Assembly: GCF_001189955.1 (NCBI RefSeq)
Contig: NZ_LFLT01000008.1
Span: 1-64,000, forward strand
Direction: 5' to 3'
DNA: 64,000 bases
DNA from: Herbaspirillum chlorophenolicum
GTDB lineage: Bacteria; Pseudomonadota; Gammaproteobacteria; Burkholderiales; Burkholderiaceae_D
The notes under the pieces are model-generated. The model saw only the letters and a list, made by a program, of their open reading frames with translations. It was not told the DNA's origin and did not search any database. A program made the position numbers and the translations under genes. This document shows positions 1-64,000 of the stretch, one piece after another (positions within the stretch are counted from its first letter, which is position 1; every line of letters begins with the position of its first letter).

Positions 1-22
1 GGCGAGATCGTGAACAGGTTCT
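1..22. repeat. Right arm of a REP-like hairpin element, cut by the window edge
   Basis: Bases 2-22 match the right arm and loop of the hairpin at 61832-61852 (GCGAGATCG-G/T-GAACAGGTTCT) with one mismatch. Both copies lie just beyond the stop codon of a gene. The left arm would lie before base 1, so the palindrome itself cannot be confirmed here. Confidence 0.55.
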
Positions 23-447
23 TATGCGTCGCCCGGGAAGCTGCCGTCGACGTAGTACCAGCGCGGTGTGCCTTGCGCATCCGGCCGGCGCACGAAGTTG
101 CTGATCTCGTGCATGCGATGGGCCTTGCCGCCGACCTTGAAGCGGGCCACGAATTCGACCGTGGCTTCGTCCGTGCCGGCGGTGTGTGTCTGTTTCTTGA
201 TATCCAGGCCGATCCAGTTGACGTCGGTTTCACTAGTCAGCTCTTCCTCCGGCAAGGTGTCGGGGAACCAGGTCGTGCGCAGGTAGGCTTCATTGCGCAG
301 CGCATAGGCGCTGTAGCGCGAGCGCATGAGCAGTTCGGCCGTGGCGGGGATCTCCGCGCCCGAGATGAAGCGGCCGCAGCAGGTGGCGAAGGCGCCTTTG
401 CCGCAGGGGCAGGGGCCGCCTGCGGCCTTGTCGTTCTTGCCGCCCAT
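22..447 (-). CDS. YchJ-like SEC-C motif protein
   Basis: 141 aa. The N-terminus carries a cysteine-rich SEC-C type zinc motif (PCPCGKGAFATCC at about residues 12-24), followed by an NTF2-like domain with the family signature SRYSAY and a C-terminal WYYVDG stretch, as in the YchJ/UPF0225 family. The biochemical role of that family is not established. SEC-C motifs bind zinc and are also found at the end of SecA. The ATG shares one base with the TGA of the upstream isomerase gene, so the two are translationally coupled in the ivd operon. The assignment to the family is firm; function is unknown. Confidence 0.85.
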   Translation of the reverse strand: MGGKNDKAAGGPCPCGKGAFATCCGRFISGAEIPATAELLMRSRYSAYALRNEAYLRTTWFPDTLPEEELTSETDVNWIGLDIKKQTHTAGTDEATVEFVARFKVGGKAHRMHEISNFVRRPDAQGTPRWYYVDGSFPGDA

Positions 448-1049
448 CAGATCTTCCCGTTTTTCAGGAAGGCTTCCAGTTGCGTGAAGCGGTCGAAGCC
501 CCAGAACGGTTCGCCGTCCACGATCACGAAGGGCGAGCCGAATACGCCCTTCTGCATGGCGTCTTCGGTGGCCTGGCGCAGCTTGTCCTTGATTTCCTGC
601 GTACCGAGCGCGGCTTCCAGCGCGGCATGGTCGATGCCGAGGTCGCCGGCGATGCGCAGCACGCTGGCAGGTACGCTGATGTCGATGTCTTCGGTGAAGT
701 AGGCGCTGTAGATGGTCTGGATGAAATCGACGGCCTTTGCCGGCTGCTGCTCCTGCACCCACAGCGCGGCGCGCGCGGCGACCTGGGTGCCGATGGGGAA
801 GTTGCCCGGTTCCTTGAAGAAGATGTTGTGGAAGCGGGCGGTGCGTCCCATGTCGTGGCGCGAGTACTCGCCCTTGACCGGAATGGTGACCAGCGAGTTG
901 GTGCCGATGTTCTTGAAGATCGGTCCCAGCAGGATGGGATGCCAGTTGACCTGGCGGCCGTATTTCGCCGCCAGCTTGCCGATCTCGACGGCGCCGAAGT
1001 AGCCGTAGGGCGAGCTGAAGTCGAAGTAGAAGTCGATGGGGTTGCTCAT
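447..1049 (-). CDS. 2-hydroxychromene-2-carboxylate isomerase family protein (DsbA/kappa-GST fold)
   Basis: 200 aa. The N-terminal FYFDFSSPYGYFGA and the C-terminal GVFGSPFVIVDGEPFWG are the hallmarks of the DsbA-fold 2-hydroxychromene-2-carboxylate isomerase/kappa-GST family, which uses glutathione and a serine rather than a CxxC pair. The classical reaction is cis-trans isomerisation in naphthalene breakdown, but most chromosomal members are uncharacterised, so no aromatic pathway is claimed. The start at MSNPIDFYF is chosen because the alternative upstream methionine adds a 13-residue tail unlike the family. It begins 22 bases after the ivd stop, in the same direction, and so probably belongs to the LiuR-controlled operon. 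Confidence 0.82.
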   Translation of the reverse strand: MSNPIDFYFDFSSPYGYFGAVEIGKLAAKYGRQVNWHPILLGPIFKNIGTNSLVTIPVKGEYSRHDMGRTARFHNIFFKEPGNFPIGTQVAARAALWVQEQQPAKAVDFIQTIYSAYFTEDIDISVPASVLRIAGDLGIDHAALEAALGTQEIKDKLRQATEDAMQKGVFGSPFVIVDGEPFWGFDRFTQLEAFLKNGKI

Positions 1050-1071
1050 GATGTGGGTATCGGGAAAAGGG

Positions 1072-2256
1072 TTAGAGGGTATCGGCAAACAGTTCGCGGC
1101 CGATCAGCATGCGGCGGATTTCGCTGGTGCCGGCGCCGATTTCGTAGAGCTTGGCGTCGCGCCACAGGCGGCCCACCGGGTATTCGTTGATGTAGCCGTT
1201 GCCGCCCAGCGCCTGGATCGCCTCGCCGGCCATCCAGGTGGCCTTTTCGGCCGAGTACAGGATGGCGCCGGCGGCGTCCTTGCGCAGCGCGCGCACCTGC
1301 TCCGGCGAGGCGGCGCGGTCGCAGGCTTGGCCCACTGCATAGACGTAGGCCTTGCAGGCCATCATGGTGGAATACATGTCGGCCAGCTTGCCCTGCATCA
1401 GCTGGAATTCGCCGATGGCCTGGCCGAACTGCTTGCGGTCGTGCACGTAAGGTACCACCGCGTCCATGCAAGCCTGCATGATGCCCAGCGGACCGCCGGA
1501 AAGCACGGTGCGTTCGAAGTCCAGGCCCGACATCAATACGTTGACGCCACGGCCGATGCCGCCCAGCACGTTTTCTTCCGGCACTTCGCAATCCTGGAAC
1601 ACCAGTTCGCCGGTGTGCGAGCCGCGCATGCCCAGCTTGTCGAGCTTTTGCGCGACCGAGAATCCCTTGAAGCCCTTTTCCACCAGGAAGGCCGTCATGC
1701 CGCGCGCGCCGGCTTCCAGGTCGGTCTTGGCGTACACCACCATGACGTCGGCGTCCGGCCCGTTGGTGATCCACATCTTGCTGCCGTTGAGCACGTAGCG
1801 GTCCCCCTTCTTGTCGGCGCGCAGCTTCATGCTGACCACATCCGATCCGGCATTGGGTTCCGACATCGCCAGCGCGCCGATGAAATCGCCGGAGATCAGC
1901 TTGGGCAAGTATTTCCGTTTCTGCGCATCGTTGCCGTTGCGCTTGATCTGGTTCACGCACAGGTTGGAGTGGGCACCGTACGACAGGCCGATCGAGGCCG
2001 ATGCGCGCGAGATTTCTTCCATCGCGACGATGTGCGCCAGGTAGCCCATGTTGGCGCCGCCGTATTCTTCGCTGGCGGTGATGCCGAGCACACCCAGGTC
2101 GCCCAGCTTCTTCCACAGGTCCATCGGGAACTGGTCGCTGCGGTCGACCTCGGCGGCGCGCGGGGCGATTTCGGCGGCGGCAAAGGTGGCTACGGCTGCG
2201 CGCAGCGCATCGATGTCTTCGCCGTGGTTGAAGCTTAGTCCTGGCAGGTCGGGCAT
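1072..2256 (-). CDS. ivd: Isovaleryl-CoA dehydrogenase
   Basis: 394 aa acyl-CoA dehydrogenase that oxidises isovaleryl-CoA to 3-methylcrotonyl-CoA in leucine degradation, passing electrons to ETF. Visible are the flavin-site motifs ([21 protein letters not shown]), the isovaleryl-specific helix [15 protein letters not shown], whose glutamate (near residue 248) is the catalytic base in this subfamily, and the C-terminal [21 protein letters not shown] / GTSEIRR signature. The ATG at 2256 is preceded by AGGAG at good spacing; an upstream in-frame start adds only 11 residues. A LiuR-type palindrome lies about 60 bases upstream. The downstream isomerase and YchJ-like genes follow closely. Confidence 0.95.
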
Positions 2257-2311
2257 GCTTGTCTCCTCATTATCGGTAGTCGTTTTCAATGCCGGATCTG
2301 TGCCGGCCTGG

Positions 2312-2327
2312 TTGACGTTAACGTCAA
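2312..2327. promoter_or_regulatory. Probable LiuR operator upstream of ivd
   Basis: A perfect 16-bp palindrome, TTGACGTTAACGTCAA, sits in the ivd leader. It shares the core ACGTTAACGT with the 20-bp palindrome at 2899-2918 beside liuR. From general knowledge this resembles the site attributed to MerR-family LiuR regulators of leucine/isovalerate catabolism. Confidence 0.8.
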
Positions 2328-2358
2328 TTTTTCTGTGTTCCGGTGCGCTTCGATATAT

Positions 2359-2781
2359 TCAGGCGGCCTTGCGGCGGGATTTCGGCGTACCAGTTCTTTT
2401 ACTCTCGTCTTCCAGCAGCGCACGGCATTCATCTTCATGCGCGGCGATTTCGGCCAGCGTCAGTTCCAGGTCCTCGCGCTGGCGTTCCAGCTTGTCGCGG
2501 TGCTGTTGCAGCACGCCCAGGAAACGCTGCAATTGCGGCTCGGTATCCTTGGGCGACTCGTACATGTCGATCAGGTCCTTGATCTCCGAGAGCGTGAAGC
2601 CGAGGCGCTTGCCGCGCAGCGTCAGCTTGAGCCGCGTGCGTTCGCGCGCCGGGTAGACGCGGTTGCGGCCGCCTGCGCCTTCGCGTTTGGGATTGAGGAT
2701 TCCATGATCCTCGTAGAAACGGATTGCCCTCGGGGTGATCCCGAATTCTTCCGCCAGTTCGCTGATGGTGTAGGTGGGCAT
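2359..2781 (-). CDS. liuR: MerR-family regulator of leucine/isovalerate catabolism (LiuR-like)
   Basis: 140 aa. The N-terminal MerR winged helix is clear (YTISELAEEFGITPRAIRFY, then GILNP and NRVYPARERTRLKL), followed by a dimerisation coiled coil (about residues 80-125) and a basic tail. There is no cysteine cluster, so this is not a metal sensor. LiuR regulators typically sit beside ivd/liu genes and respond to branched-chain acyl-CoA intermediates; here ivd lies next to it. Palindromic sites on both sides (2312-2327 and 2899-2918) support autoregulation and control of ivd and of the divergent hydrolase. The ligand is inferred, not visible. Confidence 0.88.
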   Translation of the reverse strand: MPTYTISELAEEFGITPRAIRFYEDHGILNPKREGAGGRNRVYPARERTRLKLTLRGKRLGFTLSEIKDLIDMYESPKDTEPQLQRFLGVLQQHRDKLERQREDLELTLAEIAAHEDECRALLEDESKRTGTPKSRRKAA

Positions 2782-2898
2782 GGTGGCTCGGTCTGCGTCG
2801 AACGGGAATATTGGTTAAGCTGGTTGGGGCATATTCGTTTGCCTCAATTCCGTCTCTTTGCACGGAACGGATACGGCATCGACATTCCCGGAACTGGA

Positions 2899-2918
2899 AC
2901 TTTACGTTAACGTAAAGT
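2899..2918. promoter_or_regulatory. Probable LiuR operator between liuR and the MBL hydrolase
   Basis: A perfect 20-bp palindrome, ACTTTACGTTAACGTAAAGT. A plus-strand -10-like TATATT (2918-2923) overlaps its right edge, so binding could control the divergent hydrolase as well as liuR itself. The core ACGTTAACGT is shared with the ivd site. Confidence 0.8.
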
Positions 2919-3044
2919 ATATTGTGCTCCGTCGTCCAGCGGAAAATGCAGGGGATATGACGGCAGGGCTGTTTCGTTGTCAGTACGGCAATGGCTTGCC
3001 GTCCCATGTTCCACTTTCTTTTGTTTCATCTTGTCAGGTATTTC

Positions 3045-4109
3045 ATGAATGCTCTTGAATCCCAGCTCGACTACGCCTTCGGCGACGCCATGCCGGAAAC
3101 CGGCCGCACCATGGAGGTTGCGCCGGGTGTGCGCTGGTTGCGCATGGGTTTGCCCTTTGCGCTGAACCACATCAACCTGTGGCTGCTGGAGGATGAAGTC
3201 GAAACGCCGCAGGGCCTGCAGCGCGGCTGGACCGTGGTCGATTGCGGCATCGCCACCGATTCGACGAAGCAAGCATGGGAAACCATCTTCGCCGACGAAC
3301 TGAATGGCTTGCCGATCCTGCGCGTGCTGGTCACGCATTGCCACCCGGACCATGTCGGCCTGGCCGATTGGCTGTGCCGGCGCTGGCAGGCGCCGCTGCT
3401 GATGAGCGCGGGCGATTATGCGTTTGCGCGTGTCATGTCGGCGGCCTTGCCGGGCGCCGAAGGTACGGCGGCGACGCCGCATTTCCAGCGCCACGGCCTG
3501 GCCGATCCGGAGACGATCGCAACGCTGCAGGGGCGCAACAATTACTATTCGGAACTGGTGCCGGTAGTGCCATACGCCTATGTGCGGCTGCAGGACGGAC
3601 ACACCGTGCGCATCGGCGGGCGCGATTGGGAGATCATCACCGGCTTCGGCCATTCGCCGGAACATGTATCGCTGTACTGCGGTGAACTGAATGCGCTGAT
3701 TTCCGGCGACATGGTGCTGCCGCGCATCTCGACCAATGTCTCGGTGTTTGCGATCGAACCCGAATCCAATCCGGTGCAGCAATTCCTCGACTCACTGAAG
3801 AAGTATGCGCATTTGCCGGCCGATGCCTTGGTGCTTCCTTCGCACGGCAAGCCGTTTCGCGGCTTGCACACTCGCATCGCCCAGCTTGACGAGCACCATC
3901 GCCTGCGGCTGGCCGAAGTCCTGGAAGCCTGCGCCACGCCCCAGACCGGCGTGGATATCCTGCCGGTACTGTTCAAGCGCGCGCTGGATACGCACCAGCT
4001 TTCGTTCGCATTGGGCGAGGCGGTGGCCCATTTGCACAAGCTCTGGTACGACGGCGCACTGAAGCGGCAACTGGGCGAGGACGGGGTCTACCGTTTCGTC
4101 GCCGTATAG
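3045..4109 (+). CDS. MBL-fold metallo-hydrolase
   Basis: 354 aa metallo-beta-lactamase-fold hydrolase. The metal motif THCHPDHVGLADWL (HxHxDH) is at about residues 102-115, and further ligand regions appear as FGHSPEHVSLY and ISGDMVLPRIS, then PSHGKPF. The C-terminal about 80 residues form the helical extension (MBL-associated winged-helix-like) seen in long MBL proteins. Substrate is unknown. The start at MNALESQLDY is used because the upstream frame encodes an unlikely 18-residue extension. It is divergent from liuR and shares the operator at 2899-2918, which suggests, by inference, a thioester or related substrate in leucine/isovalerate metabolism. Confidence 0.85.
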   Translation: MNALESQLDYAFGDAMPETGRTMEVAPGVRWLRMGLPFALNHINLWLLEDEVETPQGLQRGWTVVDCGIATDSTKQAWETIFADELNGLPILRVLVTHCHPDHVGLADWLCRRWQAPLLMSAGDYAFARVMSAALPGAEGTAATPHFQRHGLADPETIATLQGRNNYYSELVPVVPYAYVRLQDGHTVRIGGRDWEIITGFGHSPEHVSLYCGELNALISGDMVLPRISTNVSVFAIEPESNPVQQFLDSLKKYAHLPADALVLPSHGKPFRGLHTRIAQLDEHHRLRLAEVLEACATPQTGVDILPVLFKRALDTHQLSFALGEAVAHLHKLWYDGALKRQLGEDGVYRFVAV

Positions 4110-4132
4110 CCCGCATCGAATGCGCAGGCAAT

Positions 4133-4161
4133 AAAAAACGCCGGACATGTCCGGCGTTTTT
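4133..4161. terminator. Bidirectional terminator between the MBL gene and def
   Basis: A-run, perfect stem ACGCCGGACATGTCCGGCGT, T-run. It lies between two convergent genes and can serve both strands. Confidence 0.9.
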
Positions 4162-4188
4162 GCGTGAAGCGGAAACGGGCGCCTGGTC

Positions 4189-4713
4189 TTAACCGTTGGC
4201 CGCGCTTTTCTTCATTTCGCGCTCTTCCTTCTGCAGCTTGGTCTTGATGCGGTTGCGCTTGAGCGGCGACAGGTATTCGACGAAGACCTTGCCCTTGAGG
4301 TGGTCCATCTCATGCTGGATGCACACGGCCAGCAAGTCGTCGGCTTCCACTTCGAACGGCTTGCCGTCGGCGTCGAAGGCTCGCACTTTCACGCGCGCCG
4401 GACGTTCAACGCCGTCATAGATGCCGGGCACCGACAGGCAGCCTTCATCGTAGACGCGCTTTTCCTCGCTGGCCCATAGCACTTCCGGATTGATGAATAC
4501 GCGCAGTTCATGGCCATCGTCGGAAACGTCGATGGTGATCACTTGTTCGTGCACGTCGACCTGTGTCGCGGCCAGGCCGACGCCCGGCGCGGCGTACATG
4601 GTTTCGGCCATGTCGGCGACCAGCTTCTTGATGCGCTCGTCGAATACGGTGACGGGGCTGGCTACCTTATGCAGGCGCGGATCGGGGTAACGGAGGATAT
4701 TGAGCAGGGCCAT
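4189..4713 (-). CDS. def: Peptide deformylase
   Basis: 174 aa. Removes the N-formyl group from nascent proteins. All three deformylase motifs are present in order: [16 protein letters not shown] (cysteine metal ligand) and QHEMDHLKG (HExxH, two histidine ligands). The length is normal for the enzyme. The start is placed at [15 protein letters not shown], the conserved N-terminus; six extra codons upstream are dismissed. An unusual perfect hairpin lies 31-57 bases upstream, in the probable leader. The gene is divergent from the dprA group, a common arrangement in Burkholderiales. Confidence 0.96.
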
Positions 4714-4744
4714 ACGCGGAAATCTCGGCAATCGACTTGTACAT

Positions 4745-4770
4745 CGTTGCTCGCCATTTTGCGAGCAACG
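4745..4770. promoter_or_regulatory. Perfect hairpin in the def upstream region
   Basis: CGTTGCTCGC, loop CATTTT, GCGAGCAACG: a 10-bp perfect inverted repeat 31 bases before the def start. On the plus strand it is followed by an A/T-rich tract, so it could be an operator, a leader hairpin, or a terminator of antisense transcription. Confidence 0.4.
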
Positions 4771-4959
4771 GGAAAATTTTTATCGGGAATATCTTTTAAA
4801 TAAGGCCGGATTACGCCGCTTCAAGCGCGGCAGCGGCAGAATCCCAGCCTTCTTCGGCGGGATTGGCATCCGGCAAATCCGGGCGGCATGCCGGTTCCGG
4901 CTGTTATCGCCGCATGCCTTGCAGGCAACGGCCAGCTTTATTTTGATCTTCCCGAAACG

Positions 4960-5766
4960 ATGAAAAAGTTTAGCACAGGCCCGCTGTTTTCCGGCGGATG
5001 GGCACTTGGAGGCGCTGTTTTGGCACTGGCGCCGTCGCTGTCTGTTGCTTCTTCGCTGCTGCCGGAATACGTCTTGCCGCCGCGGCCCCGCGTGCTGGCG
5101 CCGTTGCCACAGGCTCAACGGGTGGGGGATGACAGCAGGCGGCCGCTGGCGATGGTGCTGGATCCTGATGCCGGCCCGTTTGCCAAGGTAACAGGGCCTG
5201 CGGCAGCGCGCGATGCCACGCAGTTATTCGTGGCCGGCCAGGCCGTGCGCATTGCCCTTGTTGGCGCGTCCCATGAAGGGTTCGTTTCGATCTACCGTCT
5301 TGGCCCGGTGCTTCGCTCTTCCGATGGCGGCACGGCACTGGGACGAATGGCCTTCCGGATCGGCGGCGCTCGCATCGTCCGTCGCGATACGAATGGCAAA
5401 GGGGGCGAAGCGGTCATTACCAGCAGCAGCCGGGAGATCGTCGCGGGGGACATTGTCCTGGATGCGCAGACATGGCCGCAGGAGAAGCAAGGGGCCGTGC
5501 AGGCTGTTGCCGCACGCGTAGTCATGCAGTCCGGTGCGGAGCGCATGCGCTTGGCGGCCGTAGACCAGGTCGTGGGGCTGGACCGTGGCGCGGCGGATGG
5601 CGTGCATGCCGGCATGTGCTTGCGCGTGGCGGGATGCGGGCGCCGCGGCGATATCGCCGGTCGCGTCCTGCACGCCGGCGGCCGGGCGTCGGTGGCGCAG
5701 CTTGTACGCGGTACCGCTCCGCTGGAAGGGGGCGATGAAGTTTGCATCGCGGCCTGTCCCGATTGA
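4960..5766 (+). CDS. Exported protein related to the dprA-linked LysM proteins but lacking the LysM domain
   Basis: 268 aa. The first about 27 residues form a signal peptide (MKKFSTGPLFSGGWALGGAV...). The remainder resembles the C-terminal portion of the LysM proteins usually encoded before dprA in Burkholderiales: AFRIGGARIVRR...ITSSSREIVAGDIVLDA and VVGLDRGAADGVHAGMCLRV are recognisable family stretches. The LysM repeat that should follow the signal peptide is absent, so peptidoglycan binding is doubtful. No strong ribosome site precedes the ATG. It lies 28 bases before dprA. The family relation is from memory of conserved patterns and moderately sure; function is unknown, and it may be a decaying gene. 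Confidence 0.62.
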   Translation: MKKFSTGPLFSGGWALGGAVLALAPSLSVASSLLPEYVLPPRPRVLAPLPQAQRVGDDSRRPLAMVLDPDAGPFAKVTGPAAARDATQLFVAGQAVRIALVGASHEGFVSIYRLGPVLRSSDGGTALGRMAFRIGGARIVRRDTNGKGGEAVITSSSREIVAGDIVLDAQTWPQEKQGAVQAVAARVVMQSGAERMRLAAVDQVVGLDRGAADGVHAGMCLRVAGCGRRGDIAGRVLHAGGRASVAQLVRGTAPLEGGDEVCIAACPD

Positions 5767-5794
5767 TTTCCGATTCAACGTCTGTGTGAACGAT

Positions 5795-6961
5795 ATGCAT
5801 GATTTTCCTCTTCCCCCGCATCCTCCCGAGGTTGGGAATCCGGCCAGTCTGGACGCATGGTTGCGGCTGACGCTGACCGACGGCGTCGGCAGCGAAACCG
5901 GCCGACGGCTGCTGGGTGCTTTCGGCCTGCCGGGCCTTGTGCTGCGTGCCGAGCGGGCGGCATTGGATACACTGGTCACGCCGCGTATTGCCAATGCGTT
6001 GTGCAAGCCGCTCACCGCAGCCGCGCGCGCCCACATCGACGCCACGCTCGCCTGGGCCGAGGCGCCGGGCAATGCGATCGTGACGCTGGCCGATGCGCAC
6101 TATCCGCGCGCCTTGCTCAATATTCCCGATCCGCCGCTGCTGCTTTACGTGAAGGGCAACATCGCGCTGCTGGAGGCCAACGCGCTGGCGGTGGTCGGCA
6201 GCCGCAATGCCACCGTGCAGGGGCTGGCGCATGCCGAGCGTTTCTCGGAACAATTGAGCCATGCGGGACTGGCCATCGTCTCCGGCCTGGCGCTGGGTAT
6301 CGACGCCGCAGCGCATACCGGTGGCTTGCGCGGGCCGGGTTCGACGGTGGCGGTGATTGGCACCGGCATCGACATCGACTATCCGCAACGTAACCGCGCA
6401 TTGGCGCAACGCATTGCGCAAGAGGGCTGTATCGTCAGCGAGTATCCGCTCGACATGCCGCCATTGGCGGCCAACTTCCCGCGCCGCAACCGCCTGATTT
6501 CAGGCCTGGCGCGGGCTGTACTGGTGGTGGAAGCGGCAGCGCAGTCGGGTTCGTTGATCACCGCGCGCATGGCAGCCGAGCAGGGGCGCGATGTGTTCGC
6601 GATTCCGGGCTCGATCCATTCGCCGTTGGCCAAGGGGTGCCATCAACTCATCCGCTAGGGTGCCAAGCTGGTCGAGACCACGCAAGATATCCTGGAGGAG
6701 ATGCCACCCTTGTTCGCAGCACAAGGAAATGTTTCGCAAGGGCGGCAACATGCCGGATCGGAGAGCTTGCGCGGCGCCGGGGATGACGATGCGCCAGCAG
6801 CCATTGTCATGCAGGCAATGGGCCACGATCCGGTCGATACGGATACCCTCGGAGCGCGCTGCAAACTGGATGCGGCGCGGCTCTCGGGCATCTTGCTGGA
6901 GCTTGAGCTGGCGGGGCGTATCGAGGTATTGCCGGGCGCGCGCTATCGTCGTCTTGAGTGA
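5795..6961 (+). pseudogene. dprA: DNA-processing protein DprA, interrupted by an in-frame amber codon
   Basis: DprA loads RecA on incoming single-stranded DNA during transformation. The frame has the Rossmann-type core (VVGSRNATVQG, SGLALGIDAAAH, GTGIDIDYPQRNRAL, NFPRRNRLISGLA, SGSLITARMAAEQGRDVFAIPGS) but stops at TAG 6656-6658, codon 288, inside the conserved stretch CHQLIR-x-GAKLVE, where the family has glutamine. A CAG to TAG transition explains it. The same frame continues open for 101 more codons to 6961 and encodes the C-terminal winged-helix domain (DTLGARCKLDAARLSGILLELELAGRIE). The truncated 287-residue product would keep the Rossmann core. The start at MHDFPLPP is the best guess; no clear ribosome site is seen. 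Confidence 0.9.
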
Positions 6962-7048
6962 GCAAATTTATGCAGCAGGGTCAGAAAAATCCTGCCATAC
7001 TGGGGATGCCGACTTGTGTATTCACACCCTTCGCGATAGAGTAGACCT

Positions 7049-7525
7049 ATGTTCGATGTCCTTGTTTACTTGTACGAAACCTACTATCGCCCCGATGCCT
7101 GCCCCGAACCGGAGGCGCTGGTGAAGAAGTTGTCCGCGATAGGTTTTGAAGAAGATGAAATTTCCCAGGCGCTCGGCTGGCTGACCGACCTTGAAGTCGC
7201 CAACCACGAGTTCGCCGATTCCTACCCCCGGCAAACCTCCTTTTCCTTCGGCACGCGCATCTACGCACGCCAGGAGACCGACGTCCTCGGCACCGATGCT
7301 GTTGGTTTTATCCAGTTCCTGGAGTCGGCCAAGATGCTCGACGGCATGCAACGCGAGATTGTCATCGAACGCGCGCTGGCAGCCGGCGAAGTGCCGATCA
7401 CGCTGGAAAAGCTCAAGGTCATCGTGCTCATGGTGCTCTGGAGTCAGGGCAAGGAACCGGATGGCCTGATGTTCGAAGAGCTTTTCCTCGACGAGGAAGA
7501 CAGCGAACCGCGCCTGTTGCATTGA
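7049..7525 (+). CDS. smg: Smg family protein (DUF494)
   Basis: 158 aa acidic protein of the Smg/DUF494 family, starting with the typical [13 protein letters not shown] and containing [14 protein letters not shown] and a C-terminal acidic tail. It is found next to dprA in many proteobacteria (def-smf-smg order), as here. Cellular function is unknown. It begins 88 bases after the dprA frame ends. Confidence 0.92.
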
Positions 7526-7871
7526 TGCATTGCGTTGGCGGCAAGGCAATATTGCAGGCCGCCCGCAAGACTCCCCTATTCAAAACCTTGCAAATCCGCT
7601 CTCGTGCAAGTCATTCAGGCAAGCCATCAGGCTTGCCGTTTTATTTGCATCACGCTTATCATTCCCCCGCATCAGGCCAATATTGGCTACTATATAAATA
7701 TTCGTTGTCCAAAAGCAATCAAAGGAGCGGCGCGCAGACTGCGCCGCTCACACGAACAAGATTTCCTGTGCTTTGGGCAACATGGCGTTGTTTAAGGAAC
7801 ATCCGGCCCCAGATTGGCGTCGTCATTCCTGATAATGCCAGCAACCGACCTCTCTTTTGAGACCCATACCT
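7526..7871. other. Intergenic region between smg and topB
   Basis: 346 bases with no supported gene. It holds the smg terminator (7618-7643), a perfect 12-bp palindrome GCCAATATTGGC (7676-7687) and an A/T-rich TATATAAATA tract (7691-7700) that probably contains the topB -10 region. No small ORF with a good ribosome site is seen. Confidence 0.6.
7618..7643 (+). terminator. Terminator after smg
   Basis: Stem GGCAAGCC / GGCTTGCC with loop ATCA, followed by GTTTTATTT. Confidence 0.75.
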
Positions 7872-10529
7872 ATGAGCAAGACCCTCATCATTGCCGAGAA
7901 GCCCTCTGTCGCGAACGACATCGCGAAGACGCTCGGTGGCTTTACCAAGCACGATGAGTATTTCGAATCCGATGAATACGTCCTGTCGTCGGCAGTCGGC
8001 CACCTGCTTGAAATCGCGGTGCCCGAAGAGTACGACGTCAAGCGCGGCAAATGGAGCTTCGCCCACCTGCCGATGATCCCGCCGCACTTTGCGCTCAACC
8101 CGATCGCCAAGACCGAGTCGCGCCTGAAGGTGCTGTCCAAGCTGATCAAGCGCAAGGATGTGACCACCCTGATCAACGCATGTGACGCGGGCCGCGAGGG
8201 TGAGCTGATCTTCCGCCTGATTGCGCAATACACCAAGGCCAAGCAGCCGGTGAAGCGCCTGTGGCTGCAGTCGATGACGCCGGGCGCAATCCGCGACGGC
8301 TTCAAGCAGTTGCGCGACGATGAAGAAATGATGCCGCTGGCCAACGCCGCCCGCTGCCGCAGCGAGGCCGACTGGCTGATCGGCATCAACGGCACGCGCG
8401 CCATGACCGCCTTCAACTCCAAGGAAGGCGGCTTCTACCTGACCACCGTGGGCCGCGTGCAGACGCCGACCCTGTCGATCGTGGTCGAGCGCGAAGAGAA
8501 GATCAAGAAATTCGTTTCGCGCGACTATTGGGAAGTGCACGCCGAATTCGTCTGCGCCGCCGGCATCTACAAGGGCCGCTGGCTGGACAAGGCGCACAAG
8601 AAGGACGAAGCCGATCCCGAGAAGCGGCCGGAACGCCTGTGGGCGAAGGCGGCGGCGGATTCCATCGTGGCGGCCTGCCGCGACAAGGTCGGCACGGTCA
8701 CCGAGGAATCCAAGCCGACCACGCAAATGGCCCCCGGCCTGTTCGACCTGACCAGCCTGCAGCGCGAGGCCAACTCGCGCTTCGGCTTCTCGGCCAAGAA
8801 CACGCTGGGCCTGGCGCAGGCGCTGTATGAAAAGCACAAGGTGCTGACCTATCCGCGTACCGATTCGCGCCACCTGCCGGAAGATTACCTCGCCACCGTC
8901 AAGGACACGATGGAGGCGCTCTCGGAGAATAACAATTACCACCAGTTCTCCAAGCAGATCCTCAAGCAAGGCTGGGTCAAGCCCAACAAGCGCATCTTCG
9001 ACAACACCAAGATCAGCGACCACTTCGCCATCATCCCGACCACCCAGGTGCCCAAGAACCTGTCGGAGCCGGAACAGAAACTGTATGACCTGGTGACGCG
9101 CCGCTTCATGGCGGTGTTCTTCCCGGCGGCAGAGTTCCAGGTGACCACGCGCTTCACCGAAGTGTCGGGCCACCAGTTCAAGAGCGAAGGCAAGGTCATG
9201 ATCAATCCCGGCTGGCTGGCCATCTACGGCAAGCAAGTCGAGGAAGACGACAAGGACAAGGACGGCAGCGGCAACCTGGTTGCCGTGGCGCCGGGCGAGA
9301 AGGTCAAGACCGACAAGGTGGTGGCCAACGGTTTGGCGACCAAGCCGCCCGCGCGCTACACCGAAGCCACGCTGCTGTCGGCCATGGAAGGCGCCGGCAA
9401 GCTGGTCGATTCCGACGAGCTGCGCGAAGCGATGGCAGGCAAGGGGCTGGGCACGCCAGCCACGCGCGCGGCCATCATCGAAGGCCTGCTGAACGAAAAG
9501 TACCTGCTGCGCGAAGGCCGCGAAATGATGCCGACCGCCAAGGCCTTCCAACTGATGACGCTGTTGCACGGCCTGGGTGTGGATGAACTGACCGAACCCG
9601 AACTGACCGGCGAGTGGGAACACAAGCTGGCGCAGATGGAGCGCGGCAAGATCAGCCGCGAGGAATTCATGCGCGAGATCGCGCAGATGACCCAGATCAT
9701 CGTCAAGCGCGCCAAGGAATACGACAACGACACCATTCCGGGCGACTATGCGACGCTGCAGACGCCTTGCCCGAATTGCGGCGGCGTGGTCAAGGAAAAC
9801 TACCGGCGTTTTGCCTGCACCAAGTGCGAGTTCTCGATGACCAAGGTACCCGGCGGGCGCCAGTTCGAAATCGCCGAAGTGGAAGAGCTGCTGAAGAACC
9901 GCACCATCGGTCCGCTGCAAGGCTTCCGTTCCAAGATGGGCCGGCCGTTCGCCGCCATCCTGAAGATTTCGCGCGACGAGGAAATCAAGAACTACAAGCT
10001 GGAGTTCGACTTCGGCCAGAATGACGGCGAAGGCGAGGGCGGCGAGCCGGTCGATTTCAGCGAGCAGACGCCGCTGGGCGCTTGCCCCAAGTGCGCGTCC
10101 GGCGTCTACGAAATGGGCCTGGCCTACGTCTGCGAAAAGACCGTGGCCAAGCCCAAGGCCTGCGACTTCCGCAGCAGCCGCATCATCCTGCAGCAGGAGA
10201 TCCTGCCCGAGCAGATGGCCAAGCTCCTGAACGAAGGCAAGACCGACCTGCTGCCGGGCTTCATCTCGCAGCGTACGCGCCGGCCGTTCAAGGCCTTCCT
10301 GGTGCGCGGCAAGGACGGCAAGATCAGCTTCGAGTTCGAGGAGCGCAAGGCCAAGGCCCCCGCCAAGGGCAAGGCGGCTGCAGCAGAAGCAGACGATGGC
10401 GCCGATGAGGCAACGGCCAAGCCGGTGAAGAAGGCTGTGGCTACCAAGGCTACGGCTGCGAAGAAGCCCGCTGCGGCGAAGAAACCGCCTCTGAAGAAGG
10501 CGACGCCGAAGAAAGCCGCCAGCGCGTAA
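7872..10529 (+). CDS. topB: DNA topoisomerase III
   Basis: 885 aa type IA topoisomerase. The TOPRIM domain begins at MSKTLIIAEKPSVANDIAK and contains NACDAGREGELIFRL; the active-site tyrosine is Y327 in LTYPRTDSRHLP. The TopB-like insert with KISDHFAIIPT follows. Two C-terminal zinc-ribbon-like segments are seen (CPNC...CTKC near residues 635-655, and CPKC...C...C near 738-765). The last about 60 residues are a Lys/Ala/Pro-rich, histone H1-like tail ending KKATPKKAASA. The family decatenates single-stranded or hemicatenated DNA. The start at MSKT drops five codons of the longer frame. The downstream gene is convergent, across a terminator. Confidence 0.95.
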   Translation: MSKTLIIAEKPSVANDIAKTLGGFTKHDEYFESDEYVLSSAVGHLLEIAVPEEYDVKRGKWSFAHLPMIPPHFALNPIAKTESRLKVLSKLIKRKDVTTLINACDAGREGELIFRLIAQYTKAKQPVKRLWLQSMTPGAIRDGFKQLRDDEEMMPLANAARCRSEADWLIGINGTRAMTAFNSKEGGFYLTTVGRVQTPTLSIVVEREEKIKKFVSRDYWEVHAEFVCAAGIYKGRWLDKAHKKDEADPEKRPERLWAKAAADSIVAACRDKVGTVTEESKPTTQMAPGLFDLTSLQREANSRFGFSAKNTLGLAQALYEKHKVLTYPRTDSRHLPEDYLATVKDTMEALSENNNYHQFSKQILKQGWVKPNKRIFDNTKISDHFAIIPTTQVPKNLSEPEQKLYDLVTRRFMAVFFPAAEFQVTTRFTEVSGHQFKSEGKVMINPGWLAIYGKQVEEDDKDKDGSGNLVAVAPGEKVKTDKVVANGLATKPPARYTEATLLSAMEGAGKLVDSDELREAMAGKGLGTPATRAAIIEGLLNEKYLLREGREMMPTAKAFQLMTLLHGLGVDELTEPELTGEWEHKLAQMERGKISREEFMREIAQMTQIIVKRAKEYDNDTIPGDYATLQTPCPNCGGVVKENYRRFACTKCEFSMTKVPGGRQFEIAEVEELLKNRTIGPLQGFRSKMGRPFAAILKISRDEEIKNYKLEFDFGQNDGEGEGGEPVDFSEQTPLGACPKCASGVYEMGLAYVCEKTVAKPKACDFRSSRIILQQEILPEQMAKLLNEGKTDLLPGFISQRTRRPFKAFLVRGKDGKISFEFEERKAKAPAKGKAAAAEADDGADEATAKPVKKAVATKATAAKKPAAAKKPPLKKATPKKAASA

Positions 10530-10549
10530 TCGTCAGGCTGTTCAAAGAG

Positions 10550-10588
10550 AAAACCCTCGCGATGTGAATGGCGAGGGTTTTTTCTTTT
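10550..10588. terminator. Terminator between topB and xthA
   Basis: Stem AAAACCCTCGC / GCGAGGGTTTT with a 10-base loop and a T-rich tail on the plus strand. It lies between convergent genes. Confidence 0.88.
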
Positions 10589-10641
10589 GTGGTGCAAACG
10601 ATGCCGGGTTCCTGCGTCGTTATAGGCCGTAGCGCATCCGC

Positions 10642-11415
10642 TTACTTGTACACCACCGTCAACGGCGCATGGTCGGAGAAGCGCTGTTCCTTGTAGATCG
10701 CGGCGCTCTTTGCCGTGGAGGCGATGCCCTTGGTCGCCACGTGATAGTCGATGCGCCACCCCACGTTATTGGCCCAGGCCTGGCCACGGTTGCTCCACCA
10801 GGTGTAGGCGTCGCCGGTGGTTTCCGGATGCAGCAGGCGGTAGACATCGACCAGCCCCAGCTTGTCGAAGATGTGGGTCATCCAGGCGCGTTCTTCCGGC
10901 AGGAAGCCCGAATTCTTCTGGTTGTTCTTCCAGTTCTTCAGGTCGATTTCCTTGTGGGCGATGTTCCAGTCCCCGCAGATGACGATCTCGCGGCCACTCT
11001 TTTCCAGCGCCATCAGGTGCGGCAGGAACACTTCCATGAAGCGGAACTTGGCCTGCTGGCGTTCATCGCTGGATGAGCCGGACGGGGCGTACAGCGAAAT
11101 CACGGTGAGGTCGCCGAAGTCGCATTCGACATAGCGTCCTTCGTCGTCGAATTCGGTATTGCCGAAGCCGATGCGCACCGAGTCCGGCTCGCGCTTGCTG
11201 TAGACGCCCACGCCCGAATAGCCCTTTTTCTGGGCATAGTGGAAATGGCCGACATAGCCTTCGGGGGCCAGGAACTGTTCGGTCATGTCGGCTGCCTGGG
11301 CCTTCAATTCCTGGACGCAGACGAAATCGGGCGACTCCTTCTGCAGCCATTCGAAGAAACCCTTCTTGGCCGCGGAGCGGATGCCGTTGAGGTTGGCGGA
11401 GACGATTGTTGGCAT
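10642..11415 (-). CDS. xthA: Exodeoxyribonuclease III / AP endonuclease
   Basis: 257 aa member of the exonuclease III/EEP family, acting on abasic sites and 3' ends in base excision repair. Visible motifs: ANLNGIRSAAKKGFFEWL (Asn metal ligand), VCVQELKAQ (catalytic Glu), ISLYAPSGSS, ICGDWNIAHKEIDLKNWK (Asp/Asn pair), and the C-terminal RIDYHVATKGI ... FSDHAPLTVVY (Asp-His). The start is at MPTIVSANLNG, the family N-terminus; 17 upstream codons are rejected. It is divergent from pyrE across 148 bases. Confidence 0.95.
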   Translation of the reverse strand: MPTIVSANLNGIRSAAKKGFFEWLQKESPDFVCVQELKAQAADMTEQFLAPEGYVGHFHYAQKKGYSGVGVYSKREPDSVRIGFGNTEFDDEGRYVECDFGDLTVISLYAPSGSSSDERQQAKFRFMEVFLPHLMALEKSGREIVICGDWNIAHKEIDLKNWKNNQKNSGFLPEERAWMTHIFDKLGLVDVYRLLHPETTGDAYTWWSNRGQAWANNVGWRIDYHVATKGIASTAKSAAIYKEQRFSDHAPLTVVYK

Positions 11416-11563
11416 GTTCTGATCCTGCAAAGTAAGGTCGGTAGCATAACCGATAGGGCGTTTCATTTAAAATGTCGGTCAGATTTTGCTGCGCGCCGGA
11501 ATTGCCAATTGGAAAACATCAGGCGCGCCAGCCTTCGACTTCACTTTTCCCCGGGAATGTATT

Positions 11564-12223
11564 TTGAGCAATTTGAGACAGGAATTCATTGAATTCGCCG
11601 TGTCGGCCGGCGTGCTGCGCTTTGGCGAATTCGTCACCAAGGCAGGCCGTACCTCGCCTTATTTCTTCAACGCCGGCCTGTTTTCCGAAGGCGCGACCCT
11701 GGCCCAGGTGGCGCGCTTCTATGCGCAGACCCTGGCCGACGCCGGCATCGAATACGACATGCTGTTCGGCCCCGCCTACAAGGGCATCACCCTGGCCTCG
11801 GCGACTGCGGTCGCACTGGCCGGCATGGGCCGCAATGTGCCGTTCGCCTTCAACCGCAAGGAAGCCAAGGACCACGGCGAAGGCGGCACCATCGTCGGCG
11901 CCAAGCTGCAGGGCAAGGTCGTGATCATCGACGACGTGATTTCTGCCGGTACCTCGGTGCGCGAGTCGGTGGACATGATTCGCGCTGCAGGCGCCACGCC
12001 GTGCGCAGTGCTGATCGCACTCGACCGTATGGAACGTTCCGGCAAGGATGACGCACTGTCCGAGCTCTCGGCGGTGCAGGAAGTGGCGCGGGAATACGGC
12101 ATGCCGGTCATCTCCATCGGCAACTTGAACGACCTGTTCGAGTACATCTCCAACGGTGGCGATGCGCGGTTGACGCAGCACAAGGATGCTGTGGCGGCGT
12201 ATCGCACGCGCTACGGCGTCTGA
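11564..12223 (+). CDS. pyrE: Orotate phosphoribosyltransferase (TTG start)
   Basis: 219 aa. Converts orotate and PRPP to OMP in de novo pyrimidine synthesis. The PRPP-binding motif [13 protein letters not shown] is present, as are [18 protein letters not shown] at the N-terminus and [11 protein letters not shown]. The conserved start ([15 protein letters not shown]) is reached only with TTG at 11564, preceded by GGGAATG; the next ATG upstream in this frame would add 26 unrelated residues. A terminator follows immediately. Confidence 0.94.
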
Positions 12224-12263
12224 CCGGATCGGCCTGGCGGGTTCAGGCAAGCGCTCCAAATGG

Positions 12264-12296
12264 AAACGGCTGCATCGGATGATGCAGCCGTTTTTT
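12264..12296. terminator. Bidirectional terminator after pyrE
   Basis: Stem AAACGGCTGCATC / GATGCAGCCGTTT, loop GGAT, T-run on the plus strand. The downstream membrane-protein gene is convergent. Confidence 0.92.
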
Positions 12297-12323
12297 CTTG
12301 GGCGTGCCGCTGGCGGCGGAATT

Positions 12324-12821
12324 TTAGAGCGGGCGGATGGCGCCGCCCACGTTATGCCGCTGCAGCCGGTCATCCAGCTCGCCGAGCTGGGCCGCCACCG
12401 CGTTCTCGGTCTGCTCCACGCGCAGGCCGATGTCCTTTTGCAGGGTCTCCAGCCGCTGCGCCAGCAAAGCCTGTTGCTCGGTCTGGCGCTGGTTCAGTTG
12501 CTCCAGTTCGCTCTTCAGATAGCCGCGCAGGTCGGTGAAGCGCGAATGCTCGGCCTGGTCAGCCAGGTCGCGTTGCGTTTCCAGTTGCTTGGTCAGGCGC
12601 CGGCTCTCCAGCAATATGCTGGTTTGCAGCGCCAGGATGTAGAGCAGGAAAAAGGCCGTCAGCACCACCGTCACGCCCAGCATGACCAGGCCCAGCGGCG
12701 CCTGGAAATCGGTGTAGATCAGCGACAGCGTGGTCGGCGCCACGAAGGCGGTCCAGTTGACGGCGGCGAAGATGGCGACCAGCGCCAGCAGAACGATGAG
12801 GAAAATAGTCCGGAATCTCAT
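12324..12821 (-). CDS. LapA-like inner-membrane protein with C-terminal coiled coil
   Basis: 165 aa. Two membrane segments (about residues 3-22 and 42-66: TIFLIVLLALVAIFAAVNW and LGLVMLGVTVVLTAFFLLYIL) with a short loop, followed by a long charged helix rich in Glu/Gln/Arg (residues 75-155) likely to form a coiled coil. The arrangement matches LapA-domain proteins (YciS-like), which in enterobacteria help control LPS assembly; the coiled-coil extension is longer than usual. A strong AGGAGG precedes the ATG at 12821. The upstream 250 bases carry a REP-like element. Function is inferred from topology only. Confidence 0.65.
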   Translation of the reverse strand: MRFRTIFLIVLLALVAIFAAVNWTAFVAPTTLSLIYTDFQAPLGLVMLGVTVVLTAFFLLYILALQTSILLESRRLTKQLETQRDLADQAEHSRFTDLRGYLKSELEQLNQRQTEQQALLAQRLETLQKDIGLRVEQTENAVAAQLGELDDRLQRHNVGGAIRPL

Positions 12822-12992
12822 TGCAGCCTCCTGTTTTGGGTTTGTTTGCAGGCACGCAATTGCGAGTGTAGCAGGCGGAATTGCGATCGCGACCAACCTT
12901 GCCAGACAGGCAAGATGAACCGATTGGACTGCGAGGGGAGGAGGGATGTTCCTTCGGAGGCAACGAATGTTGCCAATCCGAACATATTTTTA

Positions 12993-13068
12993 GTTGCCGG
13001 TCATCCCGGAGAAAGCCGGGATCAGCGGTTTTCTCCGGAATGACGGGAATGGATGACCGGACCGGCAA
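12993..13068. repeat. REP-like composite hairpin element
   Basis: Nested inverted repeats: outer arms TTGCCGGTCATCC and GGATGACCGGaccGGCAA, and inner arms such as CCCGG/CCGGG around GAGAAAG. The core GTCATCCCGG-nGAAAn-CCGGGA recurs in the opposite orientation at 51181-51212. It separates two minus-strand genes and may terminate the dioxygenase transcript. Confidence 0.65.
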
Positions 13069-13070
13069 TA

Positions 13071-13961
13071 TCAGCGCGGCACGTCGCCTTCCACCGTGGT
13101 GCGGTACAACGTGCGGCGCAAGTGCTGGGGCGTGATGGCGGCGTAATGCTGGGTGCTGCGGTTGTCCCAGAACACCATGTCGTGCGGCTGCCAGCGATGG
13201 GTATAGACGTTCTCCGTCCGCGTGATGTGGGCATGCAGTTCCTTGAGCAGTGCGTCGCTCTCGTCGCGTGGAATGCCGACGATATGCGAAGTGAAGCCTT
13301 CGCTGACGAACAGGATCTTGCGCCCGCTTTCGGGATGCGTGGTAACCACCGGATGCTCGACCGGTGGCACTTCGTCTATCTGCTTTTGCGTCAGCTCGGC
13401 GCGCCACGGCGAGAGTTTGCGCAGACGCTCGTAGCGGTAGACGTAGGAGTGCACCGCGCGCTTTCCTTCCAGCAGCTTTTTGGTTGCGGCCGGCAGCGTA
13501 TCCCAGGCGTCGGCGGTATTGGCGTACAGCGTGTCGCCGCGCTCGGCGGGCAGTTCCTGCGAATGCAGCAGCGCACCCAGGCTGGGTTTGGGCATGTAGG
13601 AAAGATCCGAATGCCAGTCGGCGCCGGCATCGACCAGGCCGATCGGTTTGCCGTCTTCCACCACGTTGGAGACGATCAGGATTTCGGGATGGTTCTTCAG
13701 GTGGAAGCGGTTGAGCACATGCACCTGCAGCGGGCCGAAGCGGCGGCTGAATTCAATATGCTGTTCGGGCGTGATGCGCTGGTCGCGGAAGACCACCACG
13801 CCATGTTCGACGAAGGCGCTGCGGATGCGCGCCAGTTCGGCGTCGGAGACGTCGTGGTTCAGATCCAGGCCGATGATCTCGGCCCCCAACGGTCCACCGA
13901 ATGGACGAATCTCGACCTGCTGGTGCGCACGCGGCGCGCTTTCCAAAGTGGCAACTGACAT
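13071..13961 (-). CDS. TauD/TfdA-family Fe(II)/2-oxoglutarate dioxygenase
   Basis: 296 aa. The iron triad is visible as WHSDLSY (HxD) and DNRSTQHYA (distal His), with the 2-oxoglutarate-binding arginine in the C-terminal RRTLYRTTVEGD. The N-terminus has GPLGAEIIGLDL, typical for taurine and 2,4-D type dioxygenases. Substrate cannot be told from sequence; alkylsulfonates, aromatic ethers and others are possible. The start at MSVATLES has a GGAGGAG site at correct distance. No transporter or sulfur gene is adjacent. The plus-strand cupin gene starts divergently 185 bases away. Confidence 0.86.
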   Translation of the reverse strand: MSVATLESAPRAHQQVEIRPFGGPLGAEIIGLDLNHDVSDAELARIRSAFVEHGVVVFRDQRITPEQHIEFSRRFGPLQVHVLNRFHLKNHPEILIVSNVVEDGKPIGLVDAGADWHSDLSYMPKPSLGALLHSQELPAERGDTLYANTADAWDTLPAATKKLLEGKRAVHSYVYRYERLRKLSPWRAELTQKQIDEVPPVEHPVVTTHPESGRKILFVSEGFTSHIVGIPRDESDALLKELHAHITRTENVYTHRWQPHDMVFWDNRSTQHYAAITPQHLRRTLYRTTVEGDVPR

Positions 13962-14145
13962 GCCCGCTCCTCCATGATCGGCAATGGCTGCAGGCTGCGA
14001 CATGATCGCTCAGGCAGCTCCGGCAGCAAAAAACACTTATTACAACGCCTGCCGGACGAGGGGACAAGGAACAAGAACGCATATCGATATGCGTGCAGCG
14101 TTGCCGGCGACAGCCGCTGTGGCCGGCGGCGCTACAATAGCGCCG

Positions 14146-15063
14146 ATGAAACAGACCGCTTCCGACTCCTCTGCCGACGCCAGCCAGCGCCCCGCACGTC
14201 CGCTGCCGCCGCGCCCTGCGGTGGTGGCGCTGTTGCCCGAGGAGGCGGCGGCACGCAAGCAGGACAAGGAAAGGCGCGATGCGCAGGTTCGCGGCGTGGA
14301 GTCCATTGCCGCGATGCGCGCGGCCATCCGCCAGGCCAGCGCCCGTCTGCCGGTGCTGGCCGACATCCCGCGCCTGGGTCCGATGAAGACGGCGGCGTTC
14401 CGTCAGCGGGCCGCCGCTGGCCTACCCTTCATCATGACCGGCATGGCTACGAGCTGGCCGCTATCCACACTGACGGTGGCCACGCTGCGCGCCCGTTTCG
14501 GCGCACTGGCGGTACGGGCGCGCGTAGGTGACTACATCAATACCGCCTTCGCCCCGGACCGGGCCATGCAGGACATGCGGCTGCTGGACTACCTGGACCA
14601 GGTGGAGCGCGACCCCGGCGACCTGCCGCCCTACCTCGGCAACCTGGAATTGCGTGAACTCAATGCGCTGTGCCACTGGCCCAACTTCTTCGACAAGATG
14701 GGACCGCCGCGCTTCTGGATCGGCCCGGCCGGCACCGTGACGCCACTGCATTGCGACTATGACGACAATGTCTTCACGCAGATCTGGGGCAGTAAGCGCA
14801 TCTGGCTGGCGCCGCCGCATCACGATCAATATCTCTATCCACGCGAGGCCAATGCCATCCTGTTCGGCTCGCCCTTCGATCCGGACCATCCCGACCTGGA
14901 ACGCTTTCCGCTGGCGTGCCAGGCCGCGCTGGTGGACTGTGTGATGCAACCGGGCGAGATGCTGTACCTGCCGGCAGGCTGGTATCACCAGGTCAGCTCG
15001 CTGAGCTTCTCGCTGTCATGCAATCGCTGGGCGCGTGGGCGGCCGCTGGTGCTGGGGACGTGA
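14146..15063 (+). CDS. Cupin-like / JmjC-domain protein
   Basis: 305 aa. The first about 50 residues are Pro/Ala/Arg-rich and probably disordered. The rest is a cupin-8/JmjC-type domain with PLHCDYDDNVFTQIWG (HxD iron pair), LAPPHHDQYLYP, and a distal histidine in LYLPAGWYHQVSSL. Such proteins are Fe(II)/2-oxoglutarate-dependent hydroxylases, often of proteins. The start at MKQTASDSS is chosen; upstream sequence in frame lacks conservation features. It is convergent with the MocR gene, whose stop is 5 bases away. Substrate is unknown. Confidence 0.8.
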   Translation: MKQTASDSSADASQRPARPLPPRPAVVALLPEEAAARKQDKERRDAQVRGVESIAAMRAAIRQASARLPVLADIPRLGPMKTAAFRQRAAAGLPFIMTGMATSWPLSTLTVATLRARFGALAVRARVGDYINTAFAPDRAMQDMRLLDYLDQVERDPGDLPPYLGNLELRELNALCHWPNFFDKMGPPRFWIGPAGTVTPLHCDYDDNVFTQIWGSKRIWLAPPHHDQYLYPREANAILFGSPFDPDHPDLERFPLACQAALVDCVMQPGEMLYLPAGWYHQVSSLSFSLSCNRWARGRPLVLGT

Positions 15064-15068
15064 CAGTG

Positions 15069-16571
15069 CTAGCGGCGGCTGCGTAGCGATGCGCGCTGCA
15101 GCCGCGCCACCGCCCGCACCAGTTCATCGGGCGACATCGAGGCAAATCCCAGCCGCAATCCATTGATGGATTCTCCCTGCGGCGAGAACTGGCTGCCGCT
15201 GCGCACGAACAAGCCCTCGCCGATCGCCTGCCGGGCCAGGGCATCGACATCGATGTCGTCGCAGAAGGTCACCCACAGTGCCAGTCCGCCCTCGGGAACG
15301 CGGGTGGAGATGCGGTCGCCGAAGCTGCGTTGCAGGCAGTCCAGCAATACTTCCTGGCGCTGGCGATAGTGCTTGCTGCTGCGCCGGACATGACGTCGCA
15401 GTTCGCCATCGGCAATGAGCTCGGCCAGCATCTTCTGCAGGATGGCATCGCCGTGGGTGGCCAGCAGGTACTGGTTGCTCTCCAGGGTGGCAACCAGGTT
15501 CTCGGGGCCGACCACGAAGCCGCAGCGAAAGCTCGACCCCAGCAGCTTGGAGAGCGAACCGACATAGATCACATGGCGCTGCCGCGGATCGCTGGCAAGC
15601 GGCGCGTAGGGGCGCCCTGTGAAATGGTATTCGTGGTCATAGTCTTCCTCGATGATGGAAAAGCCATGCCGGGCCGCCAGGGCCAGCAGCTTTTCCCGGC
15701 GGTCGGCGCGCAGGCTCACCGTGCTGGGGAACTGGTGGTGCGGCGTGAGGTAGATGAAGCGGATGGGGCGATGCCGGCACAGGGTGTCGACCTGTTCCAC
15801 CTGGCAGCCATGGGCATCGATATCCACCACTTCCACGCGCGCGCCCAGCGCCTGGAAGATGGCCCAGGCCGGCGGATAGCTGAGTCGCTCCACCACTACC
15901 GTATCGCCCGGCCGTATCAGTGCGGCGGCCGCCAGGTGCAGGGCCATCTGCGTGCCCTGGGTCAGGCAGATGTTGGAGGGCGACACCGCCAGCGCGCGCG
16001 TGGCGCCCAGCATCGCGGCCAGGGCCACGCGCAATTGACTGGCCGACTCCAGGTTGCCATAGCGCACGCGGCCATTGCGCAAGCCCTCGCGAAGGGCACG
16101 GCGATAGTGGCGGTGCAGGATGGCTTGAGGCAGCAGGCGGTGGTCCGGCGAGCCATTGTCGAAGTACATCATGCAATGGTCCCGCATTGCACCCTGCGGC
16201 GGCAGCTCGTTGAAATACGCCGGCAGGGACAGTGCCTGCAATGGTGGCGCAAACAGGCGATCCTGCCGCCCGGCGAGCGTGTCGCTTGCATGGACCGCGC
16301 CACGATCAAAGGCGCTGCTGACAAAGGTGCCGCTGCGCTCGCGGCTGACCAGCCAGCCTTTGATGGCTGCTTCCTCATAGGCCACGATGACGGTCTTGCG
16401 GTTTACGCCCAGCATGGCGGCCATCTCGCGGGTTCCCGGCAGTGCCGTGCCGGGATGCAGGCGGCCATCGCCGATGGCGCGCGCCAGGCCGGACACGATG
16501 TCGCGGTAAGAGATGCCCGCACCGGCATTGCCCAGGTCGAGCAGCAGGCGCCAGTGTCTGATCTGGACCAT
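15069..16571 (-). CDS. MocR/PdxR-family transcriptional regulator (GntR HTH + aminotransferase domain)
   Basis: 500 aa. An N-terminal GntR winged helix (ISYRDIVSGLARAIGDGRLHPGTALPGTREMAAMLGVNRKTVIVAYEE region, residues about 20-70) is joined to a fold-type I aminotransferase domain with the PLP lysine in VGSLSKLLGSSFRCGF. MocR proteins use PLP or a PLP-bound amino acid as ligand and usually control the neighbouring divergent gene; here that is the reductase-M24 fusion, 101 bases away. This suggests, by inference, that the fusion acts on an amine, amino acid or vitamin B6-related compound. Confidence 0.9.
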   Translation of the reverse strand: MVQIRHWRLLLDLGNAGAGISYRDIVSGLARAIGDGRLHPGTALPGTREMAAMLGVNRKTVIVAYEEAAIKGWLVSRERSGTFVSSAFDRGAVHASDTLAGRQDRLFAPPLQALSLPAYFNELPPQGAMRDHCMMYFDNGSPDHRLLPQAILHRHYRRALREGLRNGRVRYGNLESASQLRVALAAMLGATRALAVSPSNICLTQGTQMALHLAAAALIRPGDTVVVERLSYPPAWAIFQALGARVEVVDIDAHGCQVEQVDTLCRHRPIRFIYLTPHHQFPSTVSLRADRREKLLALAARHGFSIIEEDYDHEYHFTGRPYAPLASDPRQRHVIYVGSLSKLLGSSFRCGFVVGPENLVATLESNQYLLATHGDAILQKMLAELIADGELRRHVRRSSKHYRQRQEVLLDCLQRSFGDRISTRVPEGGLALWVTFCDDIDVDALARQAIGEGLFVRSGSQFSPQGESINGLRLGFASMSPDELVRAVARLQRASLRSRR

Positions 16572-16672
16572 GTGAAATTCTCAAAACTGGAGGTATTGGA
16601 GGGTCCTATTCTAGCTGCACAATCCGTTCATCGGTGACAGGCCGTTGCGGCATATGGACAAGGGAGAAACGT

Positions 16673-18367
16673 ATGCAGGAGCACTACAGGATAGCGATCG
16701 CCAATGATGTGCACGGCTTTACCAGCGGTGGCGGGCTGCTGCTCGACGCGGCGCTGGAACAGGGCATCTCTCTGCCCTTTTCCTGCCGGCGCGGCGAGTG
16801 CGGATGCTGTCGCGTGCGGGTGCTGGAAGGCCGCCATCGGCGCCAGCCCTACCAGGCCTTGGGCACGCCCTATCCGCTGGGCGAGGACGAGATGCTGCTG
16901 TGCCAGAGCCATGCCTGCAGCGATATGCGCATCGAGGTCCCTGGATGGCCGCTGCCGGCGCAGGCCTTGCGCTTCGAAGCCGAGGTGCTGGAGAAGCATC
17001 CCTTGAGCGCCAGCGTGACCTGTCTGGTGCTGCGTCCTTGCGGAGGCCAACAGCCATCGGTGCGACCGGGGCAGTACCTGCGCTTCTATCTCGACGATGG
17101 CAGCAGCCGCTGCTTCTCGGTGGCCAACCTGCCCGAGCTGGAGGATGGCCGGCTTGAATTCCATATCCGGCAGGTGCGTGACGGCCATTTTTCCGGGCGC
17201 ATGCTCTCGCGCCTGCAGGCTGGCGACCGGCTGGCGCTGGAAGGCGGCTTCGGTGCCTGCACCTGGCAAGCCGCAGCAGCAGACAAAGCCCGGGAGTTGG
17301 TGTTGCTGGCCACCGGTACCGGCTATGCCGGCATCAAGCCTATCCTGCTGGCGGCACTGGCGGATGTACAAGCCGCGCCGGACCTGCGCGTGACGCTTTA
17401 CTGGGGCAATGCCGAGGCGGACGATTTCTACGATGCCGCCTTCCTGGATGCACTGGCTGCCCGTGAGCCGCGCCTGCGCTGGATCGCCGCCAACGGCGCT
17501 TCGGGTGAACAGGTGCAGGAGCTGGCTGCTGCCGGTGGCCATCAGTGGCCCTCTACCCAACTGGTCGCCTGTGGCAATCCGGCAATGATCGCCGCGCTGC
17601 ATGAGGCTTGCACGCATTGGGGCGTGTCGCCTCAACAGCTGGTGACCGAGGCCTTCGTCCCATCCGGCGCCAGCGTGGCGCCGATGGCGCTGGGCAGCCT
17701 GGACCCGGTATTCGAGCGGGTGGGGCCGCGCTATGCGCTGGAAGGCATGCTCACCGCGCGTGCCCAATCCATCCGCGCCGTGGCGCAGATCGCCGGCAAG
17801 CTCAGGGTCGGCATGTCTACCGCCGAGGCAGTGGAAATGGCAGACCGGCACCTGCACGACATGGGGGCGTCACACACCTGGCATCCGACCTACATCCGCT
17901 TCGGCGACGACACGGTGCGCACGCCGCGCCAGGGCGTGCAGCGCGATCGCACCCTGCGCGAGAGCGACATCGTGGTGGTCGACATCGGCCCGGTCTGGGA
18001 CGGTTGCGAAGGTGACTTCGGGGACACCTTCGTCTTCGGCAACGAAGCCTTGCACCGTGCCTGCGCCCAGGCCGCGCGCGACGTTTTCGATGCCACCCGG
18101 GCTGCATGGGAAACCGGGCTGAGCGGTCGCCAGCTGTACGACTTTGCACAGGCCGAGGCCTTGCGCGGTGGCTGGCAGCTGGAACGCAACCTGGCCGGAC
18201 ATCGCGTCTCCGATTTCCCGCATGCGCTGTTCGGCCCGGCCAAGCTGGCCGAGATGGATATCACTCCGAGCCATGCGCTGTGGGTGCTGGAGATCCAGCT
18301 GCGTCATCCCAGCTATCCGGTGGGAGCCTTCTACGAAGACCTCCTGATCGGCTTGCCGGGGCAGTAG
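16673..18367 (+). CDS. Fusion protein: 2Fe-2S/FAD/NAD reductase joined to an M24 metallopeptidase domain
   Basis: 564 aa in one uninterrupted frame. Residues 1-90 are a plant-type ferredoxin (C38, C43, C46, C77; CX4CX2CX30C). About 93-195 is an FAD-binding reductase domain (RCFSVANLPE) and about 198-325 the NAD-binding domain (LLATGTGYAGIKPIL, LVACGNPAMI), as in oxygenase reductase components. Residues about 335-560 are an M24 (creatinase/methionine-aminopeptidase fold) domain with all five candidate metal ligands: D437 (VVDIGP), D448 (GDFGDTFV), H510 (AGHRVSDFPH), E540 (LEIQLRH) and E555 (FYEDLL). AAGGGAGAA precedes the ATG. Divergent MocR regulator upstream, terminator downstream. Domain identities are sure; the combined function is not known to me. 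Confidence 0.88.
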   Translation: MQEHYRIAIANDVHGFTSGGGLLLDAALEQGISLPFSCRRGECGCCRVRVLEGRHRRQPYQALGTPYPLGEDEMLLCQSHACSDMRIEVPGWPLPAQALRFEAEVLEKHPLSASVTCLVLRPCGGQQPSVRPGQYLRFYLDDGSSRCFSVANLPELEDGRLEFHIRQVRDGHFSGRMLSRLQAGDRLALEGGFGACTWQAAAADKARELVLLATGTGYAGIKPILLAALADVQAAPDLRVTLYWGNAEADDFYDAAFLDALAAREPRLRWIAANGASGEQVQELAAAGGHQWPSTQLVACGNPAMIAALHEACTHWGVSPQQLVTEAFVPSGASVAPMALGSLDPVFERVGPRYALEGMLTARAQSIRAVAQIAGKLRVGMSTAEAVEMADRHLHDMGASHTWHPTYIRFGDDTVRTPRQGVQRDRTLRESDIVVVDIGPVWDGCEGDFGDTFVFGNEALHRACAQAARDVFDATRAAWETGLSGRQLYDFAQAEALRGGWQLERNLAGHRVSDFPHALFGPAKLAEMDITPSHALWVLEIQLRHPSYPVGAFYEDLLIGLPGQ

Positions 18368-18396
18368 TCCTATACGGTTTGTCATAGCGAGAGACG

Positions 18397-18427
18397 AAAA
18401 AAAACCGCATCCACGGATGCGGTTTTC
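18397..18427. terminator. Bidirectional terminator between the fusion gene and gatB
   Basis: A-run, stem AACCGCATC / GATGCGGTT, T-rich tail. It lies between convergent genes. Confidence 0.88.
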
Positions 18428-18469
18428 TTCTTGTCGCTGCGGCCCGATCCCGGGCAGCAGCGGCTACGA

Positions 18470-19930
18470 TCAACCCGCCAGCTTCTTGCGCAGCAGTTCG
18501 GTCAGCTGCGCCGGGTTGGCCTTGCCGCGGGTGGCCTTCATGGCCTGGCCGATCAGGGCGTTGATGGCCTGCTCCTTGCCGGCGCGGAACTCGGCTACCG
18601 ACTTCTCGTTGGCCGCCAGCACCTGGTCGACGATGGTTTCCAGCGCGCCGCTGTCGGAGATCTGCTTCAGGCCCTTGGCTTCGATGATGTCGTCGGCCAG
18701 GCTGTCCTTGCCGGACTTGGCTTCCCACATGCCGCCGAAGACTTCCTTGGCGATCTTGTTGGAGATGGTGCCATCGGCGATGCGCTTGAGCAGCAGCGCG
18801 AATTGCGTAGCGCTGACGGGCGCATCGACGATGTCGGTGTCTTCGCGGTTCAGTGTCGAGGCGACGTCGCCCATGAGCCAGTTGGCGGCAGGCTTGGCCT
18901 GATCCTTGCCGGCTGCGGCGACTACCGCTTCGAAATAAGCGGCCATCGCCTTCGATTGCGTCAGCACGGCGGCGTCGTATTCCGGCAGCGCGTAGTCGCT
19001 GACGAAACGTTCGCGCATCGCGGCGGGCAATTCCGGCATGGTAGCCCGGACGCGCTCAATCCACTCTTGTGCGATGGCCAGCGGCGGCAGGTCGGGGTCG
19101 GGGAAGTAGCGGTAGTCCTGCGCGTCTTCCTTGCTGCGCATGGAGCGGGTTTCCTTCTTGTCCGGATCGTAGAGGCGAGTCTCTTGAACGACAGTGCCGC
19201 CGTCTTCGATCAGTTCGATCTGGCGGCGCACTTCGTAGTTGATCGCGTCTTCCATGAAGCGGAACGAGTTCAGGTTCTTGATCTCGCAGCGGGTGCCGTA
19301 TTCCTTCTGGCCGACCGGGCGCACCGAGACGTTGGCGTCGCAGCGGAACGAGCCTTCCTGCATGTTGCCGTCGCAGATGCCCAGCCACATCACCAGCGAG
19401 TGCAGCGCCTTGGCGTAGGCCACCGCTTCGGCAGCGCTGCGCATGTCGGGCTCGGTGACAATTTCCAGGAGCGGCGTGCCGGCACGGTTCAAGTCGATGC
19501 CGGACATGCCCTGGTAGTCTTCATGCAGCGATTTGCCGGCGTCTTCTTCCAGGTGCGCGCGCGTCAGTTGCAGGGTCTTGATCTCGCTCTTGCCGTCCTT
19601 CTCCAGCACATAGGAGATCTTGCCGCCTTGCACCACCGGGATTTCGTACTGGCTGATCTGGTAGCCCTTGGGCAGGTCGGGGTAGAAATAGTTTTTACGG
19701 GCGAACACCGAACGCGGCGCGATGGTGGCGCCGATGGCCAGGCCGAACTGGATGGCGCGCTCGACCGCGCCCTTGTTCAATACCGGCAGCACGCCCGGCA
19801 GCGCCAGGTCGACCGGGCTGGCCTGGGTGTTGGGTTCGGCGCCGAACTGGGTCGAGCTGCCGCTGAAGATCTTGGATTGGGTCGAAAGCTGCGTGTGCGT
19901 TTCGAGGCCGATGACGACTTCCCACTGCAT
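18470..19930 (-). CDS. gatB: Asp-tRNA(Asn)/Glu-tRNA(Gln) amidotransferase subunit B
   Basis: 486 aa. The tRNA-binding, kinase-like subunit of the GatCAB amidotransferase, which corrects misacylated Asp-tRNA(Asn) or Glu-tRNA(Gln). The N-terminus [22 protein letters not shown] and the segment [14 protein letters not shown] are diagnostic; [16 protein letters not shown] and the C-terminal YqeY-like domain follow. The order gatC-gatA-gatB is on the minus strand with 36 bases after gatA. Length is normal. Confidence 0.97.
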
Positions 19931-19966
19931 GATGTTGTCCTTGCGAATTCTTTGTTGATGAGCGGC

Positions 19967-21433
19967 TTACGCGGGTTCGCGCAGGTGCCAGTCGGTCGCT
20001 TGCTGGAACTGGTGCGCTACGTTCAGCAGGCGGGCTTCGTCGAAATATTTGCCGATGATCTGCAGGCCGACCGGACGCTTGCCGTTCTTCTCGCCCTGGC
20101 CGAAACCGCAGGGGATCGACATGCCCGGCAAGCCGGCCAGGCTGGTCGACAGCGTGAAGATGTCGGCCAGGTAGTTGGCGACCGGGTCGTCGGTCTTGTC
20201 GCCCAGATCCCAGGCCACCGTCGGCGCGACCGGGCCCATGATCACGTCGCACTGGCGGTTATCTCCCTCTAGCGCGCTCTGGAAGTCCTGCGCGATCAGG
20301 CGGCGGATCTTCTGCGCCTGCAGGTAGTAGGCGTCGTAGTAGCCGTGCGACAGCACGTAGGAGCCGACCAGGATGCGGCGCTTGACTTCGTCGCCGAAGC
20401 CTTCCGCGCGCGACTTCTTGTACATGTCGGCCAGGTCCTTGTAGTCCGCGGCGCGGTGGCCGTAGCGCACGCCATCGAAGCGCGACAGGTTGGACGATGC
20501 CTCGGCCGGAGCGATCACGTAGTACACGGGAATCGACAGCTCGGTCTTGGGCAGCGAAATGTCCACCAGTGTGGCGCCCAGCTTCTCGAATTCGGCCAGC
20601 GCCGCCCGCACGGCCTGCTCAACATCGGCGGCCAGGCCGGCGCCGAAGAATTCCTTGGGCACGCCGATGCGCAGGCCCTTGAGCGTGTTGTTGAGCGCGC
20701 AATTGAAATTTTCCCGCGGCCGCTGCATGCTGGTCGAGTCGCGCTCGTCGAAGCCGGTCATGGCGTTGAGCAGCAGGCCGCAGTCTTCTGCAGTCTTGGC
20801 GATCGGGCCGCCCTGGTCGAGCGAGGAGGCGAAGGCGATCATGCCGAAGCGCGACACGCTGCCGTAGGTCGGCTTGATGCCGGTCACGCCGCACAGCGAA
20901 GCCGGTTGGCGGATCGAGCCGCCGGTGTCGGTGGCAGTGGCCGCCGGCGCCAGGCGCGCGGCGACTGCTGCGGCCGAGCCGCCAGAGGAGCCGCCCGGTA
21001 CGGCAGTCTTGTCCCAGGGGTTCTTGACCGGGCCGTAGTGGGAGTTCTCATTGCCGGAACCCATCGCGAATTCGTCGCAGTTCAGCTTGCCCAGCGTGAC
21101 CGTGCCGGCTGCGTTGAACTGTTCCACCACGGTTGCGTCGAAGGGGCTCACGTAGTTTTCCAGCATCTTCGAACCGGCGGTGGTGCGCCAGCCGCGGGTG
21201 ACGAAGATGTCCTTGTGCGCGATCGGGATGCCGGTCAGGGGGCCGGCGTCATTGCCGGCCAGCCGTGCGTCGGCGGCCTTGGCCTGGGCCAGGGTCAGTT
21301 CGCGGTCGACGTGCAGGAAGGCGTTGAGGTCGCTGGCTTCGATGCGGTCGAGGAACAGCGTCGCCAGTTCGGCGGCGGAAATCTTGCGCGACTGTAGTTG
21401 CGCGGACAGTTCTTTGAGGGTGAGCTTGTGCAT
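19967..21433 (-). CDS. gatA: Asp-tRNA(Asn)/Glu-tRNA(Gln) amidotransferase subunit A
   Basis: 488 aa amidase-signature enzyme that releases ammonia from glutamine for GatB. The Ser-cisSer-Lys triad is seen in [14 protein letters not shown] (Lys) and [14 protein letters not shown] (serines), with [17 protein letters not shown] between them. The family C-terminal [14 protein letters not shown] is present. It sits between gatC (75 bases upstream) and gatB. Confidence 0.97.
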
Positions 21434-21508
21434 GTTTGATCGTTTCGCTGCGTATCTGCGTATTCGTATGGAGCGCCGCGCCCCTGGGGGCGCAAGTGGG
21501 CGGCGGCC

Positions 21509-21811
21509 TTATTCGATGACCTTGGGTACCAGGTAGAGGCCGTCCTGGGTAGCGGGGGCCGGCTGCTGGTAGTCTTCGCGGCGGTTGGGCTCGGTCACCT
21601 TATCCTCGCGCAGGCGCAGCGCCAGTGCCGGCTCGATGGCGGCGATCGGGTGCGAGAGCGGTTCCACGCCGCTGGTGTCGACGGCCTTCATTTGCTCCAC
21701 CAGGGCAAAGATGCCGTTGAGCTTGTCCAGCGTTTGTTCGGCCTGGGCGTCGGTCAGCTCCAGGCGGGACAGGTTGGCGATGCGTTTGACGTCGGAAAGG
21801 GCTAGAGACAT
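21509..21811 (-). CDS. gatC: Asp-tRNA(Asn)/Glu-tRNA(Gln) amidotransferase subunit C
   Basis: 100 aa small subunit that stabilises GatA-GatB. The N-terminal [21 protein letters not shown] and the central [12 protein letters not shown] are family signatures; the tail [11 protein letters not shown] is the usual end. First gene of the gatCAB operon, divergent from mreB across 382 bases. Confidence 0.96.
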
Positions 21812-23237
<1,426 letters not shown>

Positions 23238-23291
23238 GTTCAGGCCACCGGCAGGTGGCATTGCCATCAGCCGGTGGTGCCATGCATGGCA

Positions 23292-23636
23292 TTATTTGCT
23301 GACGGCTTTAGAAAATACGTTTCTGCTGATGGCGCCGGCGCAAGTATCGAAATCCATTGCCAGAAATTTCCCGTTCTTGTCGAAACCAAGTGCCAGAGGT
23401 TCCTTTTTGCCGAAAGTCACTTGGTACCGAAGGCATTCACCCTGGTTAGGCAGGGGTACGATTTCTTCCGGTTGTCCCAGTTTGGCCAGCGTATGGCTCT
23501 TGCTGGGAGCGTCACCCAGGAGAGCATGCAGTTTGTCGCCATCCTTCATCATGGCGTAAGACTCGTAGTAAGAGCATCCGCTAAGAGGGGCGATTGCAGT
23601 CAGGGCGACGCTCAAAAGAATTACTGTTTTTTTCAC
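23292..23636 (-). CDS. Small lipoprotein of unknown function inside the mre cluster
   Basis: 114 aa. A clear lipoprotein signal peptide (MKKTVILLSVALTAIAPLSGC) gives a mature protein of about 95 residues starting at Cys21. The middle, LAKLGQPEEIVPLPNQGECLRYQV, recalls the BamE/SmpA fold pattern, but I cannot assign it to a family. It lies on the minus strand between mreB and mreC, which are normally adjacent, and is visibly poorer in G+C than its neighbours; both suggest an insertion. The 200 bases upstream separate it from mreC. Confidence 0.75.
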   Translation of the reverse strand: MKKTVILLSVALTAIAPLSGCSYYESYAMMKDGDKLHALLGDAPSKSHTLAKLGQPEEIVPLPNQGECLRYQVTFGKKEPLALGFDKNGKFLAMDFDTCAGAISRNVFSKAVSK

Positions 23637-23842
23637 GAACTTCTCCTATGTTCCGGCAAATTGCACCAAAGCAGAATTGTTTTGGCGTCGCGTTTAGGGG
23701 GAAGGTCGGGCTGATTGTTCCTGCAGGTGGCTAATTTCGCGAGTATTTCGCTTGTAAGTAGAATTTGTTCGAGATTACGGAAATGAAGGGTTCGGATTAC
23801 CCGCTTCAATCAAGAGGAGGGGCGGGCTCGACCTGACGCATT

Positions 23843-24898
23843 ATGGAAATCCCACCACTCTTCAAGCAGGGCGCCTCCGCCCGCCTGCGCGTTACCGTGT
23901 TCGCGCTGCTGTCGCTCGTGATGCTGGTGGTCGATGCCCGCATGCATGTGCTGGGGACGATCCGCCAGGGCATCGGTACCGTGCTCTACCCTTTCCAAAG
24001 GGTGGCGATGATGCCGCGCGACGCCGCTGCCAGCGTGGCCGACTATTTTTCCGCCCTGACCGTCCTGGAGAAGGAAAACCGGGGCTTGCAGCAACAGCAG
24101 ATCGTCAATTCCCAGTTGATGCAGCAGGCGCGCCAGCTGGCCGCCGAGAACGTGCAGCTGCGCAAGCTGCTCAATATGCAGCAGAAGGTGCCGGTCAAGT
24201 CGCTGGTGGGCGAGATCCTGTACGACGCCCGCGATCCCTTCACCCGCAAGATCATCCTCAACCGCGGCTCCCAGCAGGGCGTGGCGCCAGGCCAGCCGGT
24301 GATCGACGATGTCGGTATCGTCGGCCAGGTCACGCGCGTGTTTCCATTCACTTCCGAGGTCACGCTGCTGACCGACAAGGACCAGGCCATTCCCGTGCAG
24401 GTGCTGCGCAACGGCTTGCGCAGCGTGGCTTACGGGCGCGGCCAGACCGGCGTGCTGGACTTGCGCTTCATGCCGGCCAACGCCGATATCCAGAAGGGCG
24501 ATACCTTGGTGACGTCCGGCATCGACGGCGTCTATCCGCCCGGCCTGTCGGTGGCCACCGTGGCGCTGGTGGAAACCCGCTCGGCCGACTCCTTCGCGCG
24601 TATCGTCTGCCAGCCGCTGGCCGGTATCGACCGCCATCGCCAGCTGCTGATCCTGCTGGTTGAACAGAATTTGCCGCCGCGCCCCGAGCCGGAAGCCGTC
24701 GATGAGAAATCCGCCAAGCTGTTCAAGCGCCGCTTGCGCGACAGCACGCGCGATTCCAGCGGCGACGACGCCAACGCCACGCCCAAGGAGAACGTCTCCG
24801 AAGAGCGCAAGGGCGCAGCCAACGTGATACCGCCGGCTGCCGCACCTGCTGCGGCCCCCGCTCCAGCCAAGCCTGCCGGCAAGGAAAACGCACGATGA
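23843..24898 (+). CDS. mreC: Rod shape-determining protein MreC
   Basis: 351 aa. A single N-terminal membrane segment (residues about 15-32), a periplasmic coiled coil (about 70-110, rich in Gln/Glu/Leu), then the MreC beta domains (YDARDPFTRKIILNRGSQQGVAPGQPVIDDVGIVGQV is recognisable). The C-terminal about 90 residues are charged and then Ala/Pro-rich, probably disordered and longer than in E. coli. MreC links MreB to PBP2 and RodA. Its stop overlaps the mreD start by 4 bases. Confidence 0.96.
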   Translation: MEIPPLFKQGASARLRVTVFALLSLVMLVVDARMHVLGTIRQGIGTVLYPFQRVAMMPRDAAASVADYFSALTVLEKENRGLQQQQIVNSQLMQQARQLAAENVQLRKLLNMQQKVPVKSLVGEILYDARDPFTRKIILNRGSQQGVAPGQPVIDDVGIVGQVTRVFPFTSEVTLLTDKDQAIPVQVLRNGLRSVAYGRGQTGVLDLRFMPANADIQKGDTLVTSGIDGVYPPGLSVATVALVETRSADSFARIVCQPLAGIDRHRQLLILLVEQNLPPRPEPEAVDEKSAKLFKRRLRDSTRDSSGDDANATPKENVSEERKGAANVIPPAAAPAAAPAPAKPAGKENAR

Positions 24899-25407
24899 AC
24901 GATCCGCATTACATCCTGTTGCCGGCCAATCCGCTGTTCATTGCGTTCAGCCTGGTCGTGGCCTTTCTGCTTAACCTGATGCCCTGGGGGCAAATGGTCG
25001 GCGTGCCTGATTTCGTGGCGCTGGCGCTGGTGTTCTGGAATATCCACCAGCCGCGCAAGGTCGGCATCAGCGTGGCTTTCCTGATGGGCCTGCTGATGGA
25101 TGTCAACCAGGCCACGCTGTTGGGTGAAAACGCCCTGGCCTACACGCTGCTGTCGTACTTCGCGATCATGATCCACCGCCGCGTGCTGTGGTTCCCGCTG
25201 CGCACCCAGGCGCTGCACGTGCTGCCGCTGCTGCTGCTGGCGCAGGCGGTGCAGCTGGTGATCCAGCTGCTGGTGACCGGCAAGTTTCCGCACTGGTTTT
25301 ACTTCAGCGAGAGCTTTATCTCGGCCGTCTTGTGGCCGGTGGTGAGCTGGTTGCTGCTGGCGCCGCAGCGCCGCGCGATCAACCGCGACGAGAACCGTCC
25401 TATCTGA
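24895..25407 (+). CDS. mreD: Rod shape-determining protein MreD
   Basis: 170 aa integral membrane protein with five or six hydrophobic segments and the family pattern FLLNLMPWG, PDFVALALVFW and GLLMDV near the N-terminal half. Partner of MreC in the elongasome. It starts within the last codons of mreC (ATGA overlap) and is followed 35 bases later by mrdA. Confidence 0.95.
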   Translation: MNDPHYILLPANPLFIAFSLVVAFLLNLMPWGQMVGVPDFVALALVFWNIHQPRKVGISVAFLMGLLMDVNQATLLGENALAYTLLSYFAIMIHRRVLWFPLRTQALHVLPLLLLAQAVQLVIQLLVTGKFPHWFYFSESFISAVLWPVVSWLLLAPQRRAINRDENRPI

Positions 25408-25442
25408 CGGTCTGAAACAGATCATCACAGGCTCCAGGCAGC

Positions 25443-27404
25443 ATGACCGAATTCAAGAACACCGCGCACGAACTGAAGCTGTTCAGGCTGCGCCTGCTCG
25501 CCGTGAGCGTGCTGGTGCTGATCTGCTTCAGCTTGCTGCTGGCGCGGTTCCTGTGGCTGCAGGTGGTGCGCCATGACGCCTACGCCGCGCAAGCCGAGGA
25601 AAACCGCATCTCGGTGGTGCCCATCGTCCCTAACCGCGGCCTGATCATGGACCGCAACGGCGTGGTGCTGGCGCGCAACTACTCCGCCTACACGCTGGAA
25701 ATCACCCCTTCCAAGATCAAGACCAACATCGACGACCTGATCGACGAGCTGGGGACGCTGGTGGAAATCCAGCAGCGCGACCGGCGCCGCTTCCGCCGCC
25801 TGCAGGAAGAATCCAGGAACTTCGAGAGCGTCCCCATCCGCACCCGCCTCACCGACGAGGAGGTCGCGAAATTCACCGCCCAGCGTTATCGTTTCCCCGG
25901 CGTGGAAGTGCAGGCGCGCCTGTTCCGCCAATATCCCTACGGCAAGACCGCGGCCCACGTGATCGGCTACATCGGCCGCATCAGCCAACGCGACGCCGAG
26001 CGCATCGCCGACTCCGACGACGAGGCCAATTACAACGGCACCGACTACATCGGCAAGGAAGGCCTGGAAAAGAGCTACGAGAGCCAGCTGCACGGCACCA
26101 CCGGCTATGAGGAGGTCGAGATTTCGGCCAGCGGCCGCGCGGTGCGCTCGCTCTCGCGCACGCCCGCCACGCCCGGCAAGAACCTGATCCTGTCGATCGA
26201 CATCGAGCTGCAAAAGGTAGTAGAAGAAGCCTTTGGCGACCAGAAGGGCGCGCTGGTGGCGATCAATCCGGCCACCGGCGACATCCTGGCCTATGTCTCG
26301 CAGCCGTCTTACGACCCCAATCTGTTCGTTGAAGGCATCGACCAGCAAAGCTGGGACGAACTCAACAAGTCACCCGACCGGCCGCTGCTGAACCGGCCGC
26401 TGTCAGGTACCTATTCGCCCGGTTCGACCTACAAGCCGTTCATGGCGCTGGCCGCGCTGGAGCTGGGCAAGCGCCGTCCGCAGGACTCCATCCGCGACCC
26501 CGGCTTCTTCATCCTCGGCAACCACCGCTTCCGCGATGACAAGGAAGGCGGCCACGGCGTGGTCGACATGTACCGCTCCATCGCGATCTCCTGCGATACC
26601 TATTACTACATGCTGGCCAACGACATGGGCGTGAACGCGATCCATGACTTCATGAAGCCCTTCGGTTTCGGCCAGATTACCGGCATCGACCTGGAGCACG
26701 AGCGGCGCGGCATCCTGCCTTCCACCGAGTGGAAGCGCAACGCCTTCCGCAAGCCCGAGCAGAAACGCTGGATCGCCGGCGACACCGTCTCGCTGGGCAT
26801 CGGCCAGGGCTACAACAGCTTTACCCCGCTGCAACTGGCGCAGGCCACCTCGATCCTGGCCAACAATGGCGTGGTGATGAAGCCCCACCTGGTGAAGATC
26901 ATCGAGGATGGCGTCACCCACGAGCGCACCGAGACCGTACCCAAGGAAAGCTATCGCATCCCGCTGAAGCAGGAGAACATCGACTTCATCAAGCGCGCGA
27001 TGGTCGGCGTGGTCAAGGAAGGGACGGGCCGGGCGGCGTTCCAGGGCGCGCCCTACGATTCCGGCGGCAAGACCGGTACCGCGCAGGTGGTCAACATCGC
27101 CAAGAACCAGAAGTACGATTCCCGGAAGCTCTCGCGGATCTACCACGACAACGGCCTGTACATCGGCTTCGCCCCGGCGGATGCGCCGCGCATCGCGATT
27201 GCCGCGGTGGTCGAGAACGGCGGCTGGGGGGCCGGTGTGGCGGCGCCGCTGGTGCGCAAGGCGATGGATTATTTCATCCTGGGCAAGCGCCCCAACGAGC
27301 CGATCAAGTCGGTGGCGCCGGCCGATATCCCGGCCGACACGCCGGTCGAGGACAGCGCCAATACGCCCATCGTACAGCCCCAGCCCGATGTGCCGCAGGA
27401 CTGA
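25443..27404 (+). CDS. mrdA: Penicillin-binding protein 2 (elongasome transpeptidase)
   Basis: 653 aa class B PBP. N-terminal membrane anchor (about residues 15-38), pedestal domain with NRGLIMDRNG, and transpeptidase domain with active-site S328 in SGTYSPGSTYKPF, the second motif SCDTYYY (SxD type, usual in PBP2), and K543 in KTGTAQ. It cross-links peptidoglycan during elongation together with RodA. Its position in mreBCD-mrdA-rodA is standard. The C-terminal tail is Pro/Asp-rich. Confidence 0.97.
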   Translation: MTEFKNTAHELKLFRLRLLAVSVLVLICFSLLLARFLWLQVVRHDAYAAQAEENRISVVPIVPNRGLIMDRNGVVLARNYSAYTLEITPSKIKTNIDDLIDELGTLVEIQQRDRRRFRRLQEESRNFESVPIRTRLTDEEVAKFTAQRYRFPGVEVQARLFRQYPYGKTAAHVIGYIGRISQRDAERIADSDDEANYNGTDYIGKEGLEKSYESQLHGTTGYEEVEISASGRAVRSLSRTPATPGKNLILSIDIELQKVVEEAFGDQKGALVAINPATGDILAYVSQPSYDPNLFVEGIDQQSWDELNKSPDRPLLNRPLSGTYSPGSTYKPFMALAALELGKRRPQDSIRDPGFFILGNHRFRDDKEGGHGVVDMYRSIAISCDTYYYMLANDMGVNAIHDFMKPFGFGQITGIDLEHERRGILPSTEWKRNAFRKPEQKRWIAGDTVSLGIGQGYNSFTPLQLAQATSILANNGVVMKPHLVKIIEDGVTHERTETVPKESYRIPLKQENIDFIKRAMVGVVKEGTGRAAFQGAPYDSGGKTGTAQVVNIAKNQKYDSRKLSRIYHDNGLYIGFAPADAPRIAIAAVVENGGWGAGVAAPLVRKAMDYFILGKRPNEPIKSVAPADIPADTPVEDSANTPIVQPQPDVPQD

Positions 27405-27491
27405 CATGCGCATCGTTTATCATTCCCGTGCGCGCCGCCTTCATGCCGGCGCGGGGGCTGACATAGTGCACCACCCGCTCCAGGAGCCAAC

Positions 27492-28601
27492 ATGAGCCTG
27501 CAACGCCCTCCATTGTGGCAAATCATCAAGCCGCACCTGACGGTGTTCGACGGCGCGCTGTCGCTGATCGTGTTCCTGATCCTGTCGGTAGGCATCGTCA
27601 CCCTGTACTCGGCCGGCATGAACTTCCCCGGCCGCGTGGAAGACCAGCTGCGCAACATCCTGATCGCCTTCATCGTCATGTGGGCCGCCGCCAACGTGTC
27701 GCCGCAGCTGTTGCTGCGGCTGGCGGTGCCGGTCTATACGATAGGGGTGACGCTGCTGATCGCGGTGGCGCTGTTCGGCATCATCAAGAAGGGTTCGCGC
27801 CGCTGGCTCAACATCGGCATGGTGGTGCAGCCCTCCGAAATCATGAAGATCGCCATGCCGCTGATGCTGGCGTGGTACTTCCAGAAGCGCGAAGGCATGC
27901 TGCGCTGGGATGCCTTCCTGGTGGCGGCCGTGCTGCTGCTGATCCCCGGCTTCCTGATCATCCGCCAGCCCGACCTGGGCACGGGCCTGCTGGTGCTGGC
28001 GGCCGGCTTCTACGTGATCTTTTTCGCCGGCCTGCCGTGGAAGATCCTGGTGAGCCTGGTGATTGCCGGCGCGGCCAGCCTGCCGGTGGTGTGGTCCTTC
28101 ATGCACGATTACCAGCGCCAGCGCGTCATGATGCTGATCGACCCGACATCCGATCCGCTGGGCAAGGGTTTCCACATCATCCAGTCGACCATCGCCATCG
28201 GTTCCGGCGGGGTTACCGGCAAGGGCTGGCTGATGGGCACGCAGACCCACCTTGAATTCATTCCCGAGCGCACGACCGACTTCATCTTCTCTGTCTATTC
28301 GGAAGAGTTCGGCCTGATCGGCAACATTGTCCTGCTGGTGCTTTACCTGCTGCTGATCGGCCGCGGCCTGATGATCACCGCCAATGCGCCGACGCTGTTC
28401 ACGCGCCTGCTGGGCGGCGCCATCACGATGATTTTCTTCACCTACGCCTTCGTCAACATGGGCATGGTGAGCGGCATCCTGCCGGTGGTCGGCGTGCCGC
28501 TGCCGTTCATGAGCTACGGCGGCACGGCGCTGGTGACGCTGGGTTTGGGGGCGGGCATCCTCATGAGCATCCAGCGCCACCGCAAGCTGGTGCAGACTTG
28601 A
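27492..28601 (+). CDS. rodA: Rod shape-determining glycosyltransferase RodA
   Basis: 369 aa SEDS-family peptidoglycan polymerase with about ten membrane segments. Signatures include IIRQPDLGTGLLVL, PERTTDFIFSVYSEEFGLIGN and the C-terminal GVPLPFMSYGGTALVT. It works with PBP2 encoded just upstream. The start codon is preceded by CCAGGAGCCAAC. The 87-base gap after mrdA has no terminator, so cotranscription is likely. Confidence 0.97.
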   Translation: MSLQRPPLWQIIKPHLTVFDGALSLIVFLILSVGIVTLYSAGMNFPGRVEDQLRNILIAFIVMWAAANVSPQLLLRLAVPVYTIGVTLLIAVALFGIIKKGSRRWLNIGMVVQPSEIMKIAMPLMLAWYFQKREGMLRWDAFLVAAVLLLIPGFLIIRQPDLGTGLLVLAAGFYVIFFAGLPWKILVSLVIAGAASLPVVWSFMHDYQRQRVMMLIDPTSDPLGKGFHIIQSTIAIGSGGVTGKGWLMGTQTHLEFIPERTTDFIFSVYSEEFGLIGNIVLLVLYLLLIGRGLMITANAPTLFTRLLGGAITMIFFTYAFVNMGMVSGILPVVGVPLPFMSYGGTALVTLGLGAGILMSIQRHRKLVQT

Positions 28602-28762
28602 GCGTTATCCGCGGCATCCAGCGCAGCCGTTTTGTTGTCGGCATGGCAATCGAATCGGCATGCGGATGAACTTGCGGCACTGACGCGTTGTCAGCCATGC
28701 GGTAACGCACTCTGGTATCGTTGCGAAAAATTCCAGCCGGATACACGCTCTTAGGGATGGGA

Positions 28763-29920
28763 ATGCAGACAATATCATTCAACTATCACAGTAAGGTTTT
28801 GCGCGCGGCGGCGCTGGCCCTGCCGGTTCTGCTGGCGGCCTGCAGCACCACACCGCCGCCGGCGCGCCAGACCGCCCAGGCGCCGACCAAGGCCAGCGGC
28901 GCTGCGCGCCCGTCCAACGTGCCGTCCTTGCCGGCCGCAGGTTCCGGTCGCGGCGGCTACTACAAGGATGACGGTCCGGGCGACCATATCCCGGACGGCC
29001 TGCTCGACGTAGCCGATGCCGAACCGCAAGTGGAGCCCGTTTCCAAGGCCGCCAGCCGGCCTTACGTCGTGTTCGGCAAGACCTACGTGCCGATCACCGA
29101 TAGCCAGCCCTTCATCCAGCGCGGCATCGGCAGCTGGTACGGCAAGAAATTCCACAACCAGAAGACCTCTTCCGGCGAGCTGTACGACATGTACAAGATG
29201 ACGGCCGCGCACCCGACGCTGCCGATCCCGTCCTATGCCCGCGTCACCAACCTGAAGACCGGCAAGCAGGTGATCGTGCGCATCAATGACCGCGGGCCGT
29301 TCCATTCCAGCCGCATCATCGACCTTTCTTATACCGCGGCATTGAAGCTGGGTTATCTCAGCTCTGGCAGCAGCGAGCTGGAAGTCGAGCGCATCCTGCC
29401 CGATGAGGCGCAGCGCATGGCCGATGCCCGCCGCAACGGCATTGTGCCGGCGCCGGTCAATGCCGCCGCCGAGAGCGGCGCCGGTGTCAGCACCGGTGCG
29501 GTCGCCGTCAATTCAGTCACGGCGCAGAGTTTGCCGCCGCAACCCACGGTGGCCGCAGTGCAGCCGATCAACGCCACCACCTCGACCTCCGCCAACGGCG
29601 CCGGCATGGCTGGCGGCGGCGGCATCATCAATGCGGTGGCCAGCGGTTCGTCGCCATCGCCGGCCATGCCGCAGGCGGTGCCGTTGACCGCCGGTTATTA
29701 CCTGCAGTTCGGCGCCTATTCCCAAGAAACCAATGCCTTGCAGGCGCGCGACAAGCTGATGCCGAGCCTGTCGGGCATCATCGATAACCTGCAGGCAGTA
29801 CAAGTGAACGGCCTGTACCGTCTCTACGCCGGCCCCTACGCGACCCGCCCGGATGCGCAGAACGCAGCGTTGATGGTGCGCCAGCGCAGTGTCGGCGCGC
29901 CGTTCGTGGTCGAACGCTGA
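28763..29920 (+). CDS. rlpA: Septal ring lytic transglycosylase RlpA family lipoprotein
   Basis: 385 aa. Signal peptide with lipobox ([13 protein letters not shown]), a low-complexity linker, the double-psi beta-barrel catalytic domain ([19 protein letters not shown] ... [20 protein letters not shown]), an Ala/Thr-rich linker, and a C-terminal SPOR domain ([16 protein letters not shown] ... [15 protein letters not shown]) that binds denuded septal peptidoglycan. The start at MQTISF is favoured by the AGGG 6-10 bases upstream; an ATG two codons earlier is also possible. It continues the rod operon. Confidence 0.93.
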
Positions 29921-29940
29921 CGCCGCACCGGAGCAGGCAC

Positions 29941-30273
29941 ATGCATCCTTACCTTGCACTCGGCATCGCCATCGTTTCCGAAGTCATCGCCACTTCCGCG
30001 CTGCGCGCTTCCGATGGTTTCTCAAGGCTGTGGCCTTCGCTGGTCGTGGTGGCAGGCTACGGCCTGGCGTTCTTCTTCCTGTCCGTCACGCTCAAGTCGA
30101 TTCCGGTCGGGATTGCCTATGCAATCTGGTCCGGGTTGGGGGTCGTGCTGATCTCGGTGGCGGCCTGGGTGCTGTTCGGCCAGAAGCTGGATCTGGCGGC
30201 GATCATTGGCATGGGGCTGATCGTGGCGGGCGTGCTGGTGCTGAACCTGTTCTCGAAGTCCTCGGCGCACTAG
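29941..30273 (+). CDS. SMR-family small multidrug resistance transporter
   Basis: 110 aa with four membrane segments. The essential proton/substrate glutamate is E14 in [11 protein letters not shown], and the [11 protein letters not shown] segment matches EmrE/QacE. SMR proteins exchange protons for quaternary ammonium or other cationic compounds as antiparallel dimers. It starts 20 bases after rlpA, so it may share the transcript. Substrate is not determinable; a guanidinium (Gdx) or polyamine role is possible. Confidence 0.9.
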
Positions 30274-30301
30274 CTCGTATCAAGGCTGGCTGCCGTATGC
30301 G

Positions 30302-31201
30302 TCAGCCAGCCTCGTTTTTCAGTTCCAGCGCGCGCTCATACAGCGCGTTTTTTTTCTGGCCTGTAATCTGCGCGGTGAGCGCGGCAGCTTGCTTGACCGG
30401 CAACTCTTCCAGCAGGATGCGCAGGATGCGCTCGGCATCGGCCTGATCGCCATCCGATGGCGGCGCACCTTGAATCAACACGACAAACTCGCCGCGCTGG
30501 CGGTTGGCATCTTCTTCCAGCCACGCCGGCGCATCGCCGAGCGGGCAGCGGTGGATGCTTTCGAACAGCTTGGTCAGTTCGCGCGCCAGCACGATCTGGC
30601 GTTGCGGCCCGAACACCTGCAGCATGGCTTGCACGGTGTCGACGATACGGTGCGGCGCTTCGTAAAATACCAATGCCGCCTGCATCGAGGCCAGTTCCTG
30701 CAATGCGGTCTCGCGCTGGCGTGCCTTGGATGGCAGGAAACCGACAAAATGGAAGCGCTGGTCGTCCAGTCCGGATGCCGACAGCGCCGCCACCGCCGCC
30801 GATGCGCCCGGCAGCGGCACCACCTGCAAGCCGGCCGCACGTACCGCGTCGACCACGCGTGCGCCGGGATCGGAAACAGCCGGCGTGCCGGCATCCGACA
30901 CCAGCGCGATGCGTTCGCCCTGGCGCAGGCGTTCGACGATCTTCACGGCGGCTTCGCGCTCGTTGTGCTCGTGGGTTGCCATCAGTTGCTTGGACAGGCC
31001 GTAGCGCTGCAGCAGCTGGTTGGTGTTGCGGGTATCCTCGCACGCCACTGCATCGGCGATGGCCAGCACGTGCAGCGCGCGCAGGGTAATGTCGCAGGCA
31101 TTCCCGATGGGCGTGGCCAGCACATATAATGCCGACACCGGATAGTTTTGCTGTGCGGCATCCGACAGGATGGAAGCGGCTGCGCTCGGGTTCTGGTTCA
31201 T
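30302..31201 (-). CDS. rsmI: 16S rRNA (cytidine-1402-2'-O)-methyltransferase
   Basis: 299 aa SAM-dependent tetrapyrrole-methylase-fold enzyme acting on 16S C1402. Signatures: LYVLATPIGNACDITLRAL, ACEDTRNTNQLLQRYG, ALVSDAGTPAVSDPGARVV and FVGFLPSKARQRE. The start at MNQNPSAAAS is preferred over a longer frame that lacks conservation. It is divergent from the lpoA-like gene, with their 5' ends only 13 bases apart, the same arrangement as rsmI/lpoA in E. coli. Confidence 0.95.
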   Translation of the reverse strand: MNQNPSAAASILSDAAQQNYPVSALYVLATPIGNACDITLRALHVLAIADAVACEDTRNTNQLLQRYGLSKQLMATHEHNEREAAVKIVERLRQGERIALVSDAGTPAVSDPGARVVDAVRAAGLQVVPLPGASAAVAALSASGLDDQRFHFVGFLPSKARQRETALQELASMQAALVFYEAPHRIVDTVQAMLQVFGPQRQIVLARELTKLFESIHRCPLGDAPAWLEEDANRQRGEFVVLIQGAPPSDGDQADAERILRILLEELPVKQAAALTAQITGQKKNALYERALELKNEAG

Positions 31202-31214
31202 TGGAGGAGGCGGG

Positions 31215-32444
31215 ATGTTCACTGGATTCAAAAAAATGGCCGCGCTGGCGGGGTTGGCCGGCGGCCTGGGCGGATTATGGATGCCGGTTTGGGCGGCATC
31301 CCCGACAGCCGACAGTGTACCCCTGCTGGCACAGGCTGAGGCGAGCTCGCAGCAGGTTCCATCCGCCGATCCGGCCGCACCCCAGTCAGGACCCGCTGCA
31401 TTCCCGGCATCCGTCCCGGTGCGCATGGCCTTATTGCTGCCCAATCGCGGCGGCATGTTTGGCGCCGCCGCCGATGCCGTGCGTACGGGCTTCCTGGCGG
31501 CCTATGCGCGCCAGAAGGAAAACATCCAGTTGTCCGTCATCGAGACCGGCGACTCGGTGTCGGACATGCAGCGCGCCTATGACGATGCTTCAACCAGATT
31601 CGATATCCTCGTCGGACCACTCTCGCGTAGCGCCGTGACCTCGGTTGCCCAGAGCGGACATGTCATCAAGCCGACCATCGCACTGGCCCAGCCTGACTTG
31701 CCCGGCGAAGCCGAACCGCAATTGCCGCCGATGATGCTCACCGTCGGCTTGTCCATCGACGATGAGGCGCGCCAGGTGGCCAACTGGGTCGAGAAGGAAA
31801 AAGCGCCCGGCAAGATCTTTGCGGTTTCCACCGCGGTGACGTGGCAAAAACGCGCCGCCCGTTCCTTCCTGATCCGCGCGCGCCAGCTTGGGCTGCAGGT
31901 CGAGACCCTGGAGCTGAGTACGCCCGGCAACGTCCTCAGCGCGCCCGGCCTGGCCCAGCTGGCCAAGCGCATCGAGCAGGAAAAGCCGGCACTGGTCTTC
32001 GCCGCGCTTGACGCGAGCCAGACCGTGCAACTGCGCAGCGCGGTGGGCGCCGAACTGCCGCTTTATGGCACCTCGCAGATCAATCCCTTTACGCTCAACC
32101 GCGACAATCAAAACGACAAGATGCCGGAGCTGGATGGCGTCAAGCTGATCGATCTTCCCTGGCAATTGCAGCCCGACAACATTGCGGTCGCGCGCTATCC
32201 GCGGCCGACCGGCAATGAAAACGACCGGCCCAATCCCGATTTGGCGCGCCTGTATGCGCTGGGTATCGATGCCTACCGCATCGCTTATGAAATCGCCCAG
32301 CAGCGTTCCGGTTTCGACCTCGATGGCGTCACCGGACGTCTCAACGTCAACATGATCAGGGGCGGCGCCACCTACTTCCAGCGCCAGGAGACCCAGGCGA
32401 TCTTCCAGGACGGTCTGCCGGTGCCGACCGCCGACCAGTATTGA
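31215..32444 (+). CDS. Penicillin-binding protein activator, LpoA C-domain type
   Basis: 409 aa. Type I periplasmic-binding-protein fold matching the C-terminal domain of LpoA (VRMALLLPNRGGMFGAAADAVRTGFLAAY, FDILVGPLSRSAVTSV, RLYALGIDAYRIAYEI, GRLNVNMIRGGATYF). LpoA activates PBP1A in enterobacteria. Two differences are visible: there is no N-terminal TPR-like domain, and the signal peptide ends VWAASP with no cysteine, so the protein appears to be exported and soluble, not a lipoprotein. GGAGGAGG precedes the ATG. Synteny with yraN-diaA-dolP supports the family call. Confidence 0.88.
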   Translation: MFTGFKKMAALAGLAGGLGGLWMPVWAASPTADSVPLLAQAEASSQQVPSADPAAPQSGPAAFPASVPVRMALLLPNRGGMFGAAADAVRTGFLAAYARQKENIQLSVIETGDSVSDMQRAYDDASTRFDILVGPLSRSAVTSVAQSGHVIKPTIALAQPDLPGEAEPQLPPMMLTVGLSIDDEARQVANWVEKEKAPGKIFAVSTAVTWQKRAARSFLIRARQLGLQVETLELSTPGNVLSAPGLAQLAKRIEQEKPALVFAALDASQTVQLRSAVGAELPLYGTSQINPFTLNRDNQNDKMPELDGVKLIDLPWQLQPDNIAVARYPRPTGNENDRPNPDLARLYALGIDAYRIAYEIAQQRSGFDLDGVTGRLNVNMIRGGATYFQRQETQAIFQDGLPVPTADQY

Positions 32445-32454
32445 GGGAACCCGC

Positions 32455-32862
32455 ATGGGCATGTTCGACGGCTGGCGCCGTCCTGCAGGAGGCGCCCAAC
32501 CGGACCGGCCGGATTCACGCACCGGCCGCCAGCGCACCGGCGACGCGGCCGAGGATGCGGCGCTGGCCTATTTGCGCCGCCACGGCCTGGAGTTGATCGA
32601 ACGCAATTTCCGTTGCAAGGGCGGTGAGATCGACCTGGTCATGCGCGACGGCGCCGGACTGGTCTTCATCGAAGTACGGGCCCGCGCCAGCCGCTCGCAC
32701 GGCGGCGCCGCCGCCAGCATCACACCCGCCAAACAGCGCCGCCTGATCGTGGCCGCCCAATTGTTCCTGCAGCGCTATGCCTCGCCGCCGCCATGCCGTT
32801 TCGACGTGGTGAGTTTCGATGGCGAGGATGTGGAATGGCTGCGTAATGCCATCGAGGAATAA
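32455..32862 (+). CDS. YraN family protein (UPF0102, endonuclease-like fold)
   Basis: 135 aa. Contains the UPF0102 pattern GRQRTGDAAEDAALAYLRRHGLELIERNFRCKGGEIDLV (quoted family region, residues about 22-62) and VFIEVRARASRSHGG, including the nuclease-fold residues G-E-I-D-L and E-V-R. The usual lysine of E-V-K is arginine here. Function is unsettled. It lies between the lpoA-like and diaA genes, as in many proteobacteria. Confidence 0.88.
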   Translation: MGMFDGWRRPAGGAQPDRPDSRTGRQRTGDAAEDAALAYLRRHGLELIERNFRCKGGEIDLVMRDGAGLVFIEVRARASRSHGGAAASITPAKQRRLIVAAQLFLQRYASPPPCRFDVVSFDGEDVEWLRNAIEE

Positions 32863-33064
32863 TGCGCAAGCCGAAGCGGCTCGCCTTTGATGGTTTCGCT
32901 GTCGTCCGGGACCTGACAGGCCTAGCCGCGGTGTGCCTTTGCGTGCCGTTTTTGCGGTATCCGGCCGCATCTGGCGGTATCATATGGGCCCGGACATCGA
33001 GAAACTTTTCTTTACGATTTGTGCCGGCTTGGCGCCGCGCAACTCAACTATAATCGCAAGCACT

Positions 33065-33661
33065 ATGACAAATCCCCGCATCCTTGCCCACTTCCAGGAA
33101 AGCGCCGACCTGAAGATGAAGGCAGCCAATGTATTGGCGCAACCGATCGAACAGGCGATTGAACTTATGTTTACCGCGCTGTCGAATGGCAACAAGATTC
33201 TTGCCTGCGGCAACGGCGGATCCGCTGCCGATTGCCAGCATTTCGCGGCCGAACTGGTCGGACGTTTCGAACGTGAACGCCTGCCGTTGCCGGCCATGGC
33301 GCTGACCACCGACACGTCCATCCTGACCGCGGTCGGCAACGATTACAGCTACCAGGAAATTTTCTCGAAGCAAGTCCAGGCCTTCGGCCAGGCGGGCGAC
33401 ATCTTGCTGGCGTTTTCCACCTCGGGCAATTCGGGCAATGTCCTGGCCGCCATCGAAGTGGCCCACGAGCGCGACATGCGCGTCATTGCCCTGACCGGCA
33501 AGGGCGGCGGCACTATCGGCAAGACCTTGAACGACACCGATGTCCACATCTGTGTGCCGCATGACCGTACCGCGCGCATCCAGGAAGTCCATCTGGTGAC
33601 TTTGCACTGCATTTGCGACGGTATCGACGTCGCGCTTTTTGGAGATGATGCGAATGAGTGA
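33065..33661 (+). CDS. diaA: SIS-domain DnaA initiator-associating protein DiaA-like
   Basis: 198 aa SIS-domain protein with [25 protein letters not shown] and the C-terminal [21 protein letters not shown], close to DiaA and to the phosphoheptose isomerase GmhA. DiaA binds DnaA and promotes orderly initiation. The operon position (lpoA-yraN-diaA-dolP) favours DiaA; GmhA-type sedoheptulose-7-phosphate isomerase remains the alternative name. A GTG/ATG-rich leader of 200 bases follows yraN. Its end overlaps the next gene by 8 bases. Confidence 0.85.
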
Positions 33662-34313
33662 TTCACGATCGTTGTTTGTCCGGATGCGCCGCCCGCTGGC
33701 GGCAGTGGCGCTGGGCGGCATGCTGGCCCTGAGCCTGCAAGGCTGCTTCGCGGTGTTTGCCGGCGGTGCGCTGGCCACCACCTTTGCTGCCACCGACCGC
33801 CGTACGCTGGGGGCGCAGACCGAAGACAAATCGATCGTGGTCAAGGGAGAGACTCGTATTCCCGACGTGGTGGCCGCCGGCTCGCACGTCAACGTGACGG
33901 CCTTCAACCGCAAGGTGCTGCTCAGCGGCGAAGTGCCTGATGAAGCATCCAAGGTTGCCGCCGAGCGCGAAGCCAAGGCCATCTCCAACGTCGACACCGT
34001 GTTCAACGAACTGGAAGTCGGTCCGGCATCCGGCTTCGGATCGCGCTCCAGCGACGCGCTCATCACCAGCAAGGTCCTGGCCAGCCTGGTGGATGACAAG
34101 ACGCTGTATTCCAGCGCCTTCAAGGTCACCACCGAGCGTGGCATCGTGTACATGATGGGCCGCGTGACTCCGCGTGAAGGCCAGCTCGCCGCCAAGATCG
34201 CCAGCGGCGTCTCCGGTGTGCAGAAGGTCGTGACGCTGTACGAGTACATCACGGAAGAAGAATTGCAGGATTACCAGCGCAAGCCGGCTAGTGAAAACAA
34301 GTCTCCCGCCTGA
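33654..34313 (+). CDS. dolP: BON-domain outer-membrane lipoprotein, DolP/YraP-like
   Basis: 219 aa. Lipobox at ALSLQGC, then two BON domains (about residues 65-130 and 140-205; [20 protein letters not shown] and [18 protein letters not shown] are the strands typical of BON). DolP in E. coli supports BAM activity and outer-membrane integrity. GGAG lies 9 bases before the ATG, inside diaA, so translation is coupled. A terminator follows. Confidence 0.9.
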
Positions 34314-34343
34314 GTCGGTTCCGGCTATTTGTTGATGCAAGTC

Positions 34344-34370
34344 AAAACCGCCGGATAAACCGGCGGTTTT
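34344..34370 (+). terminator. Terminator after dolP
   Basis: Stem AAAACCGCCGG / CCGGCGGTTTT, loop ATAAA, no longer T-run on the plus strand beyond TTTT. Confidence 0.85.
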
Positions 34371-34526
34371 CACGTCCGGGCCGCCTCCCGCAGGAATCGG
34401 CCGGCGCGATTATAATGGTCGGGTTTTCCTTCCCCTTTCTCTTTTTCGACGCGCGGCGCATGTTGTCGCCGCGATATTGCCGTCCAGGCAACGTCGCCGG
34501 GGAAAATCCGTCATCGGAGCAAGCTC

Positions 34527-35054
<528 letters not shown>

Positions 35055-35076
35055 GCCTGGGCTTGCTCCCATCCTG

Positions 35077-35107
35077 AAAAAAACGCCGGCAATTGCCGGC
35101 GTTTTTT
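35077..35107. terminator. Bidirectional terminator between the TlpA-like gene and the chemoreceptor
   Basis: A-run, stem AACGCCGGCAATTGCCGGCGTT, T-run, between convergent genes. Confidence 0.92.
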
Positions 35108-35152
35108 ATTGTTGCGATCCACCACACTCCGGTTTTATCGCAAGGGTGGAAA

Positions 35153-36718
35153 TCAATGCGGCGGCAAGGCCGGTGTGCCACCTTCCAGGCGAAATACGCT
35201 CACTGCTTCAGACAGCGCGGTTGCCTGGTCCTGCATGGCCTTGGCGGCCGCTGCCGCTTGCTCCACCAGCGCGGCATTCTGCTGCGTGGCCTCGTCGATA
35301 TGCGTGATAGCCAGGTTGACCTGTTCGATGCCGTCGCTTTGCTCCTGGCTGGCCGAAGTGATTTCGCGCACGATGTCGGTCACGCGCGCCACGCTGGCGA
35401 CCACTTCGCTCATGGTGTTGCCGGCCTGCTCAACCAGGCGGCTGCCGTCATCCACCTGTTGCACCGAATCGTCGATCAACTGCTTGATTTCCTTGGCCGC
35501 CGCTGCGGCGCGTTGCGCCAGTGTGCGCACTTCCGATGCGACGACCGCAAAGCCGCGTCCTTGCTCCCCTGCGCGCGCTGCTTCCACTGCGGCATTCAGG
35601 GCCAGGATATTGGTCTGGAAGGCAATGCCGTCGATCACGCTGATGATGTCGGCAATCTTTTGCGATGACGCGTGGATCGAGCCCATGGTCGCCACCACGC
35701 GGCCCACCACATCGCCGCCCTGTTGCGCGACTTCCGACGCCGACGCCGCCAGCTGGTTGGCCTGGCGCGCGTTGTCGGCGTTCTGCTTGACGGTGGAAGT
35801 GAGTTCTTCCATGGCCGAAGCAGTTTCTTCCAGCGAGCCGGCCTGCTGTTCGGTGCGCGCCGACAGGTCCATGTTGCCGCTGGCGATCTCGCGCGAGGCG
35901 GTATTGATGGTTTCGGTACCCACGCGAACGCGGCCGACGATATCGAGCAGGTTGTTGTTCATGGTGCGCAGCGCCGCCAGCAGCTTGCCGGTCTCGTCGT
36001 GCGCATCGCTGGCGATATGGGAGGTGAGGTCGCCCGCGGCCACGGTCTGCGCGATGCTGACCGCCTGGTTCAGCGGCCGCGTGATGCTTTGCGTGAGCAG
36101 CCAGGCCAGCGCCGCACCCAGTACCAGTTCGATCAATCCCAGCCCCAGCAGCAGATTGCGGCCGGAACGGTAGTTGTTGTTGATCTCGGCGGCAGCTTCA
36201 TCGATCAGCTGTTTCTGGAACTCCGCGTAGCGCAGCACGCTGTTGGCATAAGCATCCATCATCTTGACCAGTTCGCCGTCGGTCATGGCGCGCGCGCGTT
36301 CGGTGTCGCCTGCCGCCTTCATGTCGAAGATGCGCTGGCGCGTATCGCGGTAGGCGACGCGCAGTTTGCCGACTTCATCGAAAAGGCGTTTCTCGTCGGC
36401 GCTGACGATGGCCGACTCGACGCGCTTTTGCAGTTTGCTGATGTTGTTCGATTCGGTATCGATCTGGGCCTGGAAGAATTTTTGGAAAGCGGCATCCTCG
36501 CTTTTCATCACCGCAAAAGTACGCACGCCATTGGTCTTGATCGCTGCATGCCATTGCTCGGCATCGCGCTCCTTCTTCAGGGCAACGCTGACCATGTCCG
36601 CGGTTGCGTCACCGATGTTCTCCAGGCGCCACACCGCGATCCCCACCATCACCGCCATGAGCATCAGCAATGAAATGAAGCCGATGGCCAGACGTACGCC
36701 TATCTTGAGGTTTTTCAT
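35153..36718 (-). CDS. Methyl-accepting chemotaxis protein
   Basis: 521 aa. Membrane segments at about residues 10-30 and 190-212 flank a helical periplasmic sensor of the 4HB type ([22 protein letters not shown] near its start). A HAMP domain follows, then the signalling domain with the hairpin tip [31 protein letters not shown]. Glu/Gln-rich methylation helices are visible. There is no C-terminal CheR-tethering pentapeptide; the protein ends ALPPH. The ligand cannot be inferred. A perfect 18-bp palindrome lies about 95 bases upstream. Confidence 0.95.
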
Positions 36719-36812
36719 TCCTGTCTCCCTTGTGTTGCGACCCTTGTTCTTGTTGCTTGGAGTGGGTCGATGATGACGTCGGCACGGACTGTGCCGTACC
36801 AATCCAGCGTAA

Positions 36813-36830
36813 CACAGGCATATGCCTGTG
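36813..36830. promoter_or_regulatory. Perfect palindrome upstream of the chemoreceptor gene
   Basis: CACAGGCATATGCCTGTG, 18 bp, with a nearby related inverted pair GCAGGC/GCCTGC at about 36845-36860. It lies between the EamA stop and the chemoreceptor start. It could be an operator or part of a terminator for the upstream gene, though no T-run follows. Confidence 0.45.
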
Positions 36831-36911
36831 CGGCTGCAGCAAATGCAGGCGGCATGTGCCTGCGATGATGTCCGGCAATAACCGGGCCCGGAAGGAAGGG
36901 CGGCGATTGCC

Positions 36912-37832
36912 TCAGCGCGTGCGCGGCTGCGCCGCCGACCCGCGAGGCAGCAGCACGCACAGCGCCGCGCAAAAGATCAGCGCAAAGCCGGCCAGGTCGG
37001 AAGAGGTGGGGCGATCGCCCAGCAGTAGCACCGCGCCGGTGACGCCCACCACCGGCACCAGCAGCGTACCCAGGGCAGCGACGCCGGCCGGCATGCGCGC
37101 CACGATCGAGAACCAGATGATATGGGCCAGCGCCATGCCAAACAGGATGTGATAGCCCAGCGCCAGCATCACCTCGCCGCGCATCGCATGCCACGCCGGA
37201 AAATACGGTGCGCTTTCGAAACTGAACAGGCCCGTCAGCGCCACCAGCGCACCGGTCAGCAATTGCCAGCCGGCCATGGCCAGCGGCGCCGACGAAAGCC
37301 GCGCCCACTTGGTATAGACCGTACCGGCCGCCCATGACAACGCCGCACCCAGCGCCAGCAGCACCCCATGCGGAAGGCCGCCGCCGGCCAGCGGCCACAG
37401 CAGGGTCAGCAAGCCGCCAGCGCCCAGCAGCAAACCGCTGCTGCGCATTGCATCGAGCCGTTCTCCCAGCGCGAAGCGTGCGAACAGCGTGGCCCACAGC
37501 GGCATCGAATAAGTGATGATGGCCACCCGCGAAGTGGCCGCGCCCAGTTGCGCGAAGGTCAGCAGGATATTGAACAGCGCCACATTGAGCAGTCCCGCCA
37601 CCACGATGTGCAAGCGCTCGCGTCCGGAGCGGATCGCCAGCGGGTGTCCGCGCAGCAGCCCCAGCGCGAACACCGTGCAGGCCGCCGCGCCCAGGCCGAT
37701 GCTGCGCAGCGCCCAGGGCGACGCGCCCGTCAGCGATACTTTTACCGCCGGCCAGTTCAGGCCCCACAAGATGCCCAGCAGCACCAGCAACGCTCTGGAT
37801 TGGCCGTGGCTGGCCGGTGCGGCGCCGTTCAT
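36912..37832 (-). CDS. EamA-family (DMT superfamily) transporter
   Basis: 306 aa with about ten membrane segments arranged as two EamA repeats. The second repeat ends with [27 protein letters not shown], and the first contains [24 protein letters not shown]. Such carriers export amino acids or other metabolites. It lies 64 bases downstream of the M81 gene in the same orientation and might be the last gene of that operon, but the gap leaves this open. Substrate unknown. Confidence 0.9.
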
Positions 37833-37896
37833 GATGGTGGTCTCCTTGGAACCTGTTTATTGTGGCCGCAGCCGTTGGCGGCTGCGGCATGGTGCT

Positions 37897-39390
37897 TTAC
37901 CAGGTGATGTCGGTATCGAGCGGATAGACCGGCCGGCGCACCTTCTTGATCGGGAACAGCTTGAAGTTGGCGCTGGTCGGGCCGCCGCTGTCCGAGTCGC
38001 ATTCCACCAGGCCGCGGCTGATCGGCACGAACACCGGGCGGCAGTACATGCGCGACTTCAGGATCAGGAAGGACTGCGCCACCGGGTCCAGCCCGAAGCT
38101 GGTAAACACGCCCAGGTCGTAGGGTTCGACGCGTTCTTCCGTCACCACGATTTTCGCCGCGCCGATATCGAACAGCACGCTGCGGCCCATCTGTATCGTC
38201 GAGCCGGTATAGATCGGCCCGGTCACGGTGAACTTGCCGTCGGTGATGGCCGCCACCTTGCCGGTCAGCACCGGCGGCACCTTGGTGATGCCTTGCTGGA
38301 GCAGCGGCACCTTGTTGCCCACGGCCAGCGTGATGGTGGCGCCCACACCGGCTTCCACCATATGCGCCACCGCTTCCGGATCGCTGATCGGGCCCACCGC
38401 GATGCCCTCCAGGCCGGCCGCCAGCGCCGCTTCCAGGACATCCATGGTGTTGCAGGTGCCGCCCGACATCACATTGTCGCTATGGTCCAGAAGCAGCACC
38501 GGACCGCTGCCTGCGCCCTGGCTGCGTTCTTTCGCCTGCGCCAGCGATTGCATCAACGGCAGGCTGTCGTAGACGAAGTCGTCGCGTTCGGCCCACATCT
38601 GGCGGGCAATCTCTTCCGCCACGGCGTCGGCCAGGGCGCGGTCGTTCTCGGCGACCACCACCACCGACATCCCGGCATCGCGGAAGTCGGACAGCGGGAA
38701 CCCCGCCAGCACCGACACCGCCAGCACGCCATCCCGTTTCTCGGCCTCCTTGGCCGCCTCCACCGCGCGTTGCATGGCCGATGCCGACGTGTTGCTGGTC
38801 AGCGTGGCCGACAGCAGCGGCAGCTGGCGCCAGCCGACCACGGGCCGGGATTTTTCATTGAGCAGGTCGACCAGCAGGCGGCCGGCATGCTCGCCGGTCT
38901 CGACCATGTCGATATGCGGATAGGTCTTGAAGCTGACGATGACGTCGGCGTGGTCCACCATTTTCTGTGTGACGTTGCCGTGCAGGTCCAGCGCTACCGC
39001 CATCGGCGTCTTGGGGGCAATCTTGCGGATGCGTTCGAGCAAGGCGCCTTCGCCGTCATCGGCGTTCTCGGCCACCATGGCGCCGTGCAGGTCGAGCATG
39101 ATGGCGTCGCAGCCCTGCTCGATGGCGCGCACGATGCCGTCGCACATCACGGTGTAGGCATCGGCCGCAACGGCTGCGCTGGGATTGGCCCAGGCCGCCA
39201 GCGGCGTGACGATCTCGGCGCCGAGTTGTTCGGCGATGTCGAGGAACGCACCCATCGCGGTGCGCGCGCCTTTCTGGTCCTGATAAGCCGCCTCGTCCCA
39301 CTGCGGGGAGAAGGCTTCAAGCGGGGTGGGAATCGGCGAGAACGTGTTGGTCTCGTGATTCATGCGGGCGATGACGATCTTGGGTTTCAT
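37897..39390 (-). CDS. M81-family metallopeptidase (MlrC-like)
   Basis: 497 aa. The N-terminal KIVIARMNHETNTFSP and the central MLDLHGAMVAE, ALDLHGNVTQKMVDHADVIVSFKTYPHID are typical of M81 proteins, named for microcystinase C (MlrC). The C-terminal MlrC-C domain has GPISDPEAVAHM and VLLLDHSDNVMSGGTC. Most M81 proteins are not linked to microcystin; they accompany amidohydrolases and ABC importers. It starts 8 bases after the M20 hydrolase stop, so it is in the same operon. The actual substrate is unknown; a peptide-like or cyclic amide is plausible. Confidence 0.9.
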   Translation of the reverse strand: MKPKIVIARMNHETNTFSPIPTPLEAFSPQWDEAAYQDQKGARTAMGAFLDIAEQLGAEIVTPLAAWANPSAAVAADAYTVMCDGIVRAIEQGCDAIMLDLHGAMVAENADDGEGALLERIRKIAPKTPMAVALDLHGNVTQKMVDHADVIVSFKTYPHIDMVETGEHAGRLLVDLLNEKSRPVVGWRQLPLLSATLTSNTSASAMQRAVEAAKEAEKRDGVLAVSVLAGFPLSDFRDAGMSVVVVAENDRALADAVAEEIARQMWAERDDFVYDSLPLMQSLAQAKERSQGAGSGPVLLLDHSDNVMSGGTCNTMDVLEAALAAGLEGIAVGPISDPEAVAHMVEAGVGATITLAVGNKVPLLQQGITKVPPVLTGKVAAITDGKFTVTGPIYTGSTIQMGRSVLFDIGAAKIVVTEERVEPYDLGVFTSFGLDPVAQSFLILKSRMYCRPVFVPISRGLVECDSDSGGPTSANFKLFPIKKVRRPVYPLDTDITW

Positions 39391-39398
39391 TGCAGTCC

Positions 39399-40670
39399 TT
39401 ATTCGGTGACTATGCCGGCGCTGGCCAGCATGGCCTGCAGCAGCACGTTGCAGCCGGCTTCCAGGTGTTCCGGCTTGGCGTCTTCAATCTCGTTGTGGGA
39501 TACGCCGTCCTTGCACGGCACGAAGATCATTCCGGCCGGCGCCAGGCGCGCGGCGTAGATGGCGTCATGGCCGGCGCCGGAGACCACATCCATCGTCTTG
39601 TAGCCCAGGCCGCTGGCAGCATCGCGTACATTACCCACGCAATCCGGATGGAAGGGGCAGGGCGGGAAATAGGACACGCGCTCCAGATCGATCTTCAGTC
39701 CGGTCTTCCGGCGCGTCGCTTCGATATAGGCCAGCAGGTCATTGTGCATCTTGTTGAGCAGTTCGTCGCTGACGTTGCGCAGGTCGACCGAGAACTTCAC
39801 CTGGCCCGGGATCACGTTGCGGCTGTTGGGTATCACCTGCACCGAACCTACCGTGCCGCGGCCATACGGTGGATAGCGGTTGGCGATGGCCACTACCTCC
39901 TGCATGATGTACGTGGAGACCTGCAGCGCATCCTTGCGAATCTCCATCGGCGTCGGACCGGCGTGCGATTCGAAACCGGTCACCGTGCAGTCGTACCACG
40001 ACAGGCCCAGCACCGCCGGCACCACGCCGATCACGGTGTCGGCGTTTTCCAGCACCGGCCCCTGCTCGATGTGCGCCTCGTAGTAGGCGCCGATCGGATG
40101 GTCGCCGCACTTCTGCTCGCCGATGTAGCCGATGCGCGCCAGTTCATCCTTCACCTTCTTGCCGTCGACATCGGTGGCGTTGTACGCATGCTCCAGCGTG
40201 AAGGCGCCGCAGAACACGCCCGAACCCATCATCACCGGCACGAAGCGCGAACCTTCCTCGTTGGTCCATACCGCCACCTCGATCGGCGCCTCGGTCACGA
40301 TCTTGTGCTGGTTCAGTGTGCGGATTACTTCGATGCCGGACAGCACGCCGTAATTGCCGTCGAACTTGCCGCCGGTCGGTTGGGTGTCGATGTGCGAGCC
40401 GGTCATCACCGGCGGCAGGGCGTTGTTGCGGCCGGGGCGGCGCATGAAGATGTTGCCGATCTGGTCGACCACCACACTCATGCCTTCGGCCTTGGCCCAG
40501 GATGTGACGAGGTCGCGTCCCTGCTTGTCGAGGTCGGTCAGCGCCAGCCGGCATACGCCGCCTTTGGCGGTGCCGCCGATCCGGCCCAGTTCCATCAGCG
40601 AATCCCATAGGCGCTTGCCATCGATGCGTAATGCGGCGGCCTTGGGATTGGGTTTGCTTTTCATATCCAT
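39399..40670 (-). CDS. M20-family Zn-dependent amidohydrolase (N-carbamoyl amino acid / beta-ureidopropionase type)
   Basis: 423 aa binuclear-zinc hydrolase. Metal and substrate motifs: TGSHIDTQPTGGKFDGNYGV, WTNEEGSRFVPVM, YYEAHIEQGPVLE and SGAGHDAIYAA. The N-terminal GTAKGGVCRLALTDLDKQGRD is typical of N-carbamoyl-amino-acid hydrolases, beta-ureidopropionases and allantoate amidohydrolases. It would release an amine, CO2 and ammonia from an N-carbamoyl compound. AAGGAGT precedes the ATG. It lies between livF and the M81 gene. The transaminase and semialdehyde dehydrogenase nearby favour N-carbamoyl-beta-alanine or its homologue as substrate (inference). Confidence 0.9.
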   Translation of the reverse strand: MDMKSKPNPKAAALRIDGKRLWDSLMELGRIGGTAKGGVCRLALTDLDKQGRDLVTSWAKAEGMSVVVDQIGNIFMRRPGRNNALPPVMTGSHIDTQPTGGKFDGNYGVLSGIEVIRTLNQHKIVTEAPIEVAVWTNEEGSRFVPVMMGSGVFCGAFTLEHAYNATDVDGKKVKDELARIGYIGEQKCGDHPIGAYYEAHIEQGPVLENADTVIGVVPAVLGLSWYDCTVTGFESHAGPTPMEIRKDALQVSTYIMQEVVAIANRYPPYGRGTVGSVQVIPNSRNVIPGQVKFSVDLRNVSDELLNKMHNDLLAYIEATRRKTGLKIDLERVSYFPPCPFHPDCVGNVRDAASGLGYKTMDVVSGAGHDAIYAARLAPAGMIFVPCKDGVSHNEIEDAKPEHLEAGCNVLLQAMLASAGIVTE

Positions 40671-40697
40671 GAATGACTCCTTGAATTCGTTTTGACT

Positions 40698-41398
40698 TTA
40701 GGCCGCCAGGTTCACACCCAGGTAACGATCCTTGACGCCGTCGTCGGCCAGGAACTCGGCATTGCTGCCGCTGTAGGCGATGCGTCCCTGTTCGACGATG
40801 TAATGGCGGTCAGCCAGTTGCGTACACACTTCCAGGTTCTGTTCCACCAGGATGATGGACATCCCGGTGGCCTTGATCAGCTTGATCTGCGCCACGATCT
40901 CGTCGACGATCACCGGCGCCAGGCCTTCCACCGGTTCATCCAGCATCAGCACCTTGGGATGCGTCATCAGCGCGCGTGCGATCGCCAGCATCTGCTGCTC
41001 GCCGCCGGAGAGCTGGCCGCCGCCGTTCTTGCGGCGCTCCTTCAGGCGGGGGAAGATCTTGTAGACGTCTTCCAGCCCCCAGGCCGATTCCTTGCGCGCC
41101 GCCATCTTGAGGTTTTCCTCGACGGTCAGCAGCTTGAAGATGCCGCGGTGCTCCGGCACCAGGCACACGCCGCGCGCGGCGATCTTGTAGGCCGGCAAGC
41201 CGCTGACCTGCTTGCCCTCGAACAGCACGCGTCCCTGCGCCGGCGGCACCACGCCGACGATGCTTTTGAGCGTGGTGGTCTTGCCGGCGCCGTTGCGCCC
41301 CAGCAGCGTCACTACCTCGCCGGCATCCACCTGCAGCGACACACCCTGCAGGATGTGGCTCTTGCCGTAGTAGCCATGTACGTCTTCCACTTGCAGGA

Positions 41399-41402
<4 letters not shown>
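40698..41402 (-). CDS. livF: Branched-chain-type ABC transporter ATP-binding protein LivF
   Basis: 234 aa ATPase of the HAAT importer family. Walker [10 protein letters not shown], signature LSGGEQQML, Walker [14 protein letters not shown]. The start [13 protein letters not shown] overlaps the livG stop by 4 bases. Together with LivG, LivM, LivH and the binding protein it forms a complete importer; the substrate is probably not leucine, given the hydrolases in the operon. Confidence 0.93.
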
Positions 41403-42162
<760 letters not shown>

Positions 42163-42166
<4 letters not shown>

Positions 42167-43158
42167 GAATGCTTCTCCTTGACGGCCACCTCGACAGCAC
42201 TATCGCGCCTGGCGGGGCGCACCGCGTTAATCAGTTTCATCGCCAGGCCGAACAGTCCCTTCTGCATGTACAGGCTGACTGCGATCAGCAGGAAGCCCAG
42301 CAGCATCAGCCAGCGCGGCCACAAGGTGGAGAGCCAGTTGCCGGCCAGTACGTAGAACGAGGCGCCCAGCACCGAAGCGAACAGGTTGCCGGTGCCGCCG
42401 ATGACGGTCATGATCAGGATCGACTCGCTGGTGTGGTACTCGATGTTGGACAGCGGCGCCACGCCGGTCATCATCGCGTGCAGGCCGCCGGCCAGGCCCG
42501 TCACCGCGCCCGAGATGACGAAGGCTGCGAGCTTGAGCAGGCGGATGTCGTAGCCCACCGCCGAAGCGCGCGCCTCGTTGTCGCGCACCGCCAGCAAGGT
42601 GCGGCCCAATACCGAATCGACCACCCGCTGCAGCAGCCAGAACACCAGCACGAACAGGATCGCCACCACCGTGTAGTACTGCCACGAGGAGGTGGTCGGC
42701 AGCAGCGTCTGGCCGAACAGGGCGAGCGGTGGGCGAGGGATGTCGAGCAGGCCGTTGTCGCCGCCGGTGACATCCTTCATCGTGTAGGCGAGGAAGTAGA
42801 ACATCTGGGCGAAGGCCAGCGTCAGCATCACGAAGTAGGTGCCGCGCTGGCGGATCGAGAACCAGCCCACCAGCAGCGCCGCCATCGCGCCGCCCAGCGC
42901 CGCCATGGCCAGCGTCGCCAATAGCGGCGCTTTCAGCTGCAGCAGCACCACGCCGGCGGTATAGCTGCCCACACCGAAGAAGATGCCCTGGCCGAACGAC
43001 ATCAGGCCGGTATAACCCAGCAGCAAGTTGCAGCCGAGCGCTGCCAGCGCGAACACCAGCACTTCGGTGGCCAGCGTGCCCGAACTCAGGCACAGCGGCA
43101 GCAGCAGTGCAACGGCGGCGGCCAGCAGGGTATAGCGGAAATGCGCAAGTTGTTTCAT
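42163..43158 (-). CDS. livM: Branched-chain-type ABC transporter permease LivM
   Basis: 331 aa permease with about nine membrane segments. Family stretches: GCNLLLGYTGLMSFGQGIFFGVGSY, AVRDNEARASAVGYD and VIGGTGNLFASVLGA. The start at MKQLAHFRYTLL is chosen because the longer open frame upstream is the shadow of livH. Only 11 bases separate it from livH. Confidence 0.92.
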
Positions 43159-43169
43159 CAGCCTTCCTT

Positions 43170-44036
43170 TCACGCCGCGCCGGGCCGGCCGAGCAGGCCA
43201 TTGGGCCGCAGCAGCATGACCGCCGCCATGGCGACATAGATCATCAGGTGTGCACCCTCGGACCACACCGTGCTCATCACGCTTTGCACGATGCCGACCA
43301 GGATGCCGCCGATCAGCGCTCCCCAGAAACTGCCCAGGCCGCCAATCACCACCACCACGAAGGCAATGCCCAGCGCCTCCACTCCCATGAACGGGTCGGC
43401 GCCGCGGATCGGCGCGGCGAGCGCCCCGGCCAGACCGGCGGTAGCCGCACCCAGCGCGAACACCAGGCTGAAGATGCGGTTGATGTTCAGGCCCAGCAGC
43501 GACACCATCTCGGTCGATTCGCTGCCGGCGCGCACGATCGAACCCAGGCGCGTGCCTTCCAGCACCCACCACAAGAGGATGGCCATGACCGCGGTGACGG
43601 CAATCACGAACAGGCGGTACTTGGGATAGACGAAGCCGCCGGCCATCACCACGCCCTGCAATATGTCGGGCGGCGAGACGTTGTTGCCCAGCGGCCCCCA
43701 ATACGAAATCACGGCTTCCTGCAGCACCAGCGCAAGACCTACCGTGAACAGGATATGGAAGTGATGCGGCAGTGCATACACATGCCGCAGCACGAAGCGC
43801 TCCACGATCCAGGCGAACAGGCCCACCACCAGCGGCGCCACCAGCAGCGACCACCAGAAGCCGATGCCCATGTCGGTGATCTGGAAGCACAGGTAGGCGC
43901 CCAGCAGGAAGAAGGCCCCGTGCGAGAAATTGACGAAGCGCAGCAGGCCGAACACGATGGACAGCCCTACCGCCAGCAGGAAGTAGAGCATGCCGATGCC
44001 TATGCCGTTGGCGATCTGCAGCAGATAGATATTCAT
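43170..44036 (-). CDS. livH: Branched-chain-type ABC transporter permease LivH
   Basis: 288 aa permease with about eight membrane segments. Signatures: GLSIVFGLLRFVNFSHGAFFLLGAYL, LLGLNINRIFSLVFALGA and VIGGLGSFWGALIGG. The start at MNIYLLQIANGIGIG fits the family; upstream codons are unrelated. It follows the binding-protein gene by 94 bases. Confidence 0.92.
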   Translation of the reverse strand: MNIYLLQIANGIGIGMLYFLLAVGLSIVFGLLRFVNFSHGAFFLLGAYLCFQITDMGIGFWWSLLVAPLVVGLFAWIVERFVLRHVYALPHHFHILFTVGLALVLQEAVISYWGPLGNNVSPPDILQGVVMAGGFVYPKYRLFVIAVTAVMAILLWWVLEGTRLGSIVRAGSESTEMVSLLGLNINRIFSLVFALGAATAGLAGALAAPIRGADPFMGVEALGIAFVVVVIGGLGSFWGALIGGILVGIVQSVMSTVWSEGAHLMIYVAMAAVMLLRPNGLLGRPGAA

Positions 44037-44130
44037 GAGACCTCGATACGGAAATGCTTTGGTTCGCAGATGGCGGCCGCATGAAGAACGGCCGCCATCG
44101 CGATCACTTAACAGCCGGCGCCGACGGCGG

Positions 44131-45324
44131 TCACAGCTTGCATTGCGTCTTGTCCAGCGGCAGGAACGATTTGCCCGACGAGACGATGTCCGCATAGTCG
44201 TTCTTGTTGGCCATCTTCGACTTTGCCTTGCCCTTGAGCAGATAGTAGTTCTTGATGACCTGGTGGTCGCCCTTGCGGATTTCCTCGGTGCCGGTCAGGC
44301 CTTCGTACTTCATGCCTTCCATCGCCGCGATGACCGCCTTGGGATCGGTGCTGTTGGCCTTGATGATGGCGTCCAGCATGATCTTGGTGCAGATGTAGGA
44401 ACCGGCCAGGCTGTAGTTCGGGTCGATCTTCAGGTTGTCGTTGACCAGCCTGACGAACTCCTTGTTGAACGGCGAGTCGATCGCGTGCCAGTACTGCGCG
44501 CCGAAGTAGACGCCGTCGCAGATGTCGGCGCCCAGCGTCTCGAACTGCTCCAGGCCCGAAGCCCAGGCCATCAGGATCGTACAGTTGTTCTTCATGCCGA
44601 AGCTGACCGCCTGGCGCAGCGTGTCCGACGATTGCGAACCGAAGTTCAGCAGCAGCAGCACATCCGGCTTGGCCGCCATCGCATTGGTCAGGTAGCCGGA
44701 GAATTCCTTCTCGGTCAGCGAGTGGTAGCTGTTGCCGACGTGCTCGATGCCCTTTTCCTTGAAGATGTTCTTGGCCGCCGTCAGCAGGCCGTCGCCGAAT
44801 ACGTATTGCGGCGTGATGGTGTACCAGCGCTTGGCATTGGGCAGCTTTTCCAGCAGCGGGCGCACGGTCTGCTCGATGGCGCCGAAGGTCGGCACCGACC
44901 AGCGGAAGGTGGAGCGGTTGCAGTCGCTGCCGGTGATTTCGTCGGCGCCTGCGGTGGTGATGAAGATACCGCCGGCCTTGTCGGCTTCCTTGCCCATGGC
45001 CAGCGCTTCACCGGAGAGGATGCCGCCGGCGAAGAAGCGCGTGCCCTTCTCGATGGTCTCCTGCATCTTGCGCACGGCGGTGGCCGGCTTGCCTTCGGTG
45101 TCGAGCGTGACGTAGCTGGTGTTCTTGCCGAGCACCTTGCCGTATTTCTGCAGCACCAGTTTCATGCCCATGTCGGCGAACTTGCCGTTGGCGGCGAAGG
45201 GGCCCGACATCGGCACCGGACAGCCGAAGGAAATCGCATCGGCTTGCGCGAAGACATCGTTGAAAGTAAGCGCGCCCGGCGCGGCAAGTGCGGACAGCTT
45301 CAGAAAATCGCGACGACTGATCAT
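44131..45324 (-). CDS. ABC transporter periplasmic substrate-binding protein (Leu/Ile/Val-type)
   Basis: 397 aa. The N-terminus MISRRDFLKLSALAAPGAL is a twin-arginine signal (SRRDFLK), unusual but known for this family. The mature part has SFGCPVPMSGPFAANGK and the two-lobe LivK-like fold. The ATG at 45324 is preferred over a GTG two codons earlier, as GGGAGA is then 8 bases away. First gene of the importer-hydrolase operon running to about 37.9 kb. Ligand inferred to be an N-carbamoyl amino acid or related amide from the downstream hydrolases. Confidence 0.9.
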   Translation of the reverse strand: MISRRDFLKLSALAAPGALTFNDVFAQADAISFGCPVPMSGPFAANGKFADMGMKLVLQKYGKVLGKNTSYVTLDTEGKPATAVRKMQETIEKGTRFFAGGILSGEALAMGKEADKAGGIFITTAGADEITGSDCNRSTFRWSVPTFGAIEQTVRPLLEKLPNAKRWYTITPQYVFGDGLLTAAKNIFKEKGIEHVGNSYHSLTEKEFSGYLTNAMAAKPDVLLLLNFGSQSSDTLRQAVSFGMKNNCTILMAWASGLEQFETLGADICDGVYFGAQYWHAIDSPFNKEFVRLVNDNLKIDPNYSLAGSYICTKIMLDAIIKANSTDPKAVIAAMEGMKYEGLTGTEEIRKGDHQVIKNYYLLKGKAKSKMANKNDYADIVSSGKSFLPLDKTQCKL

Positions 45325-45374
45325 ATTCACATCTCCCTCAGGATAAAAAACTCACAGGTGACATCCACGAAACT

Positions 45375-45524
45375 TCAACGATTTTTAACGCAAATTCCAT
45401 GCCCAGCAAGAATGAAAATTCGAATGAAACGAGACGCCGCGCAAGGGCGGGACGAACGTATTCCTCCGTCTGGAAAACGCGGATAAGAAAGGTCGAACGG
45501 GCATGACATGATGCGAACGATCAT
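45375..45524 (-). CDS. Possible small leader ORF upstream of the ABC binding protein
   Basis: 49 codons starting MIVRIMSCPFDLSYPRF. The ATG at 45524 is preceded by AGGAGGAG at 8-base spacing, one of the strongest ribosome sites in the window, and the stop lies 50 bases before the binding-protein start. There is no recognised domain or membrane segment, and codon use is not typical of the neighbours. It could be a regulatory upstream ORF or a chance frame. I do not recognise it. Confidence 0.35.
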   Translation of the reverse strand: MIVRIMSCPFDLSYPRFPDGGIRSSRPCAASRFIRIFILAGHGICVKNR

Positions 45525-45780
45525 GGCGGGCTCCTCCTGGCCGTGAAATGCGTTGTCTCTGTTTCGATGCTGCCATCCGTTATTCATGCCCTGCCGTATG
45601 TTCAGCAGTGGCGATGCGGATTTTCTTGTTTGCCGGAGAGGTTCATCTCCATCACGATTGTCGTCTTTTCCCTCCCTTTGTGCGCTTAATATTTTTCATC
45701 GATATTGCGGTGCATTTTGTGTTGCCGCCATCGCTTGCCTGCACCAACAACCGGCAGTTCCCGCGGCGTGGAAAAACAAA

Positions 45781-45809
45781 AAAACGGCATGAAGAATTCA
45801 TGCCGTTTT
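45781..45809 (-). terminator. Terminator after mmsA
   Basis: Stem AAAACGGCATGAA / TTCATGCCGTTTT with loop GAA; the A-run upstream gives a T-run on the minus strand. Confidence 0.9.
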
Positions 45810-45822
45810 CATTTTCGCTTTC

Positions 45823-47316
45823 TTATTTCATTTGCGGGAACGCAAACTCGGCGCCTGCGCTTGCGGTATTCGGCCAGCGCTGCATGACCGCCTTCGAACG
45901 TGTATAGAAACGCACACCTTCGGGGCCGTACATGTGATGGTCGCCAAACAAGCTGCGCTTCCATCCGCCGAAACTGGAGAACGCCATCGGCACCGGCAGC
46001 GGCACGTTCACGCCGACCATGCCGACTTCGATCTGGCGCACGAACTCGCGCGCCACGCCGCCATCGCGCGTGTACACCGCCACGCCGTTGCCGTATTCGT
46101 GCGCGTTGATCAGTTCCACCGCGCTGGCGATATCGGGCGCGCGCAACACGCACAGCACCGGGCCGAAGATCTCTTCCTTGTAGATGGTCATCTCGGGCGT
46201 GACGTGGTCGAACAGCGTGCCGCCGACGAAGAAGCCCTTCTCGAAACCGGCTACCTTGTGGCCGCGGCCGTCGACCACCAGCTTGGCGCCTTCTTCCACG
46301 CCGCGGCCGATCAGGCCTTCGATGCGTTCCTTCGCCGCCGCAGTGACCACCGGACCCATTTCGGCGCCGGGGGCCATGCCTTCGTTGATCTTCAGGCTGC
46401 GCGCGCGTTCGGCCAATGCATTGACCAGCTTGTCGCCGGCCGCGCCGACGGCTACTGCCACCGAGATCGCCATACAGCGTTCGCCTGCCGAACCGAAGGC
46501 CGCGCCCATCAGCGCGTCGACCGCCAGTTCCATGTCGGCGTCGGGCATGACCACCATGTGGTTCTTGGCGCCGCCCAGGGCTTGCACGCGCTTGCCTTTT
46601 GCACTGCCGCGCGCATAGATGTATTCGGCGATGGGGGTCGAGCCGACGAAGCTGATGGCCTTGACCTGCGGGTGATCGAGCAGCGCATCGACGGTGACCT
46701 TGTCGCCCTGCACGACGTTGAACACGCCGTCCGGCAAACCGGCTTCCTGCAGCAATTCGGCGATCAGCAGCGCCGCCGACGGATCGCGCTCGGAGGGCTT
46801 GAGGATGAAGCTGTTGCCGCAGGCAATCGCGATCGGGAACATCCACATCGGCACCATCGCCGGGAAGTTGAACGGCGTGATGCCGGCCACCACGCCCAGC
46901 GGCTGGCGCATCGACCAGGCGTCGATGCCGCGCGCGATCTGGTCGGTGTATTCGCCCTTGAGCATTTGCGGGATGCCGGCGGCGAACTCGACGATCTCGA
47001 TGCCGCGCGCGACTTCGCCTTGTGCGTCGGAGAAGGTCTTGCCGTGTTCGCGCACGATGATGCGTGCGAAGTCGTCGGCGCGCTGCTGGATCAGGTGCAG
47101 GAAGCGGAACAGCACGCGCGCGCGGGTCAGCGGTGGCGTGTTGGACCAGGCGCCGAAGGCGGCGGCACCGGACTTGACGGCAGCGTCGACTTCATCGGCC
47201 GTGCCCAGCGCGACTTGCGCTACCGGCACGCCCAGCGCCGGGTTGAACACATCGGCGTAGCGGCCGCTGGTGGTGTCGACGCGCTTGCCGCCGATGTAGT
47301 GGGTGATCTTTTCCAT
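45823..47316 (-). CDS. mmsA: CoA-acylating methylmalonate-semialdehyde dehydrogenase
   Basis: 497 aa aldehyde dehydrogenase. Catalytic cysteine in [14 protein letters not shown], cofactor region [19 protein letters not shown], and the MmsA hallmarks [26 protein letters not shown] region and [12 protein letters not shown]. It converts methylmalonate semialdehyde to propionyl-CoA, or malonate semialdehyde to acetyl-CoA, with CoA and NAD. It sits 27 bases downstream of the omega-transaminase, whose product would be its substrate. A terminator follows. Confidence 0.94.
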
Positions 47317-47343
47317 TGTTGCCCGTTGCTCCGTTATTTGTGA

Positions 47344-48666
47344 TCAGGCCAGCGTCTTGAGGATCGCGGCCAGCTTGCCGAACAGCTCGTCAATTTGCTG
47401 CTTGTTGATGACCAGCGGCGGCGACAGCGCGATGATGTCGCCGGTCACGCGGATCAGGATGCCGTCGTTGAAGGCGCGCACGAAGGCGTCGTAGGCGCGC
47501 GCACCCACCTTGCCCGGAATCGATGCCAGCTCGATGCCGGCGATCAGGCCGATGGTGCGCACGTCGATCACGTGCGGCAGGCCGCGCAGCGCGTGTGCGG
47601 CGTCCTGGAAGTAGTCAGATACTGCCTTGGCGTTTTCCAGCACCCCTTCCTGTTCGAACACGTCCAGCGAAGCCAGGCCGGCGGCGCAGGCCAATGGGTG
47701 GCCGGAATAGGTGTAGCCGTGGAACAGTTCGATGCCGTCGGGGCCGCTCATGAAAGCGTCGTGGATCTCCGGTTTGACGAACACCGCGCCCATCGGCACT
47801 ACGCCGTTGGTCAGGCCCTTGGCGGTGGTGAAGATGTCCGGATCGACGTCGAAGTAATCGGAGGCGAACGGCGTGGTCAGGCGGCCGAAGCCGGTGATCA
47901 CTTCATCGAAGATCAGCAGGATGCCGTGCTTGGTGCACAGCTCGCGCAGGCGCTTCAGGTAGCCCTTGGGCGGCACCAGCACGCCGGTCGAGCCGGCCAC
48001 CGGCTCGACGATCACGGCGGCGATGTTTGAGGCGTCGTGCAGCGCGACCAGGCGCTCCAGCTCGTCGGCCAGGTGGGCGCCGTATTCCGGCTCGCCCTTG
48101 GTGAAGGCGTTCTTTTCCAGGTTATGGGTGTGCGGTAGGTGGTCAACGCCTTGCAGCAGCGCGGTGCTGAAGGTCTTGCGGTTGCCGCCGATGCCGCCCA
48201 CCGACATGCCGCCGAAACCCACGCCGTGGTAACCGCGTTCGCGGCCGATCATGCGGGTACGGGTGCCGTTGCCGCGTGCACGGTGGTAGGCCAGCGCGAT
48301 CTTGATCGCGGTGTCGACCGCTTCCGAACCGGAGCCGGTGTAGAACACGTTGGCGAAGCGGTTGCCGGTGTACGCCTTGAGGCGCTCGGCCAGTGCGAAG
48401 GCGCTCGGATGGCCGAGCTGGAAGGAGGGCGCGTAGTCCAGCGTTGCCACCGACTTCTGCACGGCCGACACGATCTTGGGATGGGCGTGGCCCAGCGGCA
48501 CGCACCACAGGCCGGCGGTACCGTCGAGGATGGCGTTGCCGGCGTCGTCGCGGTAGTACATGCCTTCGGCCGAGACCAGCATGCGCGGGCTGGCCTTGAA
48601 GTTGCGGTTGGCGGTGAAGGGCATCCAGTAGGCCGACAGGCCGGATTTCTGTTCGGAAGTAGTCAT
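47344..48666 (-). CDS. Omega-amino acid:pyruvate (beta-alanine:pyruvate) aminotransferase
   Basis: 440 aa class-III PLP aminotransferase. YWMPFTANRNFKASPRMLVSAEGMYY at the N-terminus and TAGLWCVPLGHAHPKI are typical of beta-alanine:pyruvate transaminases. The PLP-binding DEVITGFGR and the lysine in TTAKGLTNGVVPMGAV are intact. It yields malonate semialdehyde from beta-alanine. The ATG at 48666 fits the family; a GTG 21 codons upstream is the alternative. Cotranscribed with mmsA and divergent from a MocR regulator. Confidence 0.93.
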   Translation of the reverse strand: MTTSEQKSGLSAYWMPFTANRNFKASPRMLVSAEGMYYRDDAGNAILDGTAGLWCVPLGHAHPKIVSAVQKSVATLDYAPSFQLGHPSAFALAERLKAYTGNRFANVFYTGSGSEAVDTAIKIALAYHRARGNGTRTRMIGRERGYHGVGFGGMSVGGIGGNRKTFSTALLQGVDHLPHTHNLEKNAFTKGEPEYGAHLADELERLVALHDASNIAAVIVEPVAGSTGVLVPPKGYLKRLRELCTKHGILLIFDEVITGFGRLTTPFASDYFDVDPDIFTTAKGLTNGVVPMGAVFVKPEIHDAFMSGPDGIELFHGYTYSGHPLACAAGLASLDVFEQEGVLENAKAVSDYFQDAAHALRGLPHVIDVRTIGLIAGIELASIPGKVGARAYDAFVRAFNDGILIRVTGDIIALSPPLVINKQQIDELFGKLAAILKTLA

Positions 48667-49012
48667 GGGGCGCACCGTGGCAGGGTGAGAGTTGACGAAG
48701 TTGAGAATGGCTTGATTATTGCCAGACACTCGCAGTATTGTTAGCTACACTTTTCAATTTGATCTGAGACTGTATTGTTTGTTTGAGTGAACTGTATTGA
48801 TTCATTTGACGGGAATGCCAACGTACGGATCGTCGAACCGTATCGTCGGCAAATGTCGAATAGTGACGATTTCAGCCATTCATGGCGGATAGAAGGACGG
48901 ATCAGGCCACGGTAGGCCGGATCTGCTGGAAGCAATACACTTTTTTGAAAAACTCAAACACTCGAGTTGGGCGACCAATGAAGTCGCCCGGCAACACGCC
49001 GAAAGGATGCAT
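48667..49012. promoter_or_regulatory. Divergent promoter region of the transaminase and MocR genes, with direct repeats
   Basis: 346 bases. ACTGTATTG occurs at 48769-48777 and 48791-48799, a 22-base period (two helix turns), with a related CAGTATTG at 48733-48740. Spaced direct repeats of this type are typical for MocR-family regulators. No gene is supported within the region. Confidence 0.6.
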
Positions 49013-50431
49013 ATGGCCAAGCTTCAGCGCGAGCCGCTGCAACTGGATTTGCAAAGGAATACCGCCGCCCGGCTGGTGGAGCAGGTGGCCGATGGGTTGG
49101 CGCTGCTGATCGAGCGCGGCGAGCTGCGCTCCGGCGAGCGCCTGCCATCGGTGCGGCAACTGGCCGAGAGCCACGGCATCGGCGCTTCCACCGTGGTCGA
49201 GGCCTATGAGCAGTTGGTGGCGCGCGGCATGCTGCTGGCGCGGCGCGGTGCGGGTTTCTTCGTCGCCGCGCGCGCCGGGCAGTCCGGTGCGCGCGCGGTG
49301 TTCATGCCGCATGAGCCGGTGATCGATTCGGCCTGGCTGCTGTCGGAAATGTTCGCCGACGAGCGCGTGCCGATCAAGGCCGGCTGCGGCTGGTTGCCTG
49401 GCAAATGGCTGAACGACGAGGGCCTGCACCAGGCCGAGCGCCGCATCATCCGTTCGCCCGGCGCGCAGCAGGTCGGCTACGGCCATCCTTTCGGCTATGC
49501 GCCGCTGCGCCAGCTGATCGCGCAGTTCCTCGGCCATTGGTCGCTCGATGTCGCTATCGACCAGGTGCTGACCACGCACGGCGCGACGCAGGGGCTGGAT
49601 CTGGTGATCCGCACCATGACCCAGCCCGGCGATACCGTGATGATCGACGACCCCGGCTACTGCAACCTGATCGCCATGCTGCGCCTGGCCGGACTGAACG
49701 TGATCGGCGTGTCGCGCACGCCCGGCGGCGTCGACACCGACATGCTGGAGACGCTGGCGCGCGCGCACCAGCCCAAGATGTTCTTCACCACCAGCGTGCT
49801 GCAGAACCCGACCGGCACGTCCTACACGCCGGCCTGCGCCATGCGCGTGCTGCAGGCGGCCGAGCGGCATGGCTTCTGGGTGGTGGAAGACGACATCTTC
49901 CGCGAACTGGGGCAGGCCACCGATCCCATGCTGGCCGCATTGGATGGCCTGCAGCGGGTGATCTACGTGGGCAGCTATTCCAAGACCATCGCGCCGTCGC
50001 TGCGCGTGGGCTACGTCGCCTGCCAGCGCGAGCTGGCGCGCCAGATCGTGCATACCAAGATGGTGCTCACGCTCACCAATTCCGAGATCAACGAACGCCT
50101 GGTGCACAACGTGCTGACCGAAGGCCATCATCGGCGCCATGTGCAGACGCTCAACGCCACACTGTTGAATGCCCAGTCCACGCTCAACGCCAAGCTGGCG
50201 GACGCGGGCCTGGCACCGTTCACCGCCGCCCGCGGCGGCATGTTCACCTGGGCCACGCTGGAAGGCAGCGGCCTGCCGGCGCGCGAGATCGCCGACCGCG
50301 CGCGGCAGAAAGGCATCTGGCTGGCGCCGGGCGATTTCTTCCACCTGGGGGCGCCGGAGAAGGCCAGCTTCCGTTTCAATGTGGGTTATGCGGACGTGCC
50401 TGAGCTGTTCGATTTCTTCCGCTCGCTGTAG
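49013..50431 (+). CDS. MocR-family regulator (GntR HTH + aminotransferase domain), likely regulator of the transaminase-mmsA operon
   Basis: 472 aa. GntR winged helix at residues about 15-80 (GLALLIERGELRSGERLPSVRQLAESHGIGASTVVEAYEQL region) and a fold-type I aminotransferase domain with the PLP lysine in VGSYSKTIAPSLRVGY and the Asn/Asp pair NPTGTSYTP and VVEDDIF. The ATG at 49013 has GAAAGG 6 bases upstream; another ATG two codons earlier is too close. Divergent from the transaminase gene. From context it probably senses beta-alanine or the PLP-amino acid adduct. Confidence 0.9.
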   Translation: MAKLQREPLQLDLQRNTAARLVEQVADGLALLIERGELRSGERLPSVRQLAESHGIGASTVVEAYEQLVARGMLLARRGAGFFVAARAGQSGARAVFMPHEPVIDSAWLLSEMFADERVPIKAGCGWLPGKWLNDEGLHQAERRIIRSPGAQQVGYGHPFGYAPLRQLIAQFLGHWSLDVAIDQVLTTHGATQGLDLVIRTMTQPGDTVMIDDPGYCNLIAMLRLAGLNVIGVSRTPGGVDTDMLETLARAHQPKMFFTTSVLQNPTGTSYTPACAMRVLQAAERHGFWVVEDDIFRELGQATDPMLAALDGLQRVIYVGSYSKTIAPSLRVGYVACQRELARQIVHTKMVLTLTNSEINERLVHNVLTEGHHRRHVQTLNATLLNAQSTLNAKLADAGLAPFTAARGGMFTWATLEGSGLPAREIADRARQKGIWLAPGDFFHLGAPEKASFRFNVGYADVPELFDFFRSL

Positions 50432-50515
50432 TGGGGAAGTTACTTACACTTCTTCACGCAGGCGTCATGGCAGGACAGTAAAATGGCCGTTCCACATTCG
50501 CGAGGAACGCCACGC

Positions 50516-51160
50516 ATGACCATCACCACACCGACTTCCGGCATCCGCGCCGTCGTGTTCGACTTTGGCGGCGTGCTGTTCGACTGGAGCCCGCTGCATG
50601 TCTACCAGCACCTGATCGCCAATGACGCAGAGCGCCTGCATTTCCTCACCAGGATCTGTTCGCCCGAATGGAATATCCAGCAGGACGGTGGGCGCTCGCT
50701 GGCGGAAGGCACCGAGTTGCTGGTGAAACAGCATCCGCAGCATGAAGGCCTGATCCGCGCCTTCTACGACCGCTGGAAGGAAATGCTGCGCGGTCCGCTC
50801 GATGATGGCGTGGCGCTGCTGAAGGAGCTGCATGCGAAGCAGGTGCCGCTGTTTGGCCTGACCAACTGGTCGGCAGAGACTTTTCCGTTCGCGCGCGACA
50901 ACTATGATTTTCTTGGCGCGTTCCAGGACATCGTGGTGTCGGGTGAAGAGAAATGCATCAAGCCCGATGCGCGCATCTACGAGATCGCGCTGGCGCGCTA
51001 CGGGCGCCGCCTGGCCGGCCTGAAACCGGGCGAGCTGGTGTTCATCGACGATGTGAAGAAGAATATCGAGGCGGCGCAGGCGCTGGGTTGGCATGGCATC
51101 CATCACGTGGATGCGGCGCAGACGCGTGAGCAGTTGAAGCTGTTGGGATTGCCGCTATAA
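50516..51160 (+). CDS. HAD-superfamily hydrolase (haloacid dehalogenase/epoxide-hydrolase-N type)
   Basis: 214 aa. HAD motif I is VVFDFGGVLFDW, motif II LFGLTNWS, motif III K in GEEKCIKPDARIY, motif IV VFIDDVKKNIEAA. The DFGG variant of motif I belongs to the YihX-like sugar-phosphate phosphatases. The cap is small and helical. Substrate is unknown. GAGGAA lies before the ATG. It follows the MocR gene by 84 bases and precedes a REP-like element. Confidence 0.9.
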   Translation: MTITTPTSGIRAVVFDFGGVLFDWSPLHVYQHLIANDAERLHFLTRICSPEWNIQQDGGRSLAEGTELLVKQHPQHEGLIRAFYDRWKEMLRGPLDDGVALLKELHAKQVPLFGLTNWSAETFPFARDNYDFLGAFQDIVVSGEEKCIKPDARIYEIALARYGRRLAGLKPGELVFIDDVKKNIEAAQALGWHGIHHVDAAQTREQLKLLGLPL

Positions 51161-51180
51161 AGGGAAGCAATTCCATCTTC

Positions 51181-51212
51181 GCCGTCGTCCCGGTTTTCGC
51201 CGGGATGACGGC
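51181..51212. repeat. REP-like hairpin
   Basis: GCCGTCGTCCCGG / CCGGGATGACGGC with loop TTTTCG, one imperfect pair. Read on the minus strand the core GTCATCCCGGCGAAAACCGG matches that of the element at 12999-13020. It lies between convergent genes and may also stop transcription. Confidence 0.75.
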
Positions 51213-51226
51213 GGTGGTGAACAAGG

Positions 51227-51952
51227 TCAGCTGCAATTGCCGCCATCGATGTCGCATTGCGCGACGGATGAATGACCGTCGGCCGAAACATTTCCACTGG
51301 TCTCCTGCCGCAGGAACTGCGCCCATTCATCGGGCCTTCCCAGCCACATCCCCGTATCCAGCACTTCCAGCGTATCCCCGCGTTGCAGCACGAAGGTGGG
51401 AAACCCGCGTCCGCCGACATGGTTCAGCAGTTCGCGGCTGGCTTCGATGTGGCGATCCAGTTCTTCTTTTTCGACCTTGCGCATGGCCTGCGCGAACGCA
51501 TTGGCATCCACCCCCAGCTGCTGCGCCAGCGCAGCCAGCGTGCCGGCGTCGGAGACGCGCAGGCCATCCTGGTAATGCGCGCGCTGGATCGCGGCCAGCA
51601 TGTCCAGTCCGGCATCATTTCCTTTGAGTGCCTGCATGGCCAGCACGGCAGCAATTGGCGGAGCCGAGTCGAACACCGCGCTGGTATCCGTCAGCAAGCC
51701 GTTGAAGTAACGTTCGCCAAAAAACTGCCCGGTCATTTGCGCGATGCGGCGGTCGTGCGGCATCACGTAGTTGCGCAATCCGGCATCGACCTGGCGCCGG
51801 TTGCGGCCCGCCATCATGCCGCCGCCGTGCGCCTGTACCGGCAGCACCTTGCGGGCTGCCGCCACCAGCGGCGCGGCGCCGTAGCACCAGCCGCACAACG
51901 GGTCGTGGATGTAGTGCAGCACATTGGCTTGCATCTCGGTCGTGTCGTTCAT
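51227..51952 (-). CDS. DsbA-family protein (CGWC thioredoxin-like)
   Basis: 241 aa DsbA-fold protein without a signal peptide. The redox motif is DPLCGWCYGAAPLV at about residues 17-30, and a cis-proline-type GGRGFPTFVL lies near 195. This matches the cytoplasmic FrnE-like/DsbA-related group; the helical insertion lies between. The C-terminal tail carries two extra cysteines (AQCDIDGGNC). The start at MNDTTEMQ is chosen by position. The neighbouring oxidoreductase genes share the orientation, but the gaps suggest a loose operon. Substrate is unknown. Confidence 0.85.
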   Translation of the reverse strand: MNDTTEMQANVLHYIHDPLCGWCYGAAPLVAAARKVLPVQAHGGGMMAGRNRRQVDAGLRNYVMPHDRRIAQMTGQFFGERYFNGLLTDTSAVFDSAPPIAAVLAMQALKGNDAGLDMLAAIQRAHYQDGLRVSDAGTLAALAQQLGVDANAFAQAMRKVEKEELDRHIEASRELLNHVGGRGFPTFVLQRGDTLEVLDTGMWLGRPDEWAQFLRQETSGNVSADGHSSVAQCDIDGGNCS

Positions 51953-52010
51953 GTCGTTCAACCTTGCATTCTTTGTTCGATCCGTCCCGCGATGCGATGG
52001 CATCGCGGGA

Positions 52011-52622
52011 TCAGTAGCCTACCGTGAAACGTGCGCGCACGTGCTTCGGCTGTTCCAGTTCGTCCAGCAGGGCGATGGCGAAGTCCTCATAGGAAATCGA
52101 ACTCTTGCCGTCGGCTGCGACCAGCAGTTGATCCTGGCCCAGGCGGAACTTGCCGGTGCGCTCGCCCGGAACGAACAGTGCGGAGGGGGAGAGGAAGGTC
52201 CACGCGATGTCCTGCTCGTTGCGCAGGTCGTTCAGGAAGTCACGGCCGGCCGAGGCTTCCGGCTTGTATTCGGCGGGGAATTCCGGCGTGTCGATCAGTG
52301 CCTTGCCCGGTGCGATTTCCAGGCTGCCGGCGCCGCCGACGACAGCGATGCGCTTGACACCCGCTTGCTTGACCGCGGGCAGCAGGTCGGCTGCCTTGAA
52401 GTTGGCGAAACGGCCGCTGGAGACGACGACGTCGGCGCCCTTGATGGCGGCGGCCAATGTGGCGGTGTCCTTGACGTCGGCGCTGCGGGCGGTGATGTTG
52501 GCGCGCGCTGCGATGTTGGAGGCGTCGCGGGCGACGGCGATCACGCTGTGGCCGCGGCGCAGGGCTTCTTCGAGGATGCGGCTGCCGACGTTGCCGGTCG
52601 CGCCGATGATGGCGATGTTCAT
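52011..52622 (-). CDS. NAD(P)-binding reductase, NmrA/YwnB-like atypical SDR
   Basis: 203 aa Rossmann protein beginning MNIAIIGATGNVGSRILEEAL (GxxGxxG) and containing RIAVVGGAGSLEI and FLSPSALFVPGERTG. It lacks the classical YxxxK, as in atypical SDRs related to NAD-dependent epimerases. Members are often induced by redox or quinone stress. It lies 61 bases downstream of an MBL gene on the same strand. Substrate is not predictable. Confidence 0.88.
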   Translation of the reverse strand: MNIAIIGATGNVGSRILEEALRRGHSVIAVARDASNIAARANITARSADVKDTATLAAAIKGADVVVSSGRFANFKAADLLPAVKQAGVKRIAVVGGAGSLEIAPGKALIDTPEFPAEYKPEASAGRDFLNDLRNEQDIAWTFLSPSALFVPGERTGKFRLGQDQLLVAADGKSSISYEDFAIALLDELEQPKHVRARFTVGY

Positions 52623-52683
52623 GGTGTTTCCTTTCGGTTCAGTGTCTGGATGAGTTGGGTGCTGCAGAGAAATCGGAGTCGGT

Positions 52684-53571
52684 TCAGGGCCACTTCATCT
52701 CACCCTTGATGACCTTGGCGGAGAGTTCCAGCGAGGCGCTGTCGCCCAGTTCAGGATAGCGCTGCTTCATGGCGGCCACCAGCGCGGCGGAATCGGCGGC
52801 CTTGGCAGCTTCTTCATCGAAGGCCTTCAGGTAGCCGCGGGTGAAGCGCACCGATTCGATGTCCAGCGGCGCGCCTTCCGAGAAGTGGCCGGGCACCACC
52901 ACCGCCGGTTTCAGCTTCTCGATGCGGTCCAGCGTGGCCAGCCAATCCTTGCGCGATGCCAGGCTTTGCGTGTCGGCGGTCCAGACATGCAATTTGCCGT
53001 CCACCACGACGCCGCCGACCACCGCCTTGAGCGAGGGAATCCACACGAAGCTGCGTTCCGGTTGCGGGCCGTCGAGGCCCATGATGTCCAGCTTGCGGCC
53101 TTCCAGCGTCAGGCTGCGGCCCTTGAGCACGTCGGGGACGATGGTCGCGGCCGGGGCGTTGTCGCCCAGCTTGGGGCCCCAGTAGGCCAGCTTGCCCTGC
53201 ACGGTTGCGCGGATGTGCGCCACGGTCTGCGGGGTGGCGACGATCTTCGCGTCCGGATAGGCGGCGTGGATGGTGTCCAGGCCGAAGTAGAAGTCCGGGT
53301 CGCCGTGGCTGATGTAGATGGTGGTGAGCTTCTTGCCGCTGGCGCGGATCTTCTCCACCACCTGTTGCGCTTCGCGCTTGCCGAACTGGGCGTCGACCAG
53401 GATGGCGTCGCGCTGGCCGGTCACCAGTACCGAGGAGACCGGGAAGATGGCTTGCTTGCCGGGGTTGTAGACGTCCAGCTTGAGCGCGTCGGCGGCTTGC
53501 GCGCCGGCGGCGATGAGGCCGGTGGCGGCCAGTGCCAGCGCGCGGCGCAGCAGGCGGGTGGGGAAGTTCAT
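52684..53571 (-). CDS. Exported MBL-fold metallo-hydrolase with a variant metal motif
   Basis: 295 aa. Signal peptide (MNFPTRLLRRALALAATGLIAAGAQA) indicates periplasmic location. The MBL core is recognisable (ISHGDPDFYFGLDTIHAAYP, VVVPGHFSEGAP), but the usual HxHxDH reads H-G-D-P-D-F, so the second and third His of the motif are missing. Related exported MBL proteins share this pattern, so it is probably a subfamily trait and not a mutation; metal content is uncertain. The start at MNFPTRLL avoids a 22-codon extension. It is divergent from a LysR regulator that may control it and the NmrA-like gene. Confidence 0.82.
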   Translation of the reverse strand: MNFPTRLLRRALALAATGLIAAGAQAADALKLDVYNPGKQAIFPVSSVLVTGQRDAILVDAQFGKREAQQVVEKIRASGKKLTTIYISHGDPDFYFGLDTIHAAYPDAKIVATPQTVAHIRATVQGKLAYWGPKLGDNAPAATIVPDVLKGRSLTLEGRKLDIMGLDGPQPERSFVWIPSLKAVVGGVVVDGKLHVWTADTQSLASRKDWLATLDRIEKLKPAVVVPGHFSEGAPLDIESVRFTRGYLKAFDEEAAKAADSAALVAAMKQRYPELGDSASLELSAKVIKGEMKWP

Positions 53572-53689
53572 GAAGGGCTCCGTGTCGGTGGTAGGAGTGC
53601 CCATCATAGATTCGCTTTTGTTTTTGAAAAACCGCATAATCGATTACAGTTTGTTTCTAAAAACGTTCAGATCGACAGGCGGGTACACG

Positions 53690-54589
53690 ATGGACAGATT
53701 GACGGCGATGCAAGTATTCGTGGCGGTGGTGGATGGCGGGAGCCTCTCGGCTGCGGCGCAGCAGCTCGACCTGTCGCGGCCGGTGGTCTCGCGCTATGTG
53801 GCCGAACTGGAGGAGTGGGTCGGCGCGCGCCTGCTGCACCGGACCACGCGCCGGCTTTCGTTGACGCCCGCCGGCAACGAGATCTTGCCGCGCTGCCGGC
53901 AGATGCTGGAGTTTTCCGACGACATGCGCCACGCCGTCGACGCGCCCGGCGAGACGCCGCGCGGTTTGTTGCGCATCACTTCCAGCACGTCCTTCACGCA
54001 GAGCCAGCTGGTGCAGGCCGTGGTCGAGTATGGCCGCCGCTATCCGGAAGTCGCGGTCGACCTGGTGGCGCTGGACCGTACGGTGAACCTGGTGGAGGAA
54101 CGTATCGACCTGGCTATCCGCATGACCACGCGGCTGGAGCCCAACCTGATCGCGCGCAAGCTGACCGTGTGCCGTTCGGTGATCTGCGCTTCACCCGACT
54201 ACCTGGCGCGCCACGGCACACCGAAGAAGGTGGAAGACCTGGCCTTGCATAATTGCCTCACGCACTCCTACGTCGGCCGCAGCCTGTGGCAGTTCGAGGG
54301 TAAAGGGAAGGGCGCCAAGCCGGCCTCGGTGGCGGTAGGCGGCAGCATCAGCGCCAACGAGGTGACGGTGTTGCTGCAGGCGGTGCTGGCCGGCGTGGGC
54401 ATCGGCCACATGCCGGCCTATTCGGCGGCGCCGCTGGTGGCTTCCGGGCAACTGGTGCAGTTGCTGCCGGAGTACGAACCGATCCAGCTCGGCATGTATG
54501 CCGTGTATGCCTCGCGCAAGCACATGCCGGCGACCTTGCGCACGATGCTCGATTTCCTGGCGGAACGTTTCGGCGGACAGCCGTTTTGA
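53690..54589 (+). CDS. LysR-family transcriptional regulator
   Basis: 299 aa. N-terminal winged helix MDRLTAMQVFVAVVDGGSLSAAAQQLDLSRPVVSRYVAEL, followed by a substrate-binding domain of the CrgA/YafC-like type (RLSLTPAGNEIL, TSSTSFTQSQL, FIADRTVNLVEER-type segment VDLVALDRTVNLVEERIDLAIRM). Divergent from the exported MBL gene, with 118 bases between starts, the usual position for a LysR target. Effector unknown. Confidence 0.93.
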   Translation: MDRLTAMQVFVAVVDGGSLSAAAQQLDLSRPVVSRYVAELEEWVGARLLHRTTRRLSLTPAGNEILPRCRQMLEFSDDMRHAVDAPGETPRGLLRITSSTSFTQSQLVQAVVEYGRRYPEVAVDLVALDRTVNLVEERIDLAIRMTTRLEPNLIARKLTVCRSVICASPDYLARHGTPKKVEDLALHNCLTHSYVGRSLWQFEGKGKGAKPASVAVGGSISANEVTVLLQAVLAGVGIGHMPAYSAAPLVASGQLVQLLPEYEPIQLGMYAVYASRKHMPATLRTMLDFLAERFGGQPF

Positions 54590-54605
54590 GAGATGGTCGG
54601 GCGGC

Positions 54606-55166
54606 TCAGGGTGTAATGCTGAGCAGCTTATGGACGAGCTCGGAAGAGGTGGATGCGGCGAACTTGCGCATTAGCCGGGCGCGGTGCATCTCGACCGTGC
54701 GCGGGCTCAGTTCCACCTGGCGCGCGATCAGCTTGCTGGTCTTGCCTTCCACCAGCAGCGCCGCGATCTCGCGCTCGCGCGGCGTCAGGCCGGGCGCGAT
54801 GGGGCGCTTGGCGCTGACGTCTTCGAAGGTCCAGATGCCGGCCGCATGCGGATCGCCCAGCACCAGCGAATGGCCGGTGACGTGGCACCAGAACATCTCG
54901 TCGCTGGCGCGCTTCATGATGCGCTCGTCCGAATAAAACCCCTTTTCGTTGAGGAGGGGCACCAGGCGCAGGCCGGTGCGCTCGAACTCGTCGGCGGTCG
55001 GGTAGATTTCCTGGAAGGATTTCTGGCGCAGTTCCTCGACCGCATAGCCGAACATCGCCGCCATCGCCAGGTTGCCCTGCTGGATGATGCGGTTATGCGA
55101 GACGCACATGCCGATCGGGGCATGCATGAATACCTGTTCGAAATCGATAGCCGGTGGGGTGCTCAT
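54606..55166 (-). CDS. PAS-LuxR two-domain transcriptional regulator
   Basis: 186 aa. An N-terminal PAS domain (MHAPIGMCVSHNRIIQQGNLAMAAMFGY and QEIYPT, residues about 12-110) and a C-terminal LuxR/FixJ helix-turn-helix (LTPREREIAALLVEGKTSKLIARQVELSPRTVEMHRA). No phosphoreceiver domain is present, so the PAS domain itself is probably the sensor. Convergent with the LysR gene (16 bases apart) and divergent from scoA across 169 bases, so control of scoAB is plausible. Confidence 0.9.
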   Translation of the reverse strand: MSTPPAIDFEQVFMHAPIGMCVSHNRIIQQGNLAMAAMFGYAVEELRQKSFQEIYPTADEFERTGLRLVPLLNEKGFYSDERIMKRASDEMFWCHVTGHSLVLGDPHAAGIWTFEDVSAKRPIAPGLTPREREIAALLVEGKTSKLIARQVELSPRTVEMHRARLMRKFAASTSSELVHKLLSITP

Positions 55167-55335
55167 GATGTGCTGCGGATGTCCTGGGGTTCCCTCGAGC
55201 CTGGCGCTGCAGCTCGGTGTATGCTGCATTGCGCCAGGTATTTTTACCGTATTGTATGGCCTATTTCGCTGACCTATGATGATTGGCGCTTTTTAATGGC
55301 ATTTAAGCTCGAAAACAAGAGCCGAAAGGAGACTC

Positions 55336-56037
55336 GTGAACAAAGTGTATCCAGACGCGGCCACCGCGTTGAAAGACATCGTCAAGGACGGCCAGACCAT
55401 TGCGGTCGGCGGCTTTGGCCTGTGTGGCATCCCTGAGGCGCTGATCGCCGCCCTGCGTGATTCGGGCGTGCAGAACCTGACCGCCATCTCCAACAACGCC
55501 GGTGTCGACGGCTTTGGCCTGGGCCAGCTGCTCTCCACCCGCCAGATCAAGAAAATGATCGCCTCCTACGTGGGCGAGAACAAGGAGTTCGAGCGCCAGT
55601 ACCTGGCCGGCGAACTGGAACTGGAATTCACCCCGCAAGGCACGCTGGCCGAGAAGCTGCGCGCCGGCGGCGCCGGCATCCCGGCGTTCTTCACCAAGAC
55701 CGGCGTGGGCACGCTGGTGGCCGAAGGCAAGGAAATCCGCGAATTCGATGGCGCCAAGTACGTCATGGAACGCTCGCTGGTGGCCGACATCTCGCTGGTC
55801 AAGGCGCAGAAGGCCGATAAGGCCGGCAACCTGGTGTTCAACAAGACCGCGCGCAACTTCAATCCCAACGTCGCCATGGCCGGCAAGATCACCGTGGTCG
55901 AGGTGGAAGAACTGGTCGAGGTCGGCCAGCTCGATCCGGACCAGATCCACACCGCCGGCATTTTCGTGCACCGCATCGTGGTCAACGCCACGCCGGAAAA
56001 GCGCATCGAACAACGCACCGTCAGCGCGGCGAAATAA
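55336..56037 (+). CDS. scoA: 3-oxoacid CoA-transferase subunit A
   Basis: 233 aa alpha subunit of succinyl-CoA:3-ketoacid (acetoacetate) CoA-transferase. The N-terminal [21 protein letters not shown] and [32 protein letters not shown] are typical. GTG start at 55336 with AAAGGAGA upstream. The enzyme activates acetoacetate, an end product of leucine catabolism, fitting the organism's ivd pathway, though the loci are far apart. Ten bases before scoB. Confidence 0.95.
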
Positions 56038-56047
56038 GGAGACAGCA

Positions 56048-56698
56048 ATGGCTTGGACCAGAGATGAAATGGCTGCGCGCGCAGCGAAGGAATTGCAGGA
56101 CGGCTTCTACGTCAACCTCGGCATCGGCTTGCCGACCCTGGTGGCGAACCACGTTCCCGGCAACATCGAAGTGTGGCTGCAGTCCGAAAACGGACTGCTG
56201 GGCATTGGCCCCTTCCCGACCGAAGATAAAGTCGACCCCGACCTGATCAACGCCGGCAAGCAGACTGTGACTACCATTCCCGGCTCGTCCTTTTTCAGCT
56301 CGGCGGATTCGTTCGGGATGATCCGCGGCGGCAAGATCAACATCGCCATCCTGGGCGCGATGCAGGTCTCGGGCAAGGGCGACCTGGCCAACTGGATGAT
56401 CCCCGGCAAGATGGTCAAGGGCATGGGCGGCGCGATGGACCTGGTGGCCGGCGTGGGCCGCGTGGTGGTGCTGATGGAACACGTGGCCAAGGCCAAGGAC
56501 GGTTCTACCTCGAAGAAGATCCTCAACGAGTGCAACCTGCCGCTGACCGGCGTGGGCGTGGTCAACCGCATCATCACCGACCTCGGCGTGATCGACGTTA
56601 CCCCGAACGGCCTGAAGCTGATCGAGCTGGCGACCGGCGTGACCAAGGAAGAAGTGATCGAACAGACCGAAGCGTCGCTGGATGTGAGCGCGGTCTGA
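56048..56698 (+). CDS. scoB: 3-oxoacid CoA-transferase subunit B
   Basis: 216 aa beta subunit with the catalytic glutamate in the segment [15 protein letters not shown], and [39 protein letters not shown]. The start [16 protein letters not shown] is preceded by AAGGAGACAGC. Forms the active heterotetramer with ScoA. A strong terminator follows. Confidence 0.95.
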
Positions 56699-56721
56699 TC
56701 GTTTCAAATTGATGGACAAGA

Positions 56722-56754
56722 CAAGGGCGCTGGATTCAGCGCCCTTGTTTTTTT
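56722..56754. terminator. Terminator after scoB
   Basis: Stem CAAGGGCGCTG / CAGCGCCCTTG, loop GATT, T-run on the plus strand; the next gene is convergent. Confidence 0.93.
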
Positions 56755-56799
56755 GCTTGTCGCTCTCGCCAAAGCAGGGGCTGGTATCGGCAAGCGCCG

Positions 56800-57801
56800 T
56801 CAATTCCACGAACCCATCGGTTCCAGGAAAGGCGACAACCCCGCCTCGCTCCACCGCAGCGGCAACGCGTTCTCCAGCAGGCGCGCCGACTGCACCGCAA
56901 AGCGCAGCAGCCGCTGCGCACCCGCGAAGGATTCCACTTCCGGCCCTTCCCAGATCACTTGTGCCGTCACTCCGAGATAAAGCAGTGCGCCGCTGCTGAA
57001 ATCCGCGAACAGCAATCCGGCGCGTGGCTGCACCAGCAGGTTGCCGATGGTGTTGAAGAACGAGTTGCCGATGAAGTCCGGCACGGTCAGCGTATCGTCG
57101 CCATCGATCCGGACGAAACCGGGTTTGCCGCCGCGGTGCGAAACATCGGCGCCGTGGCGCCGGCCTGTCCCCTGCACTTCTGCATCATTGTTCGCCAATG
57201 CAGTAGCAATGAAGAATGTATCGGCGCGGCGGATGATCTCCGTCATCCGAGCGGTGAGCGCGGAGGCGTCGGTGATCACGGGGGCGGGCAGGGCATGCGC
57301 ATCGAGCAGTTCGGGTTGGCGTGCCTGGATGTACTTGGGGCAGTTGCCGAAGCTCTGCTCGATGGCGACGTCCATGCCATCCTCCAACAGCGCCTGCACC
57401 ACGCCGTTGGCGCGGTTGCGCCGGCGGGTGTGCGGTTCGATGCCGAGCAAGCCCAGCTTGGCGCCTTGCCGCAGGTTGCCATGCAAGGGATCTCCCTGCG
57501 CAATATGCAGGTCGCGTACTTGCAGCGTGCGCTCATCGGACGAACGCACGAAGCCCGGCGCGCCGGTCATGATCGAAGCCCAGGGGCGTCCTTCGGCATC
57601 GACCGAACCCACCACCATGAAGGGCAGCTGTTCGAAGAATTCGCGGTGCTGGTCAGGCATGAAGTCACGGATGACGCGCGGGCCGACCGTTGCCATCTTC
57701 TCCAGCATGCCGGCGCGCTGCTGGGCGAACTGTTCCCCGCGATGGAAGGCTTGATGCGGCGCCTCGGGCGCTGGCGCCGCGATGGGGAGGTCGGATGGCA
57801 T
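56800..57801 (-). CDS. Pyridoxamine-phosphate-oxidase-fold flavoprotein
   Basis: 333 aa, longer than ordinary PNPOx proteins. The split-barrel core has LPFMVVGSVDAEGRPWASIMTG, and the second half contains ADTFFIATALAN...DVSHRGGKPGFVRID...LTVPDFIGNSFFNTIGNLLVQPRAGLLF, as in fused PNPOx-like oxidoreductases. These bind FMN or F420-like cofactors and are often oxidative-stress related. GAAGGAGCC precedes the ATG at 57801. It lies 23 bases after the GST gene, in one operon behind the promoter at 58519-58546. Substrate unknown. Confidence 0.85.
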   Translation of the reverse strand: MPSDLPIAAPAPEAPHQAFHRGEQFAQQRAGMLEKMATVGPRVIRDFMPDQHREFFEQLPFMVVGSVDAEGRPWASIMTGAPGFVRSSDERTLQVRDLHIAQGDPLHGNLRQGAKLGLLGIEPHTRRRNRANGVVQALLEDGMDVAIEQSFGNCPKYIQARQPELLDAHALPAPVITDASALTARMTEIIRRADTFFIATALANNDAEVQGTGRRHGADVSHRGGKPGFVRIDGDDTLTVPDFIGNSFFNTIGNLLVQPRAGLLFADFSSGALLYLGVTAQVIWEGPEVESFAGAQRLLRFAVQSARLLENALPLRWSEAGLSPFLEPMGSWN

Positions 57802-57824
57802 GGCAGGCTCCTTCGTGGCGACGA

Positions 57825-58454
57825 TCAGGCGGCGATGGCGTGCGGTGATGGCTGCATGGGAATGAAGCCGGGCAACTGTCCGATGCGTGCGATCCAGTTG
57901 CGCACATTGGGGTAGGGCGCCAGATCCACGCCGCCTTCCGGTACGTGGGCAACATAGGTATAGCAAGCCAGGTCGGCGATGGTGGCATGGCCGGCGGCGA
58001 GGAAGTCGCGGCCGGAGAGATGGCGATCGAGCAATTCCAGCACGGCCAGGCTCTTCTGGTGCGCCAGCGCATAGTCGAGGTCGCGCTTGAACAGTTTCAC
58101 CAGGCGCACGCGATTGGGGCCTTCGAATATCTCTCCCGACGCCAGCGACAGGAATTGCTGCACCTGCGCTGCGCCCAGCGGATCGGCCGGCAGCCACTGC
58201 CCATCATCGTAGCGTTTGGCAAGGTAGACCAGGATCGCGGTGGAGTCATACAGCGTAATGTCGCCGTCGACGATTACCGGGATCTGGCCGCGCGGGTTGA
58301 GCGCGAGGAACTCCGGCTGCTTGTGCTGGCCGTGCGGCAAGTCGACATCGACCACTTCGTGCGGCAGGTCCAGCATGGATAGCAGCAGGCGCACGCGGTG
58401 TGCGTGGCCGGACAGTGGAAAGCCATAAAGGCGGATAGGTTGCTGTTGCGGCAT
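57825..58454 (-). CDS. Glutathione S-transferase
   Basis: 209 aa. N-terminal thioredoxin-like domain (RLYGFPLSGHAHRVRLLLSML; the Ser of PLSGHAHRV is the likely glutathione-activating residue), then NPRGQIPVIVDGDITLYDSTAILVYLA (cis-Pro and the ES/DS glutathione-binding pair), and the helical C-terminal domain. Conjugates or reduces electrophiles. The start MPQQQPIR has GGGAGAGAAA upstream. First gene of the operon with the PNPOx-like protein; a divergent TetR regulator lies 280 bases away. Confidence 0.93.
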   Translation of the reverse strand: MPQQQPIRLYGFPLSGHAHRVRLLLSMLDLPHEVVDVDLPHGQHKQPEFLALNPRGQIPVIVDGDITLYDSTAILVYLAKRYDDGQWLPADPLGAAQVQQFLSLASGEIFEGPNRVRLVKLFKRDLDYALAHQKSLAVLELLDRHLSGRDFLAAGHATIADLACYTYVAHVPEGGVDLAPYPNVRNWIARIGQLPGFIPMQPSPHAIAA

Positions 58455-58518
58455 TTTTCTCTCCCGACGGATGGTGGACTGGCGGCAAACGTGCTTGCTG
58501 CACGTTGGAATCTTGTGA

Positions 58519-58546
58519 ACTATAATGAACCGAACGATCGGTACAA
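58519..58546 (-). promoter_or_regulatory. GST-operon promoter overlapping a TetR-type palindrome
   Basis: On the minus strand, -35 TTGTAC (58546-58541), a 16-base spacer and -10 TATAGT (58524-58519). The spacer contains ACCG-AACGAT-CGGT (58529-58542), an imperfect palindrome that a TetR dimer could occupy. A plus-strand TATAAT (58521-58526) toward the TetR gene overlaps it, so both genes could be repressed together. Confidence 0.7.
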
Positions 58547-58734
58547 TAGGCGATCGAATTTCAACTGTCAATCATCGGCATGAAAAATATTTTTATTCTG
58601 AAGCGCGGGGGCCAAGCTCGTCCGGCGCGCCAAGCGGTCTTATAATCGGGCAGAATCCCGCGCTTCAGTTTCTATCGAACGCCCGTCATGCCCGCGCATG
58701 CAGGCGCAGCGTTGCGCACCAACAGAAAACCGCC

Positions 58735-59295
58735 ATGCCCGCACCCAGCCTGTCGCGCGAGGAAGTCGCGCAGATCCTGCTTTCCGAATTCCGCCGCTCC
58801 GGTTATGAAGGCGCCAGCCTGTCCAGCCTGTCGGCTGCCACCGGCCTGGGCAAATCCAGCCTCTACCACTATTTTCCCAATGGCAAGGTTGATATGGGAC
58901 GCGCCGCCATCGAGGTTGTCGGCCAGTGGATGCGCGAGAAGGTGATCCCCCTGCTGACATCGGACGCCGAGCCGGAAAAACGCCTCAAGCGCTATTTCGC
59001 CGCCATGAGCGATTTTTACGCCAAGGGGACGCTGCCTTGCCTGACCGACCTGTTCACCATCGGCGAGGCGGCCGGTTACTTCCAGCAGCAGTTCAAGCAG
59101 AACATCGGCAACATCGTGAAACTGATCGCCGCCGTGCTGGAAGACGCCGGCTTCGCCCCCGCTGAAGCCGTGCGCCGTGCCGAGGATGGGATGGTGATGC
59201 TGCACGGCGCGCTGGTGGTGTCGCGTGCCCAGGGAAGTACCGCCGTCTTCACGCGCGTGGTGCGCGGCATTCCCGACATGCTGCTGGCGCCGTAA
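58735..59295 (+). CDS. TetR-family transcriptional regulator
   Basis: 186 aa. N-terminal TetR helix-turn-helix (LLSEFRRSGYEGASLSSLSAATGLGKSSLYHYFPNG, residues about 12-48) and a C-terminal ligand domain of the TetR_C_16/YxaF-like type (CLTDLFTIGEAAGYFQQQF). The start MPAPSLSREEVAQ is used; upstream in-frame codons are not family-like. Divergent from the GST operon, whose promoter carries the likely operator. The inducer is probably an electrophile or toxicant (inference). Confidence 0.92.
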   Translation: MPAPSLSREEVAQILLSEFRRSGYEGASLSSLSAATGLGKSSLYHYFPNGKVDMGRAAIEVVGQWMREKVIPLLTSDAEPEKRLKRYFAAMSDFYAKGTLPCLTDLFTIGEAAGYFQQQFKQNIGNIVKLIAAVLEDAGFAPAEAVRRAEDGMVMLHGALVVSRAQGSTAVFTRVVRGIPDMLLAP

Positions 59296-59326
59296 CGGTT
59301 TTCCACTGATTTTCTTCCGCTTTCGC

Positions 59327-59356
59327 AAGGGCCGCGCCGCAAGGTTGGCGGCCCTT
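59327..59356 (+). terminator. Possible terminator after the TetR gene
   Basis: AAGGGCCGC / GCGGCCCTT with a 12-base loop, followed only by GTTG, so weakly U-rich. Confidence 0.5.
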
Positions 59357-59428
59357 GTTGCATTCTGCCTGCCCATTTCACCGTCCGGTGCCGGCGTTGT
59401 GAAAACGCCCGCTCGAAAAGGCAATGGC

Positions 59429-59465
59429 TTGACAGTCGCCAGGTTACTTTTATAATGATAGTAAC
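59429..59465 (+). promoter_or_regulatory. Near-consensus promoter with an inverted-repeat operator upstream of the SDR gene
   Basis: TTGACA (59429-59434), 16-base spacer, TATAAT (59451-59456). An inverted repeat GTTACT-N11-AGTAAC (59443-59465) covers the -10. The 18-mer at 59444-59461 closely matches two sites upstream of the efflux genes near 63.4 kb. Confidence 0.85.
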
Positions 59466-59567
59466 TATCTTCATGAAAGTTAGTCGCGGCGCAACAGGAG
59501 ATGCCAGGCATCAACATGCGCGCCGCACCGGACAACATTCCCCGAACGAAGCAGACAAGGAACCGAA

Positions 59568-60374
59568 ATGAACACCAGCAAACGACAAGGCAAGGCCCTC
59601 ATCACCGGCGCATCGACTGGCATCGGCGCAACTTACGCAGACCGTCTGGCGGCGCGCGGGTACGATCTGGTATTGGTTGCGCGCGACGCCGCCCGGCTGG
59701 AGCAGGTCGCGGCCACGCTGCGGGGCAAGCACGGTGTGCAGGTAGAGGTACTGCCTGCCGACCTGACCAGCAAGCCCGAACTGCTCAAGGTTGAGCAGCG
59801 CCTGCGCGGCGACGCCGATATCTCGCTCTTGCTCAACAATGCCGGCATGGCGGTGCAGGGCAAACTGATCGACGCCGACATCGACCGCTACGAGGCAATG
59901 ATCCAGTTGAACGTGGTGTCGGTCACGCGACTGGCAGCGGCGGCTGCCGCCAACTTCGGCAAGCGCGGCAGTGGCGCGATCATCAATGTCGCCTCGGTGC
60001 TGGCGTTGGCGCCGGAAATGTTCAATGGCACCTACAGCGGCACCAAAGCCTACGTGCTGAACCTTACCCAGTCGATGCAGCAGGAACTCGGCCCGCTGGG
60101 CGTGAAAGTGCAAGCGGTGCTGCCCGGTGCCACGCGCACCGAGATATGGGAACGCTCAGGCGGCAGCGTCGATCAACTGCCGCCGGAAATGCTGATGGAA
60201 GCCGATGACATGGTGGATGCCGCGCTGGCCGGGTTCGACCAGGGAGAAGCCATCACCATCCCCTCGCTGCCGGATGTTGCCGACTGGAACGCGCTTACAT
60301 CCGCACGCCATGCACTGGGCCCCAACCTCTCGCGCAACCGGCCCGCCGCGCGTTACCTGGACCATGCCGGCTGA
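59568..60374 (+). CDS. SDR-family NAD(P)-dependent oxidoreductase
   Basis: 268 aa classical short-chain dehydrogenase. Cofactor motif TGASTGIGATYADRL, NNAG in LLLNNAGMAVQG, catalytic Ser in IINVASVLAL and YxxxK in YSGTKAYVL. Substrate is unpredictable. It lies downstream of a near-perfect promoter with an overlapping inverted repeat, and its end overlaps the HxlR regulator by 11 bases, so the regulator is cotranscribed and probably represses the promoter. Confidence 0.93.
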   Translation: MNTSKRQGKALITGASTGIGATYADRLAARGYDLVLVARDAARLEQVAATLRGKHGVQVEVLPADLTSKPELLKVEQRLRGDADISLLLNNAGMAVQGKLIDADIDRYEAMIQLNVVSVTRLAAAAAANFGKRGSGAIINVASVLALAPEMFNGTYSGTKAYVLNLTQSMQQELGPLGVKVQAVLPGATRTEIWERSGGSVDQLPPEMLMEADDMVDAALAGFDQGEAITIPSLPDVADWNALTSARHALGPNLSRNRPAARYLDHAG

Positions 60375-60801
60375 GTCCCGCCCTTGCACCGCCGCCAGGC
60401 CGGATAACCCGGCCGGGCGGCCCGGCACGCGCCAGCAGGTGCGTGCCGCACAGGCGGCGCGCCAGCTGACGCAGCAGGGCCAGCCCTGTCCGGTTGCCTG
60501 CACGCTGCAACTGATCGGGGAATGGTGGACCGTGCTGATCGTGCGCGATGCCCTGCGCGGCATGACGCGCTTTGAAGAGTTCCGCCGCAACCTCGACATT
60601 TCCCCCGCCATCCTTTCGCGCCGTCTGCAGACGCTGGTCGATGTGGGCATCATGGAACGGCGCCGTTACCGTGAACACCCGCCGCGCGACGAATACGTGC
60701 TGACCGAGGCCGGCCGTGCATTGCAACCGGTGATCGCCGCCCTGCGCGGCTGGGGCCGCTTGTATCTTGAGCGGCACGACGATGCCAGCAAGGAAAGCTG
60801 A
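60364..60801 (+). CDS. HxlR-family transcriptional regulator
   Basis: 145 aa. HxlR winged helix (CPVACTLQLIGEWWTVLIVRDALRGMTRFEEFRRNLDISPAILSRRLQTLVDVGIMERR, residues about 45-105). It has a cysteine at the usual N-cap position of redox- or aldehyde-sensing HxlR proteins (CPVACTLQ), so thiol-based sensing is possible. Starts inside the SDR gene. Likely autoregulates through 59443-59465 (inference). Confidence 0.9.
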   Translation: MPAESRPCTAARPDNPAGRPGTRQQVRAAQAARQLTQQGQPCPVACTLQLIGEWWTVLIVRDALRGMTRFEEFRRNLDISPAILSRRLQTLVDVGIMERRRYREHPPRDEYVLTEAGRALQPVIAALRGWGRLYLERHDDASKES

Positions 60802-60884
60802 AAGCGGCCACAATGGCAAGGCCAAAGAAACAGCCTGCCGCCAGCACCAGCAGCGATGCAGGCACAGACCACAAGGAGAACAAG

Positions 60885-61817
60885 ATGAAGATATTGATCG
60901 TGGGCGCTGGCGCCGTCGGCGGCTATTTCGGCGCGCGCCTGCATGTGGCTGGCCGCGACGTCAGCTTCCTGGTGCGACCGCAGCGCGCCGCGCTGCTGCG
61001 TGAACACGGCCTGCGCGTGAAGAGTCCGGCAGGCAACCTTGCGCTGCGCGATGCCCGCCTGCTCGATACCGCGGAGCTGGCCCCGCACTATGACCTGGTG
61101 ATCTTGAGCTGCAAGGCATACGACCTGGAGAACGCAATCGAATCGCTGGCGCCGGCCATCGGCCAGCAGACGGCGATCCTGCCGCTCCTGAACGGCATGC
61201 AGCACCTCGATATCCTGGAGCAGCGTTTCGGCGCCGCCGCCGTGCTGGGCGGCCAGTGCGTGATCGCCGGCACGCTCGATGCCGACGGCGTCATCGTGCA
61301 CCTGAACAATGTCGCCGGCCTGACCTTCGGCGAACGCAGCGGCGGCATCACGGCGCGCGCGCAGGCGATCTTCGATGCCCTGTCCGGCGCCGGATTCGAT
61401 GTCAATCTGAGCGAGAACATCCTGCAATCGATGTGGGAAAAATGGACCATGCTGGCTACGCTGGCCAGTTCCACCTCGCTGATGCGCGCCTCGGTGGGCG
61501 ATATCCTGCAGGGCCCGGGCGGCCTGGCCTTCATCGAGGGCATGCTGGCCGAATGTGCCGGCATCGCCGAGCTGCAGGGCTACAAGCCGGGCGAGACCTT
61601 CTACAACCGCACGCGCGGCGTGCTGACCGAGCATGGTTCGCTGCTGACGGCATCGATGTTCCGCGATATCAGCAACGGCAACCGGATCGAGGCCGACCAC
61701 ATCGTCGGCGACCTGATCCGCCGCGGCGACGCCAAGGGCGCCAAGACCACGCTGCTGCAGCTGGCCTACCTGCACCTGAAGACCTATGAGGCGTACCGGG
61801 CGCGCGTGTCGTCCTGA
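60885..61817 (+). CDS. 2-dehydropantoate 2-reductase family protein (PanE-like)
   Basis: 310 aa. N-terminal NADP-binding GAGAVGGYFGARLHVAGRDVSFLVR, central SCKAYDLENAIESL and LLNGMQHLDIL, and a C-terminal helical domain (MWEKWTMLATLASSTSLMR, the conserved K of WEKW). Family members reduce ketopantoate to pantoate in CoA synthesis, but many paralogues act on other 2-keto acids, and the SDR/HxlR context suggests a paralogue. AAGGAGAACAAG precedes the ATG. A REP-like hairpin begins at the last base of the stop codon. Confidence 0.88.
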   Translation: MKILIVGAGAVGGYFGARLHVAGRDVSFLVRPQRAALLREHGLRVKSPAGNLALRDARLLDTAELAPHYDLVILSCKAYDLENAIESLAPAIGQQTAILPLLNGMQHLDILEQRFGAAAVLGGQCVIAGTLDADGVIVHLNNVAGLTFGERSGGITARAQAIFDALSGAGFDVNLSENILQSMWEKWTMLATLASSTSLMRASVGDILQGPGGLAFIEGMLAECAGIAELQGYKPGETFYNRTRGVLTEHGSLLTASMFRDISNGNRIEADHIVGDLIRRGDAKGAKTTLLQLAYLHLKTYEAYRARVSS

Positions 61818-61852
61818 GAACCTGTTCCCGAGCGAGATCGGGAACAGGTTCT
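61817..61852. repeat. REP-like perfect hairpin
   Basis: AGAACCTGTTCCCGA / TCGGGAACAGGTTCT, 15-bp perfect stem, loop GCGAGA, no T-run. The right arm and loop recur at the window start (2-22). Immediately after a stop codon. Confidence 0.85.
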
Positions 61853-61893
61853 GACCCGGGGCGCATCGAGCGTCCCAGGCATCTCCCACTTCA

Positions 61894-63342
61894 TTACCAA
61901 CCGCCTCCCAGCGCCCGGAACACCGACACCGCCGCCCGCGCATTGTCGGCATGTACCTGCGCCATCTGATCCTGCGCCGCCAGCAGCAAGCGGTCTTCGG
62001 TCAGCACTTCGGCCAGGCTCAGCACACCGCCCTTGTAGGCTTCCTCGGCGTTGCCGCGCGCGCGTTGCTGGGCATCGACCTGCGCCGCCAGATCGCGTGA
62101 CTGCTGTTCCAGTTGCACCAGCGCCATGATGGCGTTTTCCACATCCTCGACCGCCGTCAGCATGCTTTTGCGATACAGCGCCAATGCTTCCGCATTGGCG
62201 CCTTTGGCGCGCGCGATCTCGGCATCGATGCGGCCGAAGTCGAACAAGCGCCAGCGCAAGCCGAGCCCCCCTTGTGCCTGCAAGCTGTTGGCCGTCAGGA
62301 AGCCGGCCGCCCCCAGGCTTTGGAAGCCCACCAGCGCCGACAGCGAGAGGTCGGGATACCACGCCGCCATCGCCTGGCCGATGCGTTCATTGGAAGCGGC
62401 CAGCCTGCGCTCGGCCGCGATCACGTCGGGCCGGCGGCGCATCAGTTCCACACTGCTTTGCGACACTGCGATGGCCGGCACGCGGCTGGCGTCGGCGCCC
62501 TGGGAAAGTTGCTGCGCGTAAGTCCCGGGCGCGGCGCCCATCAACACATCGAGCCGATTCGTCTGGCGTTCCAGTTCGATGCGCAGCGGCGGCAGCGCCG
62601 CGCGCGATTGCGCCAGGCGGGCATCGGCCTGGGCGATCTCGGCTACGCTCGCCAGGCCATCCTTCAGGCGCAGCCGCACGATCTCGCCGAGGTCGGCGCT
62701 GGCCTTGACCTGATGTTCGGCCAGTGCAATGCGCGCCTGCGCGCCGCGGATGCGGAAATAGGCATCCGCCGCTTCCGCCGCCACCGATATGCGCACGCCA
62801 AGCTGCTGCGCCTCGGCCGCCTGCAGTTCGGCATCGGCAGCTTGCGCGCCGCGCTTCAAGGCGCCGGCCAGGTCCAGTTCCCAGCTCGCGCCGGCATCCA
62901 GTTCGAACAGGTTCTGCGTGCGCTGGTAACCGGGGAAGCCGCTGGCGATCTCGCCCAGCGGACTTTGCAGCGACTGTTTCGCGCGCGCTGCCTGGCCGCT
63001 GAGTTCGCCTTCGGGCGAGCGGCGGGCCCCGGCAATGCGTGCGGTCGCCCGTGCCTGTTCGACGCGCGCCAGCGCCGCCGACAGGTCCAGATTCTGCGCC
63101 AGCACGCGCTGGATGATGTCACTCAACGCGGGATCGCCGAAGCCGTCCCACCAATGGTCCAGCGCAGGCATCGGCGCTTGCGCGGAACGCTGTTGCAGCA
63201 AGGCGGCGTTGCGCAGCGGAGTGTCCTGGTATGTGGGGCGATGGTAGTCCGGGCCGGTTGTGCAGGCGCTCAATGCCAGCGCTGCGGCCAGTGCGCCGAG
63301 TACCGGCAGGTGGCCGGCGCCCGAGGGGAATATGGAGTTCAT
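61894..63342 (-). CDS. Outer-membrane efflux lipoprotein, NodT/OprM family
   Basis: 482 aa TolC-like channel. Lipobox LAALALSACTTGPDY, then two OEP repeats: LDLSAALARVEQARATARIAGA in the first and RRRPDVIAAERRLAASNERIGQAMAAWYPDLSLSALVG in the second are the classic NodT signatures. It would complete a tripartite pump with the divergent HlyD/EmrA-type adaptor. The shared 206-base upstream region carries two inverted copies of an 18-base motif. Substrate unknown. Confidence 0.94.
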   Translation of the reverse strand: MNSIFPSGAGHLPVLGALAAALALSACTTGPDYHRPTYQDTPLRNAALLQQRSAQAPMPALDHWWDGFGDPALSDIIQRVLAQNLDLSAALARVEQARATARIAGARRSPEGELSGQAARAKQSLQSPLGEIASGFPGYQRTQNLFELDAGASWELDLAGALKRGAQAADAELQAAEAQQLGVRISVAAEAADAYFRIRGAQARIALAEHQVKASADLGEIVRLRLKDGLASVAEIAQADARLAQSRAALPPLRIELERQTNRLDVLMGAAPGTYAQQLSQGADASRVPAIAVSQSSVELMRRRPDVIAAERRLAASNERIGQAMAAWYPDLSLSALVGFQSLGAAGFLTANSLQAQGGLGLRWRLFDFGRIDAEIARAKGANAEALALYRKSMLTAVEDVENAIMALVQLEQQSRDLAAQVDAQQRARGNAEEAYKGGVLSLAEVLTEDRLLLAAQDQMAQVHADNARAAVSVFRALGGGW

Positions 63343-63415
63343 GCTTCTGGCCTTTTCATCTGTTTCCGATGCCGGAGACGGCAGCGGGAGAAGTGGTCGA
63401 TCAGGTTTTCGATAG

Positions 63416-63468
63416 TTACTTGCAAAATGATAGCTTGAAGTTTAAACTCACTATCGTTTTGAAAGCAA
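63416..63468. promoter_or_regulatory. Paired operator-like motifs between the divergent efflux genes
   Basis: TTACTTGCAAAATGATAG (63416-63433, plus) and TTGCTTTCAAAACGATAG (63468-63451, minus) are inverted copies, 15/18 alike. The plus copy matches the SDR upstream 18-mer at 14/18. Plausible promoters overlap them (plus: TTGCAA 63421-63426, 17 bases, TAAACT 63444-63449; minus: TTGCTT, 17 bases, TTAAAC). Confidence 0.65.
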
Positions 63469-63548
63469 CTGCTATTTGAGGCCTGTCGCGGCAATGGAAA
63501 GGATGACGAGGCAGGCCGCATTCACATCCAACAGCCATCGAGGCCACC

Positions 63549-64000
63549 ATGACCACCCAGAGCACCATCGGCGCCACTGCGCAACCCGCCGGAACGATCC
63601 CGGCGTCCAGGAAGAAATCCACCCTGCTGACATACGCGATCCTGGCCATCGCCGTTGCGGCGGCTGTTGCCTGGCTGGCGCATTGGCTGGCGGTGGGGCG
63701 CTACATCGAAAGCACCGATGACGCTTACGTCGGCGGCGACATCACCGTGATCGCACCCAAGGTGGCCGGCAATATCGAAACCGTGCTGGTCAAGGACAAC
63801 CAGGCCGTGCATGCCGGCGAGCTGCTGGTGAAACTGGATGACCGCGATTACCGGGCCGCGCTGGCCAAGGCCAACGCCGCGGTAGCGGCGCAGGATGCGG
63901 CGCTGGCCAATCTCGACGCGGAGCGCCGCCTGCAGGAATCGGTCATCGACCAGGGCCGTGCGGGTGTCGCTGCTGCCGGGGCCGAGACGTCGCGCGCCCG
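63549..64000 (+). CDS. HlyD/EmrA-type membrane fusion protein (partial, runs off the window)
   Basis: At least 150 aa. One N-terminal membrane segment (residues about 28-50, TLLTYAILAIAVAAAVAWLAHW), then the adaptor signature STDDAYVGGDITVIAPKVAGNIETVLVKDNQAVHAGELLVKLDDRDYRAAL (residues about 56-105), typical of EmrA proteins, and the start of the helical hairpin. It links an inner-membrane pump, presumably encoded beyond base 64000 (EmrB/MFS type is usual), to the outer-membrane protein encoded divergently. Confidence 0.92.
   Translation, partial: MTTQSTIGATAQPAGTIPASRKKSTLLTYAILAIAVAAAVAWLAHWLAVGRYIESTDDAYVGGDITVIAPKVAGNIETVLVKDNQAVHAGELLVKLDDRDYRAALAKANAAVAAQDAALANLDAERRLQESVIDQGRAGVAAAGAETSRA

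Follow-up and report, generated by a model that had tools for sequence, protein, structure and literature searches.

The window analysed here, a stretch of 64,000 nucleotides from Herbaspirillum chlorophenolicum, carries on its forward strand (16673-18367) a single open frame that translates, with no internal stops, into a protein of 564 amino acids in which a [2Fe-2S]-FAD-NAD reductase is followed by an M24 domain. Four Pfam domains, each scoring above its cut-off, are arranged in this protein in the order Fer2, FAD_binding_6, NAD_binding_1, and Peptidase_M24, all on the forward strand. The plant-type [2Fe-2S] (Fer2) domain (residues 20-81, 16730-16915; 46.4 bits, cut-off 21) contains the cluster cysteines C38, C43, C46, and C77, the FAD_binding_6 domain (residues 103-197, 16979-17263; 31.3 bits, cut-off 21.1) contains RCFSVAN, and the NAD_binding_1 domain (residues 211-309, 17303-17599; 33.9 bits, cut-off 22) contains ATGTGYAG, which means that the Fer2 cysteines, the flavin RxFS motif, and the NAD GTG motif are all present. 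A short junction (about residues 332-345, 17666-17707), whose limits were drawn from the Pfam borders and the start points of stand-alone M24 homologues, leads into the M24, or pita-bread, domain (about residues 346-564, 17708-18364; Pfam and stand-alone homologues). The Peptidase_M24 profile itself covers residues 358-512 at 65.2 bits against a cut-off of 23, making the domain a member of the Pfam M24 family. The initial annotation had reported one polypeptide without stops joining the reductase to M24, and its coordinates, frame, and residues are all correct. Moreover, an alignment of 17 fusions shows no variation in the cysteines, the flavin and NAD motifs, or the M24 ligands; the invariant reductase residues include the four cysteines, R146, F148, S149, G215, T216, and G217. 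RxFSxA occurs in 37/37 complete fusions, and a GACTW-type signature was also seen. The suggested structure prediction of the domain interface was run with three alignment rows as input, but it gave a pLDDT of 40 for the whole fusion and of 56 for M24 alone, and neither model provided usable geometry or a cluster-to-metal distance.

Divergently from the fusion gene, a MocR regulator of 500 amino acids is encoded on the reverse strand (15069-16571), identified by Pfam and NCBIfam, in which the GntR winged helix-turn-helix (PF00392, 48.5 bits) and the aminotransferase I/II-like domain (PF00155, 92.1 bits) are both present. With 311.4 bits it stays below the cut-off of 320 of the NCBIfam PdxR equivalog, and it scores 192.8 bits with the EhuR model, for which the cut-off is 480. 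The divergent MocR gene had been pointed out in the window, and its link with the fusion is conserved, since a divergent adjacent MocR gene is found in 36/36 other complete fusion loci. The MocR proteins of 35 of these 36 loci are 56-100% identical to that of locus L090 of the distant genus g444, while genome G002 (locus L048) has a different MocR that is 28% identical to the L090 protein. Alignment of the intergenic regions of 33 of the 37 complete fusion loci, the other four being removed by a length or identity filter, revealed a conserved, putative operator/promoter region at 16563-16613, which contains the blocks CTGGACCAT (16563-16571, overlapping the MocR start), CTGGAGGT (16587-16594), and GGnCCTA (16602-16608). 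The same three blocks are common to the fusion loci of Herbaspirillum, g28, and g444.

Beyond the MocR gene lie a cupin_8 gene (13984-15063) and, three genes from the fusion, a gene for a TauD-type dioxygenase (13071-14003). This pair was considered as partners of the fusion and rejected, as its occurrence in the fusion loci of Herbaspirillum and g28 is confined to the window, L037, L038, and L040, and these divergent genes probably have nothing to do with the fusion. Aside from MocR, neighbouring gene clusters are shared by at most 6 of the 15 other Herbaspirillum/g28 loci and at most 9 of the 22 g444 loci, where neighbours were identified by Pfam for part of the genes around the fusions. With no constant neighbour besides MocR, the surroundings reveal no obvious alternative electron acceptor. 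In 8 of the 22 g444 loci, a gene for a conserved protein of 605 amino acids is convergent with the fusion and directly adjoins its end, in many cases with more conserved genes after it (e.g., L090:8678-12433).

The reductase-M24 fusion was found in 38 genomes, the window counted, comprising 13 of its own genus, 3 of another genus, g28, 21 of the genus g444, and genome G1321. Within Herbaspirillum, 13/34 genomes carry it, including the window's own and one (G004) in which the gene is truncated at a contig end, and the other 12 proteins are 48-93% identical; a contig scan also detected proteins 93% and 73% identical to the fusion in two named Herbaspirillum records. The most distant fusion of the genus, at 48% identity, is that of G002 (L048:8285-11588). 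In a sample of 392 genomes of the family, a match at E 1e-40 was present in 48, namely the 13 Herbaspirillum and the 3 g28 genomes with the fusion and 32 genomes in which the match was to M24 alone, and in g444, which belongs to the same class and another order, the fusion is present in 21/149 genomes. Farther out the M24 family is sparse at E 1e-30, with matches in 13/300 genomes of the order, 1/369 of the class (the window's own genome), and 14/398 of the phylum. A plasmid search returned 168 records with a match, none of which reached 80% query coverage; a gene on a Burkholderia stagnalis plasmid carries the label 'M24 family metallopeptidase'. Two seemingly long M24 frames, in G001 (L056) and G1564 (L168), were rejected as fusions, because the added stretch runs antisense to a regulator or is out of frame with the reductase.

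Comparison with the nearest relative (L037, 93% identical) gave dN/dS values of 0.15 for Fer2, 0.14 for FAD-NAD, and 0.07 for M24, and comparison with five farther fusions, the farthest of which are near synonymous saturation, gave 0.28-0.43 for the reductase parts and 0.15-0.32 for M24. In 5/6 comparisons, the one with L090 being the exception, dN/dS was lower for M24 than for either of the other two domains.

The fusion has an unfused counterpart in other lineages, in which reductase and M24 are encoded by two genes of one strand, the reductase first, and a MocR gene is divergent from the reductase gene. This arrangement was found at 18 loci, in families f27 and f5 and in the g444 genome G1478. 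As fused and unfused forms both occur, the refuting possibility that all homologues are separate genes is false. The split loci were picked from the best-scoring M24 matches in f27 and f5 and do not represent a random sample; the lower-scoring M24 genes examined were solo (f27 genomes G578, G637, and G505 and a second copy in G1578; a second copy in the f5 genome G1598). A divergent adjacent MocR gene is present in 16/18 split loci, the exceptions being L165, in which the contig ends, and L173, in which MocR lies 1.5 kb off. These regulators form a second set, 39-45% identical to the L090 MocR, and the one of the split locus in G488 passes the PdxR equivalog with 359.8 bits. Odd intergenic gaps, either negative or very long, reflect over-long starts from the simple gene caller or the broken frame of L167. 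In the latter locus (G1555, L167:3435-5219), the frame of the split-pair reductase is broken and part of it reads into M24, which indicates a damaged copy or a sequence error. G1478 carries both a fusion (L144:4455-6134) and a split pair (L174:4275-6097), each with its own MocR. In a single case, G301, the split kind of reductase is itself fused in frame to M24; this gene (L062:6415-8484) has the order FAD-NAD-Fer2-M24 with putidaredoxin-type cysteine spacing and is flanked by hemC on one side and a short-chain dehydrogenase gene on the other; no MocR gene was found in the surrounding stretch examined.

Fused and split reductases differ in their ferredoxin domains. In the fused kind this domain is N-terminal, with CxxxxCxxC in 37/37 complete fusions, and the plant-type domain of the window finds its best PDB matches in chloroplast ferredoxins. 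In the split kind it is C-terminal, with CxxxxxCxxC in 18/18 (17 split loci and G301, the broken L167 excluded), and that of G488 matches putidaredoxin-type PDB ferredoxins at 3.2e-15 to about 1e-12. Despite this difference, the FAD/NAD cores of both kinds group together in a single clade, apart from 22 other reductases, with a support of 99/94 in a tree that omits L173 (long branch) and L202 (too short), and with L173 included and 14 background rows the support is 95/96. The background was drawn from searches with P0001, the fusion profile, and the G488 reductase, and may miss a closer outsider. The motif GxCxW is present in 37/37 fused and 16/18 split reductases and in 0/22 background reductases. 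Raw scores would favour an independent recruitment of two unrelated reductases, as the G488 reductase scores 101-121 bits with fused reductases and up to 169 bits with unrelated ones; this was rejected on the basis of the core tree and the GxCxW motif, which give one lineage. It is thus by tree and motif, and not by raw similarity, that the two reductase kinds are united. A single core clade with different ferredoxin types at opposite ends implies that this M24 retained a flavin-to-[2Fe-2S] chain at its side through an exchange of the carrier, and, as judged from these comparisons, the one-electron carrier is replaced and not lost between fused and split reductases.

The five metal ligands proposed for the M24 domain (D437, D448, H510, E540, and E555) are indeed present, and together with H517 they are invariant in 91 aligned M24 sequences, fused and unfused, from which the short matches L108 and L109 had been removed beforehand. 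Further invariant residues in this alignment are W403, H404, R409, G411, T414, E446, R511, F515, P516, and W537. The earlier description of the domain as an 'intact' M24 peptidase did not hold, however, as its family lacks a conserved equivalent of the histidine of canonical M24 enzymes, the catalytic residue His79 of E. coli MetAP. The MetAP1 sequence 'vich' of the His79 region aligns in an insertion relative to the profile of this family, position 418 is mostly occupied by P, F, or M in the 91 sequences, and any histidine at 412-430 occurs in just 7 of them, at scattered places. Likewise, the domain scores 30 bits with TIGR00500 (type I methionyl aminopeptidase), far from the equivalog cut-off of 171.35. 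The best PDB match of the M24 profile is MetAP1 (1.6e-7), Foldseek with the weak M24 model (pLDDT 56) also placed MetAP first (E 6e-4, TM about 0.4), and among the 51 PDB matches at E 0.01 no chain is named creatinase, DddP, or DoeA, as far as names tell. The M24 domain of the window therefore appears to represent a separate M24 subfamily and is unlikely to be an ordinary peptidase.

The M24 tree contains four clades, consisting of the fused (A), the split (B), and two groups of solo (C1 and C2) domains. The split clade B lies nearer to C1 than to the fused clade A, and a single M24 clade of fused and split forms was rejected (A and B together, p-AU 0.014), which implies that the reductase was lost in C1 or was passed between M24 lineages. 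Solo domains, having no paired reductase, make up 35 of the 91 sequences and have the same active-site residues; for one of these, L169, there is a split pair at a distance of 7 kb. A search of 23 solo-M24 genomes detected neither a split-kind reductase (best score 176 bits, versus 191-344 for the split kind and 805 for the query itself) nor a fused-kind one (best score 124.5 bits, versus 444 and 316 for the controls G025 and G1299). A GlxA-type regulator, i.e., DJ-1_PfpI combined with AraC, as confirmed by Pfam in one case, adjoins 20/21 C1 genes, 18 of these divergently, and 0/14 C2 genes. Stand-alone M24 relatives are found at L052-L067 (e.g., L053:7378-9269), L092, L093, L175, L176, and L178, and many of the genomes concerned also carry the fusion. 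A gene for GGACT (AIG2-like gamma-glutamyl cyclotransferase), identified by Pfam in two of nine cases, lies directly beside M24 on the same strand in 9 of 92 loci, four solo and five split (L096:8651-9022, L099:7385-7747, L103:7354-7707, L104:8478-8819, L159:5119-5490, L160:5287-5748, L161:4967-5299, L162:4935-5282, and L168:4010-4342), which hints at gamma-glutamyl amides as possible substrates.

The reductase part shares its Fer2-FAD-NAD order and its motifs with the oxygenase reductases BenC, MmoC, and TmoF, with 5ogx, 7c3a, and 1krh as best PDB matches, and the NCBIfam scores of 119.7 bits for MmoC (cut-off 500) and 104.9 bits for BenC (cut-off 430) leave it outside both equivalogs. Reductases of the BenC/MmoC type normally feed terminal oxygenases, which are separate partners; unlike them, the window protein adds a C-terminal M24 domain, and among the neighbours identified no oxygenase gene recurs beside it. 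With MetAP, aminopeptidase P, and prolidase the window shares the Pfam M24 family, the five metal ligands, and the second histidine (H517), whereas its family differs from them in having no conserved His79 equivalent, in its own invariant residues around WH, RFG, EGD, and GHRxxDFPH, and in its fusion to, or pairing with, a reductase in part of its members. The functions known for M24 enzymes are those of hydrolases and, in the case of DddP, of a lyase that is not known to use a reductase. The ectoine hydrolase DoeA/EutD is likewise an M24 enzyme not known to work with a reductase, under control of the MocR-type EnuR/EhuR; it has the combination of M24 and a MocR-type regulator in common with the window, which adds the reductase. 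The GlxA-linked stand-alone M24 'metallopeptidases' are near relatives of the window M24 domain (38-48% identical, same active-site residues), but they have no linked reductase and form a clade separate from the fused M24. For the DMSP lyase DddP, a dinuclear iron site in an M24 fold is documented (PMC4108388), a non-peptidase use of such a site with iron, the likeness to the window being one of description.

The fusion, its partners, the ligands, the absence of a conserved His79, the regulator, and the intergenic blocks are established by comparison of sequences, and the partnership of reductase and M24, fused or adjacent, points to a redox enzyme rather than an ordinary peptidase. The best explanation, held tentatively and at slightly less than even probability, is a self-sufficient redox metalloenzyme that would pass electrons to the M24 metal site for O2 activation on an amino compound. 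What we infer in this proposal is that electrons enter the M24 site, that iron and O2 take part, which class the substrate belongs to, and what MocR responds to; the reaction would proceed as follows. NAD(P)H would reduce the FAD of the reductase part, from which electrons would move singly via the N-terminal [2Fe-2S] cluster, and the cluster would hand them on to the C-terminal M24 domain with its dinuclear metal site. This site would most likely contain iron and spend the electrons on O2 activation, after which it might attack an amino compound in a reaction of the monooxygenase or oxidative N-dealkylase type, and not of peptide hydrolysis. The chain from NADH via FAD and [2Fe-2S] to the M24 metal is the simplest reading given the BenC/MmoC kind of reductase, the absence of another constant acceptor adjacent to it, and the iron precedent of DddP, and the MocR link makes an amino-compound substrate probable. 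MocR may sense this amino compound or its PLP adduct and control the fusion gene from the shared operator. In its more specific form, somewhat less probable but still plausible, the proposal describes a new class of M24-fold non-heme oxygenases, with an aminopeptidase-derived di-iron or Mn/Fe O2-activating centre fed by the fused NADH-FAD-[2Fe-2S] chain. The initial annotation had imagined an electron-coupled C-N bond cleavage; the idea of coupling is strengthened by the unfused reductase-M24 pairs and by the two ferredoxin types on one reductase lineage of the tree. A creatinase-like C-N hydrolysis is not supported.

The solo M24 relatives, which have the same conserved residues without a linked reductase, imply that electrons may not be essential to the chemistry of the family. 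They thereby agree with an explanation that is unlikely, but deserves serious consideration, in which M24 is a hydrolase or lyase that needs ferrous iron, and the reductase re-activates oxidised metal in support of a reaction that is itself non-redox. DddP, an iron-binding lyase of the M24 fold (PMC4108388), would be a precedent, and the GGACT gene beside nine M24 genes fits hydrolytic amide chemistry. Nevertheless, the permanent, stoichiometric linkage in 38 genomes and the existence of two ferredoxin types hint at a role beyond occasional repair, and the lack of a conserved His79 equivalent counts against ordinary peptidase chemistry, although not against other hydrolysis.

Rather improbable is a bifunctional enzyme with two distinct activities on consecutive intermediates, in which the reductase would have free flavin, a ferric chelate, or a separate oxygenase as its target and M24 would catalyse the preceding or the following step. 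Oxygenase reductases usually do serve a separate oxygenase, and flavin-reductase families are among the NCBIfam matches, but among the locus neighbours no cluster besides MocR recurs in most loci (at most 6/15 and 9/22). It is very improbable that M24 has lost its catalytic activity and serves the reductase as a scaffold or sensor for binding a substrate or partner; the canonical His79 is without a conserved equivalent and non-peptidase M24 folds such as Arx1 exist, but the five ligands and His517 are invariant in 91 sequences, and in all but one of the six comparisons dN/dS is lower for M24 than for Fer2 or FAD-NAD. Finally, an assembly or sequencing artefact joining neighbouring genes, which the unfused reductase-M24 neighbours of other families might have suggested, is refuted and retains practically no probability, since the search for co-linear homologues returned the same in-frame join in 38 genomes, G005, G016, and G031 among them being single contigs, and all 37 complete fusion frames are open to their end.

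A literature search of titles and abstract openings, which covered few subscription journals, gave no M24-reductase fusion or pairing and no pita-bread oxygenase among the matches listed, and the main text of a survey of MocR regulons (PMC5320631) contains no word beginning with 'peptidase'. There is a fair chance that the chemistry of the reductase-M24 enzyme is new. With its own electron chain, fused or unfused and with two ferredoxin types, the system makes a redox role of the M24 fold directly testable. The annotation 'M24 family metallopeptidase' may mislead on the function of these proteins, and if the proposed role is true, the family would represent a new scaffold among dinuclear oxygenases and a route from a peptidase site to a redox site.
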